The notes under the pieces are model-generated. The model saw only the letters and a program-made list of their open reading frames with translations, was not told where the DNA came from and ran no database searches. Shown here piece after piece: positions 1 through 64,000 of a stretch of 64,000 nucleotides of DNA. The position numbers and the translations under genes were made by a program. This stretch comes from Phycisphaera sp. (GTDB lineage Bacteria; Planctomycetota; Phycisphaerae; Phycisphaerales; Zrk34). The stretch lies in NCBI GenBank assembly GCA_016125285.1, contig WGMA01000012.1, positions 62,001-126,000 on the forward strand, given 5' to 3'. Positions within the stretch are counted from its first letter, which is position 1. The number at the start of each line of letters is the position of its first letter.

Positions 1-358
1 CGCTGACGTCGTTGATGATGTCGGCCCCGGCGTCGAGCGCGGCGGCGGCGACGGCGGCGATCGTGGAATCGACGCTGATCGGCGCGTCGAGCTCGGCGCG
101 CAGCGCCTCGATCACGGGCACGACGCGGCGGACCTGCTCGTCGGCGTCGACGCGCTCGGCGCCGGGCCGGGTCGACTCGCCGCCGACGTCGATCACGTCG
201 GCGCCCGCGTCGATCATGCCGCGCGCGTGCTGGACGGCGGCGTCGAGGTCCGCGTGCGACCCGCCGTCGGAGAAGCTGTCGGGCGTGACGTTGAGCACGC
301 CGACGATCACAGGGCGCTCGAGCGAGAGCGTGCGCTGATTGGCGAGTGTGAGTTGCAC
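1..358 (-). CDS. folP: Dihydropteroate synthase, N-terminal part (runs off the window)
   Basis: Condenses 6-hydroxymethyl-dihydropterin pyrophosphate with p-aminobenzoate in cytoplasmic folate synthesis. The 119 visible codons hold the family signatures in order: GVLNVTPDSFSDGG near residue 20, VIDVGGESTRPGAE, and GADIINDVS right at the window edge. The C-terminal half lies outside. I chose the GTG at 358 because it gives an N-terminus (VQLTLANQRTLSLERP) of usual DHPS length; an in-frame TTG about 11 codons upstream is possible. It lies about 50 bases downstream of the small membrane protein gene on the same strand, so the two may be cotranscribed. The family call is firm; the start is less so. 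Confidence 0.9.
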   Translation of the reverse strand, partial: MQLTLANQRTLSLERPVIVGVLNVTPDSFSDGGSHADLDAAVQHARGMIDAGADVIDVGGESTRPGAERVDADEQVRRVVPVIEALRAELDAPISVDSTIAAVAAAALDAGADIINDVS

Positions 359-410
359 GGCGAAACGGTACCACAGTCGCGGCGGGGGTGGCAACGGTTT
401 TCCGGCGGGC

Positions 411-560
411 CTACTCGATATCAGCGCCATCGTTGTTGTCGACGTCGTCGTCCTTGCGACGGCGCGGGTGGCGGTCGAGGATGGACACGACAACGACGAT
501 CGCGATGAACACGACGATGCAGATCGCCGCGTAGCCGCCGATGTCGTAGATGAGCTCCAT
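411..560 (-). CDS. Small single-pass membrane protein, 49 aa, unknown function
   Basis: The peptide starts MELIYDIGGYAAICIV, has one hydrophobic helix (about residues 8-27, rich in Ile and Val), then a basic patch (RHPRRRK) and a very acidic tail (DDDVDNNDGADIE). This is a positive-inside arrangement with a cytoplasmic C-terminus. The start at 560 is chosen because GGAGAAG lies about 7 bases upstream; a longer reading from 605 would run into the terminator of the preceding gene. It sits directly upstream of folP on the same strand. I recognise no family. The good ribosome site and the membrane-like composition argue that it is real. Confidence 0.55.
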   Translation of the reverse strand: MELIYDIGGYAAICIVVFIAIVVVVSILDRHPRRRKDDDVDNNDGADIE

Positions 561-605
561 ATCGCTTCTCCATTGCATGCTATCGGGGCGACGGGGCGTG
601 CGCAT

Positions 606-635
606 GAAAAAACCCCGACATTTCTGCCGGGGTTT
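606..635 (-). terminator. Intrinsic terminator after the 657-2405 gene
   Basis: On the minus strand an 8-bp perfect stem (AAACCCCG with CGGGGTTT, 10-base loop) is followed by a run of six T. It lies about 20 bases beyond the stop codon of the secreted protein gene and separates it from the small membrane protein gene and folP. Confidence 0.85.
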
Positions 636-656
636 GAGCGATTGAGGATCGCGTGA

Positions 657-2405
657 TCAGTTGGCGTTGAACGACAGCGGCGGGGCTGCGCCGCCGGGGC
701 CGCCCTGCTGCTGCATGATGCCCTGGATCATCTTGTTGACGCCGACGATGACCTTCATGGGCACGTACTCGCGGACGGACATGCCGCCGTTGTGCACGGA
801 CACGGAGGTGGCGATCGGCGGGGTGTCGGCGGGCATGGAGAAGTTGACGCCGGGCATGAACAGCGCGGCGAACCCGCCGACCATCTTCGTGAGGTTGTCG
901 ACGGAGATGTACGCCTCGGAGACGCGGTGGGGGTGCAGCTCGTTCTGCACGGCCTGGATGCCGGCGTCGGCGCCGAGCTTGCCGCCGCCGTCGGCGACAC
1001 CGATGGCTTCCTTGATGAGCTTCGGATCGGCGCCGCTGGTCATGATGACGGCCTTGTCGGTGGCGACCATGTAGCCGCCCATGTCCTGGCCGAGGAACAT
1101 CGCGGCCGGTCCGAGCTGGGCCATCTGGTCCGGCGGGATCTGCATCCGCATGGAGTACTGGTCGACCTGCTTGCCCTCGACCTGCATGACGTCCTCTTCG
1201 TAGCTGGTGAGGTACTTCATGCCGGGCATGAGCTCGAGCTTGGCCATGTCGACGATGATCTGGCGCTGCGCCTTGACGGCGGCCTTGGGGTTGTCGGTGG
1301 TGAACACGGACACGGAGTTGAACAGCGACGCGCCGGGCGCGGCGCCGGCGCCGGGGGCGTAGTACGCCTGCTGCGTCTGGCCGGTGTTCAGCTCGAAGAC
1401 CTTCAGCGAGTTCTTCATCATGGTGCCGAAGGCGTCGTCGGGCATCTTGGCGGCGACGGCCTTGGCCCACTCGGCGACGGGCAGCGTCGACATGTCGATC
1501 GCGCTGGCCATGAGGTACGGCCGGCTGGGCAGGCGGTCGAGCTGGATGGGCTTGGTGGGGGACTTGCCGAAGGTCGCGGCGAGCGGCGAGCCGGCCTTGA
1601 ACTGCGCCGAGCCGGACAGGCCGATGCCGTTCTCGTCGATGTCGAGGCCGATCACCATCGCCTGGGCGTCACGCATGAAGGCGTTGACCACTTCGGACCA
1701 GATCCCCATGAAGGCCTGACCGAGCTTCTCGCCCGGCGTGCCGGCCGGCTGGTTCTTCATCTGCTCCTGCAGCTGCATCATGCTCATCATGACCATGGGC
1801 TGGAGCATCGGCCCGAGCTTGGTGTAGTCGAGGTAGATCGTCACGTCCGAGTCGGTCATGACCTTGTTGCCCAGGACGCCGGCCCGCTCGGAGAACTGGT
1901 TGTTCTGGAGCTGGAACGACGCGACGGTGTCCTGCTGGTTGCCGACGACCGCGTATGCGCCGAGCTGCTTGGCGAAGCCGGGCTCGCCCTGGAGCTGGAT
2001 CGGGCTCACGCCCGCCCCGCCGTCGACGCCGAAGTTCTTGAGGAACGCGCCGTAGTTGGTCACCGGGATCAGCATGATCACCGGCGGCTCGGCGCCCGGG
2101 TCGGCGGGCATCGACGGCACGACGACGACCAGCGACCCGTTGTCGTTGATGCCCTGAACCATGTTCATGCTCGTCTTGGCGAACGCCAGGGCGTTCTGCA
2201 TCATCGGGTTCGCCAGGCCGAGCTGTTCGTCGAGGAGCGCGATCTTCTTCGACGCCTCCGAGAGGTTCGACACCACCAGGAAGCCCGGCGCGGTGTCGGG
2301 GATCTGCTTGATGATCGCGGGGGCTGCGGCGCGGGCGGGCATCCCCACGGCCGCGATCACGGCCAGGGCCAACGCCCACATTACCGCCTTTTTCGATTTC
2401 AACAT
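657..2405 (-). CDS. Secreted hypothetical protein, methionine-rich, 582 aa
   Basis: I do not recognise the family. The N-terminus MLKSKKAVMWALALAVIAAV, followed by an AxA-type site, is a classical Sec signal peptide. The mature part is soluble and alternates short hydrophobic strands with Gly/Ala/Pro loops. It has a cluster of methionines (MMSMMQ near residue 215), and near the C-terminus the sequence MIQGIMQQQGGPGGAAPP. The start at 2405 is supported by GGAG about 8 bases upstream. The region up to the divergent coaB is short and AT-richer than the surroundings, so the promoter probably lies there. It is a single-gene unit closed by the terminator at 606-635. Periplasmic or cell-surface location is inferred from the signal peptide only. 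Confidence 0.75.
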   Translation of the reverse strand: MLKSKKAVMWALALAVIAAVGMPARAAAPAIIKQIPDTAPGFLVVSNLSEASKKIALLDEQLGLANPMMQNALAFAKTSMNMVQGINDNGSLVVVVPSMPADPGAEPPVIMLIPVTNYGAFLKNFGVDGGAGVSPIQLQGEPGFAKQLGAYAVVGNQQDTVASFQLQNNQFSERAGVLGNKVMTDSDVTIYLDYTKLGPMLQPMVMMSMMQLQEQMKNQPAGTPGEKLGQAFMGIWSEVVNAFMRDAQAMVIGLDIDENGIGLSGSAQFKAGSPLAATFGKSPTKPIQLDRLPSRPYLMASAIDMSTLPVAEWAKAVAAKMPDDAFGTMMKNSLKVFELNTGQTQQAYYAPGAGAAPGASLFNSVSVFTTDNPKAAVKAQRQIIVDMAKLELMPGMKYLTSYEEDVMQVEGKQVDQYSMRMQIPPDQMAQLGPAAMFLGQDMGGYMVATDKAVIMTSGADPKLIKEAIGVADGGGKLGADAGIQAVQNELHPHRVSEAYISVDNLTKMVGGFAALFMPGVNFSMPADTPPIATSVSVHNGGMSVREYVPMKVIVGVNKMIQGIMQQQGGPGGAAPPLSFNAN

Positions 2406-2555
2406 GCTGTTTCTCCAAAGGGGGCACGCCCCCGGTTCAAATGGTTCCAACTCCCGAGCAGATTGTTATCCTATCACATCTGCGCCTGTTGCAAAGTTTC
2501 ATACATTCCGCACAAACCAGCGGTTGCACCGATCTGCCCGCCACACGCATAACGC

Positions 2556-3260
2556 ATGACCGACCCGTCGAACAACCCGAACCCGCACGCCACGCCGCCG
2601 TTGCGCCTGCTCATCACCGCCGGGCCCACACGCGAGCCCATCGACGCCGTGCGATTCATCTCCAATCGCTCCTCCGGCAAGCTCGGCGTGGCGCTGGCGC
2701 AGGCGGCGGTCCAATCGGGCATCCGCACCACCCTGCTGCTCGGCCCCGTGACGCGGGATGATCACGGTTCATCGCTGCCCGAATCCCCTCCCGCCGGGCT
2801 GAACGTTGTTCGCTTCGAGACCACCGACGAGCTCGATGCCCTGCTCGGGCAGCACTTCGGAGACTGCGACGCGCTGATCATGACCGCCGCCGTCACCGAC
2901 TACCGCCCCGCCCAGACCACCGCCGGCAAGCTCCCGCGGACCGGCGACACGCTGCGGCTCGACCTCATCCCCACCCACGACCTCGTCGCCCGGTGTGCGG
3001 CGCGAAAGCGTGACGACCAGCTCGTCGTCGGGTTCGCACTCGAGGAGGAGATGCAGCTCGACCGGCGGGCCTACGAGAAGCTCCGCCGCAAGGGTCTCGA
3101 CGCGATAGTCGCCAATCCGCTGGCGACGATGTCCGCCGACGACATCACGCCGACCCTGATCGTCGCCGACGGTGAGCGGGTCACCCCCGGGTCGATGTCG
3201 AAGGCGGCGTTCGCGGGCTGGCTCGTGGGCTGGGTCAGTGGTCGCTTTCATAGTACTTAA
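2556..3260 (+). CDS. coaB: Phosphopantothenate-cysteine ligase (stand-alone CoaB)
   Basis: Joins 4'-phosphopantothenate to cysteine in coenzyme A synthesis. The sequence LLITAGPTREPIDAVRFISN followed by SSGKLGVALA is the start of the DFP/CoaB domain; LIMTAAVTDYRP and the C-terminal VANPLATMSADD segment (where other CoaB proteins have an Asn-Asp pair) follow as expected. Most bacteria carry CoaB fused behind the flavin-dependent decarboxylase CoaC in a bifunctional CoaBC. Here the 234-aa protein begins directly with the ligase domain and no CoaC domain lies upstream, so CoaC must be encoded elsewhere. The ATG at 2556 has no clear ribosome site. Cytoplasmic. Confidence 0.88.
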   Translation: MTDPSNNPNPHATPPLRLLITAGPTREPIDAVRFISNRSSGKLGVALAQAAVQSGIRTTLLLGPVTRDDHGSSLPESPPAGLNVVRFETTDELDALLGQHFGDCDALIMTAAVTDYRPAQTTAGKLPRTGDTLRLDLIPTHDLVARCAARKRDDQLVVGFALEEEMQLDRRAYEKLRRKGLDAIVANPLATMSADDITPTLIVADGERVTPGSMSKAAFAGWLVGWVSGRFHST

Positions 3261-3395
3261 AGATACGACCGGGACGCGTGGCACATCCGGCAAAACGCTT
3301 CGGTTGCGGCGCAGTTGCGGGTAAAATCGACGGTTCGTGCCAGGGATGCACCGCGAAACCCCCCGCGTGGCCATGTGACAAAGGAGTGTCAGCCC

Positions 3396-3608
3396 ATGCC
3401 CAGCTGCTCGTCCCGTCGTTCCGGTTCCCTCACCGAATCTCCCATCCAACGCACCCCGCGCTGCTCGGCGTGCGGTCATCCGTCACGCGTCGTGTGGGTG
3501 CACGGCCACGGCCAGTGCGCCACCTGCGGCACCAACATCGAACCGTGCTGCGACGGCGCGCCATGCCCGACGAGCCTCCGCCCGGCGTCCACAGAGGTTG
3601 AGGACTAG
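3396..3608 (+). CDS. Small zinc-ribbon protein, 70 aa
   Basis: The peptide carries a CxxC pair (CSAC) and, after about 17 residues, a second CxxC (CATC), followed by ECC-type cysteines (EPCCDGAPC). A four-cysteine zinc ribbon plus extra cysteines is the likely fold. AGGAG 10 bases upstream fixes the ATG at 3396; a longer reading from 3315 has no support. It is convergent with trmB, only 5 bases apart. Function unknown; zinc binding is inferred from cysteine spacing. Confidence 0.6.
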   Translation: MPSCSSRRSGSLTESPIQRTPRCSACGHPSRVVWVHGHGQCATCGTNIEPCCDGAPCPTSLRPASTEVED

Positions 3609-3613
3609 CCGCG

Positions 3614-4294
3614 CTACAGCCGCTTGAGTGACATCGCGTTGAACGGGCGCCCCTCGCGCTTGTACTTGCGCTCGAAGTTCGTGCCCACGACCTCGCCGGC
3701 GTCCGCGGAGACCGGCTTCTCGAACGGCTGCCGCTCGAACAGGTCCGTCACCTGCGCCGCGTGCTCCTGCATCCACTCGAAGTAGTCATCGTGATCGGTC
3801 ACGACGCGGATCACGCCGTCGGCGGTCATCACGCGGTGCAGCTCACGCAGAAACTCGGCGGTGAAGTGCCGGCGTTTGTGGTGCCGCGCCTTCGGCCAGG
3901 GGTCCGGGAAGTAGATGTGCACCTGCCGGAACATCGCGTCGGGGCAGTACCAGCGGACAAACGTCGTGGCGTCGCAGTACAACGCGCGGACCCCGGCCAG
4001 CGCGCGTCGGCGGATGCGGTCGGCGGTGTACAGCCAGAACTGACGGGCGTACTCGATGCCGAGGTAGTTCACGTCGGGCAACTGCTCGGCCTGCTGCACG
4101 AGGAACGTGCCCTTGCCCGAGCCGATCTCCAGCTCGAACGGCAGCCCGCGCCGCTCCTCCGGCCACCACACGCGGAAGTCGAAACGCGTGGCCTCCGGCG
4201 ACGCGCCCATCTCCGGCAGGTCGTCCATCGTCAACCCGTATTCGCCGGGGTCCATCTCTTTACCGTGTGACAGATTCAGACTCATGCTCGTCAT
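3614..4294 (-). CDS. trmB: tRNA (guanine-N7-)-methyltransferase
   Basis: Makes m7G46 in the tRNA variable loop using S-adenosylmethionine. The SAM-binding motif ELEIGSGKG is followed by the TrmB signature VHIYFPDPWPKARHHKRR, and the C-terminal TNFERKYKREGRPFNAM matches the family end. Length (226 aa) is normal. The start is either 4294 (MTSMSLN) or 4285 (MSLNLSH). Further upstream lies a perfect inverted repeat whose accidental translation (ALVIGAWSLVI) would be added by a longer reading. Divergent from rsmE. Confidence 0.93.
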   Translation of the reverse strand: MTSMSLNLSHGKEMDPGEYGLTMDDLPEMGASPEATRFDFRVWWPEERRGLPFELEIGSGKGTFLVQQAEQLPDVNYLGIEYARQFWLYTADRIRRRALAGVRALYCDATTFVRWYCPDAMFRQVHIYFPDPWPKARHHKRRHFTAEFLRELHRVMTADGVIRVVTDHDDYFEWMQEHAAQVTDLFERQPFEKPVSADAGEVVGTNFERKYKREGRPFNAMSLKRL

Positions 4295-4318
4295 TGTAGT
4301 GATCGAACGTCGATCGTG

Positions 4319-4407
4319 AATGACCAATGACCAAGCACCAATGACCAAAGCCTGTCGGAATGCACGTGTTTGGCTCATTGGACATTGGTGCTTGGTCATT
4401 GGTCATT
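4319..4407. repeat. Perfect 25-bp inverted repeat between trmB and rsmE
   Basis: The arms at 4319-4343 and 4383-4407 are exact reverse complements, separated by 39 bases. Each arm is built of the short phrase AATGACC / AAGCACC repeated. Read as protein these arms give LVIGHW-like nonsense. It lies in the space between two divergent genes, 12 bases before the rsmE start, so it would form a hairpin in the rsmE leader. Confidence 0.9.
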
Positions 4408-4418
4408 ACAATGCCTCT

Positions 4419-5135
4419 ATGTCAAAGCATCGGTTTTACGTCGCAGACCTCGGGGGCGCGGCTATCACGCTGGATCGTGACGAGTCGAAGCACGCGGTGC
4501 GCTCGCTGCGTGTGGCGGTGGACGACTTGGTCGAGCTGTTCGACGGCGCCGGCGCGGTGGGCGTCGGGCGTGTGACAGAGGCGCGATCGGGCGCGGTGAC
4601 GATCGAGGTGACGCAGCGTAAGGACGTGCCGAGGGTCGGGCCCTGGGTCGAGATCGCGTCGGCGGTGCCGAAGGGCGCGCGGGCGGACACGCTGGTGGAG
4701 AAGGTCAGCGAGTGCGGGTGCGATCGGCTCGTGCCGATGCTCACGAAGCGCAGCGTCGTGGACCCGCGGGCCGGGAAGCAGGACCGCTGGTCGCGCATGG
4801 CGGTCGAGTCGGCCAAGCAGTGCGGGCGGGCGTGGCTGATGCAGATCGCCGAGCCGACGCCGTTCGAACGCGTCATCGCCGGGGCGGATCACGACGTGAA
4901 ACTCATCGCGCACACGGTCGATGCGAGCGCCGACGCCCGCGTCACTGTGCAGGAGTTGCACACGCGGATCGCGGGGGCGACGCGCGTGCTCGCGTTGATC
5001 GGCCCGGAGGGCGGCTGGGCGGATGAAGAGCTAAGTGCCGCATTAGCAGAGGGTTTCACGCCGGTCTCACTCGGGCCCCACGTCATGCGGATCGAGACCG
5101 CCGCGATCGCCGCCGCGATTCTGCTGCGTGCGTGA
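4419..5135 (+). CDS. rsmE: 16S rRNA (uracil1498-N3)-methyltransferase
   Basis: SPOUT-class methyltransferase acting on U1498 of 16S rRNA in the assembled small subunit. N-terminal PUA-like part: MSKHRFYVADL, then DESKHAVRSLRV. C-terminal knot signatures: LALIGPEGGWADEELSAA and LGPHVMRIETAAIAAAILL. It is 238 aa, the usual length. The ATG at 4419 is chosen because the reading further upstream runs through the inverted repeat; no strong ribosome site is visible, so a nearly leaderless or hairpin-gated start is possible. Confidence 0.93.
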   Translation: MSKHRFYVADLGGAAITLDRDESKHAVRSLRVAVDDLVELFDGAGAVGVGRVTEARSGAVTIEVTQRKDVPRVGPWVEIASAVPKGARADTLVEKVSECGCDRLVPMLTKRSVVDPRAGKQDRWSRMAVESAKQCGRAWLMQIAEPTPFERVIAGADHDVKLIAHTVDASADARVTVQELHTRIAGATRVLALIGPEGGWADEELSAALAEGFTPVSLGPHVMRIETAAIAAAILLRA

Positions 5136-5246
5136 ACCAGCGATTCACCTGCGTCATCTAAACTAGCGTCCGTGGTCGCGGTTGGTCCCGCGACCATTGG
5201 CCCGGGCGTCGCCACGACGCCGAACCCGAAGCGGAGAGGTACAGCG

Positions 5247-6455
5247 ATGATGATGACGAATCGGACACGCGGGGCGGTTGGGGCGATGGTGATGGCGGCG
5301 GTGCTGATGGGCGCGATGAGCCCGGCGATGGCGCTCGACGCCGAGCACCGCGCCAAGGCGGAGGCGACGCTGGAGAAGGCGATCCGCTACCTGCGGGCGA
5401 ACCAGGCGGAGGACGGCAGCTGGTCGCCGCAGCCGGGGCCGGGCATCACGGCGCTGGTCGTCGCGGGCATGCTGCGCGACCCGGCGATCACGAAGGACGA
5501 CCCGGCGGTGGCCAAGGCGCTGAACTACGTGCTGAGCCGGCAGAAGTCCGACGGCGGCATCTACGACCAGATCCTCGGCAACTACAACACGTCGCTGTCG
5601 CTGATGGCGATGGGCCTGATCAAGGACACCGACCCGAAGATCGCCGACGCGGTCAAGAAGGCGCAGGACTACGTGCGGAACCAGCAGTGGGCGGACGGCA
5701 AGAAGGCGCCGGACGGCGAGGAGATCGTCAAGGGTCACCGCTGGTACGGCGGCGCGGGGTACGGCGACGAGGGCCGACCCGACATGTCGAACACCGCGAC
5801 CATGATCGCCGGCCTGCACGACTCGGGCCTGGTGTGCACCGACCCGGCCTACGCGCGGGCGCTGGAGTTCATCTCCAGCCTGCAGGGCTCGAAGGCGAAC
5901 ACGAAGTTCGGCGACAAGATCGAGCCGAACGGCGGGTTCATCTACGCGTCGAGCCGCTTCAGCAACGACCTGAACAACCTGGAGACGAAGGTCGGCACGA
6001 GCGAGAACGCGAAGGGTGAAGACGTCGACAACGGCGCGGGCATCTACACCGACGCCGACGGCAAGAGCCGCCTGCGGACGTACGGCTCGATGACCTACGC
6101 CGGTTTCATGAGCTACCTGTACGCCCAGCTCGACCGCGACGACGCGCGTGTCAAGGACGCGTACTCGTGGATCACGCACAACTACAACCTCAACGGCAAC
6201 CCCGGCGTGGGCATGCAGGGCTACTACTACTACCTTTACCTCACGAGCCGGGCGCTGAACACGTGGGGCGACCCGGTGATCGAGACCGCCGACGGCAAGC
6301 ATCACGAGTGGGCCAACGAGCTGATCGACAAGCTGTCCTCGCTGCAGCGCGCCGACGGCTCGTGGGTGAACAAGGACGCCCGCCGCTGGGGCGAGGGCGA
6401 CGTGAACCTCTGCACCGCCTACGCCGTGATGGCGCTGCAGGTCGCGATGCAGTGA
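5247..6455 (+). CDS. Secreted prenyltransferase/squalene-oxidase-repeat protein
   Basis: 402 aa. An N-terminal signal peptide (hydrophobic VGAMVMAAVLMGAMSPAMA) precedes an alpha/alpha toroid of the terpene cyclase / prenyltransferase type. Repeats with the QW-like phrase are clear at the ends: NQAEDGSWSPQ near residue 60, SRQKSDGGIYDQ, and LQRADGSWVNKD near residue 375. There is no DxDD or DxxDD cyclase motif that I can see and the protein is exported, so a catalytic cyclase role is unlikely; these secreted toroids are common and uncharacterised in Planctomycetota. GGAGAGG lies 6-13 bases before three consecutive ATG codons (5247, 5250, 5253). A hairpin terminator follows. Confidence 0.8.
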   Translation: MMMTNRTRGAVGAMVMAAVLMGAMSPAMALDAEHRAKAEATLEKAIRYLRANQAEDGSWSPQPGPGITALVVAGMLRDPAITKDDPAVAKALNYVLSRQKSDGGIYDQILGNYNTSLSLMAMGLIKDTDPKIADAVKKAQDYVRNQQWADGKKAPDGEEIVKGHRWYGGAGYGDEGRPDMSNTATMIAGLHDSGLVCTDPAYARALEFISSLQGSKANTKFGDKIEPNGGFIYASSRFSNDLNNLETKVGTSENAKGEDVDNGAGIYTDADGKSRLRTYGSMTYAGFMSYLYAQLDRDDARVKDAYSWITHNYNLNGNPGVGMQGYYYYLYLTSRALNTWGDPVIETADGKHHEWANELIDKLSSLQRADGSWVNKDARRWGEGDVNLCTAYAVMALQVAMQ

Positions 6456-6514
6456 TCAACGTCGGCGACGAACCGTAACGTCTACCGGACGAACGTCCGC
6501 TTCATTTTGACCAG

Positions 6515-6545
6515 CCGCCCTGTCCGCGAGGATGGGGCGGTTTTG
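6515..6545 (+). terminator. Intrinsic terminator after the toroid protein gene
   Basis: A CCGCCC / GGGCGG stem, extendable with mismatches towards the loop, is followed directly by TTTTGTT. A smaller hairpin (CGGAC gaac GTCCG) sits just before it at 6486-6499. Confidence 0.75.
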
Positions 6546-6574
6546 TTGCGCGATGCGGCGGTTGCTTCGCTCGC

Positions 6575-6703
6575 TCTCCGTTGAGGGAGAGGGCCGGGGT
6601 GAGGGTGAATCGCTCGAACAAGTCATGCGTTTCCCTGCGCGCTTGGGGTGTTCGATGAATCGACCCCCTCACCCAACCTCTCCCCCGCCTGGGGGCGAGG
6701 GGT
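6575..6703. repeat. Dispersed CCCTCACCC-type palindromic element, copy 1
   Basis: The ends are GAGGGCCGGGGTGAGGGTGA and CCCTCACCCAACCTCTCCC, imperfectly complementary, around a variable middle. A second copy at 29970-30093 shares these ends and the internal phrase GTTCGATGAATCGACCC in the same order. The rest of the 418-base gap between the genes at 6455 and 6874 holds the terminator and no coding sequence that I can support. Confidence 0.8.
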
Positions 6704-6873
6704 TTTCGGTGTAACGATCGGGGCCCGGCGTGCAATCATTGCGTATGCGCGACCGCACCGTGGCCGGGCGGGCGGCGTATGACCGTCGTGGACGGCCGCG
6801 CAGCCGATGTGATAAGCTTTCCGATTCAAGTTACGACCCGATGAGTTTCCTGCACCCGAAAGAGGGCACGATC

Positions 6874-9800
6874 ATGACACGACGGGACCACGCGATCGCG
6901 GCGGTGGTGTGCGCACTGACGATGATGACGGGCACGATGCTGTGGGCGGTGCCGCCGGGCGCGACCGCGGCGGACCAGGGCGCGGCGGCCGACGCGGCGA
7001 AGGCGATCGGCGGGTACAAGATCCCCGACGGCCACACGATGGCGCTGTTCGCCTCCGAGCCGCTGCTGGGCAACCCCGTGTCGATCTGCCTCGACGAGCA
7101 GGGCCGCGTGTACGTCGCCGAGACGTACCGCTTCAGCCACGGCGTCACCGACGACCGCCAGGAGGGATACTGGCTGGACGACGACCTGGCGACGACGTCG
7201 GTCGAGCAGCGGCTGGAGGTCTACAAGAAGTGGGCCGCGAAGGGCAAGCACCCGATGACGTGGTTCACCGATCACTCGGACCAGATCCGTCTGATCGTCG
7301 ACGACGACGGCGACGGCAAGGCGGACCACTCGACGATCTTCGCGGGCGACTTCAACGACCCGGTCAGCGGGCTGGGCGCGGGCGTGATCGCACGGCGCGG
7401 CACGGTCTACTACACGAACATCCCCGACCTCTGGATGCTGCGTGACACCGACGGCGACGGCAAGGCCGACGTGCGCAAGTCGCTGCACCGCGGGTTCGGC
7501 GTCCGCACGTCGTTCCTCGGCCACGACCTGCACGGCCTGGTGTGGGGCCCGGACGGCAAGCTGTACTTCTCCATCGGCGACCGCGGGTACAACATCAAGA
7601 CGCCCGAGGGGCGCCACCTCTTCGACGCCGGCCGCGGCGCGGTGTTCCGCTGCAACCCCGACGGCAGCGACCTCGAGGTCGTCTACCGCGGGCTGCGCAA
7701 CCCGCAGGAGCTGGCGTTCGACAAGTACGGCAACCTGTTCGCGGGCGACAACAACTCCGACGCCGGCGACGCGGCGCGCCTCGTGTACATCGTCGAGGGC
7801 GGCAACTCCGGCTGGCAGATGTCGTACCAGTACATGGGCGGCGACTACACCCGCGGACCCTGGCACGCCGAGAAGATCTGGCACAACCAGAACGACGACC
7901 AGCCCGCGTGGACGCTGCCGCCCGTGCGCAACATCGGCGGCGGGCCCAGCGGCCTGGTGTACTACCCCGGCGTCGGCATGGATTCGCGCTACGACAATCA
8001 CTTCTTCCTCTGCGACTTCCACGGCTCGGCCAGCTCGTCGCGCATCGAGTCCTTCGCGGTCGACGCCAAAGGCGCCGGCTTCGAGCTCGTCGACGATCAC
8101 ACGTTCCTCGACAAGATCCTCGCGACCGACGTGACGTTCGGCTACGACGGCAAGATGTACATCTCCGACTGGATCAACGGCTGGGGCGGCACGGGCAACG
8201 GCCGCATCTATACGCTGATCAACGACAGCCACCACAACGACCCGCCCGTGCAGCAGACGCACAAGCTGTTCACCGCGGGCTTCGACAAGCTCGGCGAGGG
8301 CGAGCTGATCAACCTGCTCGACAACCCCGACATGCGTGTCCGCCTCGAGGCGCAGTTTGAACTCGTAGACCGTGCCTTTGGTGACCATCCAACAGGACCC
8401 GCCGCGCTCATCAAGGTTGCAAAGAGTGGCACAAACCAGCTTGCGCGCCTGCACGCCATCTGGGCGCTCGGCACACAGGTCGACGCCGAGCCGCGTTGCA
8501 CGCAAGCGCTCCTTCCCTTGCTGTCTGACTCCGATGATGAAGTTCGTGCGCAGGCGGCAAAGGTACTTGGCAATGCCGGCTACGCGAACGCCGAAGACGA
8601 TCTCGGCCTGCGCGAAGGGCTCACGCGTTTGATCAACGATCCAAACCCGCGCGTGCGGTTCTTCGCCATTATGTCGATCGGCAAACTCGGGCCGTTCGTG
8701 TTTCACGACGCCATTGATCCGATCGTCAACGTCCTGCGTGAGAATGCCGACGCTGACCGCTTCCTGCGACACGCCTGTGTCATGGGGCTATACGGCCTGA
8801 AGGATCTCGACGCGGTGCTGAAGCACGCGAACGATCCCTCGCGCGCGGCGCGGATGGGCGTGCTGCTGGTGCTGCGTCGCGCCGAGGACGCGCGGATCGC
8901 GAAGTTCCTCACGGACGCCGACCCGGGCATCGTCACGGAGGCCGCGCGGGCGATCCACGACGTGCCGATCAACGCGGGCCTGCCGGCGCTGGCGGACCTG
9001 ATCGATCGTTACACGAACGTCGAGTCGGCGAAGGTCGAGGCGACGGCCGCGACGAACGCGACCGGCGTGTTCAAGCGCGAGTACTTCGACGGCCTGGGCA
9101 ACCGCGGCATCGACCAGGTGATCGGCGACCCGCAGTTCGACGGCAAGCCGAGCAGCACGACGACCGGTGACACGTTCGCGTCCGAGCACGGCCGGGCGGA
9201 CAACTACGCGTCGCGGATCAGCGGCGTGATCGAGGCGCCGGCCGACGGCAAGTACACGTTTTATCTCTCGGCCGACGACAGCGCGCGGCTGTTCCTCAGC
9301 AGCGACGACACGCCGGGCAACAAGCGTGAGATCGCGCGCTCGGACACCTGGCAGACGCCGGACAAGTGGAGCCAGTCGAAGCCGATCGCGCTGGAGAAGG
9401 GCAAGCGTTACTACATCGAGGCGGTGCACGCGGAGGGCGCGGGTGACGATCACGTGGCGGTCGGCTGGAAGCTGCCCGACGGCAAGATGGAGCGGCCGAT
9501 CGGTTCGGGTGGCAGCTACGACGCGTACGGCCGCGCGGTGTCGAACCGCAAGTCGAAGGGCGCCGGGGGCGCGTCGGCGGACGCGCCGCTGCTTCGTCGC
9601 ATCCTCAACGCGAACCTGCGGCTCGGCGACGAGGAGCACGCGTCGAAGGTCGCGCGGTACGCCGCGACGGCTTCGGCGGACGAGGCGATGCGGCTCGAGG
9701 CGCTCGGCGTGCTGGGCGCGTGGGCGGAGCCCGCGCCGCGCGACCGCGTGATGGGCGACTGGCGTCCGCAGGACAAGCGCGACCCGGCGATCGCACGCAA

Positions 9801-10794
9801 GGCGATCGAGGGCTCGCTCGGCTCGCTGCTTTCGTCGTCGTCGGGCAAGGTCGAGGCGGAGGTCACGCGGCTGATGACGCAGTACGGCGTGCAGTCCGAT
9901 CCGGGCGCGTTCCTCGCGCGGGTCAGCGACGCCAACCGCCCGGTCGAGTCACGCATCGAGGCGCTGCGTCTGCTGGCGGCGCGGAAGCACGCGAAGCTCG
10001 ACGACGCGGTCAAGGACGCGCTGAACAGCAACGAGCCGCTGCTGCGTGCCGAGGCGACGCACGTGCTGGCCGGTCTGCGGCCGGACGACGCGGTGGCGGA
10101 GATCCGCAAGACGCTCGCGGGCGACTCGGTCGTCGGTCGTCAGCACGCGATGGAGGTGCTCGGCGAGATCGGTTCGGCGAGCGCCGACGCGCTGCTCGTC
10201 GATCAGGTCAACGCGCTCAAGAGCGGCAAGCTCGACGCCGCGGTGCGACTCGACGCGCTCGAGGCGGCGCAGGCGCACGCGGGCGAGTCGGCGAGCGTGA
10301 AGGCGGCGTTGGACGCGTACACGGCGTCGCTGCCGGCGGGCGACGTGGTCGCGCCGTTCAGCGCGGCGATGGAGGGCGGCGACGCGGCGCGCGGGCGCGT
10401 CATCTTCGATTCGCACGTCGCGGCGCAGTGCCTCCGCTGCCACACCGTCAACGGCGTCGGCGGCACGACGGGCCCGGACCTGTCGAAGGTCGCGACCCGC
10501 GCCAAGCGTGACTACCTGCTCGAGTCGCTGATCAACCCCAGCGCGAAGATCGCCCAAGGGTTCGAGATGGTCGTGATCACGACGAAGGACGGCAAGACGG
10601 TGGTCGGCACGCTGACCAGCGACAAGGGCGACAAGCTGACGCTGTCGCCCCCGGCGGGCGAGCCGGTGAGTGTGGACAAGTCGAACGTCGCGTCGCGCAC
10701 GTCGCAGAAGATCAGCGCGATGCCCCCGATGGGCGCGATCCTCAAGCCGATGGAGCTGCGCGACGTGATCGAGTACCTGTCGTCGCTGAAGTGA
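6874..10794 (+). CDS. Giant secreted PVC-type cytochrome c protein with HEAT repeats and a PA14 domain
   Basis: 1306 aa with signal peptide ([18 protein letters not shown]). Residues about 50-470 are the beta-propeller of the planctomycete membrane-bound dehydrogenase family ([49 protein letters not shown]). HEAT repeats follow (about 480-700). A PA14 domain occupies about 732-876 ([45 protein letters not shown]). A second helical stretch leads to one c-type haem site, CLRCH, near residue 1186, in the usual C-terminal PVC haem domain ([40 protein letters not shown]). It is probably a periplasmic redox protein acting on a sugar-like substrate; the PA14 insert suggests glycan binding. The start at 6874 has GAGGG upstream. 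Codons about 494-644 are unusually low in GC. Confidence 0.88.
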   Translation: [1306 protein letters not shown]

Positions 10795-10804
10795 CGCGGC
10801 GGTT

Positions 10805-10888
10805 TGTTTAGCGACGCCCCGCTGGGGCGTGCTACGGACGCGGCATGATTGAAGACTCAAGCACGCCCCCGCGGGACGTCGCTAAACA
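10805..10888. repeat. 29-bp inverted repeat (TTTAGCGACG family, copy 1)
   Basis: Arms 10805-10833 and 10860-10888 match as reverse complements at 27 of 29 positions; the outer ends are TGTTTAGCGACG and its complement. It sits between two convergent genes (stops at 10794 and 10897) and can fold on either strand, so it may serve as a shared transcript end. A related element lies inside 40095-40187. Confidence 0.85.
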
Positions 10889-10896
10889 GAGAACGA

Positions 10897-11586
10897 TTAC
10901 TTCTCCGCGCTCGCCGCGTCGATCAGCTTCTGGACGAGGTTGGTCCAGATGACGTAGCCCTCGTGGACCATGTGCAGGCCGTCGGACTTGAACAGTTCTT
11001 TGCGCGGCTTGCCGTCGTCGCCGATCATCGGCGCATCGATGTCCGCGTAGGCGCTGAGCGGGTCCTTGGCGATGTCCTCGGCGATCATCTTGTTCGCTTC
11101 GCGGATCTTCTCGACGAGGTTCCAGCGTTTGATGGACGGCTTGATCGCGATGAAGATCACGTGCGTCTTGGGCAGCTTGTCGTGCACGATGCCGACGAAC
11201 TTCTTCCAGTCGTCCAGCACGCGCTGCGGGGTCTTGCCGCCGCCGATGTCGTTGTCGCCCTCGTAGACGACGATGACGCGCGGCTTGTACGGCAGCACGA
11301 TCTGATCCATGTACGCCAGCACGTCCTCGAACTGCGAGCCGCCGAACCCGCGGTTGATCGGCTTGAGCTCGGGGAAGTACTTGTCGGTGTCCCACATGCG
11401 GATCGACGACGAGCCGACGAACAGCACGTGGTTCTGCTTCGGCGGGTTCTTCGCGTCGGCCTCGACCCACTTGTCGATCGTGCCCTTCCACTTGCCGGGA
11501 TCGGCGCGGAGCGCGGGGGTGACGACGAGCAGGCTCAGCGCGATCGCGCAGAGCGCGACGCGGACGGTGGTTGCGGTGCGTGTCAT
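10897..11586 (-). CDS. Secreted SGNH/GDSL-type hydrolase
   Basis: 229 aa. After a signal peptide (MTRTATTVRVALCAIALSLL) the four SGNH blocks are in place: block I VLFVGSSSIRMW with the nucleophile serine, block II NRGFGGSQ, block III VVYEGDNDI, and block V KSDGLHMVHEGY with the Asp-x-x-His pair. Members of this group in Planctomycetota act as esterases, often on acylated polysaccharides; the substrate here is unknown. It follows the ThuA gene on the same strand with a 36-base gap, so the two are probably one operon and both products are exported. Confidence 0.85.
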   Translation of the reverse strand: MTRTATTVRVALCAIALSLLVVTPALRADPGKWKGTIDKWVEADAKNPPKQNHVLFVGSSSIRMWDTDKYFPELKPINRGFGGSQFEDVLAYMDQIVLPYKPRVIVVYEGDNDIGGGKTPQRVLDDWKKFVGIVHDKLPKTHVIFIAIKPSIKRWNLVEKIREANKMIAEDIAKDPLSAYADIDAPMIGDDGKPRKELFKSDGLHMVHEGYVIWTNLVQKLIDAASAEK

Positions 11587-11622
11587 GGTGTGCCCTTTAC
11601 GGATTCAATCGCGGTGCGTGTG

Positions 11623-12516
11623 TTACTTGACGCTGACGACCTCGTCCTTGGGGAAGTCGTCGGGGACGGGGATGGTGACCTTGCCGGTCGCGGCCCACTC
11701 GGCGCCGCGCGCGGTGGTAACCTGGAACCCGCGGCACTTCATCGAGTAGTCCGCGTGGCCCATGGGTGTGTGGTAGATGCGGCCCTTGCCGTAGCTGAGG
11801 ACCATCATCATCGGCTCGTTCTTGCCGCGGCCGCCCATGGCCGGGTCGGAGTACGCGGTGGCGAGCACGGTCATGTTCTCGGCCGGGCCGCGGAGGCTGT
11901 CGTACAACTCGTCCTGCGCGTGCATCCATTCGGCGGGCAGGCCCTTGGTGATCGGGTGGTCGGCGTCGTGGATGGTGACCTTGAACGGGTGCTGCTTGCC
12001 GTGGTGGCCGCCGCCGCCCTTGGACTCGTCGCGGACGAACTTGCCGTCCTCGAAGTAGACGTACGGGCCGGACTTCTCGTTGCGTCCGCCCCACCCGCCG
12101 AGGCCGATCATCTTGTTGTACTCGTCCCAGCCGCCGAACGAGTTGTTCGCGGCGTGGAGGATGACCAGGCCGCCGCCGTTCTTGACGTAGTCGATGAACG
12201 CGGTCTGGACCTCCTCGGGCCACATGTCGCCGTTGTAGTTGCTGACCAGCACGTCGTACGCCTTGAAGTCGGGGCGCCACGCGTCCCACGCGGCCTTGTC
12301 CTTGTTACCCTTCGGCGGGGACGTGGAGATGTCAACGGTGAATCGTCCGCTGTCCTCGAGGGCCTGCTTGATGATGGGCGTGGTGGACTGCCACTTGTGG
12401 TTGTTCTGCCCGTCAATGATCAGGGCCTTGAGTTTGTCCGCAGCGTGCGCGGGCACGGCGAAGGCGAAGGCGGTGAAGGCGGTGACAGCGAGCAGGGTCT
12501 GGCGACGGGTGATCAT
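11623..12516 (-). CDS. Exported ThuA-domain protein
   Basis: 297 aa. The N-terminus [20 protein letters not shown] is an export signal with twin arginines. The ThuA (trehalose-utilisation, glutamine-amidotransferase-like) fold follows: [57 protein letters not shown], and the C-terminal [17 protein letters not shown]. The usual amidotransferase cysteine is replaced in this family, and the catalytic role is unsettled. A Gly/His-rich loop ([12 protein letters not shown]) is visible near residue 168. First gene of a two-gene unit with the SGNH hydrolase, which suggests work on the same carbohydrate. Confidence 0.85.
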
Positions 12517-12608
12517 GGCGTGTGCGCTCCGTTGGGGGAGGGATCCGGTGTGATGCCCGCAGCAGCGTAGGGCGGCGCGGCGGGCGGATCAAGAACGCCG
12601 GAGCGCGG

Positions 12609-12797
12609 TCATGCGTCGTGGCGGCTGCTCCAGGCGACCCACACAGAACCGAAGATGAGCGCAATCCCGAGCAGGCAGCCCATTGACCACGCGCCTGCCT
12701 GCGGAGCGTCATCCGGGAGGCCGTTGCGCAGTTCTCCGATCAGGCAAAGCACCCAGAACGCGGTGATCCCTGTCCAGACTTTGCTCCGCGTGCTCAC
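12609..12797 (-). CDS. Small two-helix membrane protein, 62 aa
   Basis: Start codon GTG at 12797 with GAGG about 8 bases upstream and a TATACT box 15-20 bases further up on the minus strand. The product has two hydrophobic segments (VWTGITAFWVLCLIGEL and GAWSMGCLLGIALIFGSVWV) joined by a short polar loop, and ends WSSRHDA. No family recognised. It is divergent from the methyltransferase gene starting at 12843, so the two promoters overlap. Composition and ribosome site favour a real gene, but it is short and lies in a region open in several frames. Confidence 0.5.
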   Translation of the reverse strand: MSTRSKVWTGITAFWVLCLIGELRNGLPDDAPQAGAWSMGCLLGIALIFGSVWVAWSSRHDA

Positions 12798-12842
12798 AGG
12801 CGAATCCTCGTCGCAGTATAGACCGGCCGCGCACCTGCTATC

Positions 12843-13943
12843 ATGCCGCCCATGGATCGACGATACGACAAGGGCGGACGCGGTGGCGGCGGGAACTACG
12901 GCGATCGGCGTGGCGGCGGTGGCGGTTACAGCGACCGCGGCCCGCAGCGCGGCGGAGATCGCGGAGGCAAGCCGTACGGCGGCAACCCGCGCCCCTTGCG
13001 CAAGCCCCCGCTGCTCATCCAGCCCACCACGCTGTGGGACTATCCCTCGCAGCACTACGGCGACGGCGACGAGATGCAGGGCGACCGCGAGTACCGCGGC
13101 GCGACGCCCAGCTACATCATCTGGAACCTGCTGCAGCGCTACACGCGCGAGGGCGACCTCGTCATCGACCCGTGCTGCGGCAGCGGCACGACGCTCGACG
13201 TGGCGCGCGACCTCAAGCGCAAGGCGCTCGGCTACGACGTGAACCCGCAACGCGAAGACATCTTCAACGTCGACGCACGCAAGCTCCCGCCGGAGCTGAC
13301 CGGCAAGGTCGACTTCGTGTTCATCGACCCGCCCTACTCCACGCACATCGACTACTCCGACGACCCGCGCTGCATCGGCAAGCTCGACGCGTCCAATCCC
13401 GAGGGCGGTTACTACGAGGCGATGGAGCAGGTGATCGGCGAGATCGCCCGCGTGCTCAAGCCCGGCGCCTACATGGGGCTGTACGTGTCGGACTCGTTCG
13501 TGAAGGGCGGCGAGCGTGGCGGGTTCGAGCCGATCGGCTTCGAGCTGTTCGCGCTGCTGCGCAAGCGGCTCGAGCCGGTGGACATCGTCAGCGTGGTGCG
13601 CCACAACAAGACGCTGGAGATGGGCAACTACCGCCGCGCCGCCGAGGAAGGCAACTTCTATCTGCGCGGGTTCAACTACCTGTTCATCATGCGCAAGCCG
13701 GGCAAGGGACGCGACATCAAGGTCCTGCGCGGCGAGGAGCGCGCCACCGGCAAGCTGTCCAACGACACCCGCCGACCCGTCGCCAAGGCCACCGGTCACT
13801 ACATGCGACGGGGCGACGTGACCGGCGGCAAGAACACGCGACGCGAGCGTGACCAGCGCGGCGGCAAGGGCGGCGACAAGCCCTACGGCGGTGATAAACC
13901 GCGTGGCGGGGGCGGTCGACGCGGCGGGCGCGGCGATAAATAG
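12843..13943 (+). CDS. N6/N4- or N2-type methyltransferase flanked by RGG-like tails
   Basis: 366 aa. The middle (about 60-290) is a class-I SAM-dependent methyltransferase: motif I DPCCGSGTT at 109-117 and the catalytic motif DPPY at 162-165, then IARVLKPGAYMGLYVSD. DPPY is shared by DNA adenine and cytosine-N4 methylases and by some RNA guanine-N2 and adenine-N6 enzymes. What is unusual is the framing: residues 10-50 are GGRGGGGNYG, DRRGGGGGYS, RGGDRGG and so on, and the last 40 residues are again Gly/Arg/Lys-rich (KPRGGGGRRGGRGDK). RGG-like tails usually bind RNA, so an RNA substrate is my inference. No restriction enzyme is nearby. ATG at 12843 or 12852. Confidence 0.75.
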   Translation: MPPMDRRYDKGGRGGGGNYGDRRGGGGGYSDRGPQRGGDRGGKPYGGNPRPLRKPPLLIQPTTLWDYPSQHYGDGDEMQGDREYRGATPSYIIWNLLQRYTREGDLVIDPCCGSGTTLDVARDLKRKALGYDVNPQREDIFNVDARKLPPELTGKVDFVFIDPPYSTHIDYSDDPRCIGKLDASNPEGGYYEAMEQVIGEIARVLKPGAYMGLYVSDSFVKGGERGGFEPIGFELFALLRKRLEPVDIVSVVRHNKTLEMGNYRRAAEEGNFYLRGFNYLFIMRKPGKGRDIKVLRGEERATGKLSNDTRRPVAKATGHYMRRGDVTGGKNTRRERDQRGGKGGDKPYGGDKPRGGGGRRGGRGDK

Positions 13944-14052
13944 CCGCGTTTCGACCGGTTCACCGGCCTATAATCCGGCATCAGTTCAAGAAGTTCTGCA
14001 ACGAACAACCCACTCGCTGCATCGTATTACTAGTGAGAGGGGGGTGCAGATC

Positions 14053-15021
14053 ATGAACGTTATCAACCAGAACGATCAGCTGAAACACCCGTGGATGGTC
14101 GCGGTCTGGCCCGGCATGGGTCAGGTGGCGCTGGCCGCGGGCTACTACCTCATGTCGAAACTCGGCATGAAGAAGATCATGGAGCTGCCGTCGCGCGAGT
14201 ACTTCGACGTCGACCACATCGACGTCGCCGACGGCCTGGCGACCGCCGGTCGGCTGCCGCAGAACTCGCTGTACCTCTGGCGGGACGACGCGGCCAAGCA
14301 CGACCTGCTCGTGTTCATCGGCGAGTCGCAGCCGAAGCACAACCGCTACGGGTTCTGCCACGCGCTGATCGACGTGGCCGAGGAGATGCACGTCGAGCGC
14401 GTGTTCACCTTCGCGGCGATGGCCACGCAGCTGCACCCGAGCGGCAACCCGCGTGTCTTCGCCGCGGCGACCGATCAGCAGGCGCTCAACGAACTCAAGG
14501 AGTTCGAGGCCGAGCCGCTGGAAGAGGGGCAGATCGGCGGACTCAACGGCGTGCTGCTGGCCGCGGCGAACGAGCGCGGCCTGCCGGGCGCGTGCCTGCT
14601 GGGTGAGATGCCGTTCTTCGCCGCGCAGGTGCCCAACCCCAAGGCGTCGCTCGCCGTGCTGCACGTGTTCGACAAGCTGATGGGCATCGAGCTCGACCTG
14701 CACGAACTCGAGGAGCAGGCGGTGATCGTCGAGTCGAGCCTGCTCGAACTGCTCGAGCGTCTCGAACTGGCGCAGGGCGAGCAGAAGAGCGACGACGACA
14801 ACGAGTTCTCGATCCCCGAGGTCGCCCGGCAGGACGAAGACACACCGGGGCACGACCCGTTCCACCTTGAGCCGTCCGACGAGCGCCGCATCGAAGAGCT
14901 GTTCGACAAGGCCCGGCGCGACCGTGCCCAGGCCGTGGACCTCAAACGCGAGCTCGACCGCCACGGCGTGTTCAAGCGCTACGAGGACCGGTTCCTGGAC
15001 CTGTTCCGCAAAGCCGAGTAA
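14053..15021 (+). CDS. PAC2 family protein (proteasome-assembly-chaperone-2-like)
   Basis: 322 aa, soluble. The N-terminal 215 residues match the PAC2 (DUF75) family: HPWMVAVWPGMGQVALAAGY, LLVFIGESQPKHNRYGFCHA, VERVFTFAAMATQLHPSGNP, and GLNGVLLAAANERGLPGACL then LGEMP. The last 100 residues are acidic and predicted helical (LEEQAVIVESSLLELLERLE, then SDDDNEFS), ending in a charged region. Its role in bacteria is not established. GAGAGGGGGG upstream of the ATG at 14053 decides the start. It follows the methyltransferase by about 110 bases and may be cotranscribed. Confidence 0.8.
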   Translation: MNVINQNDQLKHPWMVAVWPGMGQVALAAGYYLMSKLGMKKIMELPSREYFDVDHIDVADGLATAGRLPQNSLYLWRDDAAKHDLLVFIGESQPKHNRYGFCHALIDVAEEMHVERVFTFAAMATQLHPSGNPRVFAAATDQQALNELKEFEAEPLEEGQIGGLNGVLLAAANERGLPGACLLGEMPFFAAQVPNPKASLAVLHVFDKLMGIELDLHELEEQAVIVESSLLELLERLELAQGEQKSDDDNEFSIPEVARQDEDTPGHDPFHLEPSDERRIEELFDKARRDRAQAVDLKRELDRHGVFKRYEDRFLDLFRKAE

Positions 15022-15145
15022 CTGGGAAGTGGGAGCTCGGATCTGGGAACCGGCGATTCGAGCCCTTACCGTGGCACGCGCTGCGTGTGGTGATGCGAGT
15101 CTCGACGCCGCGCCGGTTCTCCGCTCCGAGTTCCGCGATCCCGGT

Positions 15146-15183
15146 TAAAACAACAGCCCCCGGCCGCGTGCGACCGGGGGCTG
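15146..15183 (-). terminator. Intrinsic terminator for the duplicated cysteine-motif protein gene
   Basis: A perfect 10-bp stem (CAGCCCCCGG, 10-base loop, CCGGGGGCTG at 15154-15183). On the minus strand it is followed by TTGTTTTAA, so it mainly ends the gene at 15217-15597. It may also slow transcription from the opposite side. Confidence 0.8.
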
Positions 15184-15216
15184 CTTCAATTCGGAATCAG
15201 ATCGAGCGCCGCCTGG

Positions 15217-15597
15217 TTACTTGGCGCCCTTCGCCGGAGCGTGGACCTTGGCGAGGTTCGCCTTGGGGTCCTTGTCGAACTTGGCCTTGCAGTCGCCGCA
15301 GCAGAAGCCGACGGTGACGGTCGAGACCTTGTCGCCCGCGTCCTTGCCTGACATCGGGCACTTGCCCTCTTCGGCCTTCGCGACCTTGCTGAGGTACGCG
15401 CCGGGGTTCTTGTCGAACTTGCCCTTGCAGTTGTTGCAGCAGAAGTGGACCTCGACGCTGGTGGTCTTGTCGGGGTCGACGCTCTTGCCGGACATCGGAC
15501 ACTTGTCGTTGATCGGTCCGGACTCCGCGGCGATGGCGACGCCGAGGCCCAGAGCGACCAAACACACGAACGCGATTGCGATCTTGGCGGTCTTCAT
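15217..15597 (-). CDS. Exported protein with two tandem CPMSGK / CCxxC metal-binding-like domains
   Basis: 126 aa. A signal peptide (MKTAKIAIAFVCLVALGLGV) is followed by two copies of the same 45-residue unit: CPMSGK, about 13 residues, then V-x-FCC-x2-CK-x-KFDK-P. The cysteines are C33, C53, C54, C57 in unit one and C80, C99, C100, C103 in unit two. The layout resembles YHS/TRASH-type metal-binding modules, so binding of a soft metal ion or haem-related role in the periplasm is plausible but unproven. GAGG 8 bases upstream fixes the start at 15597. A perfect terminator follows. Confidence 0.7.
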   Translation of the reverse strand: MKTAKIAIAFVCLVALGLGVAIAAESGPINDKCPMSGKSVDPDKTTSVEVHFCCNNCKGKFDKNPGAYLSKVAKAEEGKCPMSGKDAGDKVSTVTVGFCCGDCKAKFDKDPKANLAKVHAPAKGAK

Positions 15598-15838
15598 GGT
15601 ACGTATCCTCGAGTGTGGTGCACCTCCCGAGCGTTTGGCCGTGGCCACGTAGCCACTACACTCCCCGCGCTCGAGTGAAGGCACATTGTATAGGCGCACT
15701 ACCCGTCGCATCAAGCGGACCCTACGTATTCATACAACCGCACCCCGCCGCCCGCGCCACCGCTCCCCCGCCGCGTACAATGTCTCACCTGCGGCACGAT
15801 CCTTGTCCAACGCGGCCAACCGCCCCGGAGCACTGCAC

Positions 15839-16726
15839 ATGCGTCGGATCAGCTACGCCCTTTTCGCACTGATTACCGTCACCGCGGTCGCCCCCCTGCG
15901 CGCCGCGGACGACACGCCCGGCCTCGACGCCGCGTTCGCCGATCCCGCCGAGCGCGACCTCTACCTCTGGCTCGTGTCGCGCACCGACAAGAAGCCGCAC
16001 GTCGAGATGAAGAACGGCAAGGTCGCGTGGGTCGGCCTCGAGGGCGAGAACCTCTACCAGCTCAGCCTGCACTTCGACGACGACCGCCGCGTCGTCAAGC
16101 TCGTGTGCAACCAGGCCGGGTTCCACAACGACGAGCTCGAGAAACTCGCCGGGTTCAAACGCCTCAAGGACATCACCGCGTGGCACAACTTCCGCCACGG
16201 CGAGCTGAACGCGCCCGGCGAGAACCTCGCGTCGTGCGCGGGGCTCGCGGCGTTCAGGTCCGGCGTGCTGGAGTCCGTGAACTTCGGCGGCGGGAAGTTC
16301 GACCGGGACGGCGTCGCCGCGATCGTCGCCGTGCCCACGCTCAAGAACGCCAAGATCTACCACACGCGTGTCGACGACGAGGCGTGCACGTTGTTCGCGA
16401 ACGACACGCACATCGAGTACCTGAACCTCGGCCCGCAGTTCTCGATGCGCATCACCGACGCCGCGCTCGAACCGATCGGCACGATGAAGGCGATCAAGCA
16501 CCTCGAGCTCAACGAGACGCGCTTCACGTGGGCGGGTCTGCAGCACCTCGCGAAGCTCAAGGGCCAGCTCGAGAAGATCGAGTTCAAACAGGCGTGGATC
16601 GACGAAGCGGACCTCGCGAAGCTGCGCGACGCGCTGCCGGGGACGACCATCGAGTACACGCCCGCCGACGACAAGCAGATGGAGCAGCTGAAGAACCGCA
16701 TCGAGCAGGCGAGCAAATCGAAGTGA
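15839..16726 (+). CDS. Secreted leucine-rich-repeat-like protein
   Basis: 295 aa. Signal peptide MRRISYALFALITVTAVAPL, then about ten LRR-like steps of the cysteine-containing planctomycete type (LEKLAGFKRLKDITAWHNFR, TLKNAKIYHTRVDDEACTLF, MKAIKHLELNETRFTWAGLQ). The C-terminus is charged and helical (DDKQMEQLKNRIEQASKSK). A binding rather than catalytic role is likely. The start at 15839 is chosen for the signal peptide. Its stop codon overlaps the GTG start of the TatD gene, so the two are translationally coupled. Confidence 0.7.
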   Translation: MRRISYALFALITVTAVAPLRAADDTPGLDAAFADPAERDLYLWLVSRTDKKPHVEMKNGKVAWVGLEGENLYQLSLHFDDDRRVVKLVCNQAGFHNDELEKLAGFKRLKDITAWHNFRHGELNAPGENLASCAGLAAFRSGVLESVNFGGGKFDRDGVAAIVAVPTLKNAKIYHTRVDDEACTLFANDTHIEYLNLGPQFSMRITDAALEPIGTMKAIKHLELNETRFTWAGLQHLAKLKGQLEKIEFKQAWIDEADLAKLRDALPGTTIEYTPADDKQMEQLKNRIEQASKSK

Positions 16727-17535
16727 ACCCCGCGCCACGATACGACGCCCACTGCCACTACCACCACGAGCCGATCGCCTCGCGGTGGGCGGAGATGCTC
16801 GTGTCGCTCAACGAGCTGAACGTGCGCGGCGCGGTGGTGTGCGGCACGGCGCCCGACGACTGGGACGCCGTCGACGCGCTGGCGGATCGGCACACGTGGG
16901 TCACGCCCGCCTTCGGCATCCACCCGTGGTACCTGCACGGCGCGACCGGCGACTGGAAGGCGCAGCTCCGCACGCGGCTCGATCGACCCGGCGCGGTCGT
17001 CGGCGAGATCGGCATCGATCACGGCCGCGACGCGTCCGAGTGGGCGACGCAGGAGGACGTGTTCGTGTGGCAGCTCGAGGAGGCGGCCCGCCGCAACCTC
17101 CCCGCGTGCATCCACTGCGTGCGCGCCGACGGGCGACTGCTCGAACTGCTCGAATCGCACGACCGACCCGCGTGCGGTTACCTGCTGCACGGCACGCACG
17201 CGTCCGCGGAGATGACCCGACGCTTCGTCGAGCTCGGCGCGTGGCTGTCGTACTCCGCCAACACGCTCAGCCGCGACCGCGTCCGCAAGGCGATCCGCGC
17301 CGCGCCGATCGATCGCGTACTCATCGAGACCGACGCGCCCTACATGCCGCCCGAACCCTGCGTGTCACGCTACGAGCTGGCCGGCGACGACGACCGCCGA
17401 TACAACCACCCCGCCAACCTCGCCGTCGGCTACGAACGCGCCGCGCTGGCGCTGAAGATGGACATCGATGAACTCGCCGCACGCGTCGCGGAGAACTACG
17501 CGGCGCTGTTCGGTGCGATGGACAACATCAAATAA
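16723..17535 (+). CDS. TatD-family metal-dependent hydrolase
   Basis: 270 aa, cytoplasmic. The GTG start at 16723 overlaps the upstream stop (GTGA). TIM-barrel amidohydrolase ligands are present in order: YDAHCHYHH (HxH) at the N-terminus, VGEIGIDHG with the bridging Glu, PACIHCVRADG, YLLHGTHAS, and LIETDAPYMPP with the catalytic Asp. TatD proteins are 3'-5' exonucleases or DNases, and some act on D-aminoacyl substrates. The exact activity cannot be told from sequence. It lies in one unit with the LRR-like protein. Confidence 0.85.
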   Translation: MNPAPRYDAHCHYHHEPIASRWAEMLVSLNELNVRGAVVCGTAPDDWDAVDALADRHTWVTPAFGIHPWYLHGATGDWKAQLRTRLDRPGAVVGEIGIDHGRDASEWATQEDVFVWQLEEAARRNLPACIHCVRADGRLLELLESHDRPACGYLLHGTHASAEMTRRFVELGAWLSYSANTLSRDRVRKAIRAAPIDRVLIETDAPYMPPEPCVSRYELAGDDDRRYNHPANLAVGYERAALALKMDIDELAARVAENYAALFGAMDNIK

Positions 17536-17540
17536 AGCGA

Positions 17541-18410
17541 CTACCGAAACGCCTTCTTGTGGATCGGTGTCGGCGGGCCGGTTGGTTCGGTGTGTTCGAT
17601 ACCGGTGACGTGTTCGATGGCGAGCGCGGCGGCGGCGAAGCCCATGGGGGCGGTCACGAACACGGCGGCGCCGAGGCCTTGCTCGCAGCTGAGGCGGAGG
17701 GTGCGGTCTTCGAGTTCCTCGGGCTTGGTGTCACACGTCTCGCCGGTGGTCGTCGGGTAGACCACGGGTTGCGGGGTGAACACGCAGGGGACGCCGAACG
17801 GCGTGGCGGGCGCGTTCTGCGGATAAACCCTGCCGATGCCGTGCACCTGCCGCAGGCGTCGGCGGACCATCTGCAGCAGCGGGTCGTTGTAGGACAACGT
17901 CAGGTCGGCGGTGCGGATGTGCGACGGATCGGTCTTGCCGCCCGCCCCGCCGACGGTCACGACGTGGATCCCGCGGCGGAGGCACTCGGCGATGAGCAAC
18001 GCCTTGTGCTTGAACGCGTCGATCGCGTCGATCACCACGTCGTAGGGCGGGTCGGGCGTGAGCAGCTCGTCGGCGGTCTTGTCGGTGAAGAACACCTGGC
18101 GGGCGACGACCTGCGTGTCGGGCGCGATGGCGTGCACGCGCTCGGCCATGACGTCGACCTTGGCCTGGCCGACGGTGACGTCGGTGGCGTGCAGCTGGCG
18201 GTTGATGTTGGTGGTGCAGACCTCGTCGAGGTCGACGAGCGTGATGCGGCCGACGGCGGAGCGTGCGAGGGCTTCGACGGCCCACGATCCCACGCCGCCG
18301 ATGCCCACGACGGCGACGTGCGCCGCGCGCAGCGCATCGAGCCCCGCGACGCCGAACAGGCGCGCGACGCCGATGAAGCGGGGATCGATGTTGGAAAGGT
18401 CGTCGGCCAT
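17541..18410 (-). CDS. tcdA: tRNA threonylcarbamoyladenosine dehydratase, ThiF/E1-like
   Basis: 289 aa. Cyclises t6A37 to ct6A37 in tRNA using ATP. The E1-like nucleotide-binding segment is clear: VAVVGIGGVGSWAVEALARS, ITLVDLDEVCTTNINRQ, then DPPYDVVIDAIDAFKHKALL. The start FIGVARLFGVAGLDALRAAH is the TcdA-type N-terminus (usually RFxGxxRLYG). An MoeB or ThiF identity is less likely because no CxxC zinc pair or MoaD/ThiS partner is present. Convergent with tatD. The start at 18410 is chosen because everything upstream lacks conserved sequence. Confidence 0.83.
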   Translation of the reverse strand: MADDLSNIDPRFIGVARLFGVAGLDALRAAHVAVVGIGGVGSWAVEALARSAVGRITLVDLDEVCTTNINRQLHATDVTVGQAKVDVMAERVHAIAPDTQVVARQVFFTDKTADELLTPDPPYDVVIDAIDAFKHKALLIAECLRRGIHVVTVGGAGGKTDPSHIRTADLTLSYNDPLLQMVRRRLRQVHGIGRVYPQNAPATPFGVPCVFTPQPVVYPTTTGETCDTKPEELEDRTLRLSCEQGLGAAVFVTAPMGFAAAALAIEHVTGIEHTEPTGPPTPIHKKAFR

Positions 18411-18698
18411 CGTTGATGTCACCTGGATCGCGATTCCTGCACCAGTATAAGCAAGGCGCCGAACGGGTGGCGCAGTCAGGCACGCCGGAGGGCGGCGGAA
18501 CCTCCTCGTTGCCCAGACGGTTGCCCGCGGGATACCGCTCGCCGTGATGAAGATTCGCTTGGCCGGGCTCGATCCGAGAGGTACGATTGGTGTCACAGAT
18601 AGTCGGCGGTGGAGCTGGTCGGAAGCCTTGTGGGTTATGTCGATACACAACGATCGATGGACTGACTCATGCATGATGGCCACGTGGGGGGCAAAGCC

Positions 18699-20951
18699 GT
18701 GACGAAATCAACACGATCAACGGGTTGGTGTCGCTGGTCGATCGCGATGGTGGTGTTGCTGTTCACCGCCGCTTCTTCGCAGGCGCAGACGACGCCATCG
18801 CCCGTGGCTGGGCCGCGAACAATGCGGTCCCTGCGGCTGGTCGACAGCAAGTTCCAGCGGCATCCCGACGGCGCGCGGGCCGTGGTGTTCTTTTTCGCCG
18901 ATCAAAGCAACGCGGTTGTCGAGCGCATCGCGTTGCGGTGGATCGAGCGCGCCGACGCCGGGCAAACGCAACAGACCATGACCCGTGGCATCAGCGGGAC
19001 GACCAAGAAGGGCGATACGGTCTACGAGGAGGACACGCGGTACAGGATTCAGGGCAAGGTGTGGCGTGATCCGAAAGCAGTCAATGCATTCCAACTCTAC
19101 ACAGAAGAAGAGGCGTTCCTAAGCCAGTCTTTCGAGTTGCTGCGTGGCTTGGCGCTGCCGTGGGAGGAAGGTGTTGCGGGTGGGGCGAAGGTGCTCGGAT
19201 ACGTCAAAGGAATTCGCGGCCAGGTGCATTGGCGCACGGATACGATCGGGCGCGGCGTCGACGACGCGTCGGTACCGCTGCAGCCAGGGGACCCGATCGT
19301 CCATGGCGACACGGTGGCGACCGACGCGAACCTCGCGGCCGGTCGCCCCGCCACTCAGCCGACCGACAACGCCGTGACGCTTGCGATGGTCGATGGCAGC
19401 GGCGTTATCGACGTGTCGATCGGGCCGAGGTCGCGGGCGACGGTGTTGCAGGCCGAGCACGGCGCGGTGCTGAAGCTGCAGGAGGGCTGGGCGTGGGCGC
19501 GGACGGCCAAGGCCTGGCCCGAGGGTTCGCTGCTGTCGGTGTGGGGGGAAGGCTGGGTGTCGTCGTTCCGCAACGCGGACCTGATCGCCAACGCGGACGA
19601 GCCGACCTTCACGGTATACCTCGACTCGGGAACGTTGTTGCAGTCTCCGCCGGATCTCGGGCGGACACTGACGATGGAGCATGGTCGGCAGACGACGGCG
19701 GGCCCGAGCGGCGCGGCGCGGCCGCTATCGCTCGATCACGCGCTCTACAACACGCGTGTGCAGAGCATGATCGTACAATCCGCCGCGGCGCCGTTCGTCG
19801 TCGGACGGATGACCGGCGGCGAAGGCTACGTGGTGGGCGTGCGGCGCGACGGAGTCGACTACGCGTTGCCTAAGGACGTGCGATTGCACATCGGCGACAC
19901 GATCTGCACCGACACGCGGAGCTGGGCGCGGTTCGACATCACCGCGGAGAGTGACGAATTCAACGGCCCGGACGTCGCCTCGGTGGCGATCGGCGCCGAG
20001 TCGTCGATGACCATTGAACGCCCGGAAATCCTTGTCCTCGAGAACGGGGAGTGCCGCGTGTCCCACCCCACGGGCGTCGGCGGCAAGACGCTGCGCGAGA
20101 TGCGGGTCGGGCCGCTGCTGATCACGATCATCGGCACCGACTTCGTCGCACGCTACGACGCGCTTCACGCCCGAGGCCAGGTGATGCTCGACAAGGGCGC
20201 CGTGAGCGTGCGCCTCGGCGCAGGCGCGCCGGTCACGCTGGCGCCGGGCCAGCGTATCGATTTCACGCCCGCCGCCGTCGCCCCGCTGGTGGCGATGGCG
20301 CCGGGTGAATACGAAAAGGTTTCGACGTCGCTCACGTCGACCGCCGCGGTGACGCAGGTGACCCACGTCGACAACAACGTGGACCCGTTCGCGCCGGTGC
20401 CGCCGCCCAGGCCCGTCGCTCCCGACCCGGTGGCGCCGAGTCCGCCCGGTCCGGCGCCGTCGCGGCCCGAGGACGACGCGCTGTCACGCGTCAACTGGAC
20501 CCGTCACAACGCCGACGGCGTGTTTACGCTGGACGCACCGGCGGACTGGGTGCGCGTCCAGCAGAAGACGGACAAGGCGTTGTGGGTGTATGACCCGAAA
20601 GACCCGATGGTCAGCGCGTCCGTGATCGTCATGGAGGCGCCCGCGGACTTCACGCTCAAGGCGTTGGTCGACGGGATGATGGAGTCGACGCGAAAGGCGT
20701 TTCCCGATGCGGAGTTCGAGCAGCGACCGGCGGTGGTAGCCGGCGTCCCCGCGGCGTTCGTGGCGCTGCGCGCTACGCTGGCGCAGGCTCAAAGCAAGTC
20801 CGTGGTGGTCAACTACTCGTTGGTCGCCAACGGGCGAGCGTACATCGTGCAGGCTCAAACGCCGTTCGCCTCGATGGAACAGCACAAGGAACTGATGGGA
20901 CGCCTCATCAGTTCGTTCGCGTTCGTCAAGCCGCGCGGCCAGCGTGAGTGA
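18699..20951 (+). CDS. Exported FecR-domain protein, first of a tandem pair
   Basis: About 750 aa. A signal peptide (GWCRWSIAMVVLLFTAASSQ) is followed by a short unknown region and two FecR-like beta domains: one around 165-300 (VKGIRGQVHWRTDT, RSRATVLQAEHGAVLKLQEG) and one around 370-530 (MTGGEGYVVGVRRDGVD, MRVGPLLITIIGTDFVARYD). A Pro-rich linker (PFAPVPPPRPVAPDPVAPSP) leads to a 140-residue C-terminal domain (DGVFTLDAPADWVRVQQKTD) that resembles DcrB/PsbP-like lipid- or membrane-associated folds. The GTG at 18699 is preferred because GGGGGG sits 8 bases upstream; an ATG at 18669 is the alternative. Its stop overlaps the next gene region, so the pair is an operon. Confidence 0.72.
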   Translation: MTKSTRSTGWCRWSIAMVVLLFTAASSQAQTTPSPVAGPRTMRSLRLVDSKFQRHPDGARAVVFFFADQSNAVVERIALRWIERADAGQTQQTMTRGISGTTKKGDTVYEEDTRYRIQGKVWRDPKAVNAFQLYTEEEAFLSQSFELLRGLALPWEEGVAGGAKVLGYVKGIRGQVHWRTDTIGRGVDDASVPLQPGDPIVHGDTVATDANLAAGRPATQPTDNAVTLAMVDGSGVIDVSIGPRSRATVLQAEHGAVLKLQEGWAWARTAKAWPEGSLLSVWGEGWVSSFRNADLIANADEPTFTVYLDSGTLLQSPPDLGRTLTMEHGRQTTAGPSGAARPLSLDHALYNTRVQSMIVQSAAAPFVVGRMTGGEGYVVGVRRDGVDYALPKDVRLHIGDTICTDTRSWARFDITAESDEFNGPDVASVAIGAESSMTIERPEILVLENGECRVSHPTGVGGKTLREMRVGPLLITIIGTDFVARYDALHARGQVMLDKGAVSVRLGAGAPVTLAPGQRIDFTPAAVAPLVAMAPGEYEKVSTSLTSTAAVTQVTHVDNNVDPFAPVPPPRPVAPDPVAPSPPGPAPSRPEDDALSRVNWTRHNADGVFTLDAPADWVRVQQKTDKALWVYDPKDPMVSASVIVMEAPADFTLKALVDGMMESTRKAFPDAEFEQRPAVVAGVPAAFVALRATLAQAQSKSVVVNYSLVANGRAYIVQAQTPFASMEQHKELMGRLISSFAFVKPRGQRE

Positions 20952-20977
20952 CAACCCCGCGATACGGGAGCTTCGAG

Positions 20978-23002
20978 ATGCTCAAGTGGATCTGCATGGT
21001 GACGATCGGCCTGGCGGCAACAACGTTGCGCGGCGCGGAGAGCGTGCAGTCGGCCGGGTTCGCCCCGCCGACATACGGGCAGTTCAATCTGGTCCCCGGC
21101 GCGTTCACCCGCGGACCGACCGGCGAGTGCTTCGCGTCGGCGCATTACACCGACAGCCGCGGCGCATCGATCAGCCTCGACATCTACTGGACGACCAACG
21201 CGCAGGGTGGTCAGAAGCAGTATGAGCAACTCCTCGGCAAGTCCAACGACGCCGAAGAAGACGGCCGCAACGGGTCGGCGACCCGCGTCGTGTACAGCAT
21301 GACGAACCAGGCGCGTGTGAAGGTAAAGGTTGAGCGTGGCGCGACGATTCAGCAGGGCCTGCCGCTCGCCGAGTCGGTGTTGGGGCGTGTCGCGGCGCAG
21401 GCGCGTCCGTGGCCGTCGATTTTGCTGGCGTGCCGTCCACCGGCGTCGATCGGCGAATTCAAGATCGCGCAGGCGAAGTTCAACCACGAAACCATCGGGC
21501 ACAACGAGATTCTTTACACCTACGAGACGCCGACCCGCATCTCTCCAACGGGCAAGTATTACGGCAGCAAGATCATTCTTTCGTGCCGTTGGCAGGCGAA
21601 TCCCGACCCGGGCGCTTCGGCGAATGTGGCGCGGTTCAGCGGGCTGCTGCCGCGTGACTGGGAGCAGATGGACGCGTACCAGCCCGACAAGCCGCTCAGC
21701 AAGGGTTATGTCGTCAGCCGTTCCCGCTACGCGTTCGTCTATTATTCCGGAAGCTACAACAGCGCCGAGGATGGCGCGTTCCACGGCGGGCTCATCGATC
21801 AGGCCACCTACAACGTCGCGCGCCAGCAGGCCGCGGCGATGCTGCCGCTTGTCGAGGCCATGGCGCTGCCGCGAACCGCCGCGCCCGCCCCGCCCACGCC
21901 GACACCGACGCCCACGCCGCCTCCCGCCAACGCGCCTTCGATCGCGCGCGTTACCTACGTCGGCGGCACGGTCACGGTCACCCGTCCCAACGCCGGTCCC
22001 GTGCCGCTGAACACGGACGACAAGCTTGCGCCCGGCGACATCGTCGCGACGGGTCGCGACGGGCTGGTCCGTATCGAGATCACCGTCACCACCGACACCG
22101 GCGCACAACGCAGCGACGTGATCAAGCTCGCCGCGGACACGCGCGTGACCGTCACGCAGACGGGCACCATGCAGACCCCGACCGTTGTGCAGATCGAGGG
22201 TGTGGTCGACTGGGCGCACCTGCCGACGATTCCCGGCCCGCCGCCCAACGCGATCCTCGGCCAGTCGACCGTCGCGTTCCGTGGCACGCACGTGCAGATG
22301 GTCAGCCGCGCCGGCCGCTACGACGACGTGCGCGTCGTCGAAGGCGCCGTCGTCGTCGCCAGCCGCGCCAATCCCGGCGCATCGATGGCGGTGAACGCGG
22401 GGCAGAAGCTGCATGTCCGCGCCGACGGAGGTCTCGGCGTGCCCGTGGCCCTGGACGCCGATGAGGCCAGGCAGTTCACCAGGGCCATGGAAAGTCGCAC
22501 GGCGACGATCGATGAGCACTTCGGCGATTGGCAACGACACGCGATCGCGGATCAGGGCTGCTGGATCGATCTGCCGTGGAACTGGCAAGCGGTGGCTGCG
22601 CCGGCGGGTGTCGCGGCGATGTTTACGGCAACGTCGATCGATCCCACGGAGCCGCCCGCCGGGCAGGTGTTCCTCCGCGTGCTCAAGGCGGACCCGTCGG
22701 TGCATATCCGCACGGAGGTCGACCGGTTCCTCGACAAGTCACGCGCCGCGCGGCCTGATCTCGAAGTCGTTACCAAACGCGGCGATATGCTCGCCGGGCA
22801 ACGCGCCGCGTGGACGGTCGTCAAGATGAATCAGCCCGGCGGACCGGGCAAGCTGGTGGTCGCGTCGTGGATGCTGCGCGACAACGACCGCCTGCTGGTG
22901 ATCAGCGCCCAGGCGACCAACGAGGCGTACCTGGCGAACCGGGAGTTGATGGAGTGTATCCTCTCAACGTTCCGGCTCGATGCGCCCCATCACGCGCCGT
23001 GA
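20978..23002 (+). CDS. Exported FecR-domain protein, second of a tandem pair
   Basis: About 674 aa. Signal peptide MLKWICMVTIGLAATTLRG. The N-terminal 270 residues are a secreted domain that I do not recognise (FNLVPGAFTRGPTGECFASA). After a Pro/Thr linker (APAPPTPTPTPTPPPANAPS) comes a FecR domain (ARVTYVGGTVTVTRPNAG, ILGQSTVAFRGTHVQMVSRA), then the same type of C-terminal domain as in the gene upstream (CWIDLPWNWQAVAAPAG, LISSF/CILSTF-like end). The ATG at 20978 has GGGAG about 8 bases upstream; a GTG at 20948 overlapping the previous stop would be the coupled alternative. The shared C-terminal domain indicates duplication followed by N-terminal divergence. Confidence 0.72.
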   Translation: MLKWICMVTIGLAATTLRGAESVQSAGFAPPTYGQFNLVPGAFTRGPTGECFASAHYTDSRGASISLDIYWTTNAQGGQKQYEQLLGKSNDAEEDGRNGSATRVVYSMTNQARVKVKVERGATIQQGLPLAESVLGRVAAQARPWPSILLACRPPASIGEFKIAQAKFNHETIGHNEILYTYETPTRISPTGKYYGSKIILSCRWQANPDPGASANVARFSGLLPRDWEQMDAYQPDKPLSKGYVVSRSRYAFVYYSGSYNSAEDGAFHGGLIDQATYNVARQQAAAMLPLVEAMALPRTAAPAPPTPTPTPTPPPANAPSIARVTYVGGTVTVTRPNAGPVPLNTDDKLAPGDIVATGRDGLVRIEITVTTDTGAQRSDVIKLAADTRVTVTQTGTMQTPTVVQIEGVVDWAHLPTIPGPPPNAILGQSTVAFRGTHVQMVSRAGRYDDVRVVEGAVVVASRANPGASMAVNAGQKLHVRADGGLGVPVALDADEARQFTRAMESRTATIDEHFGDWQRHAIADQGCWIDLPWNWQAVAAPAGVAAMFTATSIDPTEPPAGQVFLRVLKADPSVHIRTEVDRFLDKSRAARPDLEVVTKRGDMLAGQRAAWTVVKMNQPGGPGKLVVASWMLRDNDRLLVISAQATNEAYLANRELMECILSTFRLDAPHHAP

Positions 23003-23059
23003 TCACAGTCGCGGGCAAGACACGCGACGCGCGCGGCTGTGTCATCGAATCGCAACGAT

Positions 23060-23509
23060 TCACGCAAGCATCGTGATGATGTGTTCGATGAGCGGCGCGT
23101 TGGCGGGCGGGAATCGCACGTCACGCAGGTCCGCGGGCGCGACCCAGCGGTGCTCAACGACCTGGATGTTGCGCGGTTCGCCATCAACGTGCGTGCAGCG
23201 ATACGGATACAACCGCACGTGGCCGTGGTCGTAGACGTGTTCGATCAACGGCAGCGCGTCACCGACGCGCACTTCGACACCGACCTCTTCGACGAACTCA
23301 CGTCGCAGCGCCTCGGCGTGCGATTCACCGTCTTCGATCTTGCCGCCGGGCATCTCCCAGTAGCCCGCAAGCACCGTATCGCTGGGTCGTCGGGTGATGA
23401 AGACGAGCGGCGAATCGACGTTGCCGGACACGAGAACGCCGATGACGACCTCGATGACACGCCCGGTTTGCGGGTCCTGTGGGGGGTTTGGGCCCGTCGG
23501 ATTACCCAT
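23060..23509 (-). CDS. mutT: Nudix hydrolase, MutT-like (8-oxo-dGTP diphosphatase)
   Basis: 149 aa. The Nudix box is complete: G56-x5-E62-x7-R70-E71-F-V-E74-E75-V-G77-V, within GYWEMPGGKIEDGESHAEAL. The flanking IEVVIGVLVSGN and LVFITRRPSDTVLAGYWEMP fit the MutT subfamily, which cleans oxidised dGTP from the nucleotide pool; the sequence LIEHVYDHGHVRLYPYRCTH is also MutT-like. Other NTP substrates cannot be excluded. The ATG at 23509 has no strong ribosome site. Confidence 0.85.
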   Translation of the reverse strand: MGNPTGPNPPQDPQTGRVIEVVIGVLVSGNVDSPLVFITRRPSDTVLAGYWEMPGGKIEDGESHAEALRREFVEEVGVEVRVGDALPLIEHVYDHGHVRLYPYRCTHVDGEPRNIQVVEHRWVAPADLRDVRFPPANAPLIEHIITMLA

Positions 23510-23712
23510 ACAAAGCCCGCAATCTACGCCCCGAAATCGGTTGCAACTGGCGTGTTAAAAGCGGCTTATGCCTCGTCAAACCCCTACGTACGGGGGGATG
23601 GCCAGACATGCGAAAATCCGCTGCGAGGCGTCGGCTAAAATCCCCCGAATCCACAATGCAAGTGTTTGATATTAAGAAAGTTATCGACACGGCGATTGCC
23701 CGAAATATCCCA

Positions 23713-23742
23713 TTGACACTTGGCCGGGGGTCGGCCTAATAT
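23713..23742 (+). promoter_or_regulatory. Near-consensus sigma-70 promoter without a downstream gene
   Basis: TTGACA (perfect -35) at 23713-23718, an 18-base spacer, and TAATAT (five of six, -10) at 23737-23742. A transcript would start near 23749. Only an intrinsic terminator follows before the convergent cstA. The upstream stretch 23510-23712 is AT-richer than its surroundings and shows no gene that I can support. Confidence 0.75.
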
Positions 23743-23748
23743 GGTGGC

Positions 23749-23834
23749 GTAACAACCGATCTCAACCGCGAGCTAAACTTTAGCCGTGGCGCCCCCCGTT
23801 GCGGAATCGGAGCCCGCAGCGGGGGTATTTTTTT
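23749..23834 (+). ncRNA. Candidate small RNA, about 86 nt
   Basis: Bounded by the promoter at 23713-23742 and the strong terminator at 23792-23834. The body holds a short palindrome (GCTAAACTTTAGC) in the single-stranded part before the terminator. No start codon with a ribosome site and no open frame of useful length is present in it. I recognise no known RNA family (not 6S, tmRNA, SRP or RNase P by length or motif). Existence is inferred from promoter and terminator; expression is not shown. Confidence 0.5.
23792..23834 (+). terminator. Strong intrinsic terminator of the candidate small RNA
   Basis: A 12-bp stem with one G-U type pair (CCCCCGTTGCGG with CCGCAGCGGGGG, loop AATCGGAGC region) is followed by TATTTTTTTAA. 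The T-run is only on the plus strand side, so it does not belong to cstA or mutT, which are both on the minus strand. Confidence 0.9.
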
Positions 23835-23921
23835 AATCGCATCACGCTGCTCACGCACGTTTAAACGCGTTGTGACGCGGTTGCGCGCGGTCTGACGCGA
23901 TGATGTCATTGCGCGTCGCGA

Positions 23922-25907
23922 TCACGCGCGATCGTTCGACGCCGCGCCAGCCATCGCCGGCTGCACGCGCGCGCCCCGCAACGGCGGCAGCGCGGGCTCC
24001 ATCACGCCCTTCACGCGCGGCCACATCAGGATCGCTTCGACAATCATCCACGCCTCGAGCAGCAGCGTCAGCGCCGCCACACCCGCCAGCAGATACGACC
24101 CCTTGTTCATCCAGTCGATGAAGTTCAGCGTCATCGCCCACGCGGGCATCACGAGCATCATGACCATCGGCGGTAACGCGAACCATATCGGCATCTTCCG
24201 ACGCCACAACCAGAAGCAGATCACCAGGAACGCCAGGCCCGCCAATAGCTGATTGGTCGCGCCGAACAGCGGCCAGAGGATCAGGCCGCCCGTGCCGATG
24301 CTCTGCGCGGTCCACTCCATGACGCCATCTTTGTTGGGCGCGGGGATCAGCGCGAGCAGGAACGCGGAAACGACCGCGAACAGGGTCGCGCCGTGGGCGT
24401 TGGTCAGCCAGACGATCGGGTTGAGCGCGTGTGGCTTGTGGTCGGCGGCCTCGCCGGTGGTGTGATCGGCGCCCTCGAGGTTGTCGTCGAACTCGTAGGC
24501 CTCCGCGGCGCGGGCCGAGGGGCTGATCTTCGGTGCGAACGTCGAGGCGAGCTCCTGCACGACGTAGCGCTGCAGGCGTGTGGCGGTGTCGAGCGTGGTC
24601 CCGGCGAAGCTCGCCACGAGCACGCCCATCATGGCTTTGCCCATCGTGGCGTCGATGCCGATCGCGGCGAGGAAGTTGGCCGAGCCCACCACGAACGCGC
24701 TGATCGCCTTGCCGCCGGTGACGTTCTTCCAGTCCCCGTAGATCGAGGTCCACAACTCCGCTCCGTGCTGGGCTTTGTACATCTCCGGCCAGCCGAGCCC
24801 GATGCCCGCGGCAACGGCCAGCAGGACGAGTGTCGCGAGGAACCCTTCCAGGAGCATCGAGCCGTAGCCGACGAATTGCGCGTCGGTCTCGCACTTGAGC
24901 TGCTTGCTGGATGTGCCGCTGGAGACCAGACAGTGGAACCCGCTGATCGCGCCGCAGGCGATGGTGACGAACAGCACGGGCATGATCGGCGGCGCGTTGA
25001 GCGGGTGCGTCTCCAGCGCCGGGGCCACGATCTTCAGCGGCTCGCCGTGCACGCCGATCATGCCCGCCACCGCCAGCCCCACCACCACCAGACCCAGCGA
25101 GCTGATCAGCTGCAGCGAGTTGATGTAATCGCGCGGCTGCAGCAGCACCCACACCGGGATCACGCTCGCCACGTAGCAGTACGCCAGCAGGATCGCTACC
25201 CACACCCAGATCGGCCAGTGGCTCAGCGTCGCGTTCAGCCACTGGATCGACTCGCCGATGTGGCCGCCTTCCCACGCCAGCCCGGGACATCCCGCGCCGA
25301 ACCACACCGTCAGGTACATCAGCGTCAGCGCGATCACCGAAGGCCACAGCAGGTTCTTGCCCTTGCGGTGCACCTTGACGCCGATCCAGATCGCGATCGG
25401 GATCTGCAGGAACACCGGCAGGATCGACTCGGGGAACGCCACGAACACCTTGGCGATCACCCAGCCGAAGATCGCCAGCACGATCCACAACGCGAAGAGC
25501 AGGATCAGCAGGAACAACAGACGCACGCGCTTGTTGAGCACGCGCCCGGCGATGTCGCCGACGGTCTGCCCGCGGTTGCGCATCGACACGACGAGCGCGC
25601 CGAAGTCGTGCACCGCGCCCATGAAGATCGACCCGACGAGGATCCAGATCAGCGCCGGCACCCACCCCCACATCACCGCGATCGCCGGGCCCACGATCGG
25701 ACCCGTCCCCGCGATCGACGTGAAGTGATGCCCGAAGACGATCGACCGGTTGGTCGGCACGTAGTCGCTGTCGTCGTTCACCTCGACGCTCGGGGTGACC
25801 GCGTCGGGGTCGAGCTTGAAGATCTTGCGTGCGAGGTAGCGGCCGTACGTGTGGTACGCGATCAGGTACGCCACGCCCGCGCCCAGGGCGATCAGCAGTG
25901 TCTGCAT
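23922..25907 (-). CDS. cstA: Carbon starvation protein A, peptide/pyruvate-type transporter
   Basis: 661 aa inner-membrane protein with about 16 hydrophobic helices. CstA signatures are dense: FGHHFTSIAGTGPIVGPAIA, MWGWVPALIWILVGSIFMGA, VHDFGALVVSMRNRGQTVGD, IACGAISGFHCLVSSGTSSK, LVASFAGTTLDTATRLQRYV. In E. coli CstA imports peptides under carbon limitation and the related BtsT imports pyruvate, so the substrate is one of these. It is a single-gene unit. The N-terminus MQTLLIALGAGVAYLIAY is normal for the family. No regulator such as a BtsSR pair is adjacent. Confidence 0.93.
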   Translation of the reverse strand: MQTLLIALGAGVAYLIAYHTYGRYLARKIFKLDPDAVTPSVEVNDDSDYVPTNRSIVFGHHFTSIAGTGPIVGPAIAVMWGWVPALIWILVGSIFMGAVHDFGALVVSMRNRGQTVGDIAGRVLNKRVRLLFLLILLFALWIVLAIFGWVIAKVFVAFPESILPVFLQIPIAIWIGVKVHRKGKNLLWPSVIALTLMYLTVWFGAGCPGLAWEGGHIGESIQWLNATLSHWPIWVWVAILLAYCYVASVIPVWVLLQPRDYINSLQLISSLGLVVVGLAVAGMIGVHGEPLKIVAPALETHPLNAPPIMPVLFVTIACGAISGFHCLVSSGTSSKQLKCETDAQFVGYGSMLLEGFLATLVLLAVAAGIGLGWPEMYKAQHGAELWTSIYGDWKNVTGGKAISAFVVGSANFLAAIGIDATMGKAMMGVLVASFAGTTLDTATRLQRYVVQELASTFAPKISPSARAAEAYEFDDNLEGADHTTGEAADHKPHALNPIVWLTNAHGATLFAVVSAFLLALIPAPNKDGVMEWTAQSIGTGGLILWPLFGATNQLLAGLAFLVICFWLWRRKMPIWFALPPMVMMLVMPAWAMTLNFIDWMNKGSYLLAGVAALTLLLEAWMIVEAILMWPRVKGVMEPALPPLRGARVQPAMAGAASNDRA

Positions 25908-26078
25908 GTGTGATGCTCCTCCGTCGTTCGGAAGTATACGCCAACGGCTTGGGTCACGCGCGTTGGCAGTGTGGATGAGGCATAGTGCGCCCGCGCCCAG
26001 GTTTGGACATTAGGCAATAACGCAGACCCGCCATTGGTCACCCGCGCCCGCGGCAAATATTCCGCCCGCGACCGCCGG

Positions 26079-27779
26079 TCACTTCACGAGCCGGATGACA
26101 AACGGCAGCTTCTCGACCTTCGTCTCGGTGACCACGACGAAGTTGATCGACTTCGGCTTGGCCTCCTTCTCGCCGGTGAAGCGCAGGTCGAGGTTGCCGG
26201 TGGTCGACCCGTCCTGCTGGGTGGACCACCCGCCGCTGAATCCCGTGGGGTTCCAGCGCTGGTCGTGCTCGTCGAGCGCGTAGTACTCCAGCACGAACGC
26301 GCGGTCGTCGTAGATCTGCATCGGCGAGCCCGGCGCGGTGAAACTCGCGGGGCACGTCAGCGTCTTGCCCTCCTGCTTCACCGACTTGATGTCGAACGAT
26401 CCACCGCCGGTGTCGATCGATTGCCCGGCCTTGATCTCCTCGGACACGACCTTCCGCTTCGTCGCCGTGAGCACCGTCACGTAGCCCGCGATCGTCGCGA
26501 TGTTCTGCGGCAGGTGCTCCGGACGGACCGACGCGTTGATGCTCGGCTGCTGCCGGCCCGGGTGTCGCCGACCGCGGTAGCTGACGACGCCCTGGTACTC
26601 GACGTTGCTGGGATCGCCGACCGGCTCGAACGCGATCGGCTTGCCCTGGTCGTCGAGCAGGTGCGTCAGCTCGACACGCCCGATCGCGATCGCGTGCTCG
26701 TCCTTGAGGCCGACCGACGCGTTGAGTGTCACCAAGTGTTCGCGTCGGCCGGACGTCAGGTCGAGCTGCGTGCGCGCGCGGAGCATCGCCAGCTTGACGT
26801 CCAGCTCCGACGCGGCGGCGGTCGGCGTGTCGGGCTTCGCGTCGTCGATCACGACGGGTGGCGCGGCGGGCGGCTCGGCGATCGCGATCGCCGGCAGCTC
26901 CAGCGGGATCGTCCGCTCCGTGACACGCGTGGCGATGTCGAACCGGATCGACTCGGGCTTGCCCTCGTCGTTGTCGAACGAGTAGTAGAGGTTGCCGCGC
27001 CCGTTGTTCTGGACGTTGCCGTTGGCGTTGTACATCTGCATCGCCGCCCCGCCGACGTTGATCAGCCCGTGCCTCCACACGAACGGCGGCACGCCGAACG
27101 ACAGCAGATCATCCTTGCCGCGCTTCGCGTCGGTCACCGTCACCGACACGTTGCTCGGCGACACGTTCAGGTCGGTGATCTTCAGCGACAACCCGTCGGC
27201 GATGATCAGCATCGCGTCGGATTTCTGCAGCGGCACATCCACCGCCTCGTGCTCGAGCACCTCCAGCAGCCGCACCTCGCCGGTCCGCGCGTCGATCGTG
27301 CCCGGCAGCGGCCCCGGCTTCGAATACAGCGACAGCCCGAACGGTTGCGTCGTGTCCGCGTCGTCGTTGTTCCGGCCGCGGTATCGGTACTCGATGCGCG
27401 TCACCCCGCCCGTCTTCCACCGCCGCTCGAACGCCTGCTCGGCCGACAGCTTCCTGTCGGGCGCCGCCGCGCCGCCCGCCGCGCCATTCGGGTTCAGGTC
27501 GATCCGATACGCCGAAAGGTCCACACTTCCCGGCGGCGTGATATGCCCCTGCAGCGTCACCATCCCCGTCGCCACCCCCGCCGTCCCGGCGCGGTAGTCC
27601 GCGATGATGTCCAGCGTGTCGAACCGGATGACGTACCCGTCCCGCTCGACTGGCTTCACCGCCGACGTCGCCTCGTCCTCCGCCCGCGCCACGACACCCG
27701 CGCACACCACCACCGCCACGGCCATCGCCGCGATCGTCATCTTTACGAATGTCGGTGCAGTGTTGCGTCGCATAGCCAT
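26079..27779 (-). CDS. Secreted hypothetical protein, 566 aa
   Basis: Not recognised. Signal peptide (FVKMTIAAMAVAVVVCAGVV) with an ARA-type cleavage site. The mature protein is rich in beta strands. Two similar halves are suggested by recurring phrases: the early NNDDADTTQPFGLSLYS and the later FDNDEGKPESIRFD and HDQRWNPTGFSG. It ends in a strand-rich part (KPKSINFVVVTETKVEKLPF). Start at 27779 or 27773 (ATGGCTATG); GCGGGG lies just upstream. It follows the EF-G-like gene on the same strand with a 68-base gap. Cell-surface or periplasmic location is inferred. Confidence 0.65.
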   Translation of the reverse strand: MAMRRNTAPTFVKMTIAAMAVAVVVCAGVVARAEDEATSAVKPVERDGYVIRFDTLDIIADYRAGTAGVATGMVTLQGHITPPGSVDLSAYRIDLNPNGAAGGAAAPDRKLSAEQAFERRWKTGGVTRIEYRYRGRNNDDADTTQPFGLSLYSKPGPLPGTIDARTGEVRLLEVLEHEAVDVPLQKSDAMLIIADGLSLKITDLNVSPSNVSVTVTDAKRGKDDLLSFGVPPFVWRHGLINVGGAAMQMYNANGNVQNNGRGNLYYSFDNDEGKPESIRFDIATRVTERTIPLELPAIAIAEPPAAPPVVIDDAKPDTPTAAASELDVKLAMLRARTQLDLTSGRREHLVTLNASVGLKDEHAIAIGRVELTHLLDDQGKPIAFEPVGDPSNVEYQGVVSYRGRRHPGRQQPSINASVRPEHLPQNIATIAGYVTVLTATKRKVVSEEIKAGQSIDTGGGSFDIKSVKQEGKTLTCPASFTAPGSPMQIYDDRAFVLEYYALDEHDQRWNPTGFSGGWSTQQDGSTTGNLDLRFTGEKEAKPKSINFVVVTETKVEKLPFVIRLVK

Positions 27780-27847
27780 CCCCGCGGGTTCGTGTACGTG
27801 CTCATCATAGTCGACGCACGAACCACCCGAGTGTTCAGCGGGGCGCG

Positions 27848-29884
27848 TCAGTCTTCCTCGTCCTTCGGCTTGTACGCCGAGATGATCTGTTGCTGGACGT
27901 TCGGCGGGACGGGTTCGTAGTGGCTGAACTCCATCGAGAAGCTGCCCTGGCCGCCGGTGACGCTCTTGAGTTGCGACTGGTACTGCGTCAGCTCGGCGAG
28001 CGGGGCCTGGGCCTTGATCAGCAGCATGCCGCCGGGCAGCATGTCCTGGCCCTGGATGCGGCCGCGCTTGCCGGACAGGTCCGACGCGATGTCGCCCATG
28101 TTGCCCTCGGGCACGGTGACCTCGAGGTGGACGATCGGTTCGAGCACGGCGGGCTTGGCCTTCTGCACGGCGTCGATGAACGCGCGCTTGCCCGCGGTGA
28201 CGAACGCCACTTCCTTCGAGTCGACCGGGTGGTGCTTGCCGTCGTACACCGACACCCTGATGTCCTGCAGCGGGTAGCCCGCGATGGCGCCGCCCGTCAT
28301 CACCTGCAGCACGCCCTTCTCGATCGCCGGCAGGAAGTTCGCGGGGATCGAGCCGCCGAACGTGTCGTTGACGAACTCGAACCCGGCGCCGGGCTCCGTG
28401 GGCTCCACACGCAGGAACACCTCGCCGAACTGCCCCGCGCCGCCGGTCTGCTTCTTGTGACGGTGATGTCCGTCGGCCTTGGCGCGGATGGTCTCGCGGT
28501 ACGCGATCTTCGGCGGGTGCGTGTCGACCTCGACGTTGTAGCGGTTCTTCATCTTCTCCAGCAGCACGCGCAGGTGCATCTCGCCCAGCCCGCGGATCAC
28601 GGTCTCCTCGCCGCGCTCCAGCTTGAAGCACGGGTCCTCCGACTCCATCGCGTGCAGCGCCTTGGCGATCTTCGTCTCGTCGCCGCGGCTCTTGGCCTCG
28701 ATCGCGTAGCCCGCCATCGGCACGGGGAACGGGAACGGCTTGAGGTGCACCAGCCCGTGCGCCACCGAGTCGTGCAGCACGTCGTTGAAGTGGATCTCCT
28801 CGACCTTCGCGACCGCGCAGATGTCGCCGGGGATCCCCGCGTCGACCTCCTTGTGCTCCTTGCCGTGCAGCTTGAACAGGTGGCCGACCTTGAACGGCTT
28901 CTTCGCCTCGCCGATGTACAGCTGGCTGTCCTTGCTGATCGTGCCCTGGTGGATGCGGAACACGCCGAGCTTGCCGACGAACGGGTCCGTCGTGACCTTG
29001 AACACGTGCGCGATGACGTGCTTCTTCGGGTCGGCGTCGTAGCCCAGCGGCTCGGAGTTCTCGCCGTGGCCGTGCTCGAACGGGCGCGGGTTGCCCTCCA
29101 GCGGGTTGGGCATGAGGTTGGTCAGGATGTTCAGCAGCTCGCCGAGCCCCGCGCCGGTCTTCGCGGACACGAAGCAGATCGGCACGAGGTGGCCCTCGCG
29201 CAACGCCTTCTCGAACGGCGCGTGCAGCTCGGCGCCCGACACCTCGCCCTGCTCGAGGTACTTCTCCATCAGGTTCTCGTCGACCTCGACGACCTGGTCG
29301 ACGATCGCCGTGTGCGCCTCGGCGACGGAGGAGAAGTCGGCGTCGCCCGACGCGTGATCGAACACGTCGACGACCTTCGTGCCGCCCTCCGCGGGCAGGT
29401 TGATCGGCAGGCACTCCTTGCCGAAGGACTCCTGCAGCTGCGCCACGAGGCCGGGCAGGTCGATGTTGTCGGCGTCGATCTTGTTGATGATGATCGCCCG
29501 GCAGAGCCGGCGCTCCTTGGCGCGCGCCATCATGCGGCGGGTGATCATCTCGATGCCCGCGTGCGCATCGACGGTGACCGCGACCGTCTCCACCGCGGGG
29601 AACGCCGCGAACGTGTGGCCGACGAAGTCCGGCATGCCCGGCGTGTCGATCAGGTTGATGTGCTTGCCCGCGTGATCGATGCCGACGATCGCGGAGTTCA
29701 GCGAATGCTGGTGCGCCTGCTCCTCGTCGTCGAAGTCGCACACCGTGTCGCCCTTCTCGACGCTGCCCGGCGAACCGATCACACCCGCCTTGGCCAGCAG
29801 CATCTCGACCAGCGTCGTCTTGCCACAACCCGCGTGGCCCGTGATGGCCACGTTACGGATCTCTTCCGTCGTGTATTTCGGCAT
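27848..29884 (-). CDS. Elongation factor G-like GTPase (non-canonical switch I)
   Basis: 678 aa with the five-domain EF-G layout. G1 is GHAGCGKTT, G3 is LIDTPG, G4 is NKID, and domain IV/V signatures follow (GGAGQFGEVFLRVEPTEPG, GGAIAGYPLQDIRVSVYDG, PEGNMGDIASDLSGKRGRIQ). The GHAGCGKT form of G1 is typical of the EF-G-2/FusA2-like subgroup. The switch I phrase ERGITI, which coordinates magnesium in canonical EF-G, is absent; the matching place reads QAHQHSLNSAIVG. Such proteins often cannot replace EF-G in translocation, so I do not assign fusA. Role in translation stress or ribosome recycling is possible. The start at 29884 has a short GGAGG-like site upstream. Confidence 0.85.
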   Translation of the reverse strand: MPKYTTEEIRNVAITGHAGCGKTTLVEMLLAKAGVIGSPGSVEKGDTVCDFDDEEQAHQHSLNSAIVGIDHAGKHINLIDTPGMPDFVGHTFAAFPAVETVAVTVDAHAGIEMITRRMMARAKERRLCRAIIINKIDADNIDLPGLVAQLQESFGKECLPINLPAEGGTKVVDVFDHASGDADFSSVAEAHTAIVDQVVEVDENLMEKYLEQGEVSGAELHAPFEKALREGHLVPICFVSAKTGAGLGELLNILTNLMPNPLEGNPRPFEHGHGENSEPLGYDADPKKHVIAHVFKVTTDPFVGKLGVFRIHQGTISKDSQLYIGEAKKPFKVGHLFKLHGKEHKEVDAGIPGDICAVAKVEEIHFNDVLHDSVAHGLVHLKPFPFPVPMAGYAIEAKSRGDETKIAKALHAMESEDPCFKLERGEETVIRGLGEMHLRVLLEKMKNRYNVEVDTHPPKIAYRETIRAKADGHHRHKKQTGGAGQFGEVFLRVEPTEPGAGFEFVNDTFGGSIPANFLPAIEKGVLQVMTGGAIAGYPLQDIRVSVYDGKHHPVDSKEVAFVTAGKRAFIDAVQKAKPAVLEPIVHLEVTVPEGNMGDIASDLSGKRGRIQGQDMLPGGMLLIKAQAPLAELTQYQSQLKSVTGGQGSFSMEFSHYEPVPPNVQQQIISAYKPKDEED

Positions 29885-29969
29885 GTGTGTACCTCCAGGT
29901 CAGCCACAGAACGTGGGAGTTGCCACTGGAGTATAAGTCGACAACCGGTGAAGGCCAAGGTGGTTGGAC

Positions 29970-30093
29970 GCCCTCTCCCTGCCAGGGTGAGGGCCGGGGT
30001 GAGGGTGACGCTTTTCGACTGCATTCCGCGACCCGACGCGGCGCCGTGTTCGATAAATCGACCCTCACCCAACCTCTCCCTGCCAGGGAGAGG
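29970..30093. repeat. Dispersed CCCTCACCC-type palindromic element, copy 2
   Basis: Shares GAGGGCCGGGGTGAGGGTGA, then GTTCGATAAATCGACC, then CCCTCACCCAACCTCTCCC with the copy at 6575-6703 in the same order and spacing class, with an unrelated middle. It adds outer arms (CTCTCCCTGCCAGG and CCTGCCAGGGAGAG-like) that pair with each other. It lies between the beta-propeller gene and the EF-G-like gene. Confidence 0.85.
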
Positions 30094-30103
30094 AGTCGGA
30101 GGC

Positions 30104-31219
30104 CTACTTGCGGCCGAGGCCGAACTCGCAGCCGACCGTGCTGACCTGGCCGTCCTTGAAGTGCACCTCGATGAACTTCGAACCCGCCACCGGCTTGCCG
30201 CTCTCGTCGCTGAGCGTCGTGACACGCTGCTTGGTGCGCGCGTCGAACACGTCCGGCGTGTGCGGCCAGGCATATTGCCCGTCCAGCGAGAAACACACCC
30301 ACCCGTGCCCGCCGCTCGACAACTCCACGTGCCCCTTCGGCGTCGGCGGCGACGTGGTCGCGTCGTAAATGAACAGACGCTTGCCGACCTGGTCGCTGAT
30401 CCACAGCTCGCTCTCGTCCGGCGTCAGGCCCGCGCCGTGCGTGCGGTGGCCGATGGTCTTGTCGCCGTCCGGCTCGTGCGCGAGCAGGCGATGCGTGACC
30501 TCGCCCCTGGTCAGATCGACGATGTCGACGCCGACGTGCTGGCCGAGGCAGACGTACGCGGTGGTCTGTGCGCCGTTGACGGTGTACGGGAACACGCCGG
30601 ACTCGCCGACGGGCTTGATCTGCTTGACGATCGAGCCGTCCGCGGCGTTGAACTGCGTGAGCATCGTGCGCGTGCCGAGGTAGACGTAGCGCCCGTCGAG
30701 CGACGCGATCGAGTTGTGCGCCTGCGGGCCGACCTCGATGCGCTTGATCATCTCGCCGGTCGCGGGATCGATGACGATGAAGCCGCCGTCATCGCCCGCG
30801 TACCACCAGCCGGTCGGCGAATACAGCGTCTTGCCATCGGGCGTGATGCACGAGCGGTCGCAGCCGAGCGGGTACGTCTTTTCCCACACGGCCTCGCCCT
30901 TGTTGAGGTCGAAGCAGCCGAGGCGATGGTTGGTCGTGCCCCAGTACAGGCACGCCGTCGCGCCGCAGCCGGTCATGCCGCGGATGCCCTCTTTCATGCC
31001 GGGCACGTCGTAGCGCTTGACCAGCTTGTGGCCGTTGTCGATGTCGAACACGAGGATGCCGACGCCGGAGCGGTTCTGCGTCTGCGCCCCGTCGGGCATG
31101 GCCATGTAGAGGTAACGCCCGTCCGGCATCGCCGCGCGTGCGGGCGAAGCGACGGCGGCATACGTGGCGGTCGCCGCGGCGGCCGCGAGAAAGTCACGAC
31201 GCGTGGTGTGAGTCGACAT
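30104..31219 (-). CDS. Tat-exported beta-propeller protein (YncE/lactonase-like)
   Basis: 371 aa. The N-terminus MSTHTTRRDFLAAAAATATY has the twin-arginine motif TRRDFL and an Ala-rich h-region, so Tat export is likely. The mature part is a seven-bladed propeller of the YVTN/quinoprotein class: YSPTGWWYAGDDGGFIVIDP, ASLDGRYVYLGTRTMLTQFN, THGAGLTPDESELWISDQVG, FSLDGQYAWPHTPDVFDART. No catalytic residues can be assigned. Tat use suggests that it folds with a bound cofactor or metal in the cytoplasm first. It lies 22 bases downstream of brnA on the same strand. Confidence 0.78.
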   Translation of the reverse strand: MSTHTTRRDFLAAAAATATYAAVASPARAAMPDGRYLYMAMPDGAQTQNRSGVGILVFDIDNGHKLVKRYDVPGMKEGIRGMTGCGATACLYWGTTNHRLGCFDLNKGEAVWEKTYPLGCDRSCITPDGKTLYSPTGWWYAGDDGGFIVIDPATGEMIKRIEVGPQAHNSIASLDGRYVYLGTRTMLTQFNAADGSIVKQIKPVGESGVFPYTVNGAQTTAYVCLGQHVGVDIVDLTRGEVTHRLLAHEPDGDKTIGHRTHGAGLTPDESELWISDQVGKRLFIYDATTSPPTPKGHVELSSGGHGWVCFSLDGQYAWPHTPDVFDARTKQRVTTLSDESGKPVAGSKFIEVHFKDGQVSTVGCEFGLGRK

Positions 31220-31241
31220 GGCGTGCCGCCGTAGTGTTGGG

Positions 31242-31553
31242 TTACTTGCCGCCGTCGGCCGCAAGTTGCTTGCGTAGAGCCTGCCGGATCAGCGCGTCGC
31301 GCGACACGCCCTTGCGCCGGGCCAGCTCGTCGGTCTTCTCGAGGAGTTCGCGATCGAAGCGCACCATGATGGAGGGGTTCTTCGGCATGATGCGCTCGTG
31401 TGGGGTCTTGCGGAGGCGTTCCCACTCCGCCTGTTGTTCGTCGGTCATCGGCTCGAACGCGTCGATGATCAACGGCTTATCAAACTCCGCGGTCGCTTCG
31501 CGGAGCTCTTCGAGATTCATGTCCTGGTATTGTTTGTCTTTGTGCTTAGCCAT
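31242..31553 (-). CDS. brnA: BrnA-type antitoxin (ribbon-helix-helix)
   Basis: 103 aa. The C-terminal 45 residues form a ribbon-helix-helix DNA-binding domain: PSIMVRFDRELLEKTDELAR then GVSRDALIRQALRKQLAA. The N-terminal part is charged (YQDMNLEELREATAEFDKPL) and is expected to wrap the toxin. It follows brnT by 6 bases, the normal gene order of this type II pair; BrnA also represses its own operon in other species. Toxin neutralisation is inferred from the family and the context. Confidence 0.8.
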   Translation of the reverse strand: MAKHKDKQYQDMNLEELREATAEFDKPLIIDAFEPMTDEQQAEWERLRKTPHERIMPKNPSIMVRFDRELLEKTDELARRKGVSRDALIRQALRKQLAADGGK

Positions 31554-31559
31554 CGGTTA

Positions 31560-31826
31560 TCAGCGCCACATCCGACGCAATCGGCGTTTCTCACGCTCGT
31601 CGAGCGGTCTGCCATGGATTACGTAGATTGTAGCATCGTCATCGGTGAGAAACACGATCTGAATCCATCGTCCGCCATCGCCGCGACCCCAGACCAGCTG
31701 TTTGCCGTCGCCGCGCTGTAGTGGAAATGGACGACGCGCGTGCACGACGACAGATTCCGCCTCATCCGGCGACACGCCGTGTTCCTGCACGTGATCGAGA
31801 TTCCATTCGTTCCAGCGAAATCTCAA
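31560..31826 (-). CDS. brnT: BrnT-type RNase toxin
   Basis: 88 aa. The BrnT signature is clear: FRWNEWNLDHVQEHGVSPDE, then LVWGRGDGGRWIQIVFLTDD, ending in the basic RPLDEREKRRLRRMWR. BrnT is a RelE-fold ribonuclease toxin. No ATG is available; I chose the TTG at 31826 because GGGGG lies 6 bases upstream and the resulting length matches the family. A TTG at 31859 would overlap the end of acnA by 14 bases. The toxin directly follows acnA on the same strand, so read-through from acnA would transcribe it. Confidence 0.8.
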   Translation of the reverse strand: MRFRWNEWNLDHVQEHGVSPDEAESVVVHARRPFPLQRGDGKQLVWGRGDGGRWIQIVFLTDDDATIYVIHGRPLDEREKRRLRRMWR

Positions 31827-31845
31827 CGCGACCCCCGAAAGCCTG

Positions 31846-34671
31846 TCAGCCCTTCGCAATCTTACGCAGCACCGTGTGCAGGATGCCGCCGTTGCGGTAG
31901 TAGTCGACCTCGACCGGTGTGTCGATCCGACACAAAACGTCGAACGTGGTCTTCTTGCCGCTGTCGGGACACGTGGCGGTGACGGTGATCATCTGCCGCG
32001 GCTTGACGTCGTCGGTCACGGGGATGTCGAACAGCTCCGCGCCGGTCAGGCCGAGCGACTGATGCGTGTCGCCGTCCTTGAACTGCAGCGGCAGCACGCC
32101 CATGCCCACGAGGTTGGAGCGGTGGATGCGCTCGTAGCTCGCGGCGATCACGGCCTTGACGCCGAGCAGGTACGTGCCCTTCGCCGCCCAGTCGCGCGAG
32201 CTGCCCATGCCGTAGTCGACACCGGCGAGCACGACGAGCGGCACGCCGTGGGACTGATACGCGGTCGCGCCGTCGTAGATCGTTGTCACGTCGCCGGACT
32301 TCACCGCCACGTCGGGCGCGAAGGTGTCATCGGGGTTCGCCGCGGTGTCGGGGCCGAGGTACGTGGTGAACCCGCCCTCGGTGCCGGGCGCGAGCTGGTT
32401 CTTGACGCGGATGTTGTCGAACGTGCCGCGCATCATCACTTCGTGGTTGCCGCGGCGGGACCCGAAGCTGTTGAAGTCCTTCTTGATCACGCCCTTCGAC
32501 TGCAGGTACTTGCCCGCGGGCTGCGACGGCTTGATCGATCCGGCCGGGCTGATGTGGTCCGTCGTCACGCTGTCGCCGAACTTCGCCAGGCAGCGCGCGC
32601 CGCTGATCGGTTCGATCGGCTTCACCTCCGGCCCCATCGTCGCGAAGAACGGCGGGTGCTGGATGTACGTCGAGTCGCCGTTCCACTTGTACAGGTCGCC
32701 CGTCGCCGAGTCGATCGCCTGCCACTCCTCCGGGCCGGTGTCCACGTCGCTGTAGCGATTGATGAAATGCTCGGGCTTGACCGCCGCCTTGACCGCGTTG
32801 CGGATCTCCTCGTTGGTCGGCCAGATGTCGCGCAGGTACACCGCGTTGCCGTCCTTGCCCGCGCCGAGCGGCGCGCTGGTCAGGTCGATGTCCGTCGTGC
32901 CCGCGATCGCGTACGCCACGACCAGCGGCGGGCTCGCCAGGTAGTTCGCCTTCACGTGCGGATTGATGCGCCCCTCGAAGTTGCGGTTGCCCGACAGCAC
33001 GCTCGACGCCACGAGGTCGCCCTCCTCGATCGCCTTCGCGATCGCCTCCGGCAGCGGGCCCGAGTTGCCGATGCACGTCGTGCACCCGTAGCCGACCGTC
33101 TCGAAACCGAGCTGATCGAGGTACGTGTCCAGCCCCGCCTCGGCGAGGTAATCGGTCACGACACGCGAGCCCGGCGCCAGCGACGTCTTGACCCACGGCT
33201 TCACGTCGAGGCCCTTCTCCGCGGCCTTCTTCGCCACGAGGCCCGCCGCGATCAGCACGCTGGGGTTCGACGTGTTCGTGCACGACGTGATCGCCGCGAT
33301 CACCACCGCGCCGTGCTTGAGCTTGAAGTCCGCTCCGTTGTAGCTGACCGCCACGCCCTCTTCGCCCGGATCCCACGCCTCGGTCGCCATCGCGACCTGG
33401 CCCTCGGTCTCGAGCATGCCGCCCTCGGAGTCCATCTTGTCGCCCGTCGAGTCGCCGCGCGTGTGGTCGCCCTTGCCGAACGTGTTCGTCAGGTCGTACT
33501 GCCACTGCGACTTCATCGCCGACAGCGCGATGCGGTCCTGCGGGCGCTTCGGCCCGGCGAGGCACGGCTCGATCGTGCCCAGGTCCAGCTCGCACGTCTG
33601 CGTGAACGTCGGGTGCGCGTCGTCGCTGCGCCACATGCCGTTCGCCTTGCTGTACGCCTCGACCAGCGGCACCAGGTCGCCGCGGCCGGTCATCTTCAGG
33701 TAGTCGCACGTCACCGAGTCGACCGGGAAGAAGCCCATCGTCGCGCCGTACTCCGGCGCCATGTTCGCGATCGTCGCGCGGTCCGGCAGGCTCAGCGACG
33801 CCGCGCCCGGCCCGAAGAACTCCACGAACGTGCCGACCACGCCGACCTTCCGCAGTTCCTGCGTCACCGTCAGCACCAGGTCCGTCGCCGTCGCGCCCTC
33901 CGGCAGCGTGCCGGTCAGCTTGAACCCGATCACCCGCGGCAGCAGCATGTAGATCGGCTGACCGAGCATCACCGCCTCGGCCTCGATGCCGCCCACGCCC
34001 CAGCCCGTCACGCCCAGTCCGTTGATCATCGTCGTGTGCGAGTCCGTGCCGACCAGCGAGTCCGGGTACGCCACGCCGTCCTTCGTCATCACCACCTTCG
34101 CGAGGTACTCGAGGTTCACCTGGTGCACGATGCCCGTGCCCGGCGGGACCACCGAGAAATTATCAAACGCCTGCTGGCCCCACTTCAGGAACTCGTAGCG
34201 CTCCTTGTTGCGGTCGAACTCGATCAGCAGGTTCAGCCGCAGCGCCTCGTGCGAGGCGAAGTGATCGACCTGCACCGAGTGATCGATGACGAGGTCGCAC
34301 GGCACCAGCGGATTGATCTTGCTCACGTCGCCGCCGAGGCGCTTCGCGCCGTCACGCAGCGCCGCGAGGTCGACGACGGCCGGCACGCCGGTGAAGTCCT
34401 GCAGCACGACGCGGCCGGGCATGAACGGCACCTCGACCTCGCCCGGGTCCGCCGCGTTCCACGACGCGATCGCCTCAATGTCGCCTTTGCTAACGATGAA
34501 GTCGTCGTAGTTGCGCAGCGCCGACTCCAGCAGCACCTTGATGGACACCGGCAGCGTGTCGACGTGGCCGACCCCCGCAGCCTTCAGCGCGTCCAGTGCG
34601 TAATACTTGATCTCACCCGCGTCGGTCTTGAGGCTGCGGATGGCGTTGAACGGATCGTTATTCGTGGACAT
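31846..34671 (-). CDS. acnA: Aconitate hydratase A
   Basis: 941 aa cytoplasmic TCA-cycle enzyme converting citrate to isocitrate. The three [4Fe-4S] cysteines are present: one in [12 protein letters not shown] and two in [14 protein letters not shown]. Other AcnA signatures: [39 protein letters not shown], and the swivelling-domain end ([39 protein letters not shown]). It is slightly longer than typical (about 890-910). A methionine start at 34671 is normal for the family (MSTNNDPF). The 130 bases to the divergent HEPN gene must hold the promoter. Confidence 0.95.
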
Positions 34672-34803
34672 TGGAATGCTTCCCTGTGCGTCGGTCGTGA
34701 ATGCGAAACAAAGTGCTCAGGGTAGCATCGGGCGGAGATTTGGTGAAGGGGCTACCGACTATGAATTCACAGAGCCCTTTGTCGACATGTGGTGTAAAAT
34801 GCG

Positions 34804-35823
34804 ATGTTAATGTTCCAGAGGTTCACAGAAGTTTTCGATGCGATTGCCGCTCGGCACCCAGAGCTTGACGGCTCGGGATTTGCTTTGGCCGCAAACGTTG
34901 GCGAACTCGCCATTGAAACCCTATTCGAACTTGGCTTTGATCTAGTGATTCGCCGCGCAACTCAGAATGAAGCCATCAGTATCAGAGAGATGATTGAGGT
35001 CGGTCGACCGAGTAGTGGAATGATGAGTGTCATCGCCCAACGAAACCCATATGAGACTGACATTCTTACGATCGAGAATAGCCCAACTTCCAAGAGCTTT
35101 AAGAGTATCGAATTGCCTGCGGAACAATGGCGATATCACGTCATTACATATGTGGGGACCAATCAGGAATTGCAGGATTTTATTGACTCGTCGGTGTTGA
35201 CCCGGACCCGCATTATCTCTGGCCCAACGTTTGGCCGACTGCCTGCTTTTGGTCTTGGGCCCTACTCATCGATGTGTGGCCCTAAGATGGCGCAGTTTTT
35301 GGAAGATACGGAGCGATCCGATGCTCCGTTCATGTGTTTGAATTGCGAGGATCTGGATGACTTACGCGACGTCCATGCCAAACTGAAATCGGCCGACCGG
35401 TCGTTGCTCGACGCTATCCATCGGGTTCAACAGCTTGACCAGATTCCGACGCATTCGCCGCTCCGATTCCTCGGTTACATCGCTATTCTCGAATCGCTTA
35501 TCACCCACGCGCCGAAGTCGACAGACCCCTACGATTCGCTCACTCGACAGGTACGTCAAAAGATGTTGTTATTGGGCCGACGTGCGAAGCTTGCTATTCC
35601 CTACGATCGGTTTGACGAATCAACGGGACGAGACAAGCTTTGGACGTTGCTATACAGCTACCGGAGCAATATTGCCCACGGGACGACGCCGGACTTTAAG
35701 AATAGGTACAAGCCGTTAAGAGATTCGACGCATGCCCGCGAATTCATTGAAATGGCAACTCGGTCGGTGATCCGTCAGGCACTAGAGGAACCCGATTTGG
35801 TCGCGGACCTGCAGAACTGCTGA
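34804..35823 (+). CDS. HEPN-domain protein (Apea-like), low-GC accessory gene
   Basis: 339 aa. The last 130 residues look like an Apea-like HEPN domain: LRFLGYIAILESLITHAP, then LWTLLYSYRSNIAHG with the R287-x4-H292 pair that forms the RNase site in active HEPN proteins. The N-terminal 200 residues are a soluble domain that I do not recognise (FALAANVGELAIETLFELGF, FRLPAFGLGPYSSM-like region). Codon use and GC are far lower than in both neighbours (acnA and DPP-IV), so recent acquisition is likely. No partner gene (MNT antitoxin, abortive-infection partner) is adjacent. Starts at 34804 or 34810; no ribosome site is visible. Defence or toxin function is inference only. Confidence 0.72.
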   Translation: MLMFQRFTEVFDAIAARHPELDGSGFALAANVGELAIETLFELGFDLVIRRATQNEAISIREMIEVGRPSSGMMSVIAQRNPYETDILTIENSPTSKSFKSIELPAEQWRYHVITYVGTNQELQDFIDSSVLTRTRIISGPTFGRLPAFGLGPYSSMCGPKMAQFLEDTERSDAPFMCLNCEDLDDLRDVHAKLKSADRSLLDAIHRVQQLDQIPTHSPLRFLGYIAILESLITHAPKSTDPYDSLTRQVRQKMLLLGRRAKLAIPYDRFDESTGRDKLWTLLYSYRSNIAHGTTPDFKNRYKPLRDSTHAREFIEMATRSVIRQALEEPDLVADLQNC

Positions 35824-35828
35824 CAAGG

Positions 35829-37928
35829 CTACTGCCGCGGCTCCACCCCCAGCAGGTGCCTCACGAAAAAGTCACGCCGTCGGCGGATGCCGTAGGGGAA
35901 CTCCGCCGCGCCGTGGTCGGAGCCGGGGACGACGAGCAGATCGAAGTCCTTGTCGGCCTTGATCAGGGCGTTGACGACCTGCATCGTCGACGCGGGGTCG
36001 ACGTTGTGGTCGAGCTCGCCGACGATCAGCATGAGGTGGCCCTCGAGGCGGTGGGCCTGCTCGACGTTGGAGTACGTGACGTACTGCTCGCCGACGGGCC
36101 AGCCCATGTACGCCTCGTTCCACCAGATCTTGTCCATGCGGTTGTCGTGGCAGCCGCAGTCGGACACCGCGACCTTGTAGAAGTCGTGATGCGCGATCAG
36201 CGCCCACGTCGAGCTCTGTCCGCCCGCCGACCCGCCGTAGATGCCGACGCGCGTCAGGTCCATCGCAGGGTCTTCCTTCGCGGCCGCTTTGATCCACGCG
36301 ATGCGGTCGTCGAACCCCGCCTCGGGCACGCGCTGATAGCACACGTCGTGAAACGCCCGGCTCCGCCAGTTCGTGCCGCGCCCGTCCATCTTCACCACGA
36401 TGAAGCCGATCTCCGCCAGCGCCTGCGCGTGGTACGACGTGATGAACTCCTTCGGCACGAACGCGCCGTGCGGCCCGGCGTAGATGTCTTCGATGACGGG
36501 GTACGTCTTCTTCGGGTCATAGTTGCTCGGCCGCCAAATGACGCCGTAGATGTCGGTCTTGCCGTCGGCGCCCTTCGCGACGAATCGCTGCGGCGGGCGC
36601 CAGCCGGTGTCGCGCAGCGCCGTGTCGTCACAGCGCTCGACCTCGCAGATCGCCTTGCCGTCGGACACGCGACGCAGCGTGTGCACGGGCGCGAGGTCGA
36701 CGCGGCTGTACGTGTCGAGCACGGTTTGGCGGTCCGGCGAGAACCACACCTTGTGCGTGCCGTCGCCCTCGGTGATGAACCGCACGTCGCCGGTGTCCAT
36801 GTTCGCCACGCCGTAGTGGAGGTAGTACGGGTCCTGCCCGGGCACGACGCCGGACGCGCTGAACCACACCTCGCGTTTCTTCTCGTCGACGCGCTGCACG
36901 TCGTGCACGACCCACTCGCCTCGGGTGATCGGCCGCGTCACCGCGCCGGTCTTCGCGTCGATCAGGTACAGGTGGTTCCACCCGCTGCGCTCCGACATCC
37001 AGATCAGTTCGCCGGTGGCGTCGAGGCGGCGGAGGTACGTCTTGTACGCGTAGTCGATGAACGTGTCGCTGTGCTCGTCGACGATCGCCGACGCCTTGCC
37101 GCTGCTCGCGTCCACGGCGATCACACGCAGCGTGTGGTGCCCGCGCTGGTTGAACAGGTACGTGAACCGCGTGCTGTCGCGGTCCCACGCCACGTCGTCG
37201 ATGTGCCACGGATTGTCCGCCAGCGTTTCGTCGACGGCGATCTCCTTCATCGTCGCCACGTCGAACAGCCGCGGCCGGGCGTACCACACGTCGTCGCCCG
37301 GCTTGAGGTAGTCGTAGTGATGCAGCTTCGGCTGGACCTGGTCCTTCGGCGACGACTCGATGAGGTACACCTTGCGGTCGGCGCCGCGGTGCTCACGCAT
37401 CACCACGAGATGCGACGAGTCGGGCGACCAGTAGAACTGATCGACGTAGCCGTCGGTCTCCGTGCCGTCGCTCGTGAGCTGGTGCACGTCGTCCTTGTGT
37501 TCGTTGCCGTCGGCGGCGCGGAGGTAGACGTTGCGGTCGCGCACCTCCGCGGTCCACTGGTGGTCGGGCGACGTCGCGGCGCGCCGGTCCACGGCGGGCC
37601 TCCGTCGCCCGCGTCGCTGCGGCGCGGCGCGCGTCCACTCCTCGTCGCTCGCGAAGCGGCGCTCGCCGTTGTCCAGATCGATGTAGATGAACTGCGCCGG
37701 GCCGTCGGCCACCTCGCGCCGGTACACGAACGCCGCGTCGAGCCAGCGCGCGTCGAGCTCTTCGTTGAGCACCTTGCCCGACACGCGGGCGCGCCAGCCG
37801 TCGGCGCGCTCGTAGTCGGCCTTCGTGCCCTGCCCCGCGGCGCTGCGCATCAGCGGCGGCGTCAGCATCGCCAGCAGCGCCAGCAGCACGGCACACGATA
37901 TCGATAGAGATGTCCGCTTCACGCTCAA
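35829..37928 (-). CDS. Exported prolyl oligopeptidase, dipeptidyl-peptidase IV type (S9B)
   Basis: 699 aa. Signal peptide SLSISCAVLLALLAMLTPPL. Residues about 50-430 are the DPP-IV beta-propeller (YVDQFYWSPDSSHLVVMREH, GWNHLYLIDAKTGAVTRPIT). The alpha/beta-hydrolase domain follows, with the catalytic triad visible: Ser in GIYGGSAGGQSS (about 567), Asp in IVGELDHNVDP (about 639) and His in VPGSDHGAAEFPYG (about 671). It cleaves X-Pro dipeptides from peptide N-termini in well-studied relatives; the substrate here is unknown. Convergent with the HEPN gene, 5 bases apart. Confidence 0.88.
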   Translation of the reverse strand: MSVKRTSLSISCAVLLALLAMLTPPLMRSAAGQGTKADYERADGWRARVSGKVLNEELDARWLDAAFVYRREVADGPAQFIYIDLDNGERRFASDEEWTRAAPQRRGRRRPAVDRRAATSPDHQWTAEVRDRNVYLRAADGNEHKDDVHQLTSDGTETDGYVDQFYWSPDSSHLVVMREHRGADRKVYLIESSPKDQVQPKLHHYDYLKPGDDVWYARPRLFDVATMKEIAVDETLADNPWHIDDVAWDRDSTRFTYLFNQRGHHTLRVIAVDASSGKASAIVDEHSDTFIDYAYKTYLRRLDATGELIWMSERSGWNHLYLIDAKTGAVTRPITRGEWVVHDVQRVDEKKREVWFSASGVVPGQDPYYLHYGVANMDTGDVRFITEGDGTHKVWFSPDRQTVLDTYSRVDLAPVHTLRRVSDGKAICEVERCDDTALRDTGWRPPQRFVAKGADGKTDIYGVIWRPSNYDPKKTYPVIEDIYAGPHGAFVPKEFITSYHAQALAEIGFIVVKMDGRGTNWRSRAFHDVCYQRVPEAGFDDRIAWIKAAAKEDPAMDLTRVGIYGGSAGGQSSTWALIAHHDFYKVAVSDCGCHDNRMDKIWWNEAYMGWPVGEQYVTYSNVEQAHRLEGHLMLIVGELDHNVDPASTMQVVNALIKADKDFDLLVVPGSDHGAAEFPYGIRRRRDFFVRHLLGVEPRQ

Positions 37929-38032
37929 CCTGCCTCACACATAAACACGTGGGCATGTTAGCAGCGCGCGCACGAAACGTACCGGCCATGAATTCAACGG
38001 GAGCGGACGACGCGTATCGTCCGCCGCGGGTG

Positions 38033-38230
38033 TCAGTTGCGTGCCTCGACGCGCTCGAGGTCGTTCTGACTGATCAGGTAGCGCTGCCCGGTCTCGGTAT
38101 CGAGCAGGCCGCGCACCTCGCCGCCGGGCTCGTCACAACGAACGATGTGCTTGTTGCACAGCAGCAACTCCACGAACTGATCACGGTCCACATAACGACG
38201 CGACTTGAAACTGGCTTCAGCGACGTTCAT
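38033..38230 (-). CDS. Small hypothetical protein, 65 aa
   Basis: Begins MNVAEASFKSRRYVDRDQFV and ends LISQNDLERVEARN. It is soluble, with two cysteines (LLLCNKHIVRCDE) in the middle and a short beta-rich centre. GGAG 8 bases upstream of the ATG at 38230 gives a good start; a longer reading from 38338 has no support. I do not recognise the family. The upstream 260 bases to the sulfatase contain the sulfatase promoter region only. Confidence 0.55.
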   Translation of the reverse strand: MNVAEASFKSRRYVDRDQFVELLLCNKHIVRCDEPGGEVRGLLDTETGQRYLISQNDLERVEARN

Positions 38231-38493
38231 GCGTTGGCTCCTAAAAGGCTCGACCGACTCAACGACAAAGAGCCGACCTTGCATGACCTTGCTTGTCAAT
38301 CCGGGCGCATGGTAGACCGTACCGGAGCCACGCCGCAACGGGTCAACGGGCTGATTGTTGGTTAAGTGAAACCCCGGATTCGGCTCGGGTGTCGACGCCG
38401 CGCGGCGCTGCTATAGTCTCTGCGGGCCGAACCCTTAACCTATCCCTGTTACCTAACCCGCGTTACGGAGCAGCGGACGGAGGCACGCGGACC

Positions 38494-40053
38494 ATGACGC
38501 ATCAGCGCCACCCCCGGCAGACCCGATTGGGCGATCGTTATTTAATTGTGAGTTCTCTGTTAAGAGCCCTTGTGGGGGCCGCGGCGGCGGTCGCGCTCGC
38601 GGTGGGACTCGGCTTTTCGACGCACGCCGCGCGCGCCGCCGACAAGCCGCTCAACATCGTGTTCTTCCTCGTCGATGACTACGGCTACATGGACGTGCAC
38701 GCGTACAACCCCGACTCGTTCTACGACACGCCCAACATCGATCGTCTCGCGGCGCGCGGCATGCGCTTCACCAACGGTTACGCCGCGAACCCCGTCTGCT
38801 CGCCCACACGCTACTCGATCCTCACCGGCAAGTACCCCACGCGTGTCGGCGCGACGAATTACTTCGGCGGCAAACGCAGCGGCACGTTCAATCCCGCGCC
38901 GCTCAACGAGGTGATGCCGCTCGAAGAAGTCACCATCGCCGAGGCGCTCAAGGCGCACGGCTACGCAACCTTCTTCGCCGGCAAGTGGCACCTCGGACCG
39001 AGCGAAGAGTACTGGCCGGAGCATCAGGGCTTCGACGTCAACAAGGGCGGATGGAAAAACGGCGGCCCCTGGGGCGGCAAGCACTACTTCAGCCCGTACG
39101 ACAACCCGAGGCTCCCGGACGGTCCGCCCGGCGAGCACCTGCCCGATCGTCTGTCCGACGAGACGGTGAAGTTCATCGAGGCGCACAAGGACGGCCCGTT
39201 CTTCGCGTACCTGTCGTTCTACTCGGTGCACATGCCGCTGATGGGACCGCAGCCGCTGATCGACAAGTACAAGAAGAAGGCCGAGCGGCTCGGGCTCGAC
39301 GAGAAGAACGCGTTCAGCGTCGAGGAGGAAGTCGCGCCGGGCAAGGACTACGGCAAGATGACGCACAAGCTGCGCGTGCAGCAGAGCCACGCGGTGTACG
39401 CGTCGATGGTCGAGTCGATGGACGCCGCGGTGGGCAAGGTCGTCGACAAGCTCGACGCGCTGGGCCTGAGCGACAACACGGCGATCTGCTTCATGTCCGA
39501 CAACGGCGGGCTCGCGACGTCGGAGGGCTGGGCGACGTCGAACCAGCCGCTGCGCGGCGGCAAGGGCTGGGTCTACGAGGGCGGCATCCGCGAGCCTTAC
39601 ATGATCGTCTGGCCCGGCGTGACGAAGCCCGGCTCGACGTGCGACGTGCCGGTGATCTCCACCGACTTCTACCCGACCATCCTCGACATGGTCGGGCTGC
39701 CCCTGCTGCCCGATCAGCACCGCGACGGCGTGTCGCTCACCCCGCTGCTGCGCGGCGGCAGCCAGCTGGCGCGCGAGGCGCTCTACTGGCACTACCCGCA
39801 CTACTCCAACCAGGGCGGCTTCCCCGGCGGCGCGATCCGCATCGGCGACTGGAAACTCATCGAGCGCTACGAGGACGGCCGCGTCCACCTGTACAACCTC
39901 GCGAAGGACATCGCCGAAAAGAAGGACCAGGCCGCGGAGTTCCCCGACCGCGTCAAAGAGATGCGCGCCAAGCTGCACGCGTGGTACCGCGACGTGGACG
40001 CCAAGTTCCTCGAGCCCAAGGGCAACGGCCCCAAGCCGTGGCGCCCGGAGTAG
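38494..40053 (+). CDS. Exported sulfatase
   Basis: 519 aa. N-terminal signal peptide (ALVGAAAAVALAVGLGFSTH). The alkaline-phosphatase-fold sulfatase sequence starts NIVFFLVDDYGYMD with a metal Asp pair. The formylglycine site is PVCSPTRYSILTGKYPTR: CSPTR fits C-x-P-x-R, so Cys is expected to be oxidised to formylglycine by a maturase encoded elsewhere. Other metal ligands: GKWHLG, MSDNGG. The C-terminal part is IGDWKLIERYEDGRVHLYNL. It probably desulfates a polysaccharide outside the cytoplasm; substrate unknown. A TATAGT box upstream (about 38412) resembles the -10 of the MFS gene. Confidence 0.88.
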   Translation: MTHQRHPRQTRLGDRYLIVSSLLRALVGAAAAVALAVGLGFSTHAARAADKPLNIVFFLVDDYGYMDVHAYNPDSFYDTPNIDRLAARGMRFTNGYAANPVCSPTRYSILTGKYPTRVGATNYFGGKRSGTFNPAPLNEVMPLEEVTIAEALKAHGYATFFAGKWHLGPSEEYWPEHQGFDVNKGGWKNGGPWGGKHYFSPYDNPRLPDGPPGEHLPDRLSDETVKFIEAHKDGPFFAYLSFYSVHMPLMGPQPLIDKYKKKAERLGLDEKNAFSVEEEVAPGKDYGKMTHKLRVQQSHAVYASMVESMDAAVGKVVDKLDALGLSDNTAICFMSDNGGLATSEGWATSNQPLRGGKGWVYEGGIREPYMIVWPGVTKPGSTCDVPVISTDFYPTILDMVGLPLLPDQHRDGVSLTPLLRGGSQLAREALYWHYPHYSNQGGFPGGAIRIGDWKLIERYEDGRVHLYNLAKDIAEKKDQAAEFPDRVKEMRAKLHAWYRDVDAKFLEPKGNGPKPWRPE

Positions 40054-40056
40054 ATC

Positions 40057-40220
40057 CATTTGGTGATTTGGTGAAGTGGTGATCTGGTGATGTGGAATCG
40101 CTACGCTTAGCGACGTCGCTTGCGACGTGCTTTGCGCCCCTATGCGATGTGCGGCGATAACACACGGCAAGCCGCGTCGCTAAACAACACCAGATCACCA
40201 CTTCACCAAATCACCAAATG
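40057..40220. repeat. Perfect 33-bp inverted repeat enclosing a second palindrome
   Basis: The arms at 40057-40089 and 40188-40220 are exact reverse complements over 33 bases, made of the phrase TTTGGTGA and its variants. The 98-base centre (40095-40187) carries a TTTAGCGACG-family palindrome related to the one at 10805-10888 (outer TTAGCGACG and CGTCGCTAA). The element fills the gap between the convergent sulfatase and LuxR-type genes and could fold on both transcripts. Confidence 0.9.
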
Positions 40221-40223
40221 ATT

Positions 40224-41054
40224 TCAGTGTCCGTTCTGATGCTTCGCGTGGATGCCGTCGTGGCTGAACGTCAGGCAGCGGGCGACGAGTTCCTCGCGGC
40301 TGCACACGCCGAGCTCGGCGTAGAGGCGCTTGATGTGGTCGCGCACGGTGTGGGTGCTGATGCACAGGTCCGCGGCGATCCTGTGGGTGGCGTGCCCGGC
40401 GAGCAGCGCCTCGAGGACCTGGCGGAGGCGCGGCGGCAGCGGCTTGCCCGAGCGGGTGTCGTTGCCGCCGACCGAGGCGCCGTCGTGCTGCGGGCCGGGC
40501 GAGCACAGCCAGGCGCACTCCTCCCAGAACATCGCGATCAGCTGCCGGTCGTGCGCGGTGAACGCCTTGTCATCGGGGCAGCGGTACAGGCACAGCGCGT
40601 CGACCCAGTTGCGGCGGGTCAGCCGGTGCGTCACGCCGATCACGTGCGAGGGCGACATCGCGTGCGTGGCGTGCCCGTCGTGCCCGTCGGCCTCGGCGTC
40701 GTCTGGCCCGAACTGGATGACCGCCCGATGGCGCTGCTGCTCGTCGTAGACTTCGAGGCACGTCGGGCCGTGCTTGCGGATTCGGTCGGGTTTGGTGACG
40801 ACGCGTGCGATGATACCGGACTGCCACTGCTCGATGCCGACGATGTCGTGGGCGTGCAGGACGGTGGGTCGCCGTCGCTCGGCCGCGCCGGACAGCCGCA
40901 CGAGCGTGCCACAGACCGCGTCCACCGCGTCGCAGGCGGACCTGAGCACGTAACCCTCGCGTTCACCGGTAAATGCAGCGATGGTCACCGCATGGTGAAC
41001 CGTGCGGAGCATCCAGCGAACGTCCGGCTCCCTGATGATTCCTGCCTCTGCCAA
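40224..41054 (-). CDS. LuxR-type transcriptional regulator
   Basis: 276 aa. The C-terminal helix-turn-helix is of the LuxR/FixJ kind: LPPRLRQVLEALLAGHATHR, then STHTVRDHIKRLYAELGVCS. The first 190 residues are a soluble sensor region without a recognisable receiver phosphorylation site; it carries several His-rich phrases (GHDGHATHAMSPSHVIG). The C-terminus is also His-rich. It has no ATG at the proposed start; TTG at 41054 gives the full-length reading, ATG at 41012 is the alternative. Target genes are unknown; the divergent small RNA and MFS unit are the nearest candidates. Confidence 0.75.
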   Translation of the reverse strand: MAEAGIIREPDVRWMLRTVHHAVTIAAFTGEREGYVLRSACDAVDAVCGTLVRLSGAAERRRPTVLHAHDIVGIEQWQSGIIARVVTKPDRIRKHGPTCLEVYDEQQRHRAVIQFGPDDAEADGHDGHATHAMSPSHVIGVTHRLTRRNWVDALCLYRCPDDKAFTAHDRQLIAMFWEECAWLCSPGPQHDGASVGGNDTRSGKPLPPRLRQVLEALLAGHATHRIAADLCISTHTVRDHIKRLYAELGVCSREELVARCLTFSHDGIHAKHQNGH

Positions 41055-41214
41055 AACAGTCCCCGGCGAAGCATCCCTGCTTCATGCCAATGTACCCGGA
41101 ACGATGACGTGTGACCCCCACACGCGTTAACAGGGATTTTACCCGATGGCGTGAATTTTCCACAACCTGATTTTGCGGTAGTGCTTACACGGAAAATCCC
41201 CCTGTTCAGGGGAA

Positions 41215-41243
41215 TTGATCGATCTGTTTTGATCGGGCATACT
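41215..41243 (+). promoter_or_regulatory. Sigma-70-like promoter for a short transcript
   Basis: TTGATC (-35) at 41215-41220, spacer of exactly 17 bases, and CATACT (-10) at 41238-41243. A start near 41250 would be followed 60 bases later by a terminator hairpin. The upstream AT-rich stretch and a small palindrome (TCCCC ctgttca GGGGA) precede it. Confidence 0.55.
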
Positions 41244-41249
41244 CTTCCG

Positions 41250-41345
41250 GTCGCAATCATCCATACACGTCGTCCCACTGTCGGTGTTCCGGGGCGACAG
41301 GAAACGACCGAAACCCGCGAGCCAACGCCCGCGGGTTTTTTTATT
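41250..41345 (+). ncRNA. Candidate small RNA or attenuated leader, about 95 nt
   Basis: The predicted transcript runs from the promoter at 41215-41243 to the terminator ending near 41345. It contains one internal hairpin (CTGTCG at 41278-41283 with CGACAG at 41295-41300) before the terminator stem. No open frame with a ribosome site is present. The MFS gene downstream has its own promoter at 41400-41428, so a separate RNA is more likely than a leader, but premature termination of a longer leader cannot be excluded. Confidence 0.45.
41312..41343 (+). terminator. Intrinsic terminator of the candidate small RNA
   Basis: An 8-bp perfect stem (AACCCGCG with CGCGGGTT, 10-base loop) is followed by TTTTTTATT. 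Confidence 0.85.
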
Positions 41346-41399
41346 CAAACTGATCGCCTGACGAATATGTCGTGCCCCTTCAGGTACTACGTACACGGG

Positions 41400-41428
41400 T
41401 TGACAGCACGCGCCCACCGGCCTAGTCT
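41400..41428 (+). promoter_or_regulatory. Promoter of the MFS transporter gene
   Basis: Perfect TTGACA at 41400-41405, a 17-base spacer, and TAGTCT at 41423-41428, followed by a leader of about 63 bases to the ATG at 41499. The box CTAGTCTCTGCGG is close to CTATAGTCTCTGCGG in front of the sulfatase (about 38410), which suggests shared control. Confidence 0.7.
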
Positions 41429-41498
41429 CTGCGGTCTCTAACCTTCGGATACTCCCAAAACCAAAGCGGGCATACAACCTTTACAAGGGGATCGTTCC

Positions 41499-43316
41499 AT
41501 GAGCGAGAGTGAATCGGCGACCACCGGCGGCATGGGTGGCAACAAGGTGTTGTTCTGGGGTTGCTTCATCGCCCTGATTACCACGGCGTTCGGCTTCATC
41601 AGTCGCCTGTTCTTGCTCGGCGAGTGGGGTCCGGAGTTCGGACTGGACCCCGCGGAAGTCGGCCGGTTGGCCGGCATCGGCATCTGGCCCTTCGCCGTGT
41701 CGATCATCGGCTTCAGCCTCTTCATCGACAGGATCGGCTACAAGGCCGCGATGGTCTGCTCGTTCCTCGGCTATATCGTCTGGTCCATCATGGGCGTCAG
41801 CGCCTACTTCGTGTCCGATCACGGCAAGGGCAACCCGGAGCTGGGCTACTCGCTGCTCTACTGGGGCTCGCTGATCCTCGGCCTGTCCAACGGCACCGTC
41901 GAGGCGTACATCAACCCCGTCGTCGCCACGATGTTCAACAAGGACAAGACCAAGTGGCTGAACATCCTGCACGCCGGCTGGCCCGGCGGCCTGGTGATCG
42001 CCGGCCTGCTGACCGTCTTCCTCAACAGCGACATGGTCACCGGCGGCGGCGGACACATGATCCCGTGGTGGATCAAGATCGCCATCATCGCCCCGCCCGC
42101 CGTCATCTTCTTCCTCATCCTCATCGTCCAGAAGTTCCCCGAGCAGGAACGCGTCGCCTCCGGCGTGTCCTACCGGGAAATGCTCTGCGAGTTCGGCTTC
42201 CTCGCCGCCCTCATCGTTGGCTTCCTCATCACCCTGCAGCTCATGGACTTCTTCACCGGCGTCGAGTCGTTCAGCTACAAGACCGACACCGGCGAGTGGG
42301 CGCTCTACGGCTGGGCGACCGGCGTGTTCATCGCCGCGGGTGCTGCGATCGTCATCGCCTTCGGCGCCTACACACGCTCGATGGGCAGCCCCATGCTGTT
42401 CTTCCTCGCGCTGGTCATGATGCCGCTCGCCACCACCGAGATCGGCACCGACGGCTGGATCGAGCAGATCATGAAGGGCGTCGCTGAAGGTAAGTTCGAC
42501 CCCGGTCTCGTGCTCGTCTACACCTCGGCGATCATGATGGTCCTGCGCTTTTGCGCCGGCCCCATCGTCCACAAGCTCAGCCCCATCGGCCTGCTGATCA
42601 TGTCCGCCGCGTTCGCCATCGTCGGCCTCTACACGCTGTCGTTCACCACCGGCATGATGATCTTCGCCGCCGCCACGCTCTACGGCATCGGCAAGACGTT
42701 CTTCTGGCCCACCATGCTCGGCGTCGTTTCCGAGCAGACCCCCAAGGGCGGCGCCCTGACGCTTAACGCCATGGGCGGCATCGGCATGCTCGCCGTCGGC
42801 GTGCTCGGCTTCCCCTACATCGGCACCCTTCAGGCCGACAAGGCGATCCAAGCGGTCAAGAACAACGAGGCCGTCGTCGCTGCGCTGCCCGGACTCGTCA
42901 AGGACGGCGAACTGACCGTCACCAAGAAGAAGAGCATTTACCAGATCATCCAGTACGACACGATCGACGACGCGAAGCTCAACAAGCTCATCGAGGACAC
43001 GCTGCCCGATGACGACGCCGAGCTCGCGAAGATCACCGCCGAACGCGCCGCGGAGGGCAAGCCGGTCGAGAAGGACGAGGTCATCCTCACCGGTAAGGAA
43101 AAGGAGTTGGCCGACCAGATCGGCGACGTCAAGGCGAAGTCCACGCAGGGCGCGCTGGCCAACATGGCCCTGTTCCCCGGCATCATGCTCATCTCCTACA
43201 TCGTCCTGTTCCTCTACTTCAAGTCGAAGGGCGGCTACAAGGCGCAGGTCCTCGCAGGACACGCCGCCGACGACGAAGAGTTCACCGGTGGCGTCGAAGG
43301 ACCCGCCGGCGAGTAA
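41499..43316 (+). CDS. MFS transporter with a large hydrophilic loop before the last helix
   Basis: 605 aa inner-membrane protein of the major facilitator superfamily with about 12-13 helices. The A-like motif between helices 2 and 3 is FIDRIGYKAAMVCSFLG. The core ends near residue 445 (GGIGMLAVGVLGFPYIGTLQ), then about 110 charged residues (DGELTVTKKKSIYQ, LADQIGDVKAKS) precede a final helix (GIMLISYIVLFLYFKSKGG). This inserted loop has no recognised domain. Sugar or carboxylate import is the usual role of related planctomycete proteins; the substrate cannot be read from sequence. AAGGGG lies about 10 bases before the ATG. Own promoter and terminator. Confidence 0.85.
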   Translation: MSESESATTGGMGGNKVLFWGCFIALITTAFGFISRLFLLGEWGPEFGLDPAEVGRLAGIGIWPFAVSIIGFSLFIDRIGYKAAMVCSFLGYIVWSIMGVSAYFVSDHGKGNPELGYSLLYWGSLILGLSNGTVEAYINPVVATMFNKDKTKWLNILHAGWPGGLVIAGLLTVFLNSDMVTGGGGHMIPWWIKIAIIAPPAVIFFLILIVQKFPEQERVASGVSYREMLCEFGFLAALIVGFLITLQLMDFFTGVESFSYKTDTGEWALYGWATGVFIAAGAAIVIAFGAYTRSMGSPMLFFLALVMMPLATTEIGTDGWIEQIMKGVAEGKFDPGLVLVYTSAIMMVLRFCAGPIVHKLSPIGLLIMSAAFAIVGLYTLSFTTGMMIFAAATLYGIGKTFFWPTMLGVVSEQTPKGGALTLNAMGGIGMLAVGVLGFPYIGTLQADKAIQAVKNNEAVVAALPGLVKDGELTVTKKKSIYQIIQYDTIDDAKLNKLIEDTLPDDDAELAKITAERAAEGKPVEKDEVILTGKEKELADQIGDVKAKSTQGALANMALFPGIMLISYIVLFLYFKSKGGYKAQVLAGHAADDEEFTGGVEGPAGE

Positions 43317-43346
43317 GCGTCCGACGCTTCATCACGATCCACACCA

Positions 43347-43379
43347 AACCCCCGGCGCATCCGCGTCGGGGGTTTTTTG
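43347..43379 (+). terminator. Intrinsic terminator after the MFS transporter gene
   Basis: AACCCCCG and CGGGGGTT pair over 8 bp around a 12-base loop, followed by TTTTTT. Confidence 0.9.
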
Positions 43380-43446
43380 TAGGCCGATCTCTCTGACACC
43401 GGCCAGCGCGTCTCGGAGAGACTCGCCTACGCGGTATCATGCAACG

Positions 43447-45351
43447 ATGCTCGACGCGATCGCCTTCAACCTCGTCGCACTCGCCGTCGCGCTGACCTGG
43501 GCGCTGCTGCTGCGGGTGCGGCCGATGGCGCTGCTCCCGGCGGTGATCGTCACGCTCTACGTCGTCGTCGCGCAGGCGTGGGTGCTCGTCACCGGGCTCG
43601 TCGGCAGGCTCAACGTCGTCGCCTGGCGGTTCACCGCCGCGGGACTCGTGTTCGCGCTGATCATCGCGTGGGGCGTCGGCTCGCCCTACCTGCGCGGCGA
43701 GCTGACGCGCTGGCGCGCCCGACTCGACCGCACACGCCGCACGCTCGGCGCGTGGCGCGTCACGCTGCTCGCCCTGCTCGCGGTGTCGATGCTCATCTGG
43801 ATCGCCGCCGCCGGCTGGATGATCGGCCCGTGGCTGCCCGACGTGCAGTCGTACCACCTGCTGACGCCCGGCGACTGGGTCGCCGACGGCGCGATCACGC
43901 AGCGCGACTGGCCCGACGTGCGCTGCTACTGGCCGGCCGGCAACGGGCTGCTGATGGCGTGGTGGATGGCGCCGCTGCACGCGCTGCGCGGCGCGGTGCT
44001 CGTCGGCGTCGCGTGGTCCGCGCTGACCCTCGCCGCCGCGTGGGCCCTGGCGCGGCAGATGGGCGCCACCGTCCGCGTCGCCTGGGCCGCGGTCCTGCTC
44101 GCGATGTGCGTGCCGATCGTCTGGGCGCAGGGCACGATCGCTCTGAACGACATGGCCACCGCCGCGCTCGCCCTCGTCGCCGTCGCCGCCGTCGCCGGGC
44201 GACACGTCCGACCCGCGCACGTCGTGCTCGCGCTCGCCGCGATCGCCGTCGGCCTCGGCGTCAAGGCCTCCATGCTGCTGCTCGCCCCGCCGATCGTCGT
44301 CGCCGCCGTATTCCGCTGGCTGCGTCACCGTCGCCCCGCCGGCGTCGACCCCGCCGCGAGCTCCGCACGCCGCGCCCTGCTCGTCACCACACTCGTCCTC
44401 ACCGCCGCCATCGGCTCCGTGTGGTACGTCCGCAACGTCGCCGTCCTCCCGCAGCACAACCCGCTCTACCCCGCGCCGCTCAACATCCTCGGCCACACCG
44501 TCTTCGAAGGTCACCCCCACTTCTCCCGCCAGCACGGACACTTCTCCGTCAAGCAGTTCACCGGCAACGCCTTCGACATCTTCTACTCCAAGGGCTGGGA
44601 CCGCACCGGCCCGCGCGGCGGGCAGACGCCCAACTCCACCGGCTTCGGACTGCTCGCCATGGCGATCGGCTGGCCCGCCATGCTCGCCCTGCTCGTCTTC
44701 GCCCCGCGCGCCCGACCCGCCATCCTCATCGTCATCGTCATGATGCTGCTGCTTATGGCCGGCGTCGAAGACGACCCGTGGGCCGGCCGCTTCTTCGCCT
44801 TCGTGCCGATCACGCTCGTCGTCTGCATAGCCGTCGTCACGCCGCGCCTGTTCACGCCGCGCGGGCGCACGCCGACGGCCGCACGTCAGATGCCGCTGCT
44901 GCTGTGGTACGCCCTGCTCGCCTCCGCGGCGCTGTGGTCCGTCGGCGTCGCCGTCCGCGACAGCGCGCCGCCCATCGCCTGGTCCGTGTGGAAACTGCAA
45001 GGCGTCGGCGACATCTCGCTGAGCACCATGATGATCGGCCACCCCAACGGCTACCTCCACGACGCCGCGAAGGTCGTGCCGCCCGACGCCACGCTCGCCG
45101 TCGTCGTCCCCGCCGCGCGACCCTACGTGCCGATCGCCGGCCTGCATGGCCCGGGCGTCACCCGACGCTTCGTCTACTACGCCGACCCCGACGGCGCGCT
45201 GCCCAACCGCGCGCAGCTCGACGCCTGGCGTCGGGCCGGCGTGCACTGGGTCTGCGTCGTCACCCGCGCCGACGAGCTCGCCGCCACCGACGCGGCGATG
45301 GAACGCACCGGCTTCACCCGCGCCGCGGAGGGCATCTATGAAATCCGCTAA
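43447..45351 (+). CDS. Polytopic membrane glycosyltransferase-like protein (PMT/GT39 type)
   Basis: 634 aa. About 12 hydrophobic helices with GC-rich, Leu/Ala/Val-dominated sequence. The first loop carries WLPDVQSYHLLTPGDWVADG, with the acidic residue where PMT-type glycosyltransferases hold their catalytic Asp. A C-terminal soluble part of about 110 residues follows (VVPPDATLAVVVPAARPYVP, LDAWRRAGVHWVCVVTRADE). Lipid-linked sugar transfer on the outer face of the inner membrane is the family role; donor and acceptor are unknown. No ribosome site before the ATG at 43447. It overlaps the next small gene by 14 bases. Confidence 0.7.
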   Translation: MLDAIAFNLVALAVALTWALLLRVRPMALLPAVIVTLYVVVAQAWVLVTGLVGRLNVVAWRFTAAGLVFALIIAWGVGSPYLRGELTRWRARLDRTRRTLGAWRVTLLALLAVSMLIWIAAAGWMIGPWLPDVQSYHLLTPGDWVADGAITQRDWPDVRCYWPAGNGLLMAWWMAPLHALRGAVLVGVAWSALTLAAAWALARQMGATVRVAWAAVLLAMCVPIVWAQGTIALNDMATAALALVAVAAVAGRHVRPAHVVLALAAIAVGLGVKASMLLLAPPIVVAAVFRWLRHRRPAGVDPAASSARRALLVTTLVLTAAIGSVWYVRNVAVLPQHNPLYPAPLNILGHTVFEGHPHFSRQHGHFSVKQFTGNAFDIFYSKGWDRTGPRGGQTPNSTGFGLLAMAIGWPAMLALLVFAPRARPAILIVIVMMLLLMAGVEDDPWAGRFFAFVPITLVVCIAVVTPRLFTPRGRTPTAARQMPLLLWYALLASAALWSVGVAVRDSAPPIAWSVWKLQGVGDISLSTMMIGHPNGYLHDAAKVVPPDATLAVVVPAARPYVPIAGLHGPGVTRRFVYYADPDGALPNRAQLDAWRRAGVHWVCVVTRADELAATDAAMERTGFTRAAEGIYEIR

Positions 45352-45460
45352 GCCCGCCAGCACGCTGCCGACCTGGGCCGTGTGGACCACCGTCATCCTC
45401 GCCGCCCTGCTCTGGACGCACGGCCTGCTGCTCATCCTCGAGTGGCTCGACGTGATGTGA
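45338..45460 (+). CDS. Small single-pass membrane protein, 40 aa, coupled to the glycosyltransferase
   Basis: Starts inside the end of the glycosyltransferase gene (14-base overlap), with GGAGGG 6-7 bases before the ATG. The peptide MKSAKPASTLPTWAVWTTVI continues with a hydrophobic run and ends LILEWLDVM, so it forms one membrane helix. The overlap and strong ribosome site argue for translation coupled to the upstream gene. It may be an accessory subunit of the transferase; this is inference. No family recognised. Confidence 0.55.
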   Translation: MKSAKPASTLPTWAVWTTVILAALLWTHGLLLILEWLDVM

Positions 45461-45786
45461 ATACATCGCGGCCCACGGGACGGAACCCGTGGGCTTCGGG
45501 GCGCGACGCAAAAACTCAATCGACGCAAATCGGAACTCGGATCTCGGCATGCGGACGTGCGCCGCGGCGATTCACAGGCACTTACGGCGCGCCGGAGGGA
45601 CCGGAACGCCGTAAACGGCGTGTTTTGGTTCGTAGACCGGTAGCCACGGCGTAGAAATCGCGTGCGCTGCCCGAGCAATCCGGGGCGCGCCATATGCGCA
45701 AGGGGCGCGAAAGGGACACCAAAGGGGCGCACGCAGGCGCGAAAAGCGGACGCAAAAACTCAATGGACGGATGTGTGGTTTTGGGG
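45461..45786. repeat. Gene-free stretch with a palindrome and a 16-bp direct repeat
   Basis: A hairpin (CCCACGGGacggaacCCGTGGG, 45471 on) lies behind the small membrane protein gene. GACGCAAAAACTCAAT occurs at 45505-45520 and again at 45749-45764, with similar flanking bases. The 228 bases between the direct repeats contain no gene that I can support; phrases such as GGGGCGCGAAAGGG recur within them. This is an intergenic repeat zone between convergent genes. Confidence 0.65.
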
Positions 45787-46317
45787 TTAGGTATCGAGCG
45801 CCACAAACTTCGGCGTGTCGCCCGGCCAGTCGTCGGGGAAGAGTTCAACGCGGATTGTGCCACTAAGAACGTCATGCAACCACGTTCCCAGCGGTGTGCT
45901 GTATTCAGACCATCCAGACCGACTGCCAGCCACGACGATCGGCCACGCTTCGGGCTGTTCACCCGCGGCAGTGTTCCAGAACAGCGCGTCGCCGTTATCT
46001 GTCATGCCGAACGCGAGCAGGCCGGATGTGTGTGAATCGATTGGATACGGAACAGATTCGTAGCCGTCCGCCGTGACGGCGCGCATGACATCGAGTTGCT
46101 GTTTAACTTGGGCCTGCAGGTTGACGTGCGGGTTGCTCACGCTTGGCGCGAACAGCCACAGGAACTCGCCGAAGTTTCCAACACCGTATGCCTCGATGAT
46201 CTGTTTGTAGTCGCGAGGAAGCCCGATGCCCAGCTCGTTCTCAACGGCGATCCAGTCGATCGGTGTGCCAACTGCATGCGGTGGCGTGCACAGCCGCAGC
46301 AGGTCTTCGGTCGCCAT
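45787..46317 (-). CDS. SMI1/KNR4 (SUKH) family protein
   Basis: 176 aa, soluble. The SUKH signature is visible: IDWIAVENELGIGLPRDYKQ followed by IIEAYGVGNFGEFLWLFAPS, then TSGLLAFGMTDNGDALFWNT. SUKH proteins act as immunity proteins against toxins of contact-dependent and polymorphic systems, or as general interaction domains. No toxin gene, Rhs or secretion gene is nearby, so it is an orphan here. The start at 46317 lies 1 base beyond the trpA stop region on the same strand, so it is likely cotranscribed with trpA. GGGAATTGAG upstream serves as a weak ribosome site. Confidence 0.8.
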   Translation of the reverse strand: MATEDLLRLCTPPHAVGTPIDWIAVENELGIGLPRDYKQIIEAYGVGNFGEFLWLFAPSVSNPHVNLQAQVKQQLDVMRAVTADGYESVPYPIDSHTSGLLAFGMTDNGDALFWNTAAGEQPEAWPIVVAGSRSGWSEYSTPLGTWLHDVLSGTIRVELFPDDWPGDTPKFVALDT

Positions 46318-46318
46318 C

Positions 46319-47125
46319 TCAATTCCCGCGCAGGCCGGTGTGCAGGTCGCTGAGGAACGCGCCGACGTGTTCGGCGATCTTCGTGGGGCCTTCGTGGAGG
46401 TGGTCGGTGATGCGGCGGACGACGGCGGAGCCGACGATCGCGGCGTCGGCGACGCTCGTCACCGCGGCGACGTGTTCGGGCTTGGAGACGCCGAAGCCGA
46501 CGGCGATGGGCAGGTCGGTGACGCCGCGGAGCTTTTCGAGGCGTGCGGTCAGGCCCTCGGGCAGGTCGGCGCGCTCGCCGGTGATGCCCGTGCGCGCCAC
46601 GACGTAGACGAATCCGCTGGAGGCTTTGGCGATCGCGACGGCGCGGTCGTCGGGCGTGGTCGGGGCGATCAGCAGCGTGCTGGTCAGCCCGGCGTCGTGC
46701 ACGACGCGGTTGACCGCGTCGGCCTCTTCGAGCGGCAGGTCGGGGAAGATGAACCCGTCGAACCCGGCGTCCGCGGCGTCGGCCACGAACTTCTTGACGC
46801 CGATGCGGAACACGATCGAGTAGCTGACCATCGCCACGAGCCCGAGGTCGAGCTGATCACGCAGGCCGCGGACCATCGCGAAGATGTCGGCGGGGTGACA
46901 GCCGTGGCGCAGCGCCTCGGTCATCGACGCCTGGATGACCGGGCCGTCGGCGATCGGATCGGAGAACGGGATGCCGAGTTCGCAGATGGACGCGCCGGCG
47001 GCCTGCGCGGCGGGCAGCAGCGCGGCGGTCGCCTCGAGGTCGGGGTAACCGGCGGTGATAAACGGCATCAGCGCGGCCCGGTCGGCGCTGCGGAGGTCGG
47101 CGAAAATCTGTTCGATGCGGTTCAT
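46319..47125 (-). CDS. trpA: Tryptophan synthase alpha subunit
   Basis: 268 aa. Splits indole-3-glycerol phosphate to indole in the alpha-beta complex. Signatures: LMPFITAGYPDLEATAALLP, ICELGIPFSDPIADGPVIQA with the catalytic Glu and Asp region, FIFPDLPLEEA, YVVARTGITGERADLPEG, and IAVGFGVSKPEHV. Length is normal. No trpB lies next to it, so the trp genes are dispersed here. The ATG at 47125 is chosen because the upstream sequence is repeat-rich and unrelated. Confidence 0.95.
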   Translation of the reverse strand: MNRIEQIFADLRSADRAALMPFITAGYPDLEATAALLPAAQAAGASICELGIPFSDPIADGPVIQASMTEALRHGCHPADIFAMVRGLRDQLDLGLVAMVSYSIVFRIGVKKFVADAADAGFDGFIFPDLPLEEADAVNRVVHDAGLTSTLLIAPTTPDDRAVAIAKASSGFVYVVARTGITGERADLPEGLTARLEKLRGVTDLPIAVGFGVSKPEHVAAVTSVADAAIVGSAVVRRITDHLHEGPTKIAEHVGAFLSDLHTGLRGN

Positions 47126-47256
47126 GGTCGCAACAGGATAGTGGGAATTGAGGGATGGGGAAAACGGGCGGGCGGGTGCTAAGCCGCAAGCGGCTTGGGG
47201 TGGCGGCGGGCGTGCGGAGGCGGCGCATGTGGATTGTGCGATGCGGGTGATCATCC

Positions 47257-47316
<60 letters not shown>

Positions 47317-47385
47317 CGGTGGTAGAGGGGAGCGGCGCGCGGACGCATGGCGTGTGGTGAGTTGAGGTGAGCGGGATCTGCCTTC

Positions 47386-47417
47386 GCCACTGACAAGCTG
47401 GGCTTGTCAGTGCCACC
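47386..47417. repeat. GCCACTGACAAGC palindrome, copy 1
   Basis: GCCACTGACAAGCTGGGCTT and its complementary half form a near-perfect hairpin ending TTGTCAGTGCCACC. An identical 32-base copy lies at 60976-61007 and a related one at 60852-60893. It is followed at 47420-47445 by another palindrome (CCCGCGGAGCGGAACC, then CGTGGGC) resembling that at 45471. The rest of 47126-47501 has no gene. Confidence 0.85.
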
Positions 47418-47501
47418 CGGAGGCCCGCGGAGCGGAACCCGTGGGCTTTTGGGACGTCCAAGCGTAAGGGCTGGCGCGTGCGGCGTTCCTATAGTAGTAG
47501 C

Positions 47502-48638
47502 ATGAGCATGAGAGAGATGACCCTGATTGCGTGTTTGTTCGTCGGCGTGTCGGCGGGCGTGGTGCGCGCCGAGAAGGTGGTGGAGAAGTACGACGACGGG
47601 AAGACGAAGGTGGAGTACGTCACGGACGCGGACGGGACGAAGAACGGGCCGTTCCGCGAGTTTTATCCGACGGGTCGGCCGGCGCGTCAGGGGCGTTACG
47701 TGGGCGGCAAGCTGCACGGGCCGGTGACGGAATTCGACGAGAACGGTCGCAAGTCGGGCGAGCAGGTGTGGGCGGAGGGCGTGCTGCTGGTGCCGCGTGG
47801 TCGTCAGGAGATGGCGGCGGCGATGCGTGCGATCGCGACGAGCCGGATCGAGGGCCCGGGCACGCCGGCGATGCGGGAGTCGGTCAAGCAGCTGATGATG
47901 TACCGGTACCTGTGCGGCGCGCCTTACGAGGGGATCGTGCTGGACGAGGACCTGAGCAAGCGCGCGGCGGCGGCGGCGCTGACGTGCGACAAGCTCGGGC
48001 AGATGACGCACCATCCTGACCACAACCCCGGCCTGCCGGACGAGACGTACCGGCTCGCGCTGGACGGTTGTTCGCAGAGCAACCTGGCGTACGGCACGGC
48101 GACGCGCGGGTTCGGGGTCGACGCGTACATGGACGACTCCGACGAGCGCAACATCGATCGCGTGGGACACCGGCGGTGGTGCCTGAACCCGCGGCTGCGG
48201 CGGGTGGGGTTCGGCGAGTCGGGCAAGTTCGCGGCGATGTACGCGCACGACGAGACGCGCGGCGACGTGCCGGACTGGGACATGATCACGTACCCGGCGC
48301 GCGGGTACATGCCGACGCAGCTGTTCGGCGCGGAGCGCGCGTGGTCGGTGACGCTCAACCCGCAGCACTACGCGACGCCGAGCCAGTCGGACATCAAGGT
48401 CCGCGTGTGGGAGGTGCGCACGCCGGCGCTGGACGTCGAGAAGCTGATGCAGGGCGCGCCGCTGAACCTGGACTACTTCGCGGTGGAGCTGCAACGGTTC
48501 GGCGTGGACAACTGCATCATCTTCCGCCCCGAGCACCTCACGCCGCGCATGCGGCAGAAGTTCTTCGTGGAGATCGAGGGCGTGAAGACGACGTCGGGCG
48601 ACGCGGTGACGGTGCGGTATTACGTGGAGTTTATCTGA
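47502..48638 (+). CDS. Exported MORN-repeat and CAP-domain protein
   Basis: 378 aa. Signal peptide MTLIACLFVGVSAGVVRA. Residues about 25-90 are MORN/YwqK-like repeats (YDDGKTKVEYVTDADGTKNG, FYPTGRPARQGRYVGGKLHG). Residues about 120-250 resemble a CAP/SCP domain: LALDGCSQSNLAYGTATRGF, VDAYMDDSDERNIDRVGHRR then WCLNPRLRRVGFG. The C-terminal 110 residues are strand-rich (HYATPSQSDIKVRVWEVRTP). CAP domains occur in secreted proteins of many kinds, some sterol-binding or peptidase-like; no function can be fixed. Several ATG codons (47502, 47508, 47517) are possible; a TATAGT box lies just before. Confidence 0.7.
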   Translation: MSMREMTLIACLFVGVSAGVVRAEKVVEKYDDGKTKVEYVTDADGTKNGPFREFYPTGRPARQGRYVGGKLHGPVTEFDENGRKSGEQVWAEGVLLVPRGRQEMAAAMRAIATSRIEGPGTPAMRESVKQLMMYRYLCGAPYEGIVLDEDLSKRAAAAALTCDKLGQMTHHPDHNPGLPDETYRLALDGCSQSNLAYGTATRGFGVDAYMDDSDERNIDRVGHRRWCLNPRLRRVGFGESGKFAAMYAHDETRGDVPDWDMITYPARGYMPTQLFGAERAWSVTLNPQHYATPSQSDIKVRVWEVRTPALDVEKLMQGAPLNLDYFAVELQRFGVDNCIIFRPEHLTPRMRQKFFVEIEGVKTTSGDAVTVRYYVEFI

Positions 48639-48656
48639 GCGACGCGCGGGGCTGGT

Positions 48657-48824
48657 GTGCCACTGGCGGCTTGTCCGCCAGTGTGTCGATGGGGCGTGCA
48701 CGCGCCGATGAGGCGCAGATATAACAAACGTAAATGCACTGGCGGGCAGGCCGCCAGTGGCACCCGTGCGCAGATGTAACAGACGTAAATGCACTGGCGG
48801 GCAGGCCGCCAGTGGCACCCGTGC
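48657..48824. repeat. Tandem 55-bp repeat and related palindrome (CACTGGCGG family)
   Basis: Two copies of a 55-base unit at 48715-48769 and 48770-48824 differ at two positions. Each unit contains CACTGGCGGGCAGGCCGCCA with its complementary half. A third, single palindrome of the same kind (CCACTGGCGGCTTGTCCGCC) precedes them at 48657-48684. All lie downstream of the MORN-CAP gene, before its terminator. Confidence 0.92.
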
Positions 48825-48869
48825 GGTCGAACAAGATTGAAATGTGCGTGCGGTGATCCCTCACCCCGG

Positions 48870-48896
48870 CCCTCTCCCGGCGGGAGAGGGGGTTTT
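48870..48896 (+). terminator. Hairpin terminator built from a CCCTCACCC-type element
   Basis: CCCTCTCCC and GGGAGAGGG pair with a 3-base loop, followed by GGTTTTA. It ends the plus-strand MORN-CAP transcript and touches the stop codon of the convergent kinase gene. Confidence 0.65.
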
Positions 48897-51800
48897 ACTC
48901 GGACTCGACGCTGATGCCGGAGATGAACGGCTCGTCGAGGATCTTCTTGAACTTGATGTCGAGCACGCCGTCGGTGACGTCGACGCTGACGTCGATGGTC
49001 AGCGGCTTGAAGATGCCCTTGGCGCGGGCGATGTCGATGTTCTTGAAGGCCTTGCCCTCGACGTCGACGTCGAAGACGCGCTGGCCGGGGTCTTTGTGCA
49101 GTTCGGCGAAGACGAGTCGGACCTTGTACCGTCCGTTGGGGACGGTGAAGCGGTAGGCCTGCATGTCCTTGCGGTAGCGTTTGAGCAGCGGGTTGTCGAC
49201 GTCGTTATGATCGGCGTCGCCGCCGCCGACGCGTCCCCACGAGCCGTCCCTGAAGTCCTGGTCGGCTTTCCAGACCGTGCCGTTGGGCTCGATGTATTCC
49301 GCGCCGGCGCAGTTGACGAACAGCTTGTAGGGCCCGGCGTCGGTCGGCGTGGTGGCCGCGGGCGCACCGGCGGGCGTGGTCTTCGTGTCGGCGCCGGCGA
49401 CGGTCGCGGCGGCGTCTTCGGGCTTGAACGGCGGCGGGGTCTCGGCGGTGGTCGCCCGCAGCGCGAAGCATCCGAGCGAATACGCCAGCTCGTTGTGGAT
49501 CTGCAGGACGAGCAGGCCGTTGTGGTGATCGATCGGCTCGGCGGGGATGAGTCGGATGAGGTGGTTGCGTCCGACGGCGTCGGGCCGGCGTGCGAGCCAG
49601 GGCGTCTTGTCGTTGTCGTCGATCAGGTTCGCGGCGCCGTAGCGATCGGTTTCCTTGTAGGGCGTCTCGGCGTCTCGGAGCCTGATGGGGGTGAGGTTGG
49701 TGGGGTCGTTGCGTGGCGCGACGGCGAGGGTGATCTCGGAGATGGCCAGCGCGCCGCCGGGTCCGCGGCCGGGCCCGTGGCGCGGCGCGGGCAGGGACGG
49801 GTGGGTCATGATCTCGAGCTCGAGCGCGGTGATGGGCTGCTTCCAGTCGACGGGGAAGGTGACGGTGTAGAGGTCGCCGGGCGCGTTCTTGCCCTCGGCG
49901 AGGATCGCGCCCTCGTTGTCGGGCGAGAGGTCGGCGCCGCCGGCGCTGACGAGCGTGTCGGGCTTGAGGCGCTGGAACATCAGCGCGTAGAGCAGCGGCT
50001 CGCTGTAGCCGCGCGGCACGGCGGGCGAGAGGTGCGCGGGGGCGATGGGCTGCTCGATCTTGCCGCCGGGCAGCGTCCAGCCGAGGCCGAGGTGCGACAG
50101 CCCGCCGCCCTCTTTGTGGACGACCTCGAAGTAGTAGCGTTCGCCGGCGACGAGGTCGACGTCGGCCGAGGCGCCGTCTTCGGGCCAGGCGTTGTCGCCG
50201 TCGGCGCCGTCGCGTCCGGCGATGCGGCGGAGGTTGGCCGGGTCTTCGTCGGTGGAGAGCATCAGGTCGGACTGATCGTCGGAGGTGAGCCAGAAGCGGT
50301 ACGCGCCGGTGGCGGGCGCGGTGACGTACCCGCGGAAGCGTTGGACGTAGTTGTCGCCGATGTCGCCGACGTAGAGGTTATCGATGTAGTCGAAGCTGTC
50401 GGGGAACGGGCGTTGGGCGATGGCGTTGGTCGCGGCGCCGCGGTCGCCGCCGCCGACGCCCTGCCACAGCTCACGGAGGATCACGCCGTGCTGCAGCGGG
50501 TGGTACTGCGCGACGGGCCGCTTGAAATCGCCGGCGGGCGAGAGGAACTCGCCGGGGATCGGGCGCTGGTCGCGCCCGTCGGGCAGCGTCCAGCCCACGC
50601 GCAGGTGATCGCCGCCGTTGCCCTCTTTGTGCAGCGCGCTGATGTAGTAGCGCTTGCCGGCCTGGAGCTGGATGGGCTTGGACTGAACGCTCCAGTCGTC
50701 CCAGCTGCCGGCGCCGGGTCGCTCGGCGATGACCGCGGCGTTGGCCGGCGTGTCGTCGGTGCTGAGCGACAGCTGCGCGCCGTCGTCGCTGGAGAGGTAG
50801 AACGTGTACGCGCCGGTGACGGGCGGGTAGATGTAGCCGTGCATCCGCTGGGCGTAGTTGTCGGCGAAGTTGCGGGGCGCTTCAAACGTGGCGGCGAGGG
50901 TCGACGCGTCGGGCTTCCGGTTCAGCACGCCCTTGGTGAGGATGTCGTCGTTGACGGATCCGCCGCCAGGCACGTTGTCCCAGCGCTCGAGCGTGATGGT
51001 GCCGCGCGCGTCGCGGTTGAGGTCCGCGACGGGCGTGGTGGCCGGCGTCGGCGTGGTCGGCGTCGGCGTGGGGGCGGGCGTCGGCGTCGCGAGCTTCGCG
51101 ATGAGGCTGCCGTCGCCCTCGGTCTTGACGATCTGCACGAGGTTGAGCAGGCCCTGATTCTTGCTTTCGGCTTCGGCGGTCTGCTCGCTGACGATGATGA
51201 GCGACTGGCCCGCGGCGAGGCGGATGGTCGGCCGCGGGTAGTTGTCCAGGTACGCGTAGCCATCGACGCTGAGGTTGTTCAGGTGCGTGTGATCGAACCG
51301 CTCGTAGCTCGCGGCGTTGGCGTCGGCGGCGCCGATCCACACGTCGTAGGCGCCGTTGCCCGATTCGTTGGCGTGCTTGAAGGTGTTCTCGGCCATGGCG
51401 TACACGGCGTAGGCGCCGGCGCTGAGTCCGTCGATGCGCACCGCGAGTCCGCCGGCGACCTCGGTGCGGAGGTAGTCCTTCGCGACGTCGTTGTTCTGGA
51501 AGCCCTCGGGGCACGAGCCGGACTTCGCGGCGAACGACTTGGCGTTCCAGTCGATGCGGTGGGCGGCGGTGTCGGCGACGCCGAGCGTGAGGGTGAGGCC
51601 GGCGGCGTCGGTGTTGTTCGAGAGGACGAGGCCGGTGGTGACGTCGCTGCCGGCGACGTGATTCCACGCGGCGTGATCCTTGCCGAGCACGCCCTCCTGG
51701 TGCGCCGGTCCGTAGGCGCTGCTGCCGTCGCAATCGCCGAAGTCGAGCTGCAGCGCGGGGGCGACCGCGGCGATCTTGCTGGGGATCTTCGCGTCGGGCG

Positions 51801-54069
51801 CGGCCGCGGGCGCCGGCGCGGGCGTTGGCTGGGGTTGTCCGTTGGCCTTCGCGACGGCGGCGCCGAGGTCGTAGAGCTGCTTGACCTCATCGGCGCTGAG
51901 CCCGCGGTTGTAGATGCGCACGTCGTCGATGTCGCCCTGGAAGTATCGCTCGGAGCCGTCGCCGCGTGCGCCGATGGCCCAGGGCGCGTCGACGGCGACG
52001 GCGCCGGTGGAGTCGTCGCGTTCGGAGAACGGTTCGCCGTTGCGGTAGAGGCGGAACTTCGCGCCGTCGTTGACGCCGACGAGGTGGACCCACCGGCCGA
52101 TGTCCTCGTTGGGCACGTCGCGTTCGGCGCTGGCGCCGTCGTTGCTGCCGACGGCGATGGGCCAGCGGCTGATCATGTATCGGCGTGACTGGATCTTCAG
52201 CGCGAACTCGCCGCGGGGCTCTTCGGCGCGGTGGCCGTGGACGACGATGTTCTGGATGTCGCCGTCGGCGCGTTCGGGCTTGATCCACACCGAGATGGTG
52301 ATGGGGCCGGCGAAGTTGAGCTCGGCGGGTCGGCCGAGTGCGACGTTGTCGAAGCTGCCGTTGAAGTGTCGCGCCTTGCCGATGACGCCGTCGACGGAGG
52401 AGGTGCCGACGTAGATGCCTGGCCGGGCCTTGCCGGTGGCGTCGGTGGCGTTGTCGCCGGCGTCGTCGAGCGTCCAGTGCCCGACGAGCCCGCGCGCGAT
52501 GTCCGGGCCGGCGGGCGCGGTCGGCGTGCTCGGCGTCGGGGTGACGGTCGGCTTGATCGGCGCCGTCGTGTTGGCTGACGTGCTCGGCGTCGGCGTGGTG
52601 GGCGGCGCGGGGATGACCCGGGTGGGCGTGTGCGCGGTGGTGTCGGTGTCGGGCTTGGTCGCGGACTTGTTGCGGTTACCGAGCACGAACATGAGGACGA
52701 GCAGCACGACGATCGCGACCGCGATGCCGCCGACGACCAGCAGCAGCGGTGAGCCGCGGCGCGCCGGCGCGGTCGCGCCCGTGCGCGCCGAGCCGGTGTG
52801 GCCGCTGTGCGTGCCGTGACCCGCGTGCCCGCCGCGCGTGCGGTGTGGGGCGGACGGTGACGGCGCGGGCGGCGCATCGGGACGCCGCGGCGCACCGGCG
52901 GCGACGAGCCCTTCGTCGTTGCGCACCTCGGCCGCGGCGGCGAGTCCGGTCACCGACGACATCGTCGCCGCCGCCATGTCCGCCAGCGGGTCGAGCGACC
53001 CGGCCATCTGCTCCAGCGCCGAAGGATCGTCCGATCGACCGCCGCGCGTCGTCTCCGCAGGCTCGGCGCCGTAAGGGTCCTCCGGCCGCTCGCCGGTCGG
53101 CGCGCTGTGCTGCGCCTCGACCTCCGCGGCGACCGCGTCGCGCGCCGCCTTCAACGCCGTGACCAGGTCGTCGTACGTCTCGTAACGCGCCGTCGGACGC
53201 TGCTGCATCATCTGCTCGATGATGTCGGCCGTCAGCGGATTCACCTGCCGGAATTTCTGGATGTTCGGCGGCGGCTCCTTGATGCGCTTCTTGACGATCT
53301 GCCCCGTGTTCTCGCCGTCGAACGGAGGCCGGCCCGTCAGCAGGTGAAACATCGACGCGCCGAGGCTGTACATGTCGCTCTTGAAATCGCCCTGCCGCCC
53401 CACCGCCACCTCCGGCGCGATGTAGTACGGCGTGCCCACCACCGTGCCCTCCGCGCGACCCGACGCCGAGTACATCGCCGCGCCGAAATCGATCAGCTTC
53501 GGCACGCCCGCGCTGTCCAGCAGGATGTTGCTCGGCTTGACGTCCATGTGCACGAGCCCGGCCTTGTTCGCTTCGTTCAGCCCCTCCGCCACCGTGATCA
53601 CCAGCTCGAGGATGTCCAGCTCCTCGGCCCGACCGGGCGGGATGCTGCGCAGGAACTTCTTCTCCGCCGTGCCGCCCGTCACCAGCTCCATCACGATGTA
53701 GTGCTGACCCTTGTACTCGCCGATCGTGTGGATCTGCACGATGCCCCGGTGGTTCAGCCGCGCCAGCGCACGCGCCTCGCGCACGCACTCGTCGGCGACC
53801 TCCTCCTGCTTCTCGTCGTCGGCCGCGAGCACCTTCAGCGCCACCTGGCGATGCAGCTTGTCGTCCAGCGCCTTGAACACCGTCCCCGACGAGCCCTTGC
53901 CGATCACGTCGATCAGCAGGTAGTCGTCGATCAACGCCGGCACCTTCACGTCGTGACCGCACTTCGGGCACGGCGTGACCGACAGCGGCGCCAGCTTCGA
54001 CGGGTCAATCTCCTGACCACACCGGCCGCAGTTAAGCTGCTTGATCTTCTTGGCCTGAAATGACGGCAT
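48895..54069 (-). CDS. Receptor-like Ser/Thr protein kinase with LamG, PA14 (x2) and malectin domains
   Basis: 1724 aa. Cytoplasmic part: N-terminal zinc ribbon (C14, C17, C34, C37), then a Hanks-type kinase: G-loop GKGSSGTV, K79 in VALKV, catalytic D176 in HMDVKPSN (Met instead of the usual Arg before Asp), DFG 194-196, APE 218-220. A Ser/Thr/Ala-rich juxtamembrane stretch leads to one membrane helix (about 441-463, LLLVVGGIAVAIVVLLVLMF). Outside: Thr/Pro-rich linker, LamG (about 525-740), an unknown domain (about 770-980), two PA14 domains (about 1026-1176 and 1200-1356), a linker, and a C-terminal malectin domain (about 1573-1724; LFVNCAGAEYIEPNGT, RLVFAELHKDPGQRVFDVDV). It probably senses glycans at the envelope and signals by phosphorylation; targets unknown. 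Alone in its unit. Confidence 0.9.
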   Translation of the reverse strand: MPSFQAKKIKQLNCGRCGQEIDPSKLAPLSVTPCPKCGHDVKVPALIDDYLLIDVIGKGSSGTVFKALDDKLHRQVALKVLAADDEKQEEVADECVREARALARLNHRGIVQIHTIGEYKGQHYIVMELVTGGTAEKKFLRSIPPGRAEELDILELVITVAEGLNEANKAGLVHMDVKPSNILLDSAGVPKLIDFGAAMYSASGRAEGTVVGTPYYIAPEVAVGRQGDFKSDMYSLGASMFHLLTGRPPFDGENTGQIVKKRIKEPPPNIQKFRQVNPLTADIIEQMMQQRPTARYETYDDLVTALKAARDAVAAEVEAQHSAPTGERPEDPYGAEPAETTRGGRSDDPSALEQMAGSLDPLADMAAATMSSVTGLAAAAEVRNDEGLVAAGAPRRPDAPPAPSPSAPHRTRGGHAGHGTHSGHTGSARTGATAPARRGSPLLLVVGGIAVAIVVLLVLMFVLGNRNKSATKPDTDTTAHTPTRVIPAPPTTPTPSTSANTTAPIKPTVTPTPSTPTAPAGPDIARGLVGHWTLDDAGDNATDATGKARPGIYVGTSSVDGVIGKARHFNGSFDNVALGRPAELNFAGPITISVWIKPERADGDIQNIVVHGHRAEEPRGEFALKIQSRRYMISRWPIAVGSNDGASAERDVPNEDIGRWVHLVGVNDGAKFRLYRNGEPFSERDDSTGAVAVDAPWAIGARGDGSERYFQGDIDDVRIYNRGLSADEVKQLYDLGAAVAKANGQPQPTPAPAPAAAPDAKIPSKIAAVAPALQLDFGDCDGSSAYGPAHQEGVLGKDHAAWNHVAGSDVTTGLVLSNNTDAAGLTLTLGVADTAAHRIDWNAKSFAAKSGSCPEGFQNNDVAKDYLRTEVAGGLAVRIDGLSAGAYAVYAMAENTFKHANESGNGAYDVWIGAADANAASYERFDHTHLNNLSVDGYAYLDNYPRPTIRLAAGQSLIIVSEQTAEAESKNQGLLNLVQIVKTEGDGSLIAKLATPTPAPTPTPTTPTPATTPVADLNRDARGTITLERWDNVPGGGSVNDDILTKGVLNRKPDASTLAATFEAPRNFADNYAQRMHGYIYPPVTGAYTFYLSSDDGAQLSLSTDDTPANAAVIAERPGAGSWDDWSVQSKPIQLQAGKRYYISALHKEGNGGDHLRVGWTLPDGRDQRPIPGEFLSPAGDFKRPVAQYHPLQHGVILRELWQGVGGGDRGAATNAIAQRPFPDSFDYIDNLYVGDIGDNYVQRFRGYVTAPATGAYRFWLTSDDQSDLMLSTDEDPANLRRIAGRDGADGDNAWPEDGASADVDLVAGERYYFEVVHKEGGGLSHLGLGWTLPGGKIEQPIAPAHLSPAVPRGYSEPLLYALMFQRLKPDTLVSAGGADLSPDNEGAILAEGKNAPGDLYTVTFPVDWKQPITALELEIMTHPSLPAPRHGPGRGPGGALAISEITLAVAPRNDPTNLTPIRLRDAETPYKETDRYGAANLIDDNDKTPWLARRPDAVGRNHLIRLIPAEPIDHHNGLLVLQIHNELAYSLGCFALRATTAETPPPFKPEDAAATVAGADTKTTPAGAPAATTPTDAGPYKLFVNCAGAEYIEPNGTVWKADQDFRDGSWGRVGGGDADHNDVDNPLLKRYRKDMQAYRFTVPNGRYKVRLVFAELHKDPGQRVFDVDVEGKAFKNIDIARAKGIFKPLTIDVSVDVTDGVLDIKFKKILDEPFISGISVESE

Positions 54070-54401
54070 CTCTCACCGATGCTCCTACCACCGAAACTCC
54101 CCCAACACCACGACAACCCTTTTAGACGTGTTCAGCGGGCTGCCCGTTCACGACGTGCAAGCCCTATTGTACTGATACGCCGGGTGTCGTGGAAATGTTT
54201 TCCCGAGCACGTGCCCCGATTGGGGATCGAGGATTGTAAGTCATCCCGGTCCGTCCAGCCATCCCGCAAGCGGGCGGCCCGCGTTCGCCGGGCCCCGAGG
54301 CCCCCGCGATCCGGCACGCTGCGGCAACCCGTCCCATCGCTCGGCATCCGGCGTGAATCCACCGAGGCGGATCGCCCGCGTCAGCGCCGCAGCAACGCCG
54401 G
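54070..54401. other. Gene-free intergenic stretch
   Basis: Lies upstream of the kinase gene and downstream of the DUF1501 gene. It holds a possible minus-strand -10 box (TACAAT as the complement at 54166-54171) about 95 bases before the kinase start, which may be its promoter. I see no gene, hairpin terminator or repeat worth naming in the remainder. Confidence 0.5.
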
Positions 54402-55886
54402 TCACGCCAGGATCTCTTCGATCAGATTCCCGTGCACGTCGGTCAGGCGGCGGTCGAGACCGTTGTAGTAGCGCGTCACGCGGGTGTGCTCGAGGCCGAG
54501 CAGGTGCAGCGCGGTGGCGTAGAAGTCCCACACGGTCGTCGGGTTGACCTCGGCGCGGCGGCCGAACGCGTCCGTCGCGCCGTAGCTCGTGCCGCCCTTC
54601 ACGCCCGCGCCGAGCATCCAGCACGTGAACCCGTCGGGGTTGTGGTCGCGACCGGCGGTGCCCGCCTGGTGCGTGGGCATGCGGCCAAACTCCGTGGTCC
54701 ACAGCACCAGCGTGTCGTCCAGCATGCCGCGCTGCCTGAGGTCCGCGATCAGCGCCGCGGTGGGCTGATCGAAGATCGGGCAGTGGCGGTCGTAGTCGGC
54801 CTTGAGCGTCTTGTGCGCGTCCCAGTTCAGCAGCCCGTCGACGCCCGACGCGCGCGACGCGCAGTACAGGTTGACGTAGCGCACGCCGCGCTCGAGCAGC
54901 CGACGCGCCAGCAGGCAGTTCCGCGCGTACGCGGCCTTGAGCTTGTTCGGATCGTCGATGCCGTACATCGACTTCGTCGCCTCGGACTCGCCGCTGATGT
55001 CCATCACCTCGGGCGCCGACAGCTGCATGCGCGCCGCCAGCTCGTACGCCGCCATGCGCGCGTGCAGGTCGGAGTTGCCGGGGTGCGCCTCGGCGTGACG
55101 CTCGTTGAGCGCGTCGAGGAAGCTCCGCGTGTCCGCCTCCTCGCCCTTCGACACGTCGGCCGGTCGCTGCAGGTTGCGCACCGGCTGGTGCGCCGCCATC
55201 ACGATTGCCTGGTGCCGCGCGGGCAGGAAGCCGTTCGACCAGTTCGCCTTGCCGTTCGGCGGCTCACCGCGGATGTCGGGGATCGCCACGAACGTCGGCA
55301 GGTTGTCGTTCGACGAGCCCAGCGCGTAGCTGAGCCACGCGCCCGCCGCGGGGAAGCCCTCGATGTCGTGGCCGGTGTTCATGAAGATGCAGCCGGGCCC
55401 GTGCGTGTTGCTCTTGCTCTGCATCGAGTGCACGAACGCGATGTCGTCGACGTGCTGCGCCATGAACGGCAGCCGCGTGGTGAACATCTTGCCGCACCGG
55501 CCCGCGGGCTTGAACTTCCACGGGCTCTGCATCAGCGCGCCGTTCTTGCCCTGGAACGACACGAAGTTCTCCTCACCGGGCAGCGGTTGGCCGTGACGCT
55601 TCTCGAGCTCGGGCTTGTGCTCCCACAGGTCGATGTGCGACGCGGCGCCGGGACAGAACACCTGCAGCACACGCTTGGCCTTCGGCTCGTAGTGCGCGCC
55701 GAGCTGATGCGCCGCGTGATTGCGCGACGGACGCGCCGACGGCGCGGTCGCCGCGGCCAGCTCACGGCTCAGCAGGTGCACGAGGCCCATGCCCGTCATC
55801 GCCGTCGGCACGCTGCTGAGCAACGAGCGGCGGGACAACAGCGTGTCCAACGATGCGACGGTGCGGCTGTAATTCGATCGTGGCAT
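54402..55886 (-). CDS. DUF1501 protein (exported, alkaline-phosphatase-like fold)
   Basis: 494 aa. The N-terminus SRRSLLSSVPTAMTGMGLVH is an export signal of the planctomycete twin-arginine-like kind. DUF1501 signatures: RVLQVFCPGAASHIDLWEHK, PWKFKPAGRCGKM, FVHSMQSKSNTHGPGCIFMN, and LWTTEFGRMPTHQAGTAGRD then HNPDGFTCWMLGAGVKGG. The family has a phosphatase/sulfatase-like metal site and is nearly always encoded beside a DUF1549/DUF1553 cytochrome protein, as here (13 bases downstream of it). Biochemical role is unknown. Confidence 0.9.
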   Translation of the reverse strand: MPRSNYSRTVASLDTLLSRRSLLSSVPTAMTGMGLVHLLSRELAAATAPSARPSRNHAAHQLGAHYEPKAKRVLQVFCPGAASHIDLWEHKPELEKRHGQPLPGEENFVSFQGKNGALMQSPWKFKPAGRCGKMFTTRLPFMAQHVDDIAFVHSMQSKSNTHGPGCIFMNTGHDIEGFPAAGAWLSYALGSSNDNLPTFVAIPDIRGEPPNGKANWSNGFLPARHQAIVMAAHQPVRNLQRPADVSKGEEADTRSFLDALNERHAEAHPGNSDLHARMAAYELAARMQLSAPEVMDISGESEATKSMYGIDDPNKLKAAYARNCLLARRLLERGVRYVNLYCASRASGVDGLLNWDAHKTLKADYDRHCPIFDQPTAALIADLRQRGMLDDTLVLWTTEFGRMPTHQAGTAGRDHNPDGFTCWMLGAGVKGGTSYGATDAFGRRAEVNPTTVWDFYATALHLLGLEHTRVTRYYNGLDRRLTDVHGNLIEEILA

Positions 55887-55899
55887 GTCGTTCCCTCGA

Positions 55900-58809
55900 T
55901 CAGTTGATGTAGATCAGCTCGTTGCTGTTGAGCAGTGCGCGGCACAGGGCGCGCAGGCCGTGCTGGGTGATGAGTCGTTGCGCGGCGTCGGCCTCGTCGG
56001 CGGACGGCTCGCGTGCGAACGCCAGCAGGAACGCGCGACGCACCTGCGACGCGGCGTCTTTGCCCGCCTCACGCTGCAGACGCTCGGCCAGCGCGCCTGC
56101 CATGTCCATCGTGAAGTTGTGATTCAGCATCGTCAGCGCCTGCAGCGGCGTGGTGGTCGCCGAGCGTCGCGGCGCGGCGAACGCGGGGTCGGGGCAGTCG
56201 AAGTCCGTCATCACGTCCACCCGCTGCGCCCGCGCGTTCTGGTGATACACCGCACGCCGATATGTCTCCGGCCCGAACCTGTCGAGCGGCACGTACGTCG
56301 CGACGTTGTCCTGCTGATACTCGTACAGCCGGAAGCCCGGCCCGCCCATCCGCGTGTCGAGCTTCCCGGCGATGGCCAGCTCGCTGTCGCGGATCTCCTC
56401 GCCGCTGAGTCGTCGCGGCGGGAAACGCCACAGCAGCCGCGCGTCGCTGTCGACCTGCGCCGCGTCGTCGCGGAACGCCGAGGATTGGCGGTACGTCTGC
56501 GACGTGACGATGAGTCGATGCAGCGGCTTGAGCTGCCAGCCGCTGGCGTGCAGCTGACGCGCGAGCCAGTCGAGCAGCTCGGGGTGCGTCGGCCGACCGC
56601 CCATGTAGCCGAAGTCGCTCGGCGTCGACTGGATGCCCGTGCCGAAGTGCCAGTGCCAAAGCCGGTTCGCCAGCACGCGCGGCGTGAGCGGGTTGTCGTC
56701 GGCCACGATCCACTCCGCCAGCGCCATGCGCCGCTGCGACTCCGGCGCCTTGTCGTCGAGCGTGTAAGGCTTGGCGACGTCCATCAGCGTCGACGGGCTC
56801 GCGGCGTGCACCGCGTCGCCGGGCCGCTGCGGGCTGCCGCCGACAAAGATGTTGAACGGTCCCGGCGCGGCGCGGAACTGCCCCACCCACCAGCTCGGCG
56901 GCGAAGGGACCTTCGCGATCTGCGCCTGCACGTCACGCTTCTCGGCGGCGATCTTCGCGAGCCGCTTCTGTTCGTCGGGCGTGATCGTCGCGTCGCGCAG
57001 CCGTTGCTTCGCGTGCGCCGCGCTCGGCGGCTTGCGGTCCGACGAGTCGGCGACGGTCGTCCACGTCTTGCCGTCGAGCGAGACGTCGATGTGGTAGTCG
57101 CCGACGAAGCGCGTCTTGACGTGCGTCTTCGGCAGGTCGTGGATGCGATCGCTGGAGAACACGACGCGGTCGACGCGCTGCGTGTCGGCGAGCGTGATGG
57201 TGAGCGTCGGCTCGGTGGAGATCCAGCGTGCGCCGAACCGGCCGTCGATCGCGTTCTTCGCGGCGTAGGCGTCGGCGAAGTCGGGCGCGACGCGGCTGGC
57301 GCCCTCGGCCTTTGCGCCGTTGCTGGCGAGCGCGACGTTGCGCGTCGCCTCGCCCGCGGTCCAGACCTCGAACTCGTCGATGCCGAAGCCGGCCCTCGCG
57401 TTGGGCTGATCGTCGCGCGACTCGGCGACGAGCCGCACGTAGCGCGCGTCCACCGCGTCGAAGCGCTCCTCCGTGCCGTAGCGATCGACCGGCGGGCGCG
57501 TCCACCTCGCGGTCGCCTCGGCCTCGCGCTGCTTCGCGTTCTGCGCGATGGACTTGTCGAGCGCGGCCTTCGCGGCGTCGAGCTCCTTGAGGCGCGCGTT
57601 GAGCGGCGCGAGCGCTTCGGCGCGTTGCTTCAGCTCGTCCGGCGTCGCGACGTCGCGCGAGCCGTGGTATACGCCCGCGAACGTCGCGCACAGCGCGTAG
57701 TAGTCGGCCTGCATGATCGGGTCGAACTTGTGGTTGTGACACCGCGCGCACCCGACCGTCAGGCCGAGGAACGCCTCGGCGGTCGTGCGCACGATCTCGT
57801 CGATCGTGTTCGCGCGGATCTGCGCCTTCTGCACGGGGTCCTGGTTGCCGACGTTGTCGTAAGGACCGCACACGAGGAACGCCGTGCCGACCGCGACGTC
57901 GACGTTGTCGCCGTCGATCACGTCACCGGCGAGCTGCTCACGCACGAAGCGGTCGAACGGCTTGTCGTCGTTGAACGAGCGGATGACGTAGTCGCGGTAC
58001 GGCCAGAGGTTGTCGATGATCACGTTGCGCTCGAAGCCGTTCGACTCGCCGAAGCGCGCCACGTCGAGCCAGTGACGGCCCCACCGCTCGCCGTAGTGCG
58101 GCGAGGCGAGCAGGCGATCGACGAGCTTCGCGTACGCGTCGGGCGACTTGTCGGCGACGAATGCCTCGACCTCCTCCGGCGTCGGCGGCAGGCCGATCAG
58201 GTCGTAGGTGACGCGCCGGATCAGCGTGCGCCGGTCGGCGGGCGCGTTCGGCGTGAGGTGCTGCTCGGCGAGCTTCGCGTAGATGAATTTGTCGATGGGG
58301 TTGCGCGTCCACGCCTCGGGCGCGCCGGGCGTCGTGGGCGGCTCGGCGTCGGACAGCGGCTGGAGTGACCACCACGTGCGGTCCGCCTTCGCCCTCTCGC
58401 GCACGACGACGCCGTCCGGCCAGGCCGCCCCGCTCGTGATCCACGCACGCAGCTTCGCGATCGCGTCGGCGGGCAGCGTGTCGCCCTTCTTGGGCATCTT
58501 CGCCTTGCCGTCGGCGCCGGGCGTGATCATCTTGATCAGGTGCGACGCGTCGGCGTCGCCCGGCTGGATCGCCGCGCCGTCCTCGCCGCCCTTCAGCACG
58601 TCCGCCCGCGTCGCCAGCGACAGCTCGCCCTTCGCGTTACCCGGCATGTGACACTTGATGCAGTGGGCCTCGAGCACCGGCTGAACGCCACGTTTGAAAT
58701 CGACGGCGTCGTCGCCGCGGACGCTGACAGTGCTGATGGCCAGTGTGAGGGCGATCCCGCCGAACCACGCAATCGCCATCCGTGTAGGAACGTTGAATCG
58801 ATCGATCAT
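55900..58809 (-). CDS. PSCyt1-DUF1549-DUF1553 cytochrome c protein with a discoidin-like insert
   Basis: 969 aa. Signal peptide IAWFGGIALTLAISTVSVRG. The planctomycete cytochrome c domain carries one haem site, CIKCHMPGNAKGEL, near residue 50. DUF1549 follows (RNPIDKFIYAKLAEQHLTPN, LADPSHYGERWGRHWLDVAR-like region) and DUF1553 forms the C-terminal third (NPLTPRVLANRLWHWHFGTG, DFDCPDPAFAAPRRSATTTP). Between them, about 470-620, lies a discoidin/F5-8C-like domain (ARYVRLVAESRDDQPNARAG, DYHIDVSLDGKTWTTVADSS). First gene of a two-gene unit with DUF1501. A periplasmic redox and carbohydrate-linked role is inferred. Confidence 0.88.
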   Translation of the reverse strand: MIDRFNVPTRMAIAWFGGIALTLAISTVSVRGDDAVDFKRGVQPVLEAHCIKCHMPGNAKGELSLATRADVLKGGEDGAAIQPGDADASHLIKMITPGADGKAKMPKKGDTLPADAIAKLRAWITSGAAWPDGVVVRERAKADRTWWSLQPLSDAEPPTTPGAPEAWTRNPIDKFIYAKLAEQHLTPNAPADRRTLIRRVTYDLIGLPPTPEEVEAFVADKSPDAYAKLVDRLLASPHYGERWGRHWLDVARFGESNGFERNVIIDNLWPYRDYVIRSFNDDKPFDRFVREQLAGDVIDGDNVDVAVGTAFLVCGPYDNVGNQDPVQKAQIRANTIDEIVRTTAEAFLGLTVGCARCHNHKFDPIMQADYYALCATFAGVYHGSRDVATPDELKQRAEALAPLNARLKELDAAKAALDKSIAQNAKQREAEATARWTRPPVDRYGTEERFDAVDARYVRLVAESRDDQPNARAGFGIDEFEVWTAGEATRNVALASNGAKAEGASRVAPDFADAYAAKNAIDGRFGARWISTEPTLTITLADTQRVDRVVFSSDRIHDLPKTHVKTRFVGDYHIDVSLDGKTWTTVADSSDRKPPSAAHAKQRLRDATITPDEQKRLAKIAAEKRDVQAQIAKVPSPPSWWVGQFRAAPGPFNIFVGGSPQRPGDAVHAASPSTLMDVAKPYTLDDKAPESQRRMALAEWIVADDNPLTPRVLANRLWHWHFGTGIQSTPSDFGYMGGRPTHPELLDWLARQLHASGWQLKPLHRLIVTSQTYRQSSAFRDDAAQVDSDARLLWRFPPRRLSGEEIRDSELAIAGKLDTRMGGPGFRLYEYQQDNVATYVPLDRFGPETYRRAVYHQNARAQRVDVMTDFDCPDPAFAAPRRSATTTPLQALTMLNHNFTMDMAGALAERLQREAGKDAASQVRRAFLLAFAREPSADEADAAQRLITQHGLRALCRALLNSNELIYIN

Positions 58810-58934
58810 GTCGCTCGCTCGGCTATGATGGTTCGGCGACGCCGGGCCCAACGTCGCGGCATGATACGCAAGGCATCACTGGCGATATGAGATAGCGTAT
58901 ATCCGGCCAGTCCAACCTACGGGAAAAAAAGTCC

Positions 58935-60392
58935 ATGATTCAACCCGTTCGACCCCGACATCGTACCGCGCGACGCGCGTGCCTGGCCTGTTTTGTGGTG
59001 ATTTTTGCGGCGGTTCTGAGCCCCGCCCGCGCCGCGGATAAGCCGCTCAACTTCGTCCTAATCCTCGTTGATGACATGGGTTGGATGGATCTGAGTTGTC
59101 AGGGGTCGACGTACTACGAGACGCCCAACATCGACAAGCTCGCTTCGCAGGGCATGCGGTTCACCGACGCCTACGCCGCGTGCGCCGTCTGCTCGCCGAC
59201 CCGCGCCGCGGTGTTGACCGGCCGATACCCCGCCCGCATCGGCGTGACCGATTGGATCCGCGCCCGTTTCCAGCGCGGCGGCAAGGTCTACGACGAGAAC
59301 CCCACCGAATACGTCGGCGGTCCCAAGAACAAGCTGCTGTGCCCACCTAACCCGTTCTGGATGGAGCTCGACGAGGTCACCATCGCCGAGGCGCTGAAGC
59401 CCGCGGGCTACGTCTCGCAGCACATCGGCAAGTGGCACCTCGGCGACCCCGGCCACTTCCCGCAGGACCAGGGCTTCGACTTCAACTTCATCGGCTGCGA
59501 CCTCGGCCAGCCGCCCACCTACTACGCGCCTTACCGCGCCAAGTACAACTTCGACCCGGAGATCGAGCCGCTGACCGGCAACGAGTACCTGACCGACCGC
59601 GAAGGCATCGAGGCGGCGAAGTTCATCAAGGCGAACAAGGACAAGCCGTTCTTCCTCTACATGGCGCACTACGCGGTGCACACGCCGATCCAGGGCCGCA
59701 TGGATCTGATGGATCACTACAAGGGCAAGCCCAACGACTCGCCGCAGAAGAACGTGGCGTACGCCACGATGGTGCAGGCCGTGGACGAGGCGTGCAAGCG
59801 CATCACCGATGCGCTCGACGAGGCGGGCGTCGCCGATCACACCGTCGTCATCTTCACGTCCGACAACGGCGGGCTGGTCGGCCCGACCAACAACACGCCG
59901 CTGCGCTCCGGCAAGGGCTACGCCTACGAAGGCGGCATCCGCGAGCCGCTGATCATCCGCTGGCCCGGCGTCGTCAAGCCCGGCACTGTCAGCCACGAGC
60001 CAGTGTGCAGCATCGACTTCCTGCCGACCCTCTGCGAACTCGCGGGCGTCAAGCTCCCCGACCGCCCGATCGACGGCGTGTCGCTCGTCGGGCACCTCCG
60101 CTCCAACGGCACGAAGTCGCTCAACCGCGATGCGCTCTACTGGCACTTCCCGCACTACCGCCACGCGCCCGGGCCGTACTCCATCATCCGCAAGGGCGAC
60201 CTCAAGCTGATCAAGTTCTGGGAGGGTCCGACGTTCGAGCTGTTCAACCTGAAGGACGATCTGGGTGAGGAGCACAACCTCGCGTCGTCGATGCCGGACA
60301 AGGTCAAGGAACTCAACGCGCAGCTGATGCAGCACCTGCACGACGTGGGCGCGAAACTGCCGCGGCCGAACCCGGACTACAAGGGGAAGTGA
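58935..60392 (+). CDS. Exported sulfatase
   Basis: 485 aa. Signal peptide ACLACFVVIFAAVLSPARA. Sulfatase core: NFVLILVDDMGWMDLSCQGS, formylglycine site CAVCSPTRAAVLTGRYPARI (CSPTR), IGKWHLGDPGHFPQDQGFDF, VVIFTSDNGGLVG, RWPGVVKPGTVSHEPVCSID. The layout is that of aryl- or polysaccharide sulfatases (S1 family). A formylglycine-generating enzyme must be encoded elsewhere. AAAGT just before the ATG is a weak ribosome site. It overlaps or abuts the GNAT gene (GTGA at 60389), so the two form an operon. Confidence 0.9.
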   Translation: MIQPVRPRHRTARRACLACFVVIFAAVLSPARAADKPLNFVLILVDDMGWMDLSCQGSTYYETPNIDKLASQGMRFTDAYAACAVCSPTRAAVLTGRYPARIGVTDWIRARFQRGGKVYDENPTEYVGGPKNKLLCPPNPFWMELDEVTIAEALKPAGYVSQHIGKWHLGDPGHFPQDQGFDFNFIGCDLGQPPTYYAPYRAKYNFDPEIEPLTGNEYLTDREGIEAAKFIKANKDKPFFLYMAHYAVHTPIQGRMDLMDHYKGKPNDSPQKNVAYATMVQAVDEACKRITDALDEAGVADHTVVIFTSDNGGLVGPTNNTPLRSGKGYAYEGGIREPLIIRWPGVVKPGTVSHEPVCSIDFLPTLCELAGVKLPDRPIDGVSLVGHLRSNGTKSLNRDALYWHFPHYRHAPGPYSIIRKGDLKLIKFWEGPTFELFNLKDDLGEEHNLASSMPDKVKELNAQLMQHLHDVGAKLPRPNPDYKGK

Positions 60393-60400
60393 ACACACGC

Positions 60401-60838
60401 ATGAGTGACACACGTATCGAAGTGGCCGAGGTGATCGACCCGGAGATCGCCGATGCGCTCTGGCAGGGCTTGTCCGATCACGCGGCGGATCACGACATCA
60501 GCCTCAAGGCGCGCGACGTGCAGTGCGTGTCGCGCGACGCCGACGGCGCGATCGTCGCGGGTCTCACCGGCAACACGCTCGGCGGTTACTTCTACATCGC
60601 TCGTTTATGGACCGCCTCGTCGCACCGCAACACCGGCATCGGCCGCGCGCTGATGGAGGCCGCGGAAAACATCGCGCGCGAGCGCGGCTGCCACACGGTC
60701 TACCTCAACACGTTCGACTTCCAGGCGCGCACGTATTACGAAGGGCTCGATTACGTCGTGTTCGCCGCGCTGCGCGACCATGATCCACGTCTGTGTCGCT
60801 ACTTCATGAAGAAAACGATCGGCGCCACCCCGGCGTGA
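60401..60838 (+). CDS. GNAT-family N-acetyltransferase
   Basis: About 145 aa. The acetyl-CoA-binding motif A is HRNTGIGRALMEAAENIARE, with R/Q-x-x-G-x-G/A in NTGIGRA. It ends with the typical strand FQARTYYEGLDYVVFAALRD. Acetyl acceptor unknown. Start ATG 60401 is preferred; a GTG at 60389 overlapping the sulfatase stop is also possible. Confidence 0.82.
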   Translation: MSDTRIEVAEVIDPEIADALWQGLSDHAADHDISLKARDVQCVSRDADGAIVAGLTGNTLGGYFYIARLWTASSHRNTGIGRALMEAAENIARERGCHTVYLNTFDFQARTYYEGLDYVVFAALRDHDPRLCRYFMKKTIGATPA

Positions 60839-60851
60839 GACTTTGGTTCGG

Positions 60852-61007
60852 GTGGCGCTGACAAGGGAGCGCAGCGAGCTTGTCAGTGGCGCTGTGTCGC
60901 GTGTGTGCGAATGAGGCTTGGGTAACGCCATGCCATCAATGATTGTTGCACGATCTCCCTGATCGTCAGCCCTCCGCCACTGACAAGCTGGGCTTGTCAG
61001 TGCCACC
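60852..61007. repeat. Two GCTGACAAG / CACTGACAAG palindromes (copies 2 and 3)
   Basis: The first, at 60852-60893, has arms GTGGCGCTGACAAG and CTTGTCAGTGGCGC around AGCGCAGCGAG. The second, at 60976-61007, is identical over 32 bases to 47386-47417. They lie between the convergent GNAT and phosphatase genes. Confidence 0.88.
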
Positions 61008-61025
61008 CCGAACCTGACGCAGCGC

Positions 61026-62312
61026 TCACACACGCAGCTCGAGCAGCGAGTAGTCGTCCTTGAAGTCGTCGGCGCCCTGATACGCGCGGATGGCTTCGGT
61101 GATGTAGCCGACGCGTGACGCGGCGTTGACCGGCGTGTCGGTGATGATGCGCATCAACCCTTCGGGCATGAGCAGTGTGCCGTCGCCGTTCTCTTTGACC
61201 TCGAACGCGCCATCGGAGAACAGGTACAGGCGATCGCGGTACGCGAGTGTCGTGATGAGGTTGCGGTAGCCGGGGTCGGGGATGACGCCGACGATCATGC
61301 CGCCCTGGTTGAGCGCGCGGGCCGAGCCGTCGTCACTGACGACGATGGGCGGCGCGTGACCGGCGGACGCATACGTCAGCTCGCGCGTCGCCGGGTCGTA
61401 CACGCCGTACCACATCGTGAAGAACTTGCCGCCGTGCTCCTCCATCGGGTACGCGCAGTTCAACGCGGTGAGCACGGAGGCGGGATCGCCGAAGTCGGTC
61501 TCGCGGAGGGTCTGTCGGCGGATGGTCTGGAACACGCCGACGGACAGCAGCGCGGCGCTGACGCCGTGGCCGGTCACGTCGAGCAGGTACACCGCGAGTC
61601 GCCCCGTACCGTCGGGCAGCGTGTGGTAGCCGAACAGGTCGCCGCCGAGCGACGAGCTGTTGATGAACAGGTAGTCGGTGTGCACGGGCTCGTCGCCGAC
61701 GAGCTTCGCCGGGAGCATCGACCGCACGAACTCTGCGGCCTCGGCGACCTCCTGCGACTCGCGCTGCTGCGCGGCGACCAGCGCGTTCTTCGTGTCGAGC
61801 AGCTCGCGCTGCGCGGTGATCACGTCGACCATGTTCAGCTGCTGCTCGGCCATCTCGGCGAGCACACGCAGCGATTCGAGCCCGTCTTCGTCGAGCGCGT
61901 TCGGCCTCGTGTCGACGACGCAGAACGTGCCGACCTTGTGCCCGCCGGGCCCGCGCAGCGGCAGCCCCGCGTAGAAGCGCACGCCGTCGTTGACCACCGC
62001 GGGGTGATCGCGGAAGCGATCGTCAGCCAGCGCGTCTTTGACGATCAGCCCGTCGCAGCAGATGCAGTGCGCGCAGAACGACTTGCCGTCGCGCGGCGAT
62101 TGTCGTGCGTCCGCGTCGACGCCCGCGGCGGACTTGTAGAACTGGCGGTCCTTGTCGACCAGCGAGATGAACGCCGCCTCGATCCCGAGCGTGCGCTTCG
62201 CGAGGTCGGTGATCACGTCGAACCGCCGCTCGGGCGGCGTGTCGAGGATGTGCATCGCCCGCAGCTCGGCGAGCCGTTCGGTTTCATCGACGGGGACGGG
62301 CATGGTGACCAT
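61026..62312 (-). CDS. GAF-domain PP2C-type protein phosphatase (RsbU/SpoIIE-like)
   Basis: 428 aa, cytoplasmic. Residues about 15-165 form a GAF domain (FDVITDLAKRTLGIEAAFIS, FCAHCICCDGLIVKDALADD, GLPLRGPGGHKVGTFCVVDT). A short helical linker (QQLNMVDVITAQRELLDTKN) leads to the PP2C/SpoIIE phosphatase at about 215-425: SLGGDLFGYHTLPDG, YLLDVTGHGVSAALLSVGVF, TYASAGHAPPIVVSDDG, YLFSDGAFEVKENGDG. Such proteins dephosphorylate an anti-sigma antagonist in a partner-switching pathway; no partner gene is adjacent. The CAHC / CC cysteines may sense redox state or bind metal. Confidence 0.87.
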   Translation of the reverse strand: MVTMPVPVDETERLAELRAMHILDTPPERRFDVITDLAKRTLGIEAAFISLVDKDRQFYKSAAGVDADARQSPRDGKSFCAHCICCDGLIVKDALADDRFRDHPAVVNDGVRFYAGLPLRGPGGHKVGTFCVVDTRPNALDEDGLESLRVLAEMAEQQLNMVDVITAQRELLDTKNALVAAQQRESQEVAEAAEFVRSMLPAKLVGDEPVHTDYLFINSSSLGGDLFGYHTLPDGTGRLAVYLLDVTGHGVSAALLSVGVFQTIRRQTLRETDFGDPASVLTALNCAYPMEEHGGKFFTMWYGVYDPATRELTYASAGHAPPIVVSDDGSARALNQGGMIVGVIPDPGYRNLITTLAYRDRLYLFSDGAFEVKENGDGTLLMPEGLMRIITDTPVNAASRVGYITEAIRAYQGADDFKDDYSLLELRV

Positions 62313-62394
62313 CGTGTGATCCTTTCGCGGCCTTGGATGCGCGAGGGACGCGCCGCGTTACCCAACATCATATTCGAGCCGCTAAACTGGGTGC

Positions 62395-63024
62395 ATGGCT
62401 GTTAAGGACGACGTCGCCGACCTTCCCCTGCGTTACCGCACGCCCGAGGCGTGGGCGGAGCAGGTGCTGGCCGAGCCGCTGAAGCTGCTCAACGATCACG
62501 CGCACCTGGAGAAGAAGGCGGCGTCGAACGCGTTGGAGTTATTAAACCGCTGGCCGGAGCCGAACCCGCCGGAGAACTGGGTCGCGGCGATGTGCGCGAT
62601 TGCGCGCGACGAGTCGGAACACCTCGGCGTGGTCACCCGCCTGCTGTCGCGCCGCGGCGGCAAGCTGACGCGCAACCACCGCAACCCCTACGCCAACGAG
62701 CTGCGCACGCTCGTGCGGCTCGGCGAGGGCGACCGCGAGCTGATGGATCGGCTGATGGTCTCGGCGCTGATCGAGGCGCGGTCGTGCGAGCGGTTCGACG
62801 TGCTGCACCACCACCCCGCCGCCGACCGCGAACTCGCGAAGCTGTACCGCGGGCTGTGGAAGTCGGAGCACGGCCACTACCACATCTTCATCCAACTCGC
62901 CGAGCAGCTCGCCTCGCCGCGCGACGTGCGCACCCGCTGGGACCAGATGCTCGACGCGGAGGCGAAGATCATCGCCGAGCAGCCGCCGGGGCCGCGGATG
63001 CATTCAGGGGTAGGAGACACGTGA
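62395..63024 (+). CDS. miaE: tRNA-(ms2io6A)-hydroxylase family protein
   Basis: 209 aa. Diiron oxygenase that hydroxylates the isopentenyl group of ms2i6A37 in tRNA. The ferritin-like helix signatures with iron ligands are present: LNDHAHLEKKAASNALELLN, AIARDESEHLGVVTRLLSRR, LIEARSCERFDVLHHHP, YRGLWKSEHGHYHIFIQLAE. Length matches the family. The ATG at 62395 opens close behind the divergent phosphatase gene. Confidence 0.88.
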   Translation: MAVKDDVADLPLRYRTPEAWAEQVLAEPLKLLNDHAHLEKKAASNALELLNRWPEPNPPENWVAAMCAIARDESEHLGVVTRLLSRRGGKLTRNHRNPYANELRTLVRLGEGDRELMDRLMVSALIEARSCERFDVLHHHPAADRELAKLYRGLWKSEHGHYHIFIQLAEQLASPRDVRTRWDQMLDAEAKIIAEQPPGPRMHSGVGDT

Positions 63025-63111
63025 CAGAAGACAGCGGCCAGTACGATTCCCTGTCTCCTGATCACTTTCTTTCAACTCCCCCGCCTCGCTTTGCCGAAGT
63101 TACACACGACG

Positions 63112-63444
63112 ATGGCGAACCTGCACGACATCCTGCGCCCCGTGACGGACTTTGCGTCGCAGCACGTCGATCACATCGCGCTGGCGATCATCGGCACGGT
63201 GCTCGTGCTGTACGGCCACGAGCTCGAGACGCTGATCAAGAAGCACGTCAAGGGCTACCACTTCGTGGTCCGCACGCTGATCTTCATCGGCATCTGCGCG
63301 TTCGGGTTCGGCCTGATCACCGTGCTGCTGGCCGAGTGGCTCACCGCCCTGCTCACGCACGTCGACCCGATCTACCTGCTGCCGTTCGCGCTGGCCACGT
63401 TTATCGGCCTCGGCATTCTCGCCGAACGCAAACGCTTCATCTGA
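63112..63444 (+). CDS. Small membrane protein, DUF3392-like
   Basis: 110 aa with two to three hydrophobic helices: HIALAIIGTVLVLYGHELET, YHFVVRTLIFIGICAFGFGL, and LLPFALATFIGLGILAERKR. The order and the RTLIFIGICAFGFGL phrase resemble DUF3392. Function unknown. ATG at 63112 is chosen; a TTG at 63091 would add seven residues. It is 87 bases behind miaE and may be cotranscribed. Confidence 0.65.
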   Translation: MANLHDILRPVTDFASQHVDHIALAIIGTVLVLYGHELETLIKKHVKGYHFVVRTLIFIGICAFGFGLITVLLAEWLTALLTHVDPIYLLPFALATFIGLGILAERKRFI

Positions 63445-63448
63445 CACC

Positions 63449-63973
63449 TCACTCGTTGGCGAACAGGACCTCGTCGTTGACCGACACGCGGTCGGTCTTG
63501 CGGAACGCGCCGTCGTGCGTGAACGACAGGCGGACGCTGAACCGCTGCGTCTGCTCGCCGGTGAAGCTGGCGACGGTGAACGTGCCGGACACGTCGTACG
63601 TGTTGAGCAGCTCGTTCCAGGTCTCGACGTGGAACGAATCGGCGAAGCGCGGCGGCGCGGCGGTGAACAGGTGCTCGAGCACGGCGTCGCGCGCGAAGTC
63701 GTGCAGGTCCGCGTCGGTCGGGCGCGTGGGCGGCGTGACCGGGCGACGGTCGCGGACGACGACGGGGCCGCTCGTCACCGGCGCGGCGCGCGAGGCGTTG
63801 AACAGCAGCACGCCCCCGCCGATGCCCACGAACGCGATCGCCTGCGTCGAGAGGAACACGGCGATGGTCAGGTTCTGGTTGCGGTCGCGGTACGTGTAGT
63901 AGTACCAGTACGAGTACACCTCCAGCGCCACGCCGCCGAGCACCATGATGACCACCATCAGCTGTGTGAACAT
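63449..63973 (-). CDS. Two-helix membrane protein with an extracellular or periplasmic tail, 174 aa
   Basis: Residues 1-24 (MFTQLMVVIMVLGGVALEVY) and 36-60 (LTIAVFLSTQAIAFVGIGGG) are membrane helices, followed by a proline-rich linker (VTPPTRPTDADLHDFARDA) and a soluble beta-rich domain (TYDVSGTFTVASFTGEQTQR). I do not recognise the family. It is convergent with the DUF3392-like gene, 4 bases apart. The window ends just upstream of its start, so its promoter is not visible. Confidence 0.65.
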   Translation of the reverse strand: MFTQLMVVIMVLGGVALEVYSYWYYYTYRDRNQNLTIAVFLSTQAIAFVGIGGGVLLFNASRAAPVTSGPVVVRDRRPVTPPTRPTDADLHDFARDAVLEHLFTAAPPRFADSFHVETWNELLNTYDVSGTFTVASFTGEQTQRFSVRLSFTHDGAFRKTDRVSVNDEVLFANE

Positions 63974-64000
63974 GCGTGTCTCGCGCGGGGGACGGAGTTG

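Follow-up and report, generated by a model that had tools for sequence, protein, structure and literature searches.

The 64-kb stretch of planctomycete DNA analysed here (the window) carries a promoter-terminator unit at positions 23713-23834, the predicted product of which is a small RNA that, judged from its sequence relatives, appears to belong to an unrecognised family spanning one entire class of planctomycetes. On balance we favour the explanation that this RNA is a pyrK leader turned into a stand-alone, Hfq-independent sRNA that would act via its terminator loop. If this is true, the family would allow the passage of a regulatory RNA from cis to trans action to be traced, in bacteria that are without Hfq and for which hardly any sRNAs have been described. 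We found no report of this RNA in the open-access literature.

The unit lies on the plus strand and its outline is as the earlier note had described it. A sequence scan finds the -35 box TTGACA at 23713-23718 and, after an 18-nt spacer, the -10 box TAATAT at 23737-23742, and the 12-bp terminator stem with its run of seven T's is present, ending at 23834. Placing the start from the -10 box (around 23749) gives a predicted sRNA of about 86 nt (23749-23834) that is conserved in relatives. Both the fold and covariation identify hairpin H2 (23793-23825) as an intrinsic terminator stem-loop, in which 23793-23804 pairs with 23814-23825 around a loop of 9 nt; the loop motif UCGGAGC (23807-23813) is near-invariant in the window's order. 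The stem is followed by TATTTTTTT, including the T7 tract at 23828-23834 that forms the predicted transcript end. To the earlier two-part picture we add a weaker hairpin upstream of the terminator, H1 (CCGCG-A-GCUAA/ACU/UUAGC-CGUGG, 23766-23789, from the fold), whose 3' arm makes up, together with the linker, the segment AGCCGUGGCGC (23782-23792) that alignment counts show to be conserved class-wide. The fold of the 86-nt RNA has an energy of -38 kcal/mol (z = -3.8), and none of 200 shuffles was equally stable.

With strict scan criteria (a perfect TTGACA plus TANNNT, and a stem of at least 10 bp plus T6) this unit is the sole promoter-terminator pair in the window, while 60 block shuffles of the window yielded a mean of 0.0 pairs. 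A generic terminator scan missed H2 because the loop exceeds the 8-nt limit of that scan. Apart from this unit the window has one strict promoter match and one strong terminator, at 41400 and 43373 on the plus strand, which are not paired with each other.

Both flanking genes are on the minus strand, as had been claimed: a divergent NUDIX/MutT-like gene (23060-23509), assigned by profile matches and neighbour-ORF clustering and conserved in synteny, and a convergent CstA gene (23922-25907), which is seen in this position in families f1 and f2 only. The claims that the unit holds no open frame with a ribosome site and fits no known RNA family are likewise borne out. A small protein was rejected, given that no such frame was found in the unit and that core lengths differ by numbers not divisible by three; no tRNA was found at 23713-23834, and cmscan gave no Rfam match at gathering score for the window and 16 homologous loci. 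The unit has its own promoter and its own terminator, is non-coding and is conserved in relatives, which are the general characteristics of an intergenic sRNA.

A BLAST search of 161 nt against 100 relatives shows that a core of 50-60 nt recurs in other genera with the promoter retained upstream and little else similar. A first covariance model (R1), built from seven relatives and seeded in one family of the window's order, matches 77 of the 301 genomes of the order, almost always once per genome; a second model (R2), built from 58 sequences, matches 109 of the 397 genomes of the class. Both counts are lower bounds because large searches apply strict filters. With H1 added, the resulting model (R3) also matched family f20 of the class strongly (E about 1e-15 to 1e-19). 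R3 matches from outside the class are mostly weak, with one possible exception at L181 (E 9e-9), and the others that we inspected resembled chance or coding DNA. The same place, searched as L372 (2001-2070, plus strand), gives an R3 match with E about 1e-8 to 1e-10 and carries AGCCGUGGCGCC as well as a terminator, so that it is possibly a true distant member. Second copies are rare: a weak match in the window's own genome (C12) is without H1 and was not credited, and a second, weaker R3 match in G004 (L367, 1501-1565, plus strand) has AGCCGUGGCGC but a poor stem.

Conservation is concentrated in the promoter and in the RNA itself. TTGACA or TTGACN is found at the matching position in most of the 102 homologous loci, with -10 variants TAGGAT/TACGAT in sister families and TATAGT in other orders, and promoter scores average 10.1 against 8.2 for shuffled upstream regions. 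Among 58 aligned matches, fitted to the model and hence in an alignment that favours structure, standard pairs make up 95.9% of the cells of the terminator stem, and 11 of its 13 pairs have double changes. Cells with a double change number 144, whereas shuffles give 42 and slid controls far less; for this stem the class-wide MAFFT alignment A9 leads to the same view. For H1, 88% of cells are paired in the class-wide alignment and covariation is scant. Between genomes of the same genus core identity is for the most part 91-98% (84-86% in two pairs, and leaving out L054, where a core identity of 35-37% probably reflects a coordinate or orientation error), against 13-46% for the downstream flanks, which is about the level of unrelated sequence. 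The check proposed in the earlier note, conserved stems with compensatory changes at a conserved promoter position, turned out positive, and instead of the missing promoter-terminator pair that would have spoken against an sRNA we find core and promoter recurring across order and class. In family f8 (L122, L124, L126, L127, L130, L131, L134) a CGCCACG-like segment further upstream has the potential to pair with CGUGGCG in the region of H1, which would give an extended or alternative fold.

Outside the window's order the gene next to the RNA is mostly one of pyrimidine synthesis. Neighbour-ORF clustering places the divergent NUDIX/MutT gene upstream of the RNA in many loci and, outside the order, reveals a single gene directly downstream on the same strand, pyrK. 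Its product was identified by PF10418 (the DHODB Fe-S domain), and the best NCBIfam matches, under the cut-offs of the models, are to the dihydroorotate dehydrogenase electron transfer subunit; pyrD comes next in roughly twelve loci (NF005574, well over cut-off). According to tblastn, pyrK lies downstream on the same strand in 27 of 35 loci outside the order against 0 of 69 inside, and the divergent mutT is present in 7 of 35 against 39 of 69. Four loci outside the order (L121, L123, L128, L149) have both neighbours, suggesting an ancestral mutT<-RNA->pyrK arrangement. Most candidate pyrK starts are 16-70 nt past the T-run, and a few lie more than 90 nt away. A second promoter would hardly fit into the usual gap, if at all; pyrK should therefore be expressed by read-through in those orders. 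With a terminator between the promoter and an adjacent same-strand gene, the pyrK-linked loci fit the layout of an attenuator.

The window's copy has no same-strand pyrK downstream, as is true of all 69 loci of its order. No PyrK was detected in its genome nor in most of the order; in 5 of the 24 order genomes tested a strong pyrK match lies at another place and is not accompanied by the RNA, and no convincing copies of the RNA were found near pyrR or near relocated pyrK. The word orphan, used in the earlier note, describes the window's copy incompletely: the same RNA leads pyrK across the rest of the class, so that this copy resembles a leader from which the gene has gone. The RNA also occurs without downstream pyrK at L373 (genome G342 of family f11) and at L135, L139 and L140 (family f17), with mutT present at L373, L135 and L140; this suggests that in these lineages RNA and pyrK parted independently of the event in the window's order.

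Constraint is distributed differently in the two groups of loci, a contrast that was drawn after the alignments had been inspected: GCCGUGGC occurs in 27 of 27 pyrK-linked loci (GCCGUGG in 44 of 69 loci of the window's order) and a terminator base of the type CYUCCGG/CCGGRRG in 23 of 27 against 0 of 69. Conversely, UCGGAGC is found in 68 of 69 loci of the order against only 4 of 27 linked ones, although its near-invariance is partly ascertainment because R1 was seeded from loop-bearing sequences and loop-less members are more easily missed. One would expect such a pattern if the functional part of the RNA had moved away from leader and terminator base and into the loop. In f20, f24, f26 and f27 (L163, L167, L169, L170, L175, L137, L138, L144) UCGGAGC is replaced by another conserved terminator loop, GUGGAUGA.

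The class-wide layout consists of promoter, H1, GGCRC linker and terminator hairpin H2. In most other orders, as comparison of the loci shows, the RNA is the promoter-proximal leader of pyrK, with the terminator before the gene and presumed read-through into it, an attenuator architecture. The window's order has kept promoter, terminator and loop but no longer has pyrK behind them. There the terminated leader may act alone as an sRNA without Hfq, presenting the UCGGAGC loop, and perhaps AGCCGUGGCGC too, to a partner that could be RNA or protein; initiation of base pairing by the loop with mRNAs that bear GCUCCGA-like sites would be the most likely mode. From sequence we infer transcription, termination, attenuation of pyrK in other orders and trans action in the window's order alike, and the putative direction from leader to sRNA is read from the shared mutT synteny rather than from a rooted tree. 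That the leader survives alone under strong selection would speak for its having become an independent regulatory RNA. Tentatively, at somewhat less than an even chance, we further suggest that a cis-acting attenuator leader was freed from pyrK early in one order and repurposed as a trans sRNA, with selection moving from H1, linker and terminator base to the UCGGAGC loop. What the earlier note called the outline of a trans-acting sRNA stands as a conserved, non-coding promoter-terminator unit, with putative trans action and a probable origin as a pyrK leader. As to targets, the perfect 9-mer complement of GCCGUGGCG is not enriched over the reversed control in seven genomes, and mutT mRNA was rejected as an antisense target (native pairs at -66.1 kcal/mol are no better than swapped pairs at -65.7 kcal/mol).

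Protein binding is the main rival to a base-pairing sRNA. Here the GGA of the loop (in UCGGAGC, or in GUGGAUGA in other orders) would serve CsrA or another RNA-binding protein as a decoy or as a site of delivery, a reading that we consider distinctly unlikely. The GGA is found in the H2 loop throughout the window's order and in f11, f20, f24, f26 and f27, and CsrA in 52 of the 53 genomes tested, although this co-occurrence is uninformative because CsrA is nearly universal. The flanks, however, appear to differ from the CsrA consensus (the second base ahead of GGA is U instead of A), families f8 and f17 possess CsrA but lack the loop GGA, and a decoy of the CsrB/RsmZ type with multiple GGA was rejected: there is one loop GGA, the 5' region shows no enrichment (97 against 85 expected), and just one or two sites are available. 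It is also unlikely that the RNA has always been trans-acting and that pyrK in other orders uses its promoter by unregulated read-through, without attenuation. Retention of the RNA without pyrK in the window's order, in f17 and in the f11 genome would agree with this, as would the lack of a shared leader ORF and of any obvious antiterminator that we noticed, but conservation of the terminator base in linked loci alone suggests a cis role there.

A further rival is a pyrimidine-responsive leader bound by PyrR, a protein that was found in 31 of 40 genomes, including nearly all tested pyrK-linked ones and family f1. It was not found, however, in RNA-bearing f2, f3, G025 and G060 nor in pyrK-linked G320, and was therefore rejected as a general partner; given in addition that the PyrR-binding RNA element of Rfam has no match at gathering score in the window and the 16 loci, we regard a PyrR target or decoy as very improbable. 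A leader peptide of the pyrBI type was rejected because 26 pyrK-linked leaders share no frame or start. Hfq (PF17209) was detected in 0 of 53 genomes, with positive controls detected, so that an Hfq-dependent trans-acting sRNA was discarded as well. Because of the gaps in PyrR, the lack of a shared leader peptide and the absence of Hfq, we favour the stand-alone, Hfq-independent sRNA acting via the UCGGAGC loop. We give hardly any credence to a functionless relic, or to a promoter and terminator kept merely for the act of transcribing beside mutT: mutT is indeed the one neighbour that stays (39 of 69 loci), but the loop is near-invariant, the stem is compensating, the core is much more conserved than its flanks, and the RNA is retained even where mutT was not found.

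For the PVC group as a whole, a survey from 2022 gives a total of 8 annotated sRNAs (PMC9029176). Occurring in two states, as leader of a pyrimidine gene and as free RNA, the family would offer a natural series for the question of how a cis leader becomes a trans sRNA, and it prompts the question by what means a trans sRNA would function where Hfq is lacking. There is precedent for a terminated leader that acts both in cis and in trans: Rli51, the leader of mpl in Listeria, is a 121-nt 5' leader that ends in a terminator and is released as a short RNA, and has been reported as cis attenuator and trans sRNA (PMC11394854). No relation in sequence or structure is expected, and mpl still lies downstream of Rli51, in contrast to the present RNA, which in an entire order occurs without pyrK. 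In E. coli, 5'UTRs yield the sRNAs ChiZ and IspZ, which act as sponges of other sRNAs (PMC7815308). These also arise from 5' leaders, but they sponge sRNAs, and the genome of the window's RNA is without Hfq.

The PyrR-dependent pyr attenuators are terminator-ended leaders upstream of pyrimidine genes. The present RNA, where linked to pyrK, resembles them in ending with a terminator before a pyrimidine gene, but differs in having no Rfam match and in occurring in genomes without detectable PyrR. In the pyrBI operon of E. coli a pyrimidine gene is controlled by leader-peptide attenuation. The likeness lies in a terminator-bearing leader of a pyrimidine gene, with U-rich stretches in some orders, and the difference in that the pyrK-linked loci share no leader ORF with a ribosome site. 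Individual leader ORFs are suggestive, for example at L163, L137 and L144, and several leaders with the GUGGAUGA loop also carry short ORFs that end at the UGA of that loop.

Follow-up and report, generated by a model that had tools for sequence, protein, structure and literature searches.

The window analysed here, a 64,000-nucleotide stretch of a Phycisphaera sp. contig (WGMA01000012.1, positions 62,001 to 126,000; assembly GCA_016125285.1), raises the question of what a single gene of deviating base composition is doing between genes for aconitase and a DPP-IV-like S9 peptidase. The answer that we favor, on a modest balance of probability, is that the gene was acquired horizontally and encodes a self-contained one-gene HEPN RNase effector restrained by its own N-terminal domain, most plausibly for defence. 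The coordinates of the gene, its predicted parts, and its neighbors are given in Table 1.

Table 1. The HEPN-family gene, its predicted parts and the flanking genes, in positions of the window
Feature	Position	Strand	Basis
HEPN-family gene, 339 aa	34804..35823	+	Intact ORF, ATG to TGA
N-terminal domain, about residues 1-180	34804..35343	+	Alpha+beta in the model of the homologue; matches no family
C-terminal HEPN-like helical bundle, residues 196-339	35389..35820	+	Residues 196..334 aligned to HEPN chains
Codon of E230, invariant acidic residue, second bundle helix	35491..35493	+	Alignment and model
R287-S-N-I-A-H292, predicted R-x4-H active-site motif	35662..35679	+	R, S, A, H invariant in 12/12 rows
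Aconitase, flanking host gene	31846..34671	-	Pfam Aconitase 6.6e-168
DPP-IV-like S9 peptidase, flanking host gene	35829..37928	-	Peptidase_S9 1.1e-45, DPPIV_N 5.8e-40

The gene, the sole copy in its genome, has a GC content of 51.7% and a GC3 of 0.581. The background comprised 151 other genes called in the window and in ten further stretches of that genome (GC 0.675±0.025, minimum 0.610; GC3 0.910±0.036, minimum 0.785), and none of the 151 is as low in either GC or GC3, foreign genes being under-represented in this set because the gene caller, whose training set was host genes, dropped atypical ones, the HEPN gene among them. The lower GC and differing codon use relative to the flanking genes, from which the earlier note had started, are thus borne out. 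Many of the homologues described below are likewise more AT-rich than their neighbors: L008 and L027 have a GC of 0.29 to 0.30 beside genes mostly of 0.36 to 0.5, and L009 and L029 one of 0.53 beside genes of about 0.6; for the deltaproteobacterial copy, L005 (0.58), this is not clearly so.

At one end, the divergent aconitase gene starts 132 bp away; at the other, 5 bp lie between the HEPN gene and the end of the convergent peptidase gene, and the neighborhood looks housekeeping. No direct repeats of 12 bases or more were found within positions 34650 to 35950, and a promoter and terminator scan at the gene gave signals not above those of shuffled sequence. At the DPP-IV loci of four relatives, both aconitase and the HEPN gene are missing from the vicinity, so that the order of the genes is not conserved there. 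Directly past aconitase, on the minus strand (31242-31859), are two small ORFs that probably represent a diverged BrnTA toxin-antitoxin pair, one encoding a ribbon-helix-helix protein (4.6e-07 to RHH_1 and, below cut-off, 1.9e-05 to the BrnA model) and the other a weakly BrnT-like protein (E 0.036, below cut-off; GC3 0.64). With this BrnTA-like pair on its far side, aconitase is flanked by a possible foreign toxin module as well as by the HEPN gene.

Assignment of the product to HEPN began with the sequence YRSNIAHG, in which the earlier note had seen the R-x4-H pair of a C-terminal HEPN-type domain. As stand-alone evidence the pair was rejected, since 66 of 151 sampled proteins carry an R-x4-H and 17 of 151 the narrower R[NDHS]x3H. 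Here it stands above chance because R287, S288, A291, H292, and G293 are invariant in all rows of a 12-row alignment and because the bundle of helices in which it lies is HEPN-like, which upholds the original reading. The same alignment has E230, H235, D241, D244, S245, R248, Q249, L256, L257, and R260 invariant.

The bundle was examined in AlphaFold2 models of two proteins. For the window protein, run with seven sequences, the model was fair (pLDDT 63, pTM 0.67) and its N-terminal part poor, while the Nostoc homologue L008, in which the bundle spans residues 179 to 311 or thereabouts, gave a good model (pLDDT 81, pTM 0.82). Foldseek without a second aligner found no significant match for either model, and a PDB sequence search with profile A1 gave no match. 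With a second aligner applied after Foldseek (777 chains aligned for the window protein, 998 for L008), HEPN chains came first for both models, as four-helix up-down bundles with Z-scores of 6.5 to 6.7 over 104 to 119 residues; by the tool's own statement, a Z below 8 may reflect merely a common helical arrangement. Ranks 1 to 3 for the window protein are the HEPN chains 4nqf, 8xeh, and 8yuf (Z 6.7, 6.6, and 6.5; next row, 4.6). For L008, 2hsb (HEPN) and 6tug (Csm6) rank first and second, and the next eight rows include 7ae6 and 7ae8 (HEPN toxin), 5yjc (Csm6), 1ylm (YutE), and 1wol (HEPN), along with 1wty, 6nmk, and the unrelated 8gxl. Ranks 1, 2, 5, 6, 7, and 8 are held by HEPN or Csm6 chains, the last of them by 1ylm, YutE being named a HEPN in PMC3710099.

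As all Z-scores are below 8 and Foldseek alone was not significant, the fold evidence is moderate. It gains weight because the motif site, the helix-2 acidic residue, an inserted helix, and the polar residue after R fit the HEPN description in PMC3710099. There, R-x4-6-H terminates the next-to-last helix of the bundle and continues into the loop beyond it, helices 2 and 3 are separated by an additional helix, R is followed by a polar residue (typically N, D, or H), and the conserved acidic residue of helix 2, when present, typically but not universally takes the form Ex3[KR]. In the models, R287-H292 lies at the end of helix 272-291 and the corresponding R267-H272 of L008 at the end of helix 256-271; E230 falls in helix 219-233 and its counterpart E212 in helix 202-216. 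The Ex3[KR] form is absent, the sequence being E-x3-T/S-H with no K or R four residues past E. The structure comparison proposed in the earlier note thus put HEPN chains, rather than another fold, first for both models, and a HEPN fold for the C-terminal domain is well supported by what is, structurally, moderate evidence from predicted models.

In the L008 model, this bundle is preceded by an N-terminal alpha+beta domain of about 160 residues. The remark that the first 200 residues match nothing known agrees with the Pfam, NCBIfam, and PADLOC scans. The structures aligning to this domain of L008 are of many kinds, at Z-scores of 2.4 to 3.1, too weak to name a fold; we take the chains to be of ferredoxin-like or similar alpha+beta folds, among them ferredoxin-like RNA-binding and cyclase folds. 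These weak matches are compatible with a domain that reads viral RNA or a nucleotide signal. We propose that it is a sensor or regulatory part.

The window protein as a whole has no Pfam match at E<=10 and none in PADLOC, and its one NCBIfam match is meaningless (E 0.25). It probably belongs to the HEPN superfamily as a member of an uncatalogued family, ordinary in kind and new in family: it shares the bundle, the R-x4-H at a helix end, the helix-2 acidic residue, and the helix inserted between helices 2 and 3, but no listed Pfam family matches it by HMM, S rather than N, D, or H follows the R, and Ex3[KR] is lacking. Among the papers listed by literature searches, none was recognized as an earlier description of the family.

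Among the families compared, ApeA, which the earlier note had proposed for comparison, is likewise encoded by one gene and joins a distinct N-terminal domain to a HEPN domain at the C terminus. Nevertheless, nine aligned proteins of PF18739 (HEPN_Apea) all have RN-x3-H as opposed to the RS-x3-H of the window family, and ApeA-NTD1 is mostly beta and about 300 aa long (PMC3710099), against about 180 aa of alpha+beta here. Kinship was not detected, with no PF18739 match to the window protein at E<=10, none within its own genome, and hhalign probabilities against the nine proteins of 0.2 to 1.7%, from shallow alignments with which distant kinship is compatible. HEPN-MNT (HepT/MntA) modules share the HEPN bundle, with 8xeh, 8yuf, 7ae6, and 7ae8 among the best structural matches; the window protein, however, is larger and two-domain, and its gene adjoins aconitase and DPP-IV, with no MNT nucleotidyltransferase gene next to it. 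In Csm6, too, a separate regulatory domain at the N terminus precedes the HEPN, and 6tug and 5yjc are among the homologue's top matches, but the match covers the HEPN part only, and neither a CARF match nor a CRISPR context was seen. MauJ (PF17419) appeared below threshold over the HEPN-like part in two of eight scanned proteins (E 0.098 and 0.26; 14.0 and 12.6 bits vs a cut-off of 28), had no match to the window protein, and gave 0.1% by hhalign against three MauJ proteins.

Single-gene systems with proven activity were compared as well. BxaP is a single-gene HEPN-type protein with DUF4145 and proven anti-phage activity, reported in a paper that superposes a candidate on the single-protein system PD-T7-3 (PMC10799925); PD-T4-5, an anti-phage gene carried by a plasmid, is a distant relative of AbiF/D (PMC9519451); and a review table places ApeA, PD-T4-2, PD-T4-5, and PD-T7-3 under HEPN (PMC10952713). 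The window protein resembles BxaP/PD-T7-3 and PD-T4-5 in being a single gene with a HEPN-like domain, and PD-T4-5 is plasmid-borne, as are some copies of the window family; it differs in having no PADLOC match and in that its anti-phage role is a candidate one. Since single-gene HEPN-type anti-phage proteins exist, a one-gene HEPN defence reading is plausible.

The family is rare and scattered. By single-sequence search, the gene was present in 1 of 101 close genomes, the window's own, and absent from the other 100; a three-row profile run on 392 genomes from the phylum hit two, the window's own and one other. Orthologues are therefore rare in the relatives; that they would be core genes there was the outcome that the earlier note had set against its own reading. 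In the phylum of a Nostoc genome, a profile search gave 3/194 genomes, the centre genome counted, and in that of an Acidobacteriaceae genome 2/247, namely, the centre genome and one with a longer protein (E 2e-8). A tblastn search of 72,556 plasmid records returned three matches, one Nostoc plasmid (29% identity over 94% of the query; annotated by NCBI as "HEPN domain-containing protein") and two records of one Rhodococcus strain, and a genome-contig scan added six loci: four in Nostocaceae, one in a deltaproteobacterial MAG, and one in an Acidobacteriaceae MAG. Two homologues (L007:7777-8735 and L009:4885-5920) are broken in frame, possibly by decay or assembly error, and a further one is in pieces at contig ends. 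As tblastn of 50,697 phage records found no homologue, and viral-contig scans no matched stretch encoding a relative, the family has no direct link to phages.

The cyanobacterial rows of the tree occur in two places, one joined to the Rhodococcus plasmid row with support of 97/94 for the full length, where long branches were flagged, and 99/96 for the C-terminal part, where none were; the window row has no supported position, the deltaproteobacterial row being the closest to it by path. This tree at odds with taxonomy, together with the foreign composition, supports horizontal movement of the family. The mobility of the family and the horizontal acquisition of the window gene are well supported; the plasmid copies in Nostoc and Rhodococcus are on mobilizable plasmids.

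The unit of the family is a single ORF, and no partner gene moves along with it. By blastn, the Nostoc plasmid copy shares about 970 to 985 bp with the chromosomal L008 and L027, i.e., the gene and a few bases, and 990 bp with L007, about 20 bp of them upstream; L002 and L006, which are nearly identical, have 1.39 kb in common. The comparison of plasmid and chromosomal Nostocales copies found no co-conserved partner gene, and no antitoxin gene is adjacent in the window, so that the description of a lone gene without antitoxin holds. In three Nostocales genomes (L007, L008, and L027), the HEPN gene has a VWA-domain gene on one side and, on the other, an unassigned 280-aa gene followed by a ThiF gene. 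Among the regions around the 280-aa gene in 15 other genomes, a full-length VWA gene was within reach in two: in the cyanobacterial L090, a YefM/YoeB pair (2897-3552) occupies the slot that at L008 holds the HEPN gene (7995-8954), and in the second other small genes do. As its contents differ between genomes, the slot is a variable one beside a conserved VWA/ThiF gene group.

Linkage of the family to defence islands is weak. A first PADLOC scan of 115 ORFs around ten homologue loci was swamped by ThiF/E1-E2 models; in the second set, three ThiF and seven doubtful or far ORFs were removed and ten window genes added, and the 115 ORFs scanned matched 38 families. A candidate defence protein, PDC-S32 (L005:6447-7334, plus strand; PADLOC 7e-106), with AbiJ_NTD4, is encoded one small ORF upstream of the deltaproteobacterial homologue and is the only clear nearby defence candidate among the loci. 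Among the best 25 of the 38 families were a PtuB-like HNH in L029, a weak PDC-M36A in L003, a weak mad8 in L002, an IetA-like ATPase in L027, an MzaA-like C-terminal match in L007, and PDC-M44B, PDC-S70, PD-T4-6, and mad3; where traced to a locus, matches other than PDC-S32 were partial or weak. Other than at L005, the neighborhoods are mixed or housekeeping, the latter by reading of the ORFs at L009. The enrichment in defence islands for which the earlier note had suggested a survey is weak: a clear candidate lies near L005, while the window and L009 look housekeeping. Because its position is unlinked, the HEPN gene would be missed by defence-island screening.

How might such a protein work? 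HEPN RNases are established RNA-cutting enzymes (PMC3710099), metal-independent endoRNase activity being expected of the superfamily, and by analogy the C-terminal domain most likely cuts RNA, with R287 and H292 as the putative active site and E230 close by. The N-terminal alpha+beta domain would most likely hold the nuclease silent and release it on a trigger, most plausibly infection by a phage or other foreign element, and the released nuclease would degrade the host's or the invader's RNA, so that growth or infection stops. RNase activity, autoinhibition, infection trigger, and defence function are all inferred. It is possible, but we put it forward tentatively, that this is an undescribed HEPN family of at least five phyla that moves as a bare ORF and whose N-terminal domain senses infection directly, activating the RNase without partner or second messenger. 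The family is small and invisible to Pfam, NCBIfam, and PADLOC, with an N-terminal domain that has no known match. One-gene HEPN effectors would be direct handles on infection sensing, since sensor, switch, and nuclease are in one chain, and, if phage restriction is true, a compact defence protein would be added that is usable in laboratory strains.

Rather unlikely, in our estimate, is that the protein is a HEPN RNase toxin for selfish maintenance or stress arrest, as in toxin-antitoxin systems, neutralized by the N-terminal domain of the same chain or by some factor that is unlinked. Carriage on mobilizable plasmids would suit such a role, as would the YefM/YoeB pair in the slot that three Nostocales genomes fill with the HEPN gene and the BrnA/BrnT-like pair beyond aconitase; against it, no small gene is co-conserved in Nostocales, and neither an MNT nor any other antitoxin gene adjoins the HEPN gene in the window.

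We consider it unlikely that the HEPN domain serves RNA or nucleotide binding, or regulated RNA processing, with no role in conflict. Some HEPN families are non-catalytic (PMC3710099), and the neighborhoods in the window and at L009 are housekeeping; yet the R-x4-H pair is invariant in 12/12 rows, and the patchy distribution and foreign composition are unlike those of a core regulator.

A recently arrived passenger, functionless in this host and heading for decay, is less likely still. The gene's absence from all 100 relatives searched and the broken or fragmented homologues would fit this, but in the window the gene is intact over its full length, and the Nostocales copies show ratios indicative of purifying selection: among four of them, dN/dS is 0.24 to 0.33 in five of the six pairs; L002/L006, the remaining one, gives 0.96 on few changes, too little divergence to tell. 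That the domain is no HEPN at all but a helical bundle in which R-x4-H arose by chance is very improbable, for all the chance frequency of the pair (66/151 proteins) and the low Z-scores, as different HEPN structures head both models' lists and the order of the helices, the site of the motif, the acidic residue, and the inserted helix match the description in PMC3710099.

Besides the one-gene HEPN proteins considered so far, two longer proteins, of 405 and 437 aa (L025:1408-2625, minus strand, and L024:472-1785, plus strand), matched the profile weakly and in the HEPN part only. Their N-terminal halves differ from that of the family, with no convincing Pfam match to either protein, and they possibly represent sister HEPN families.
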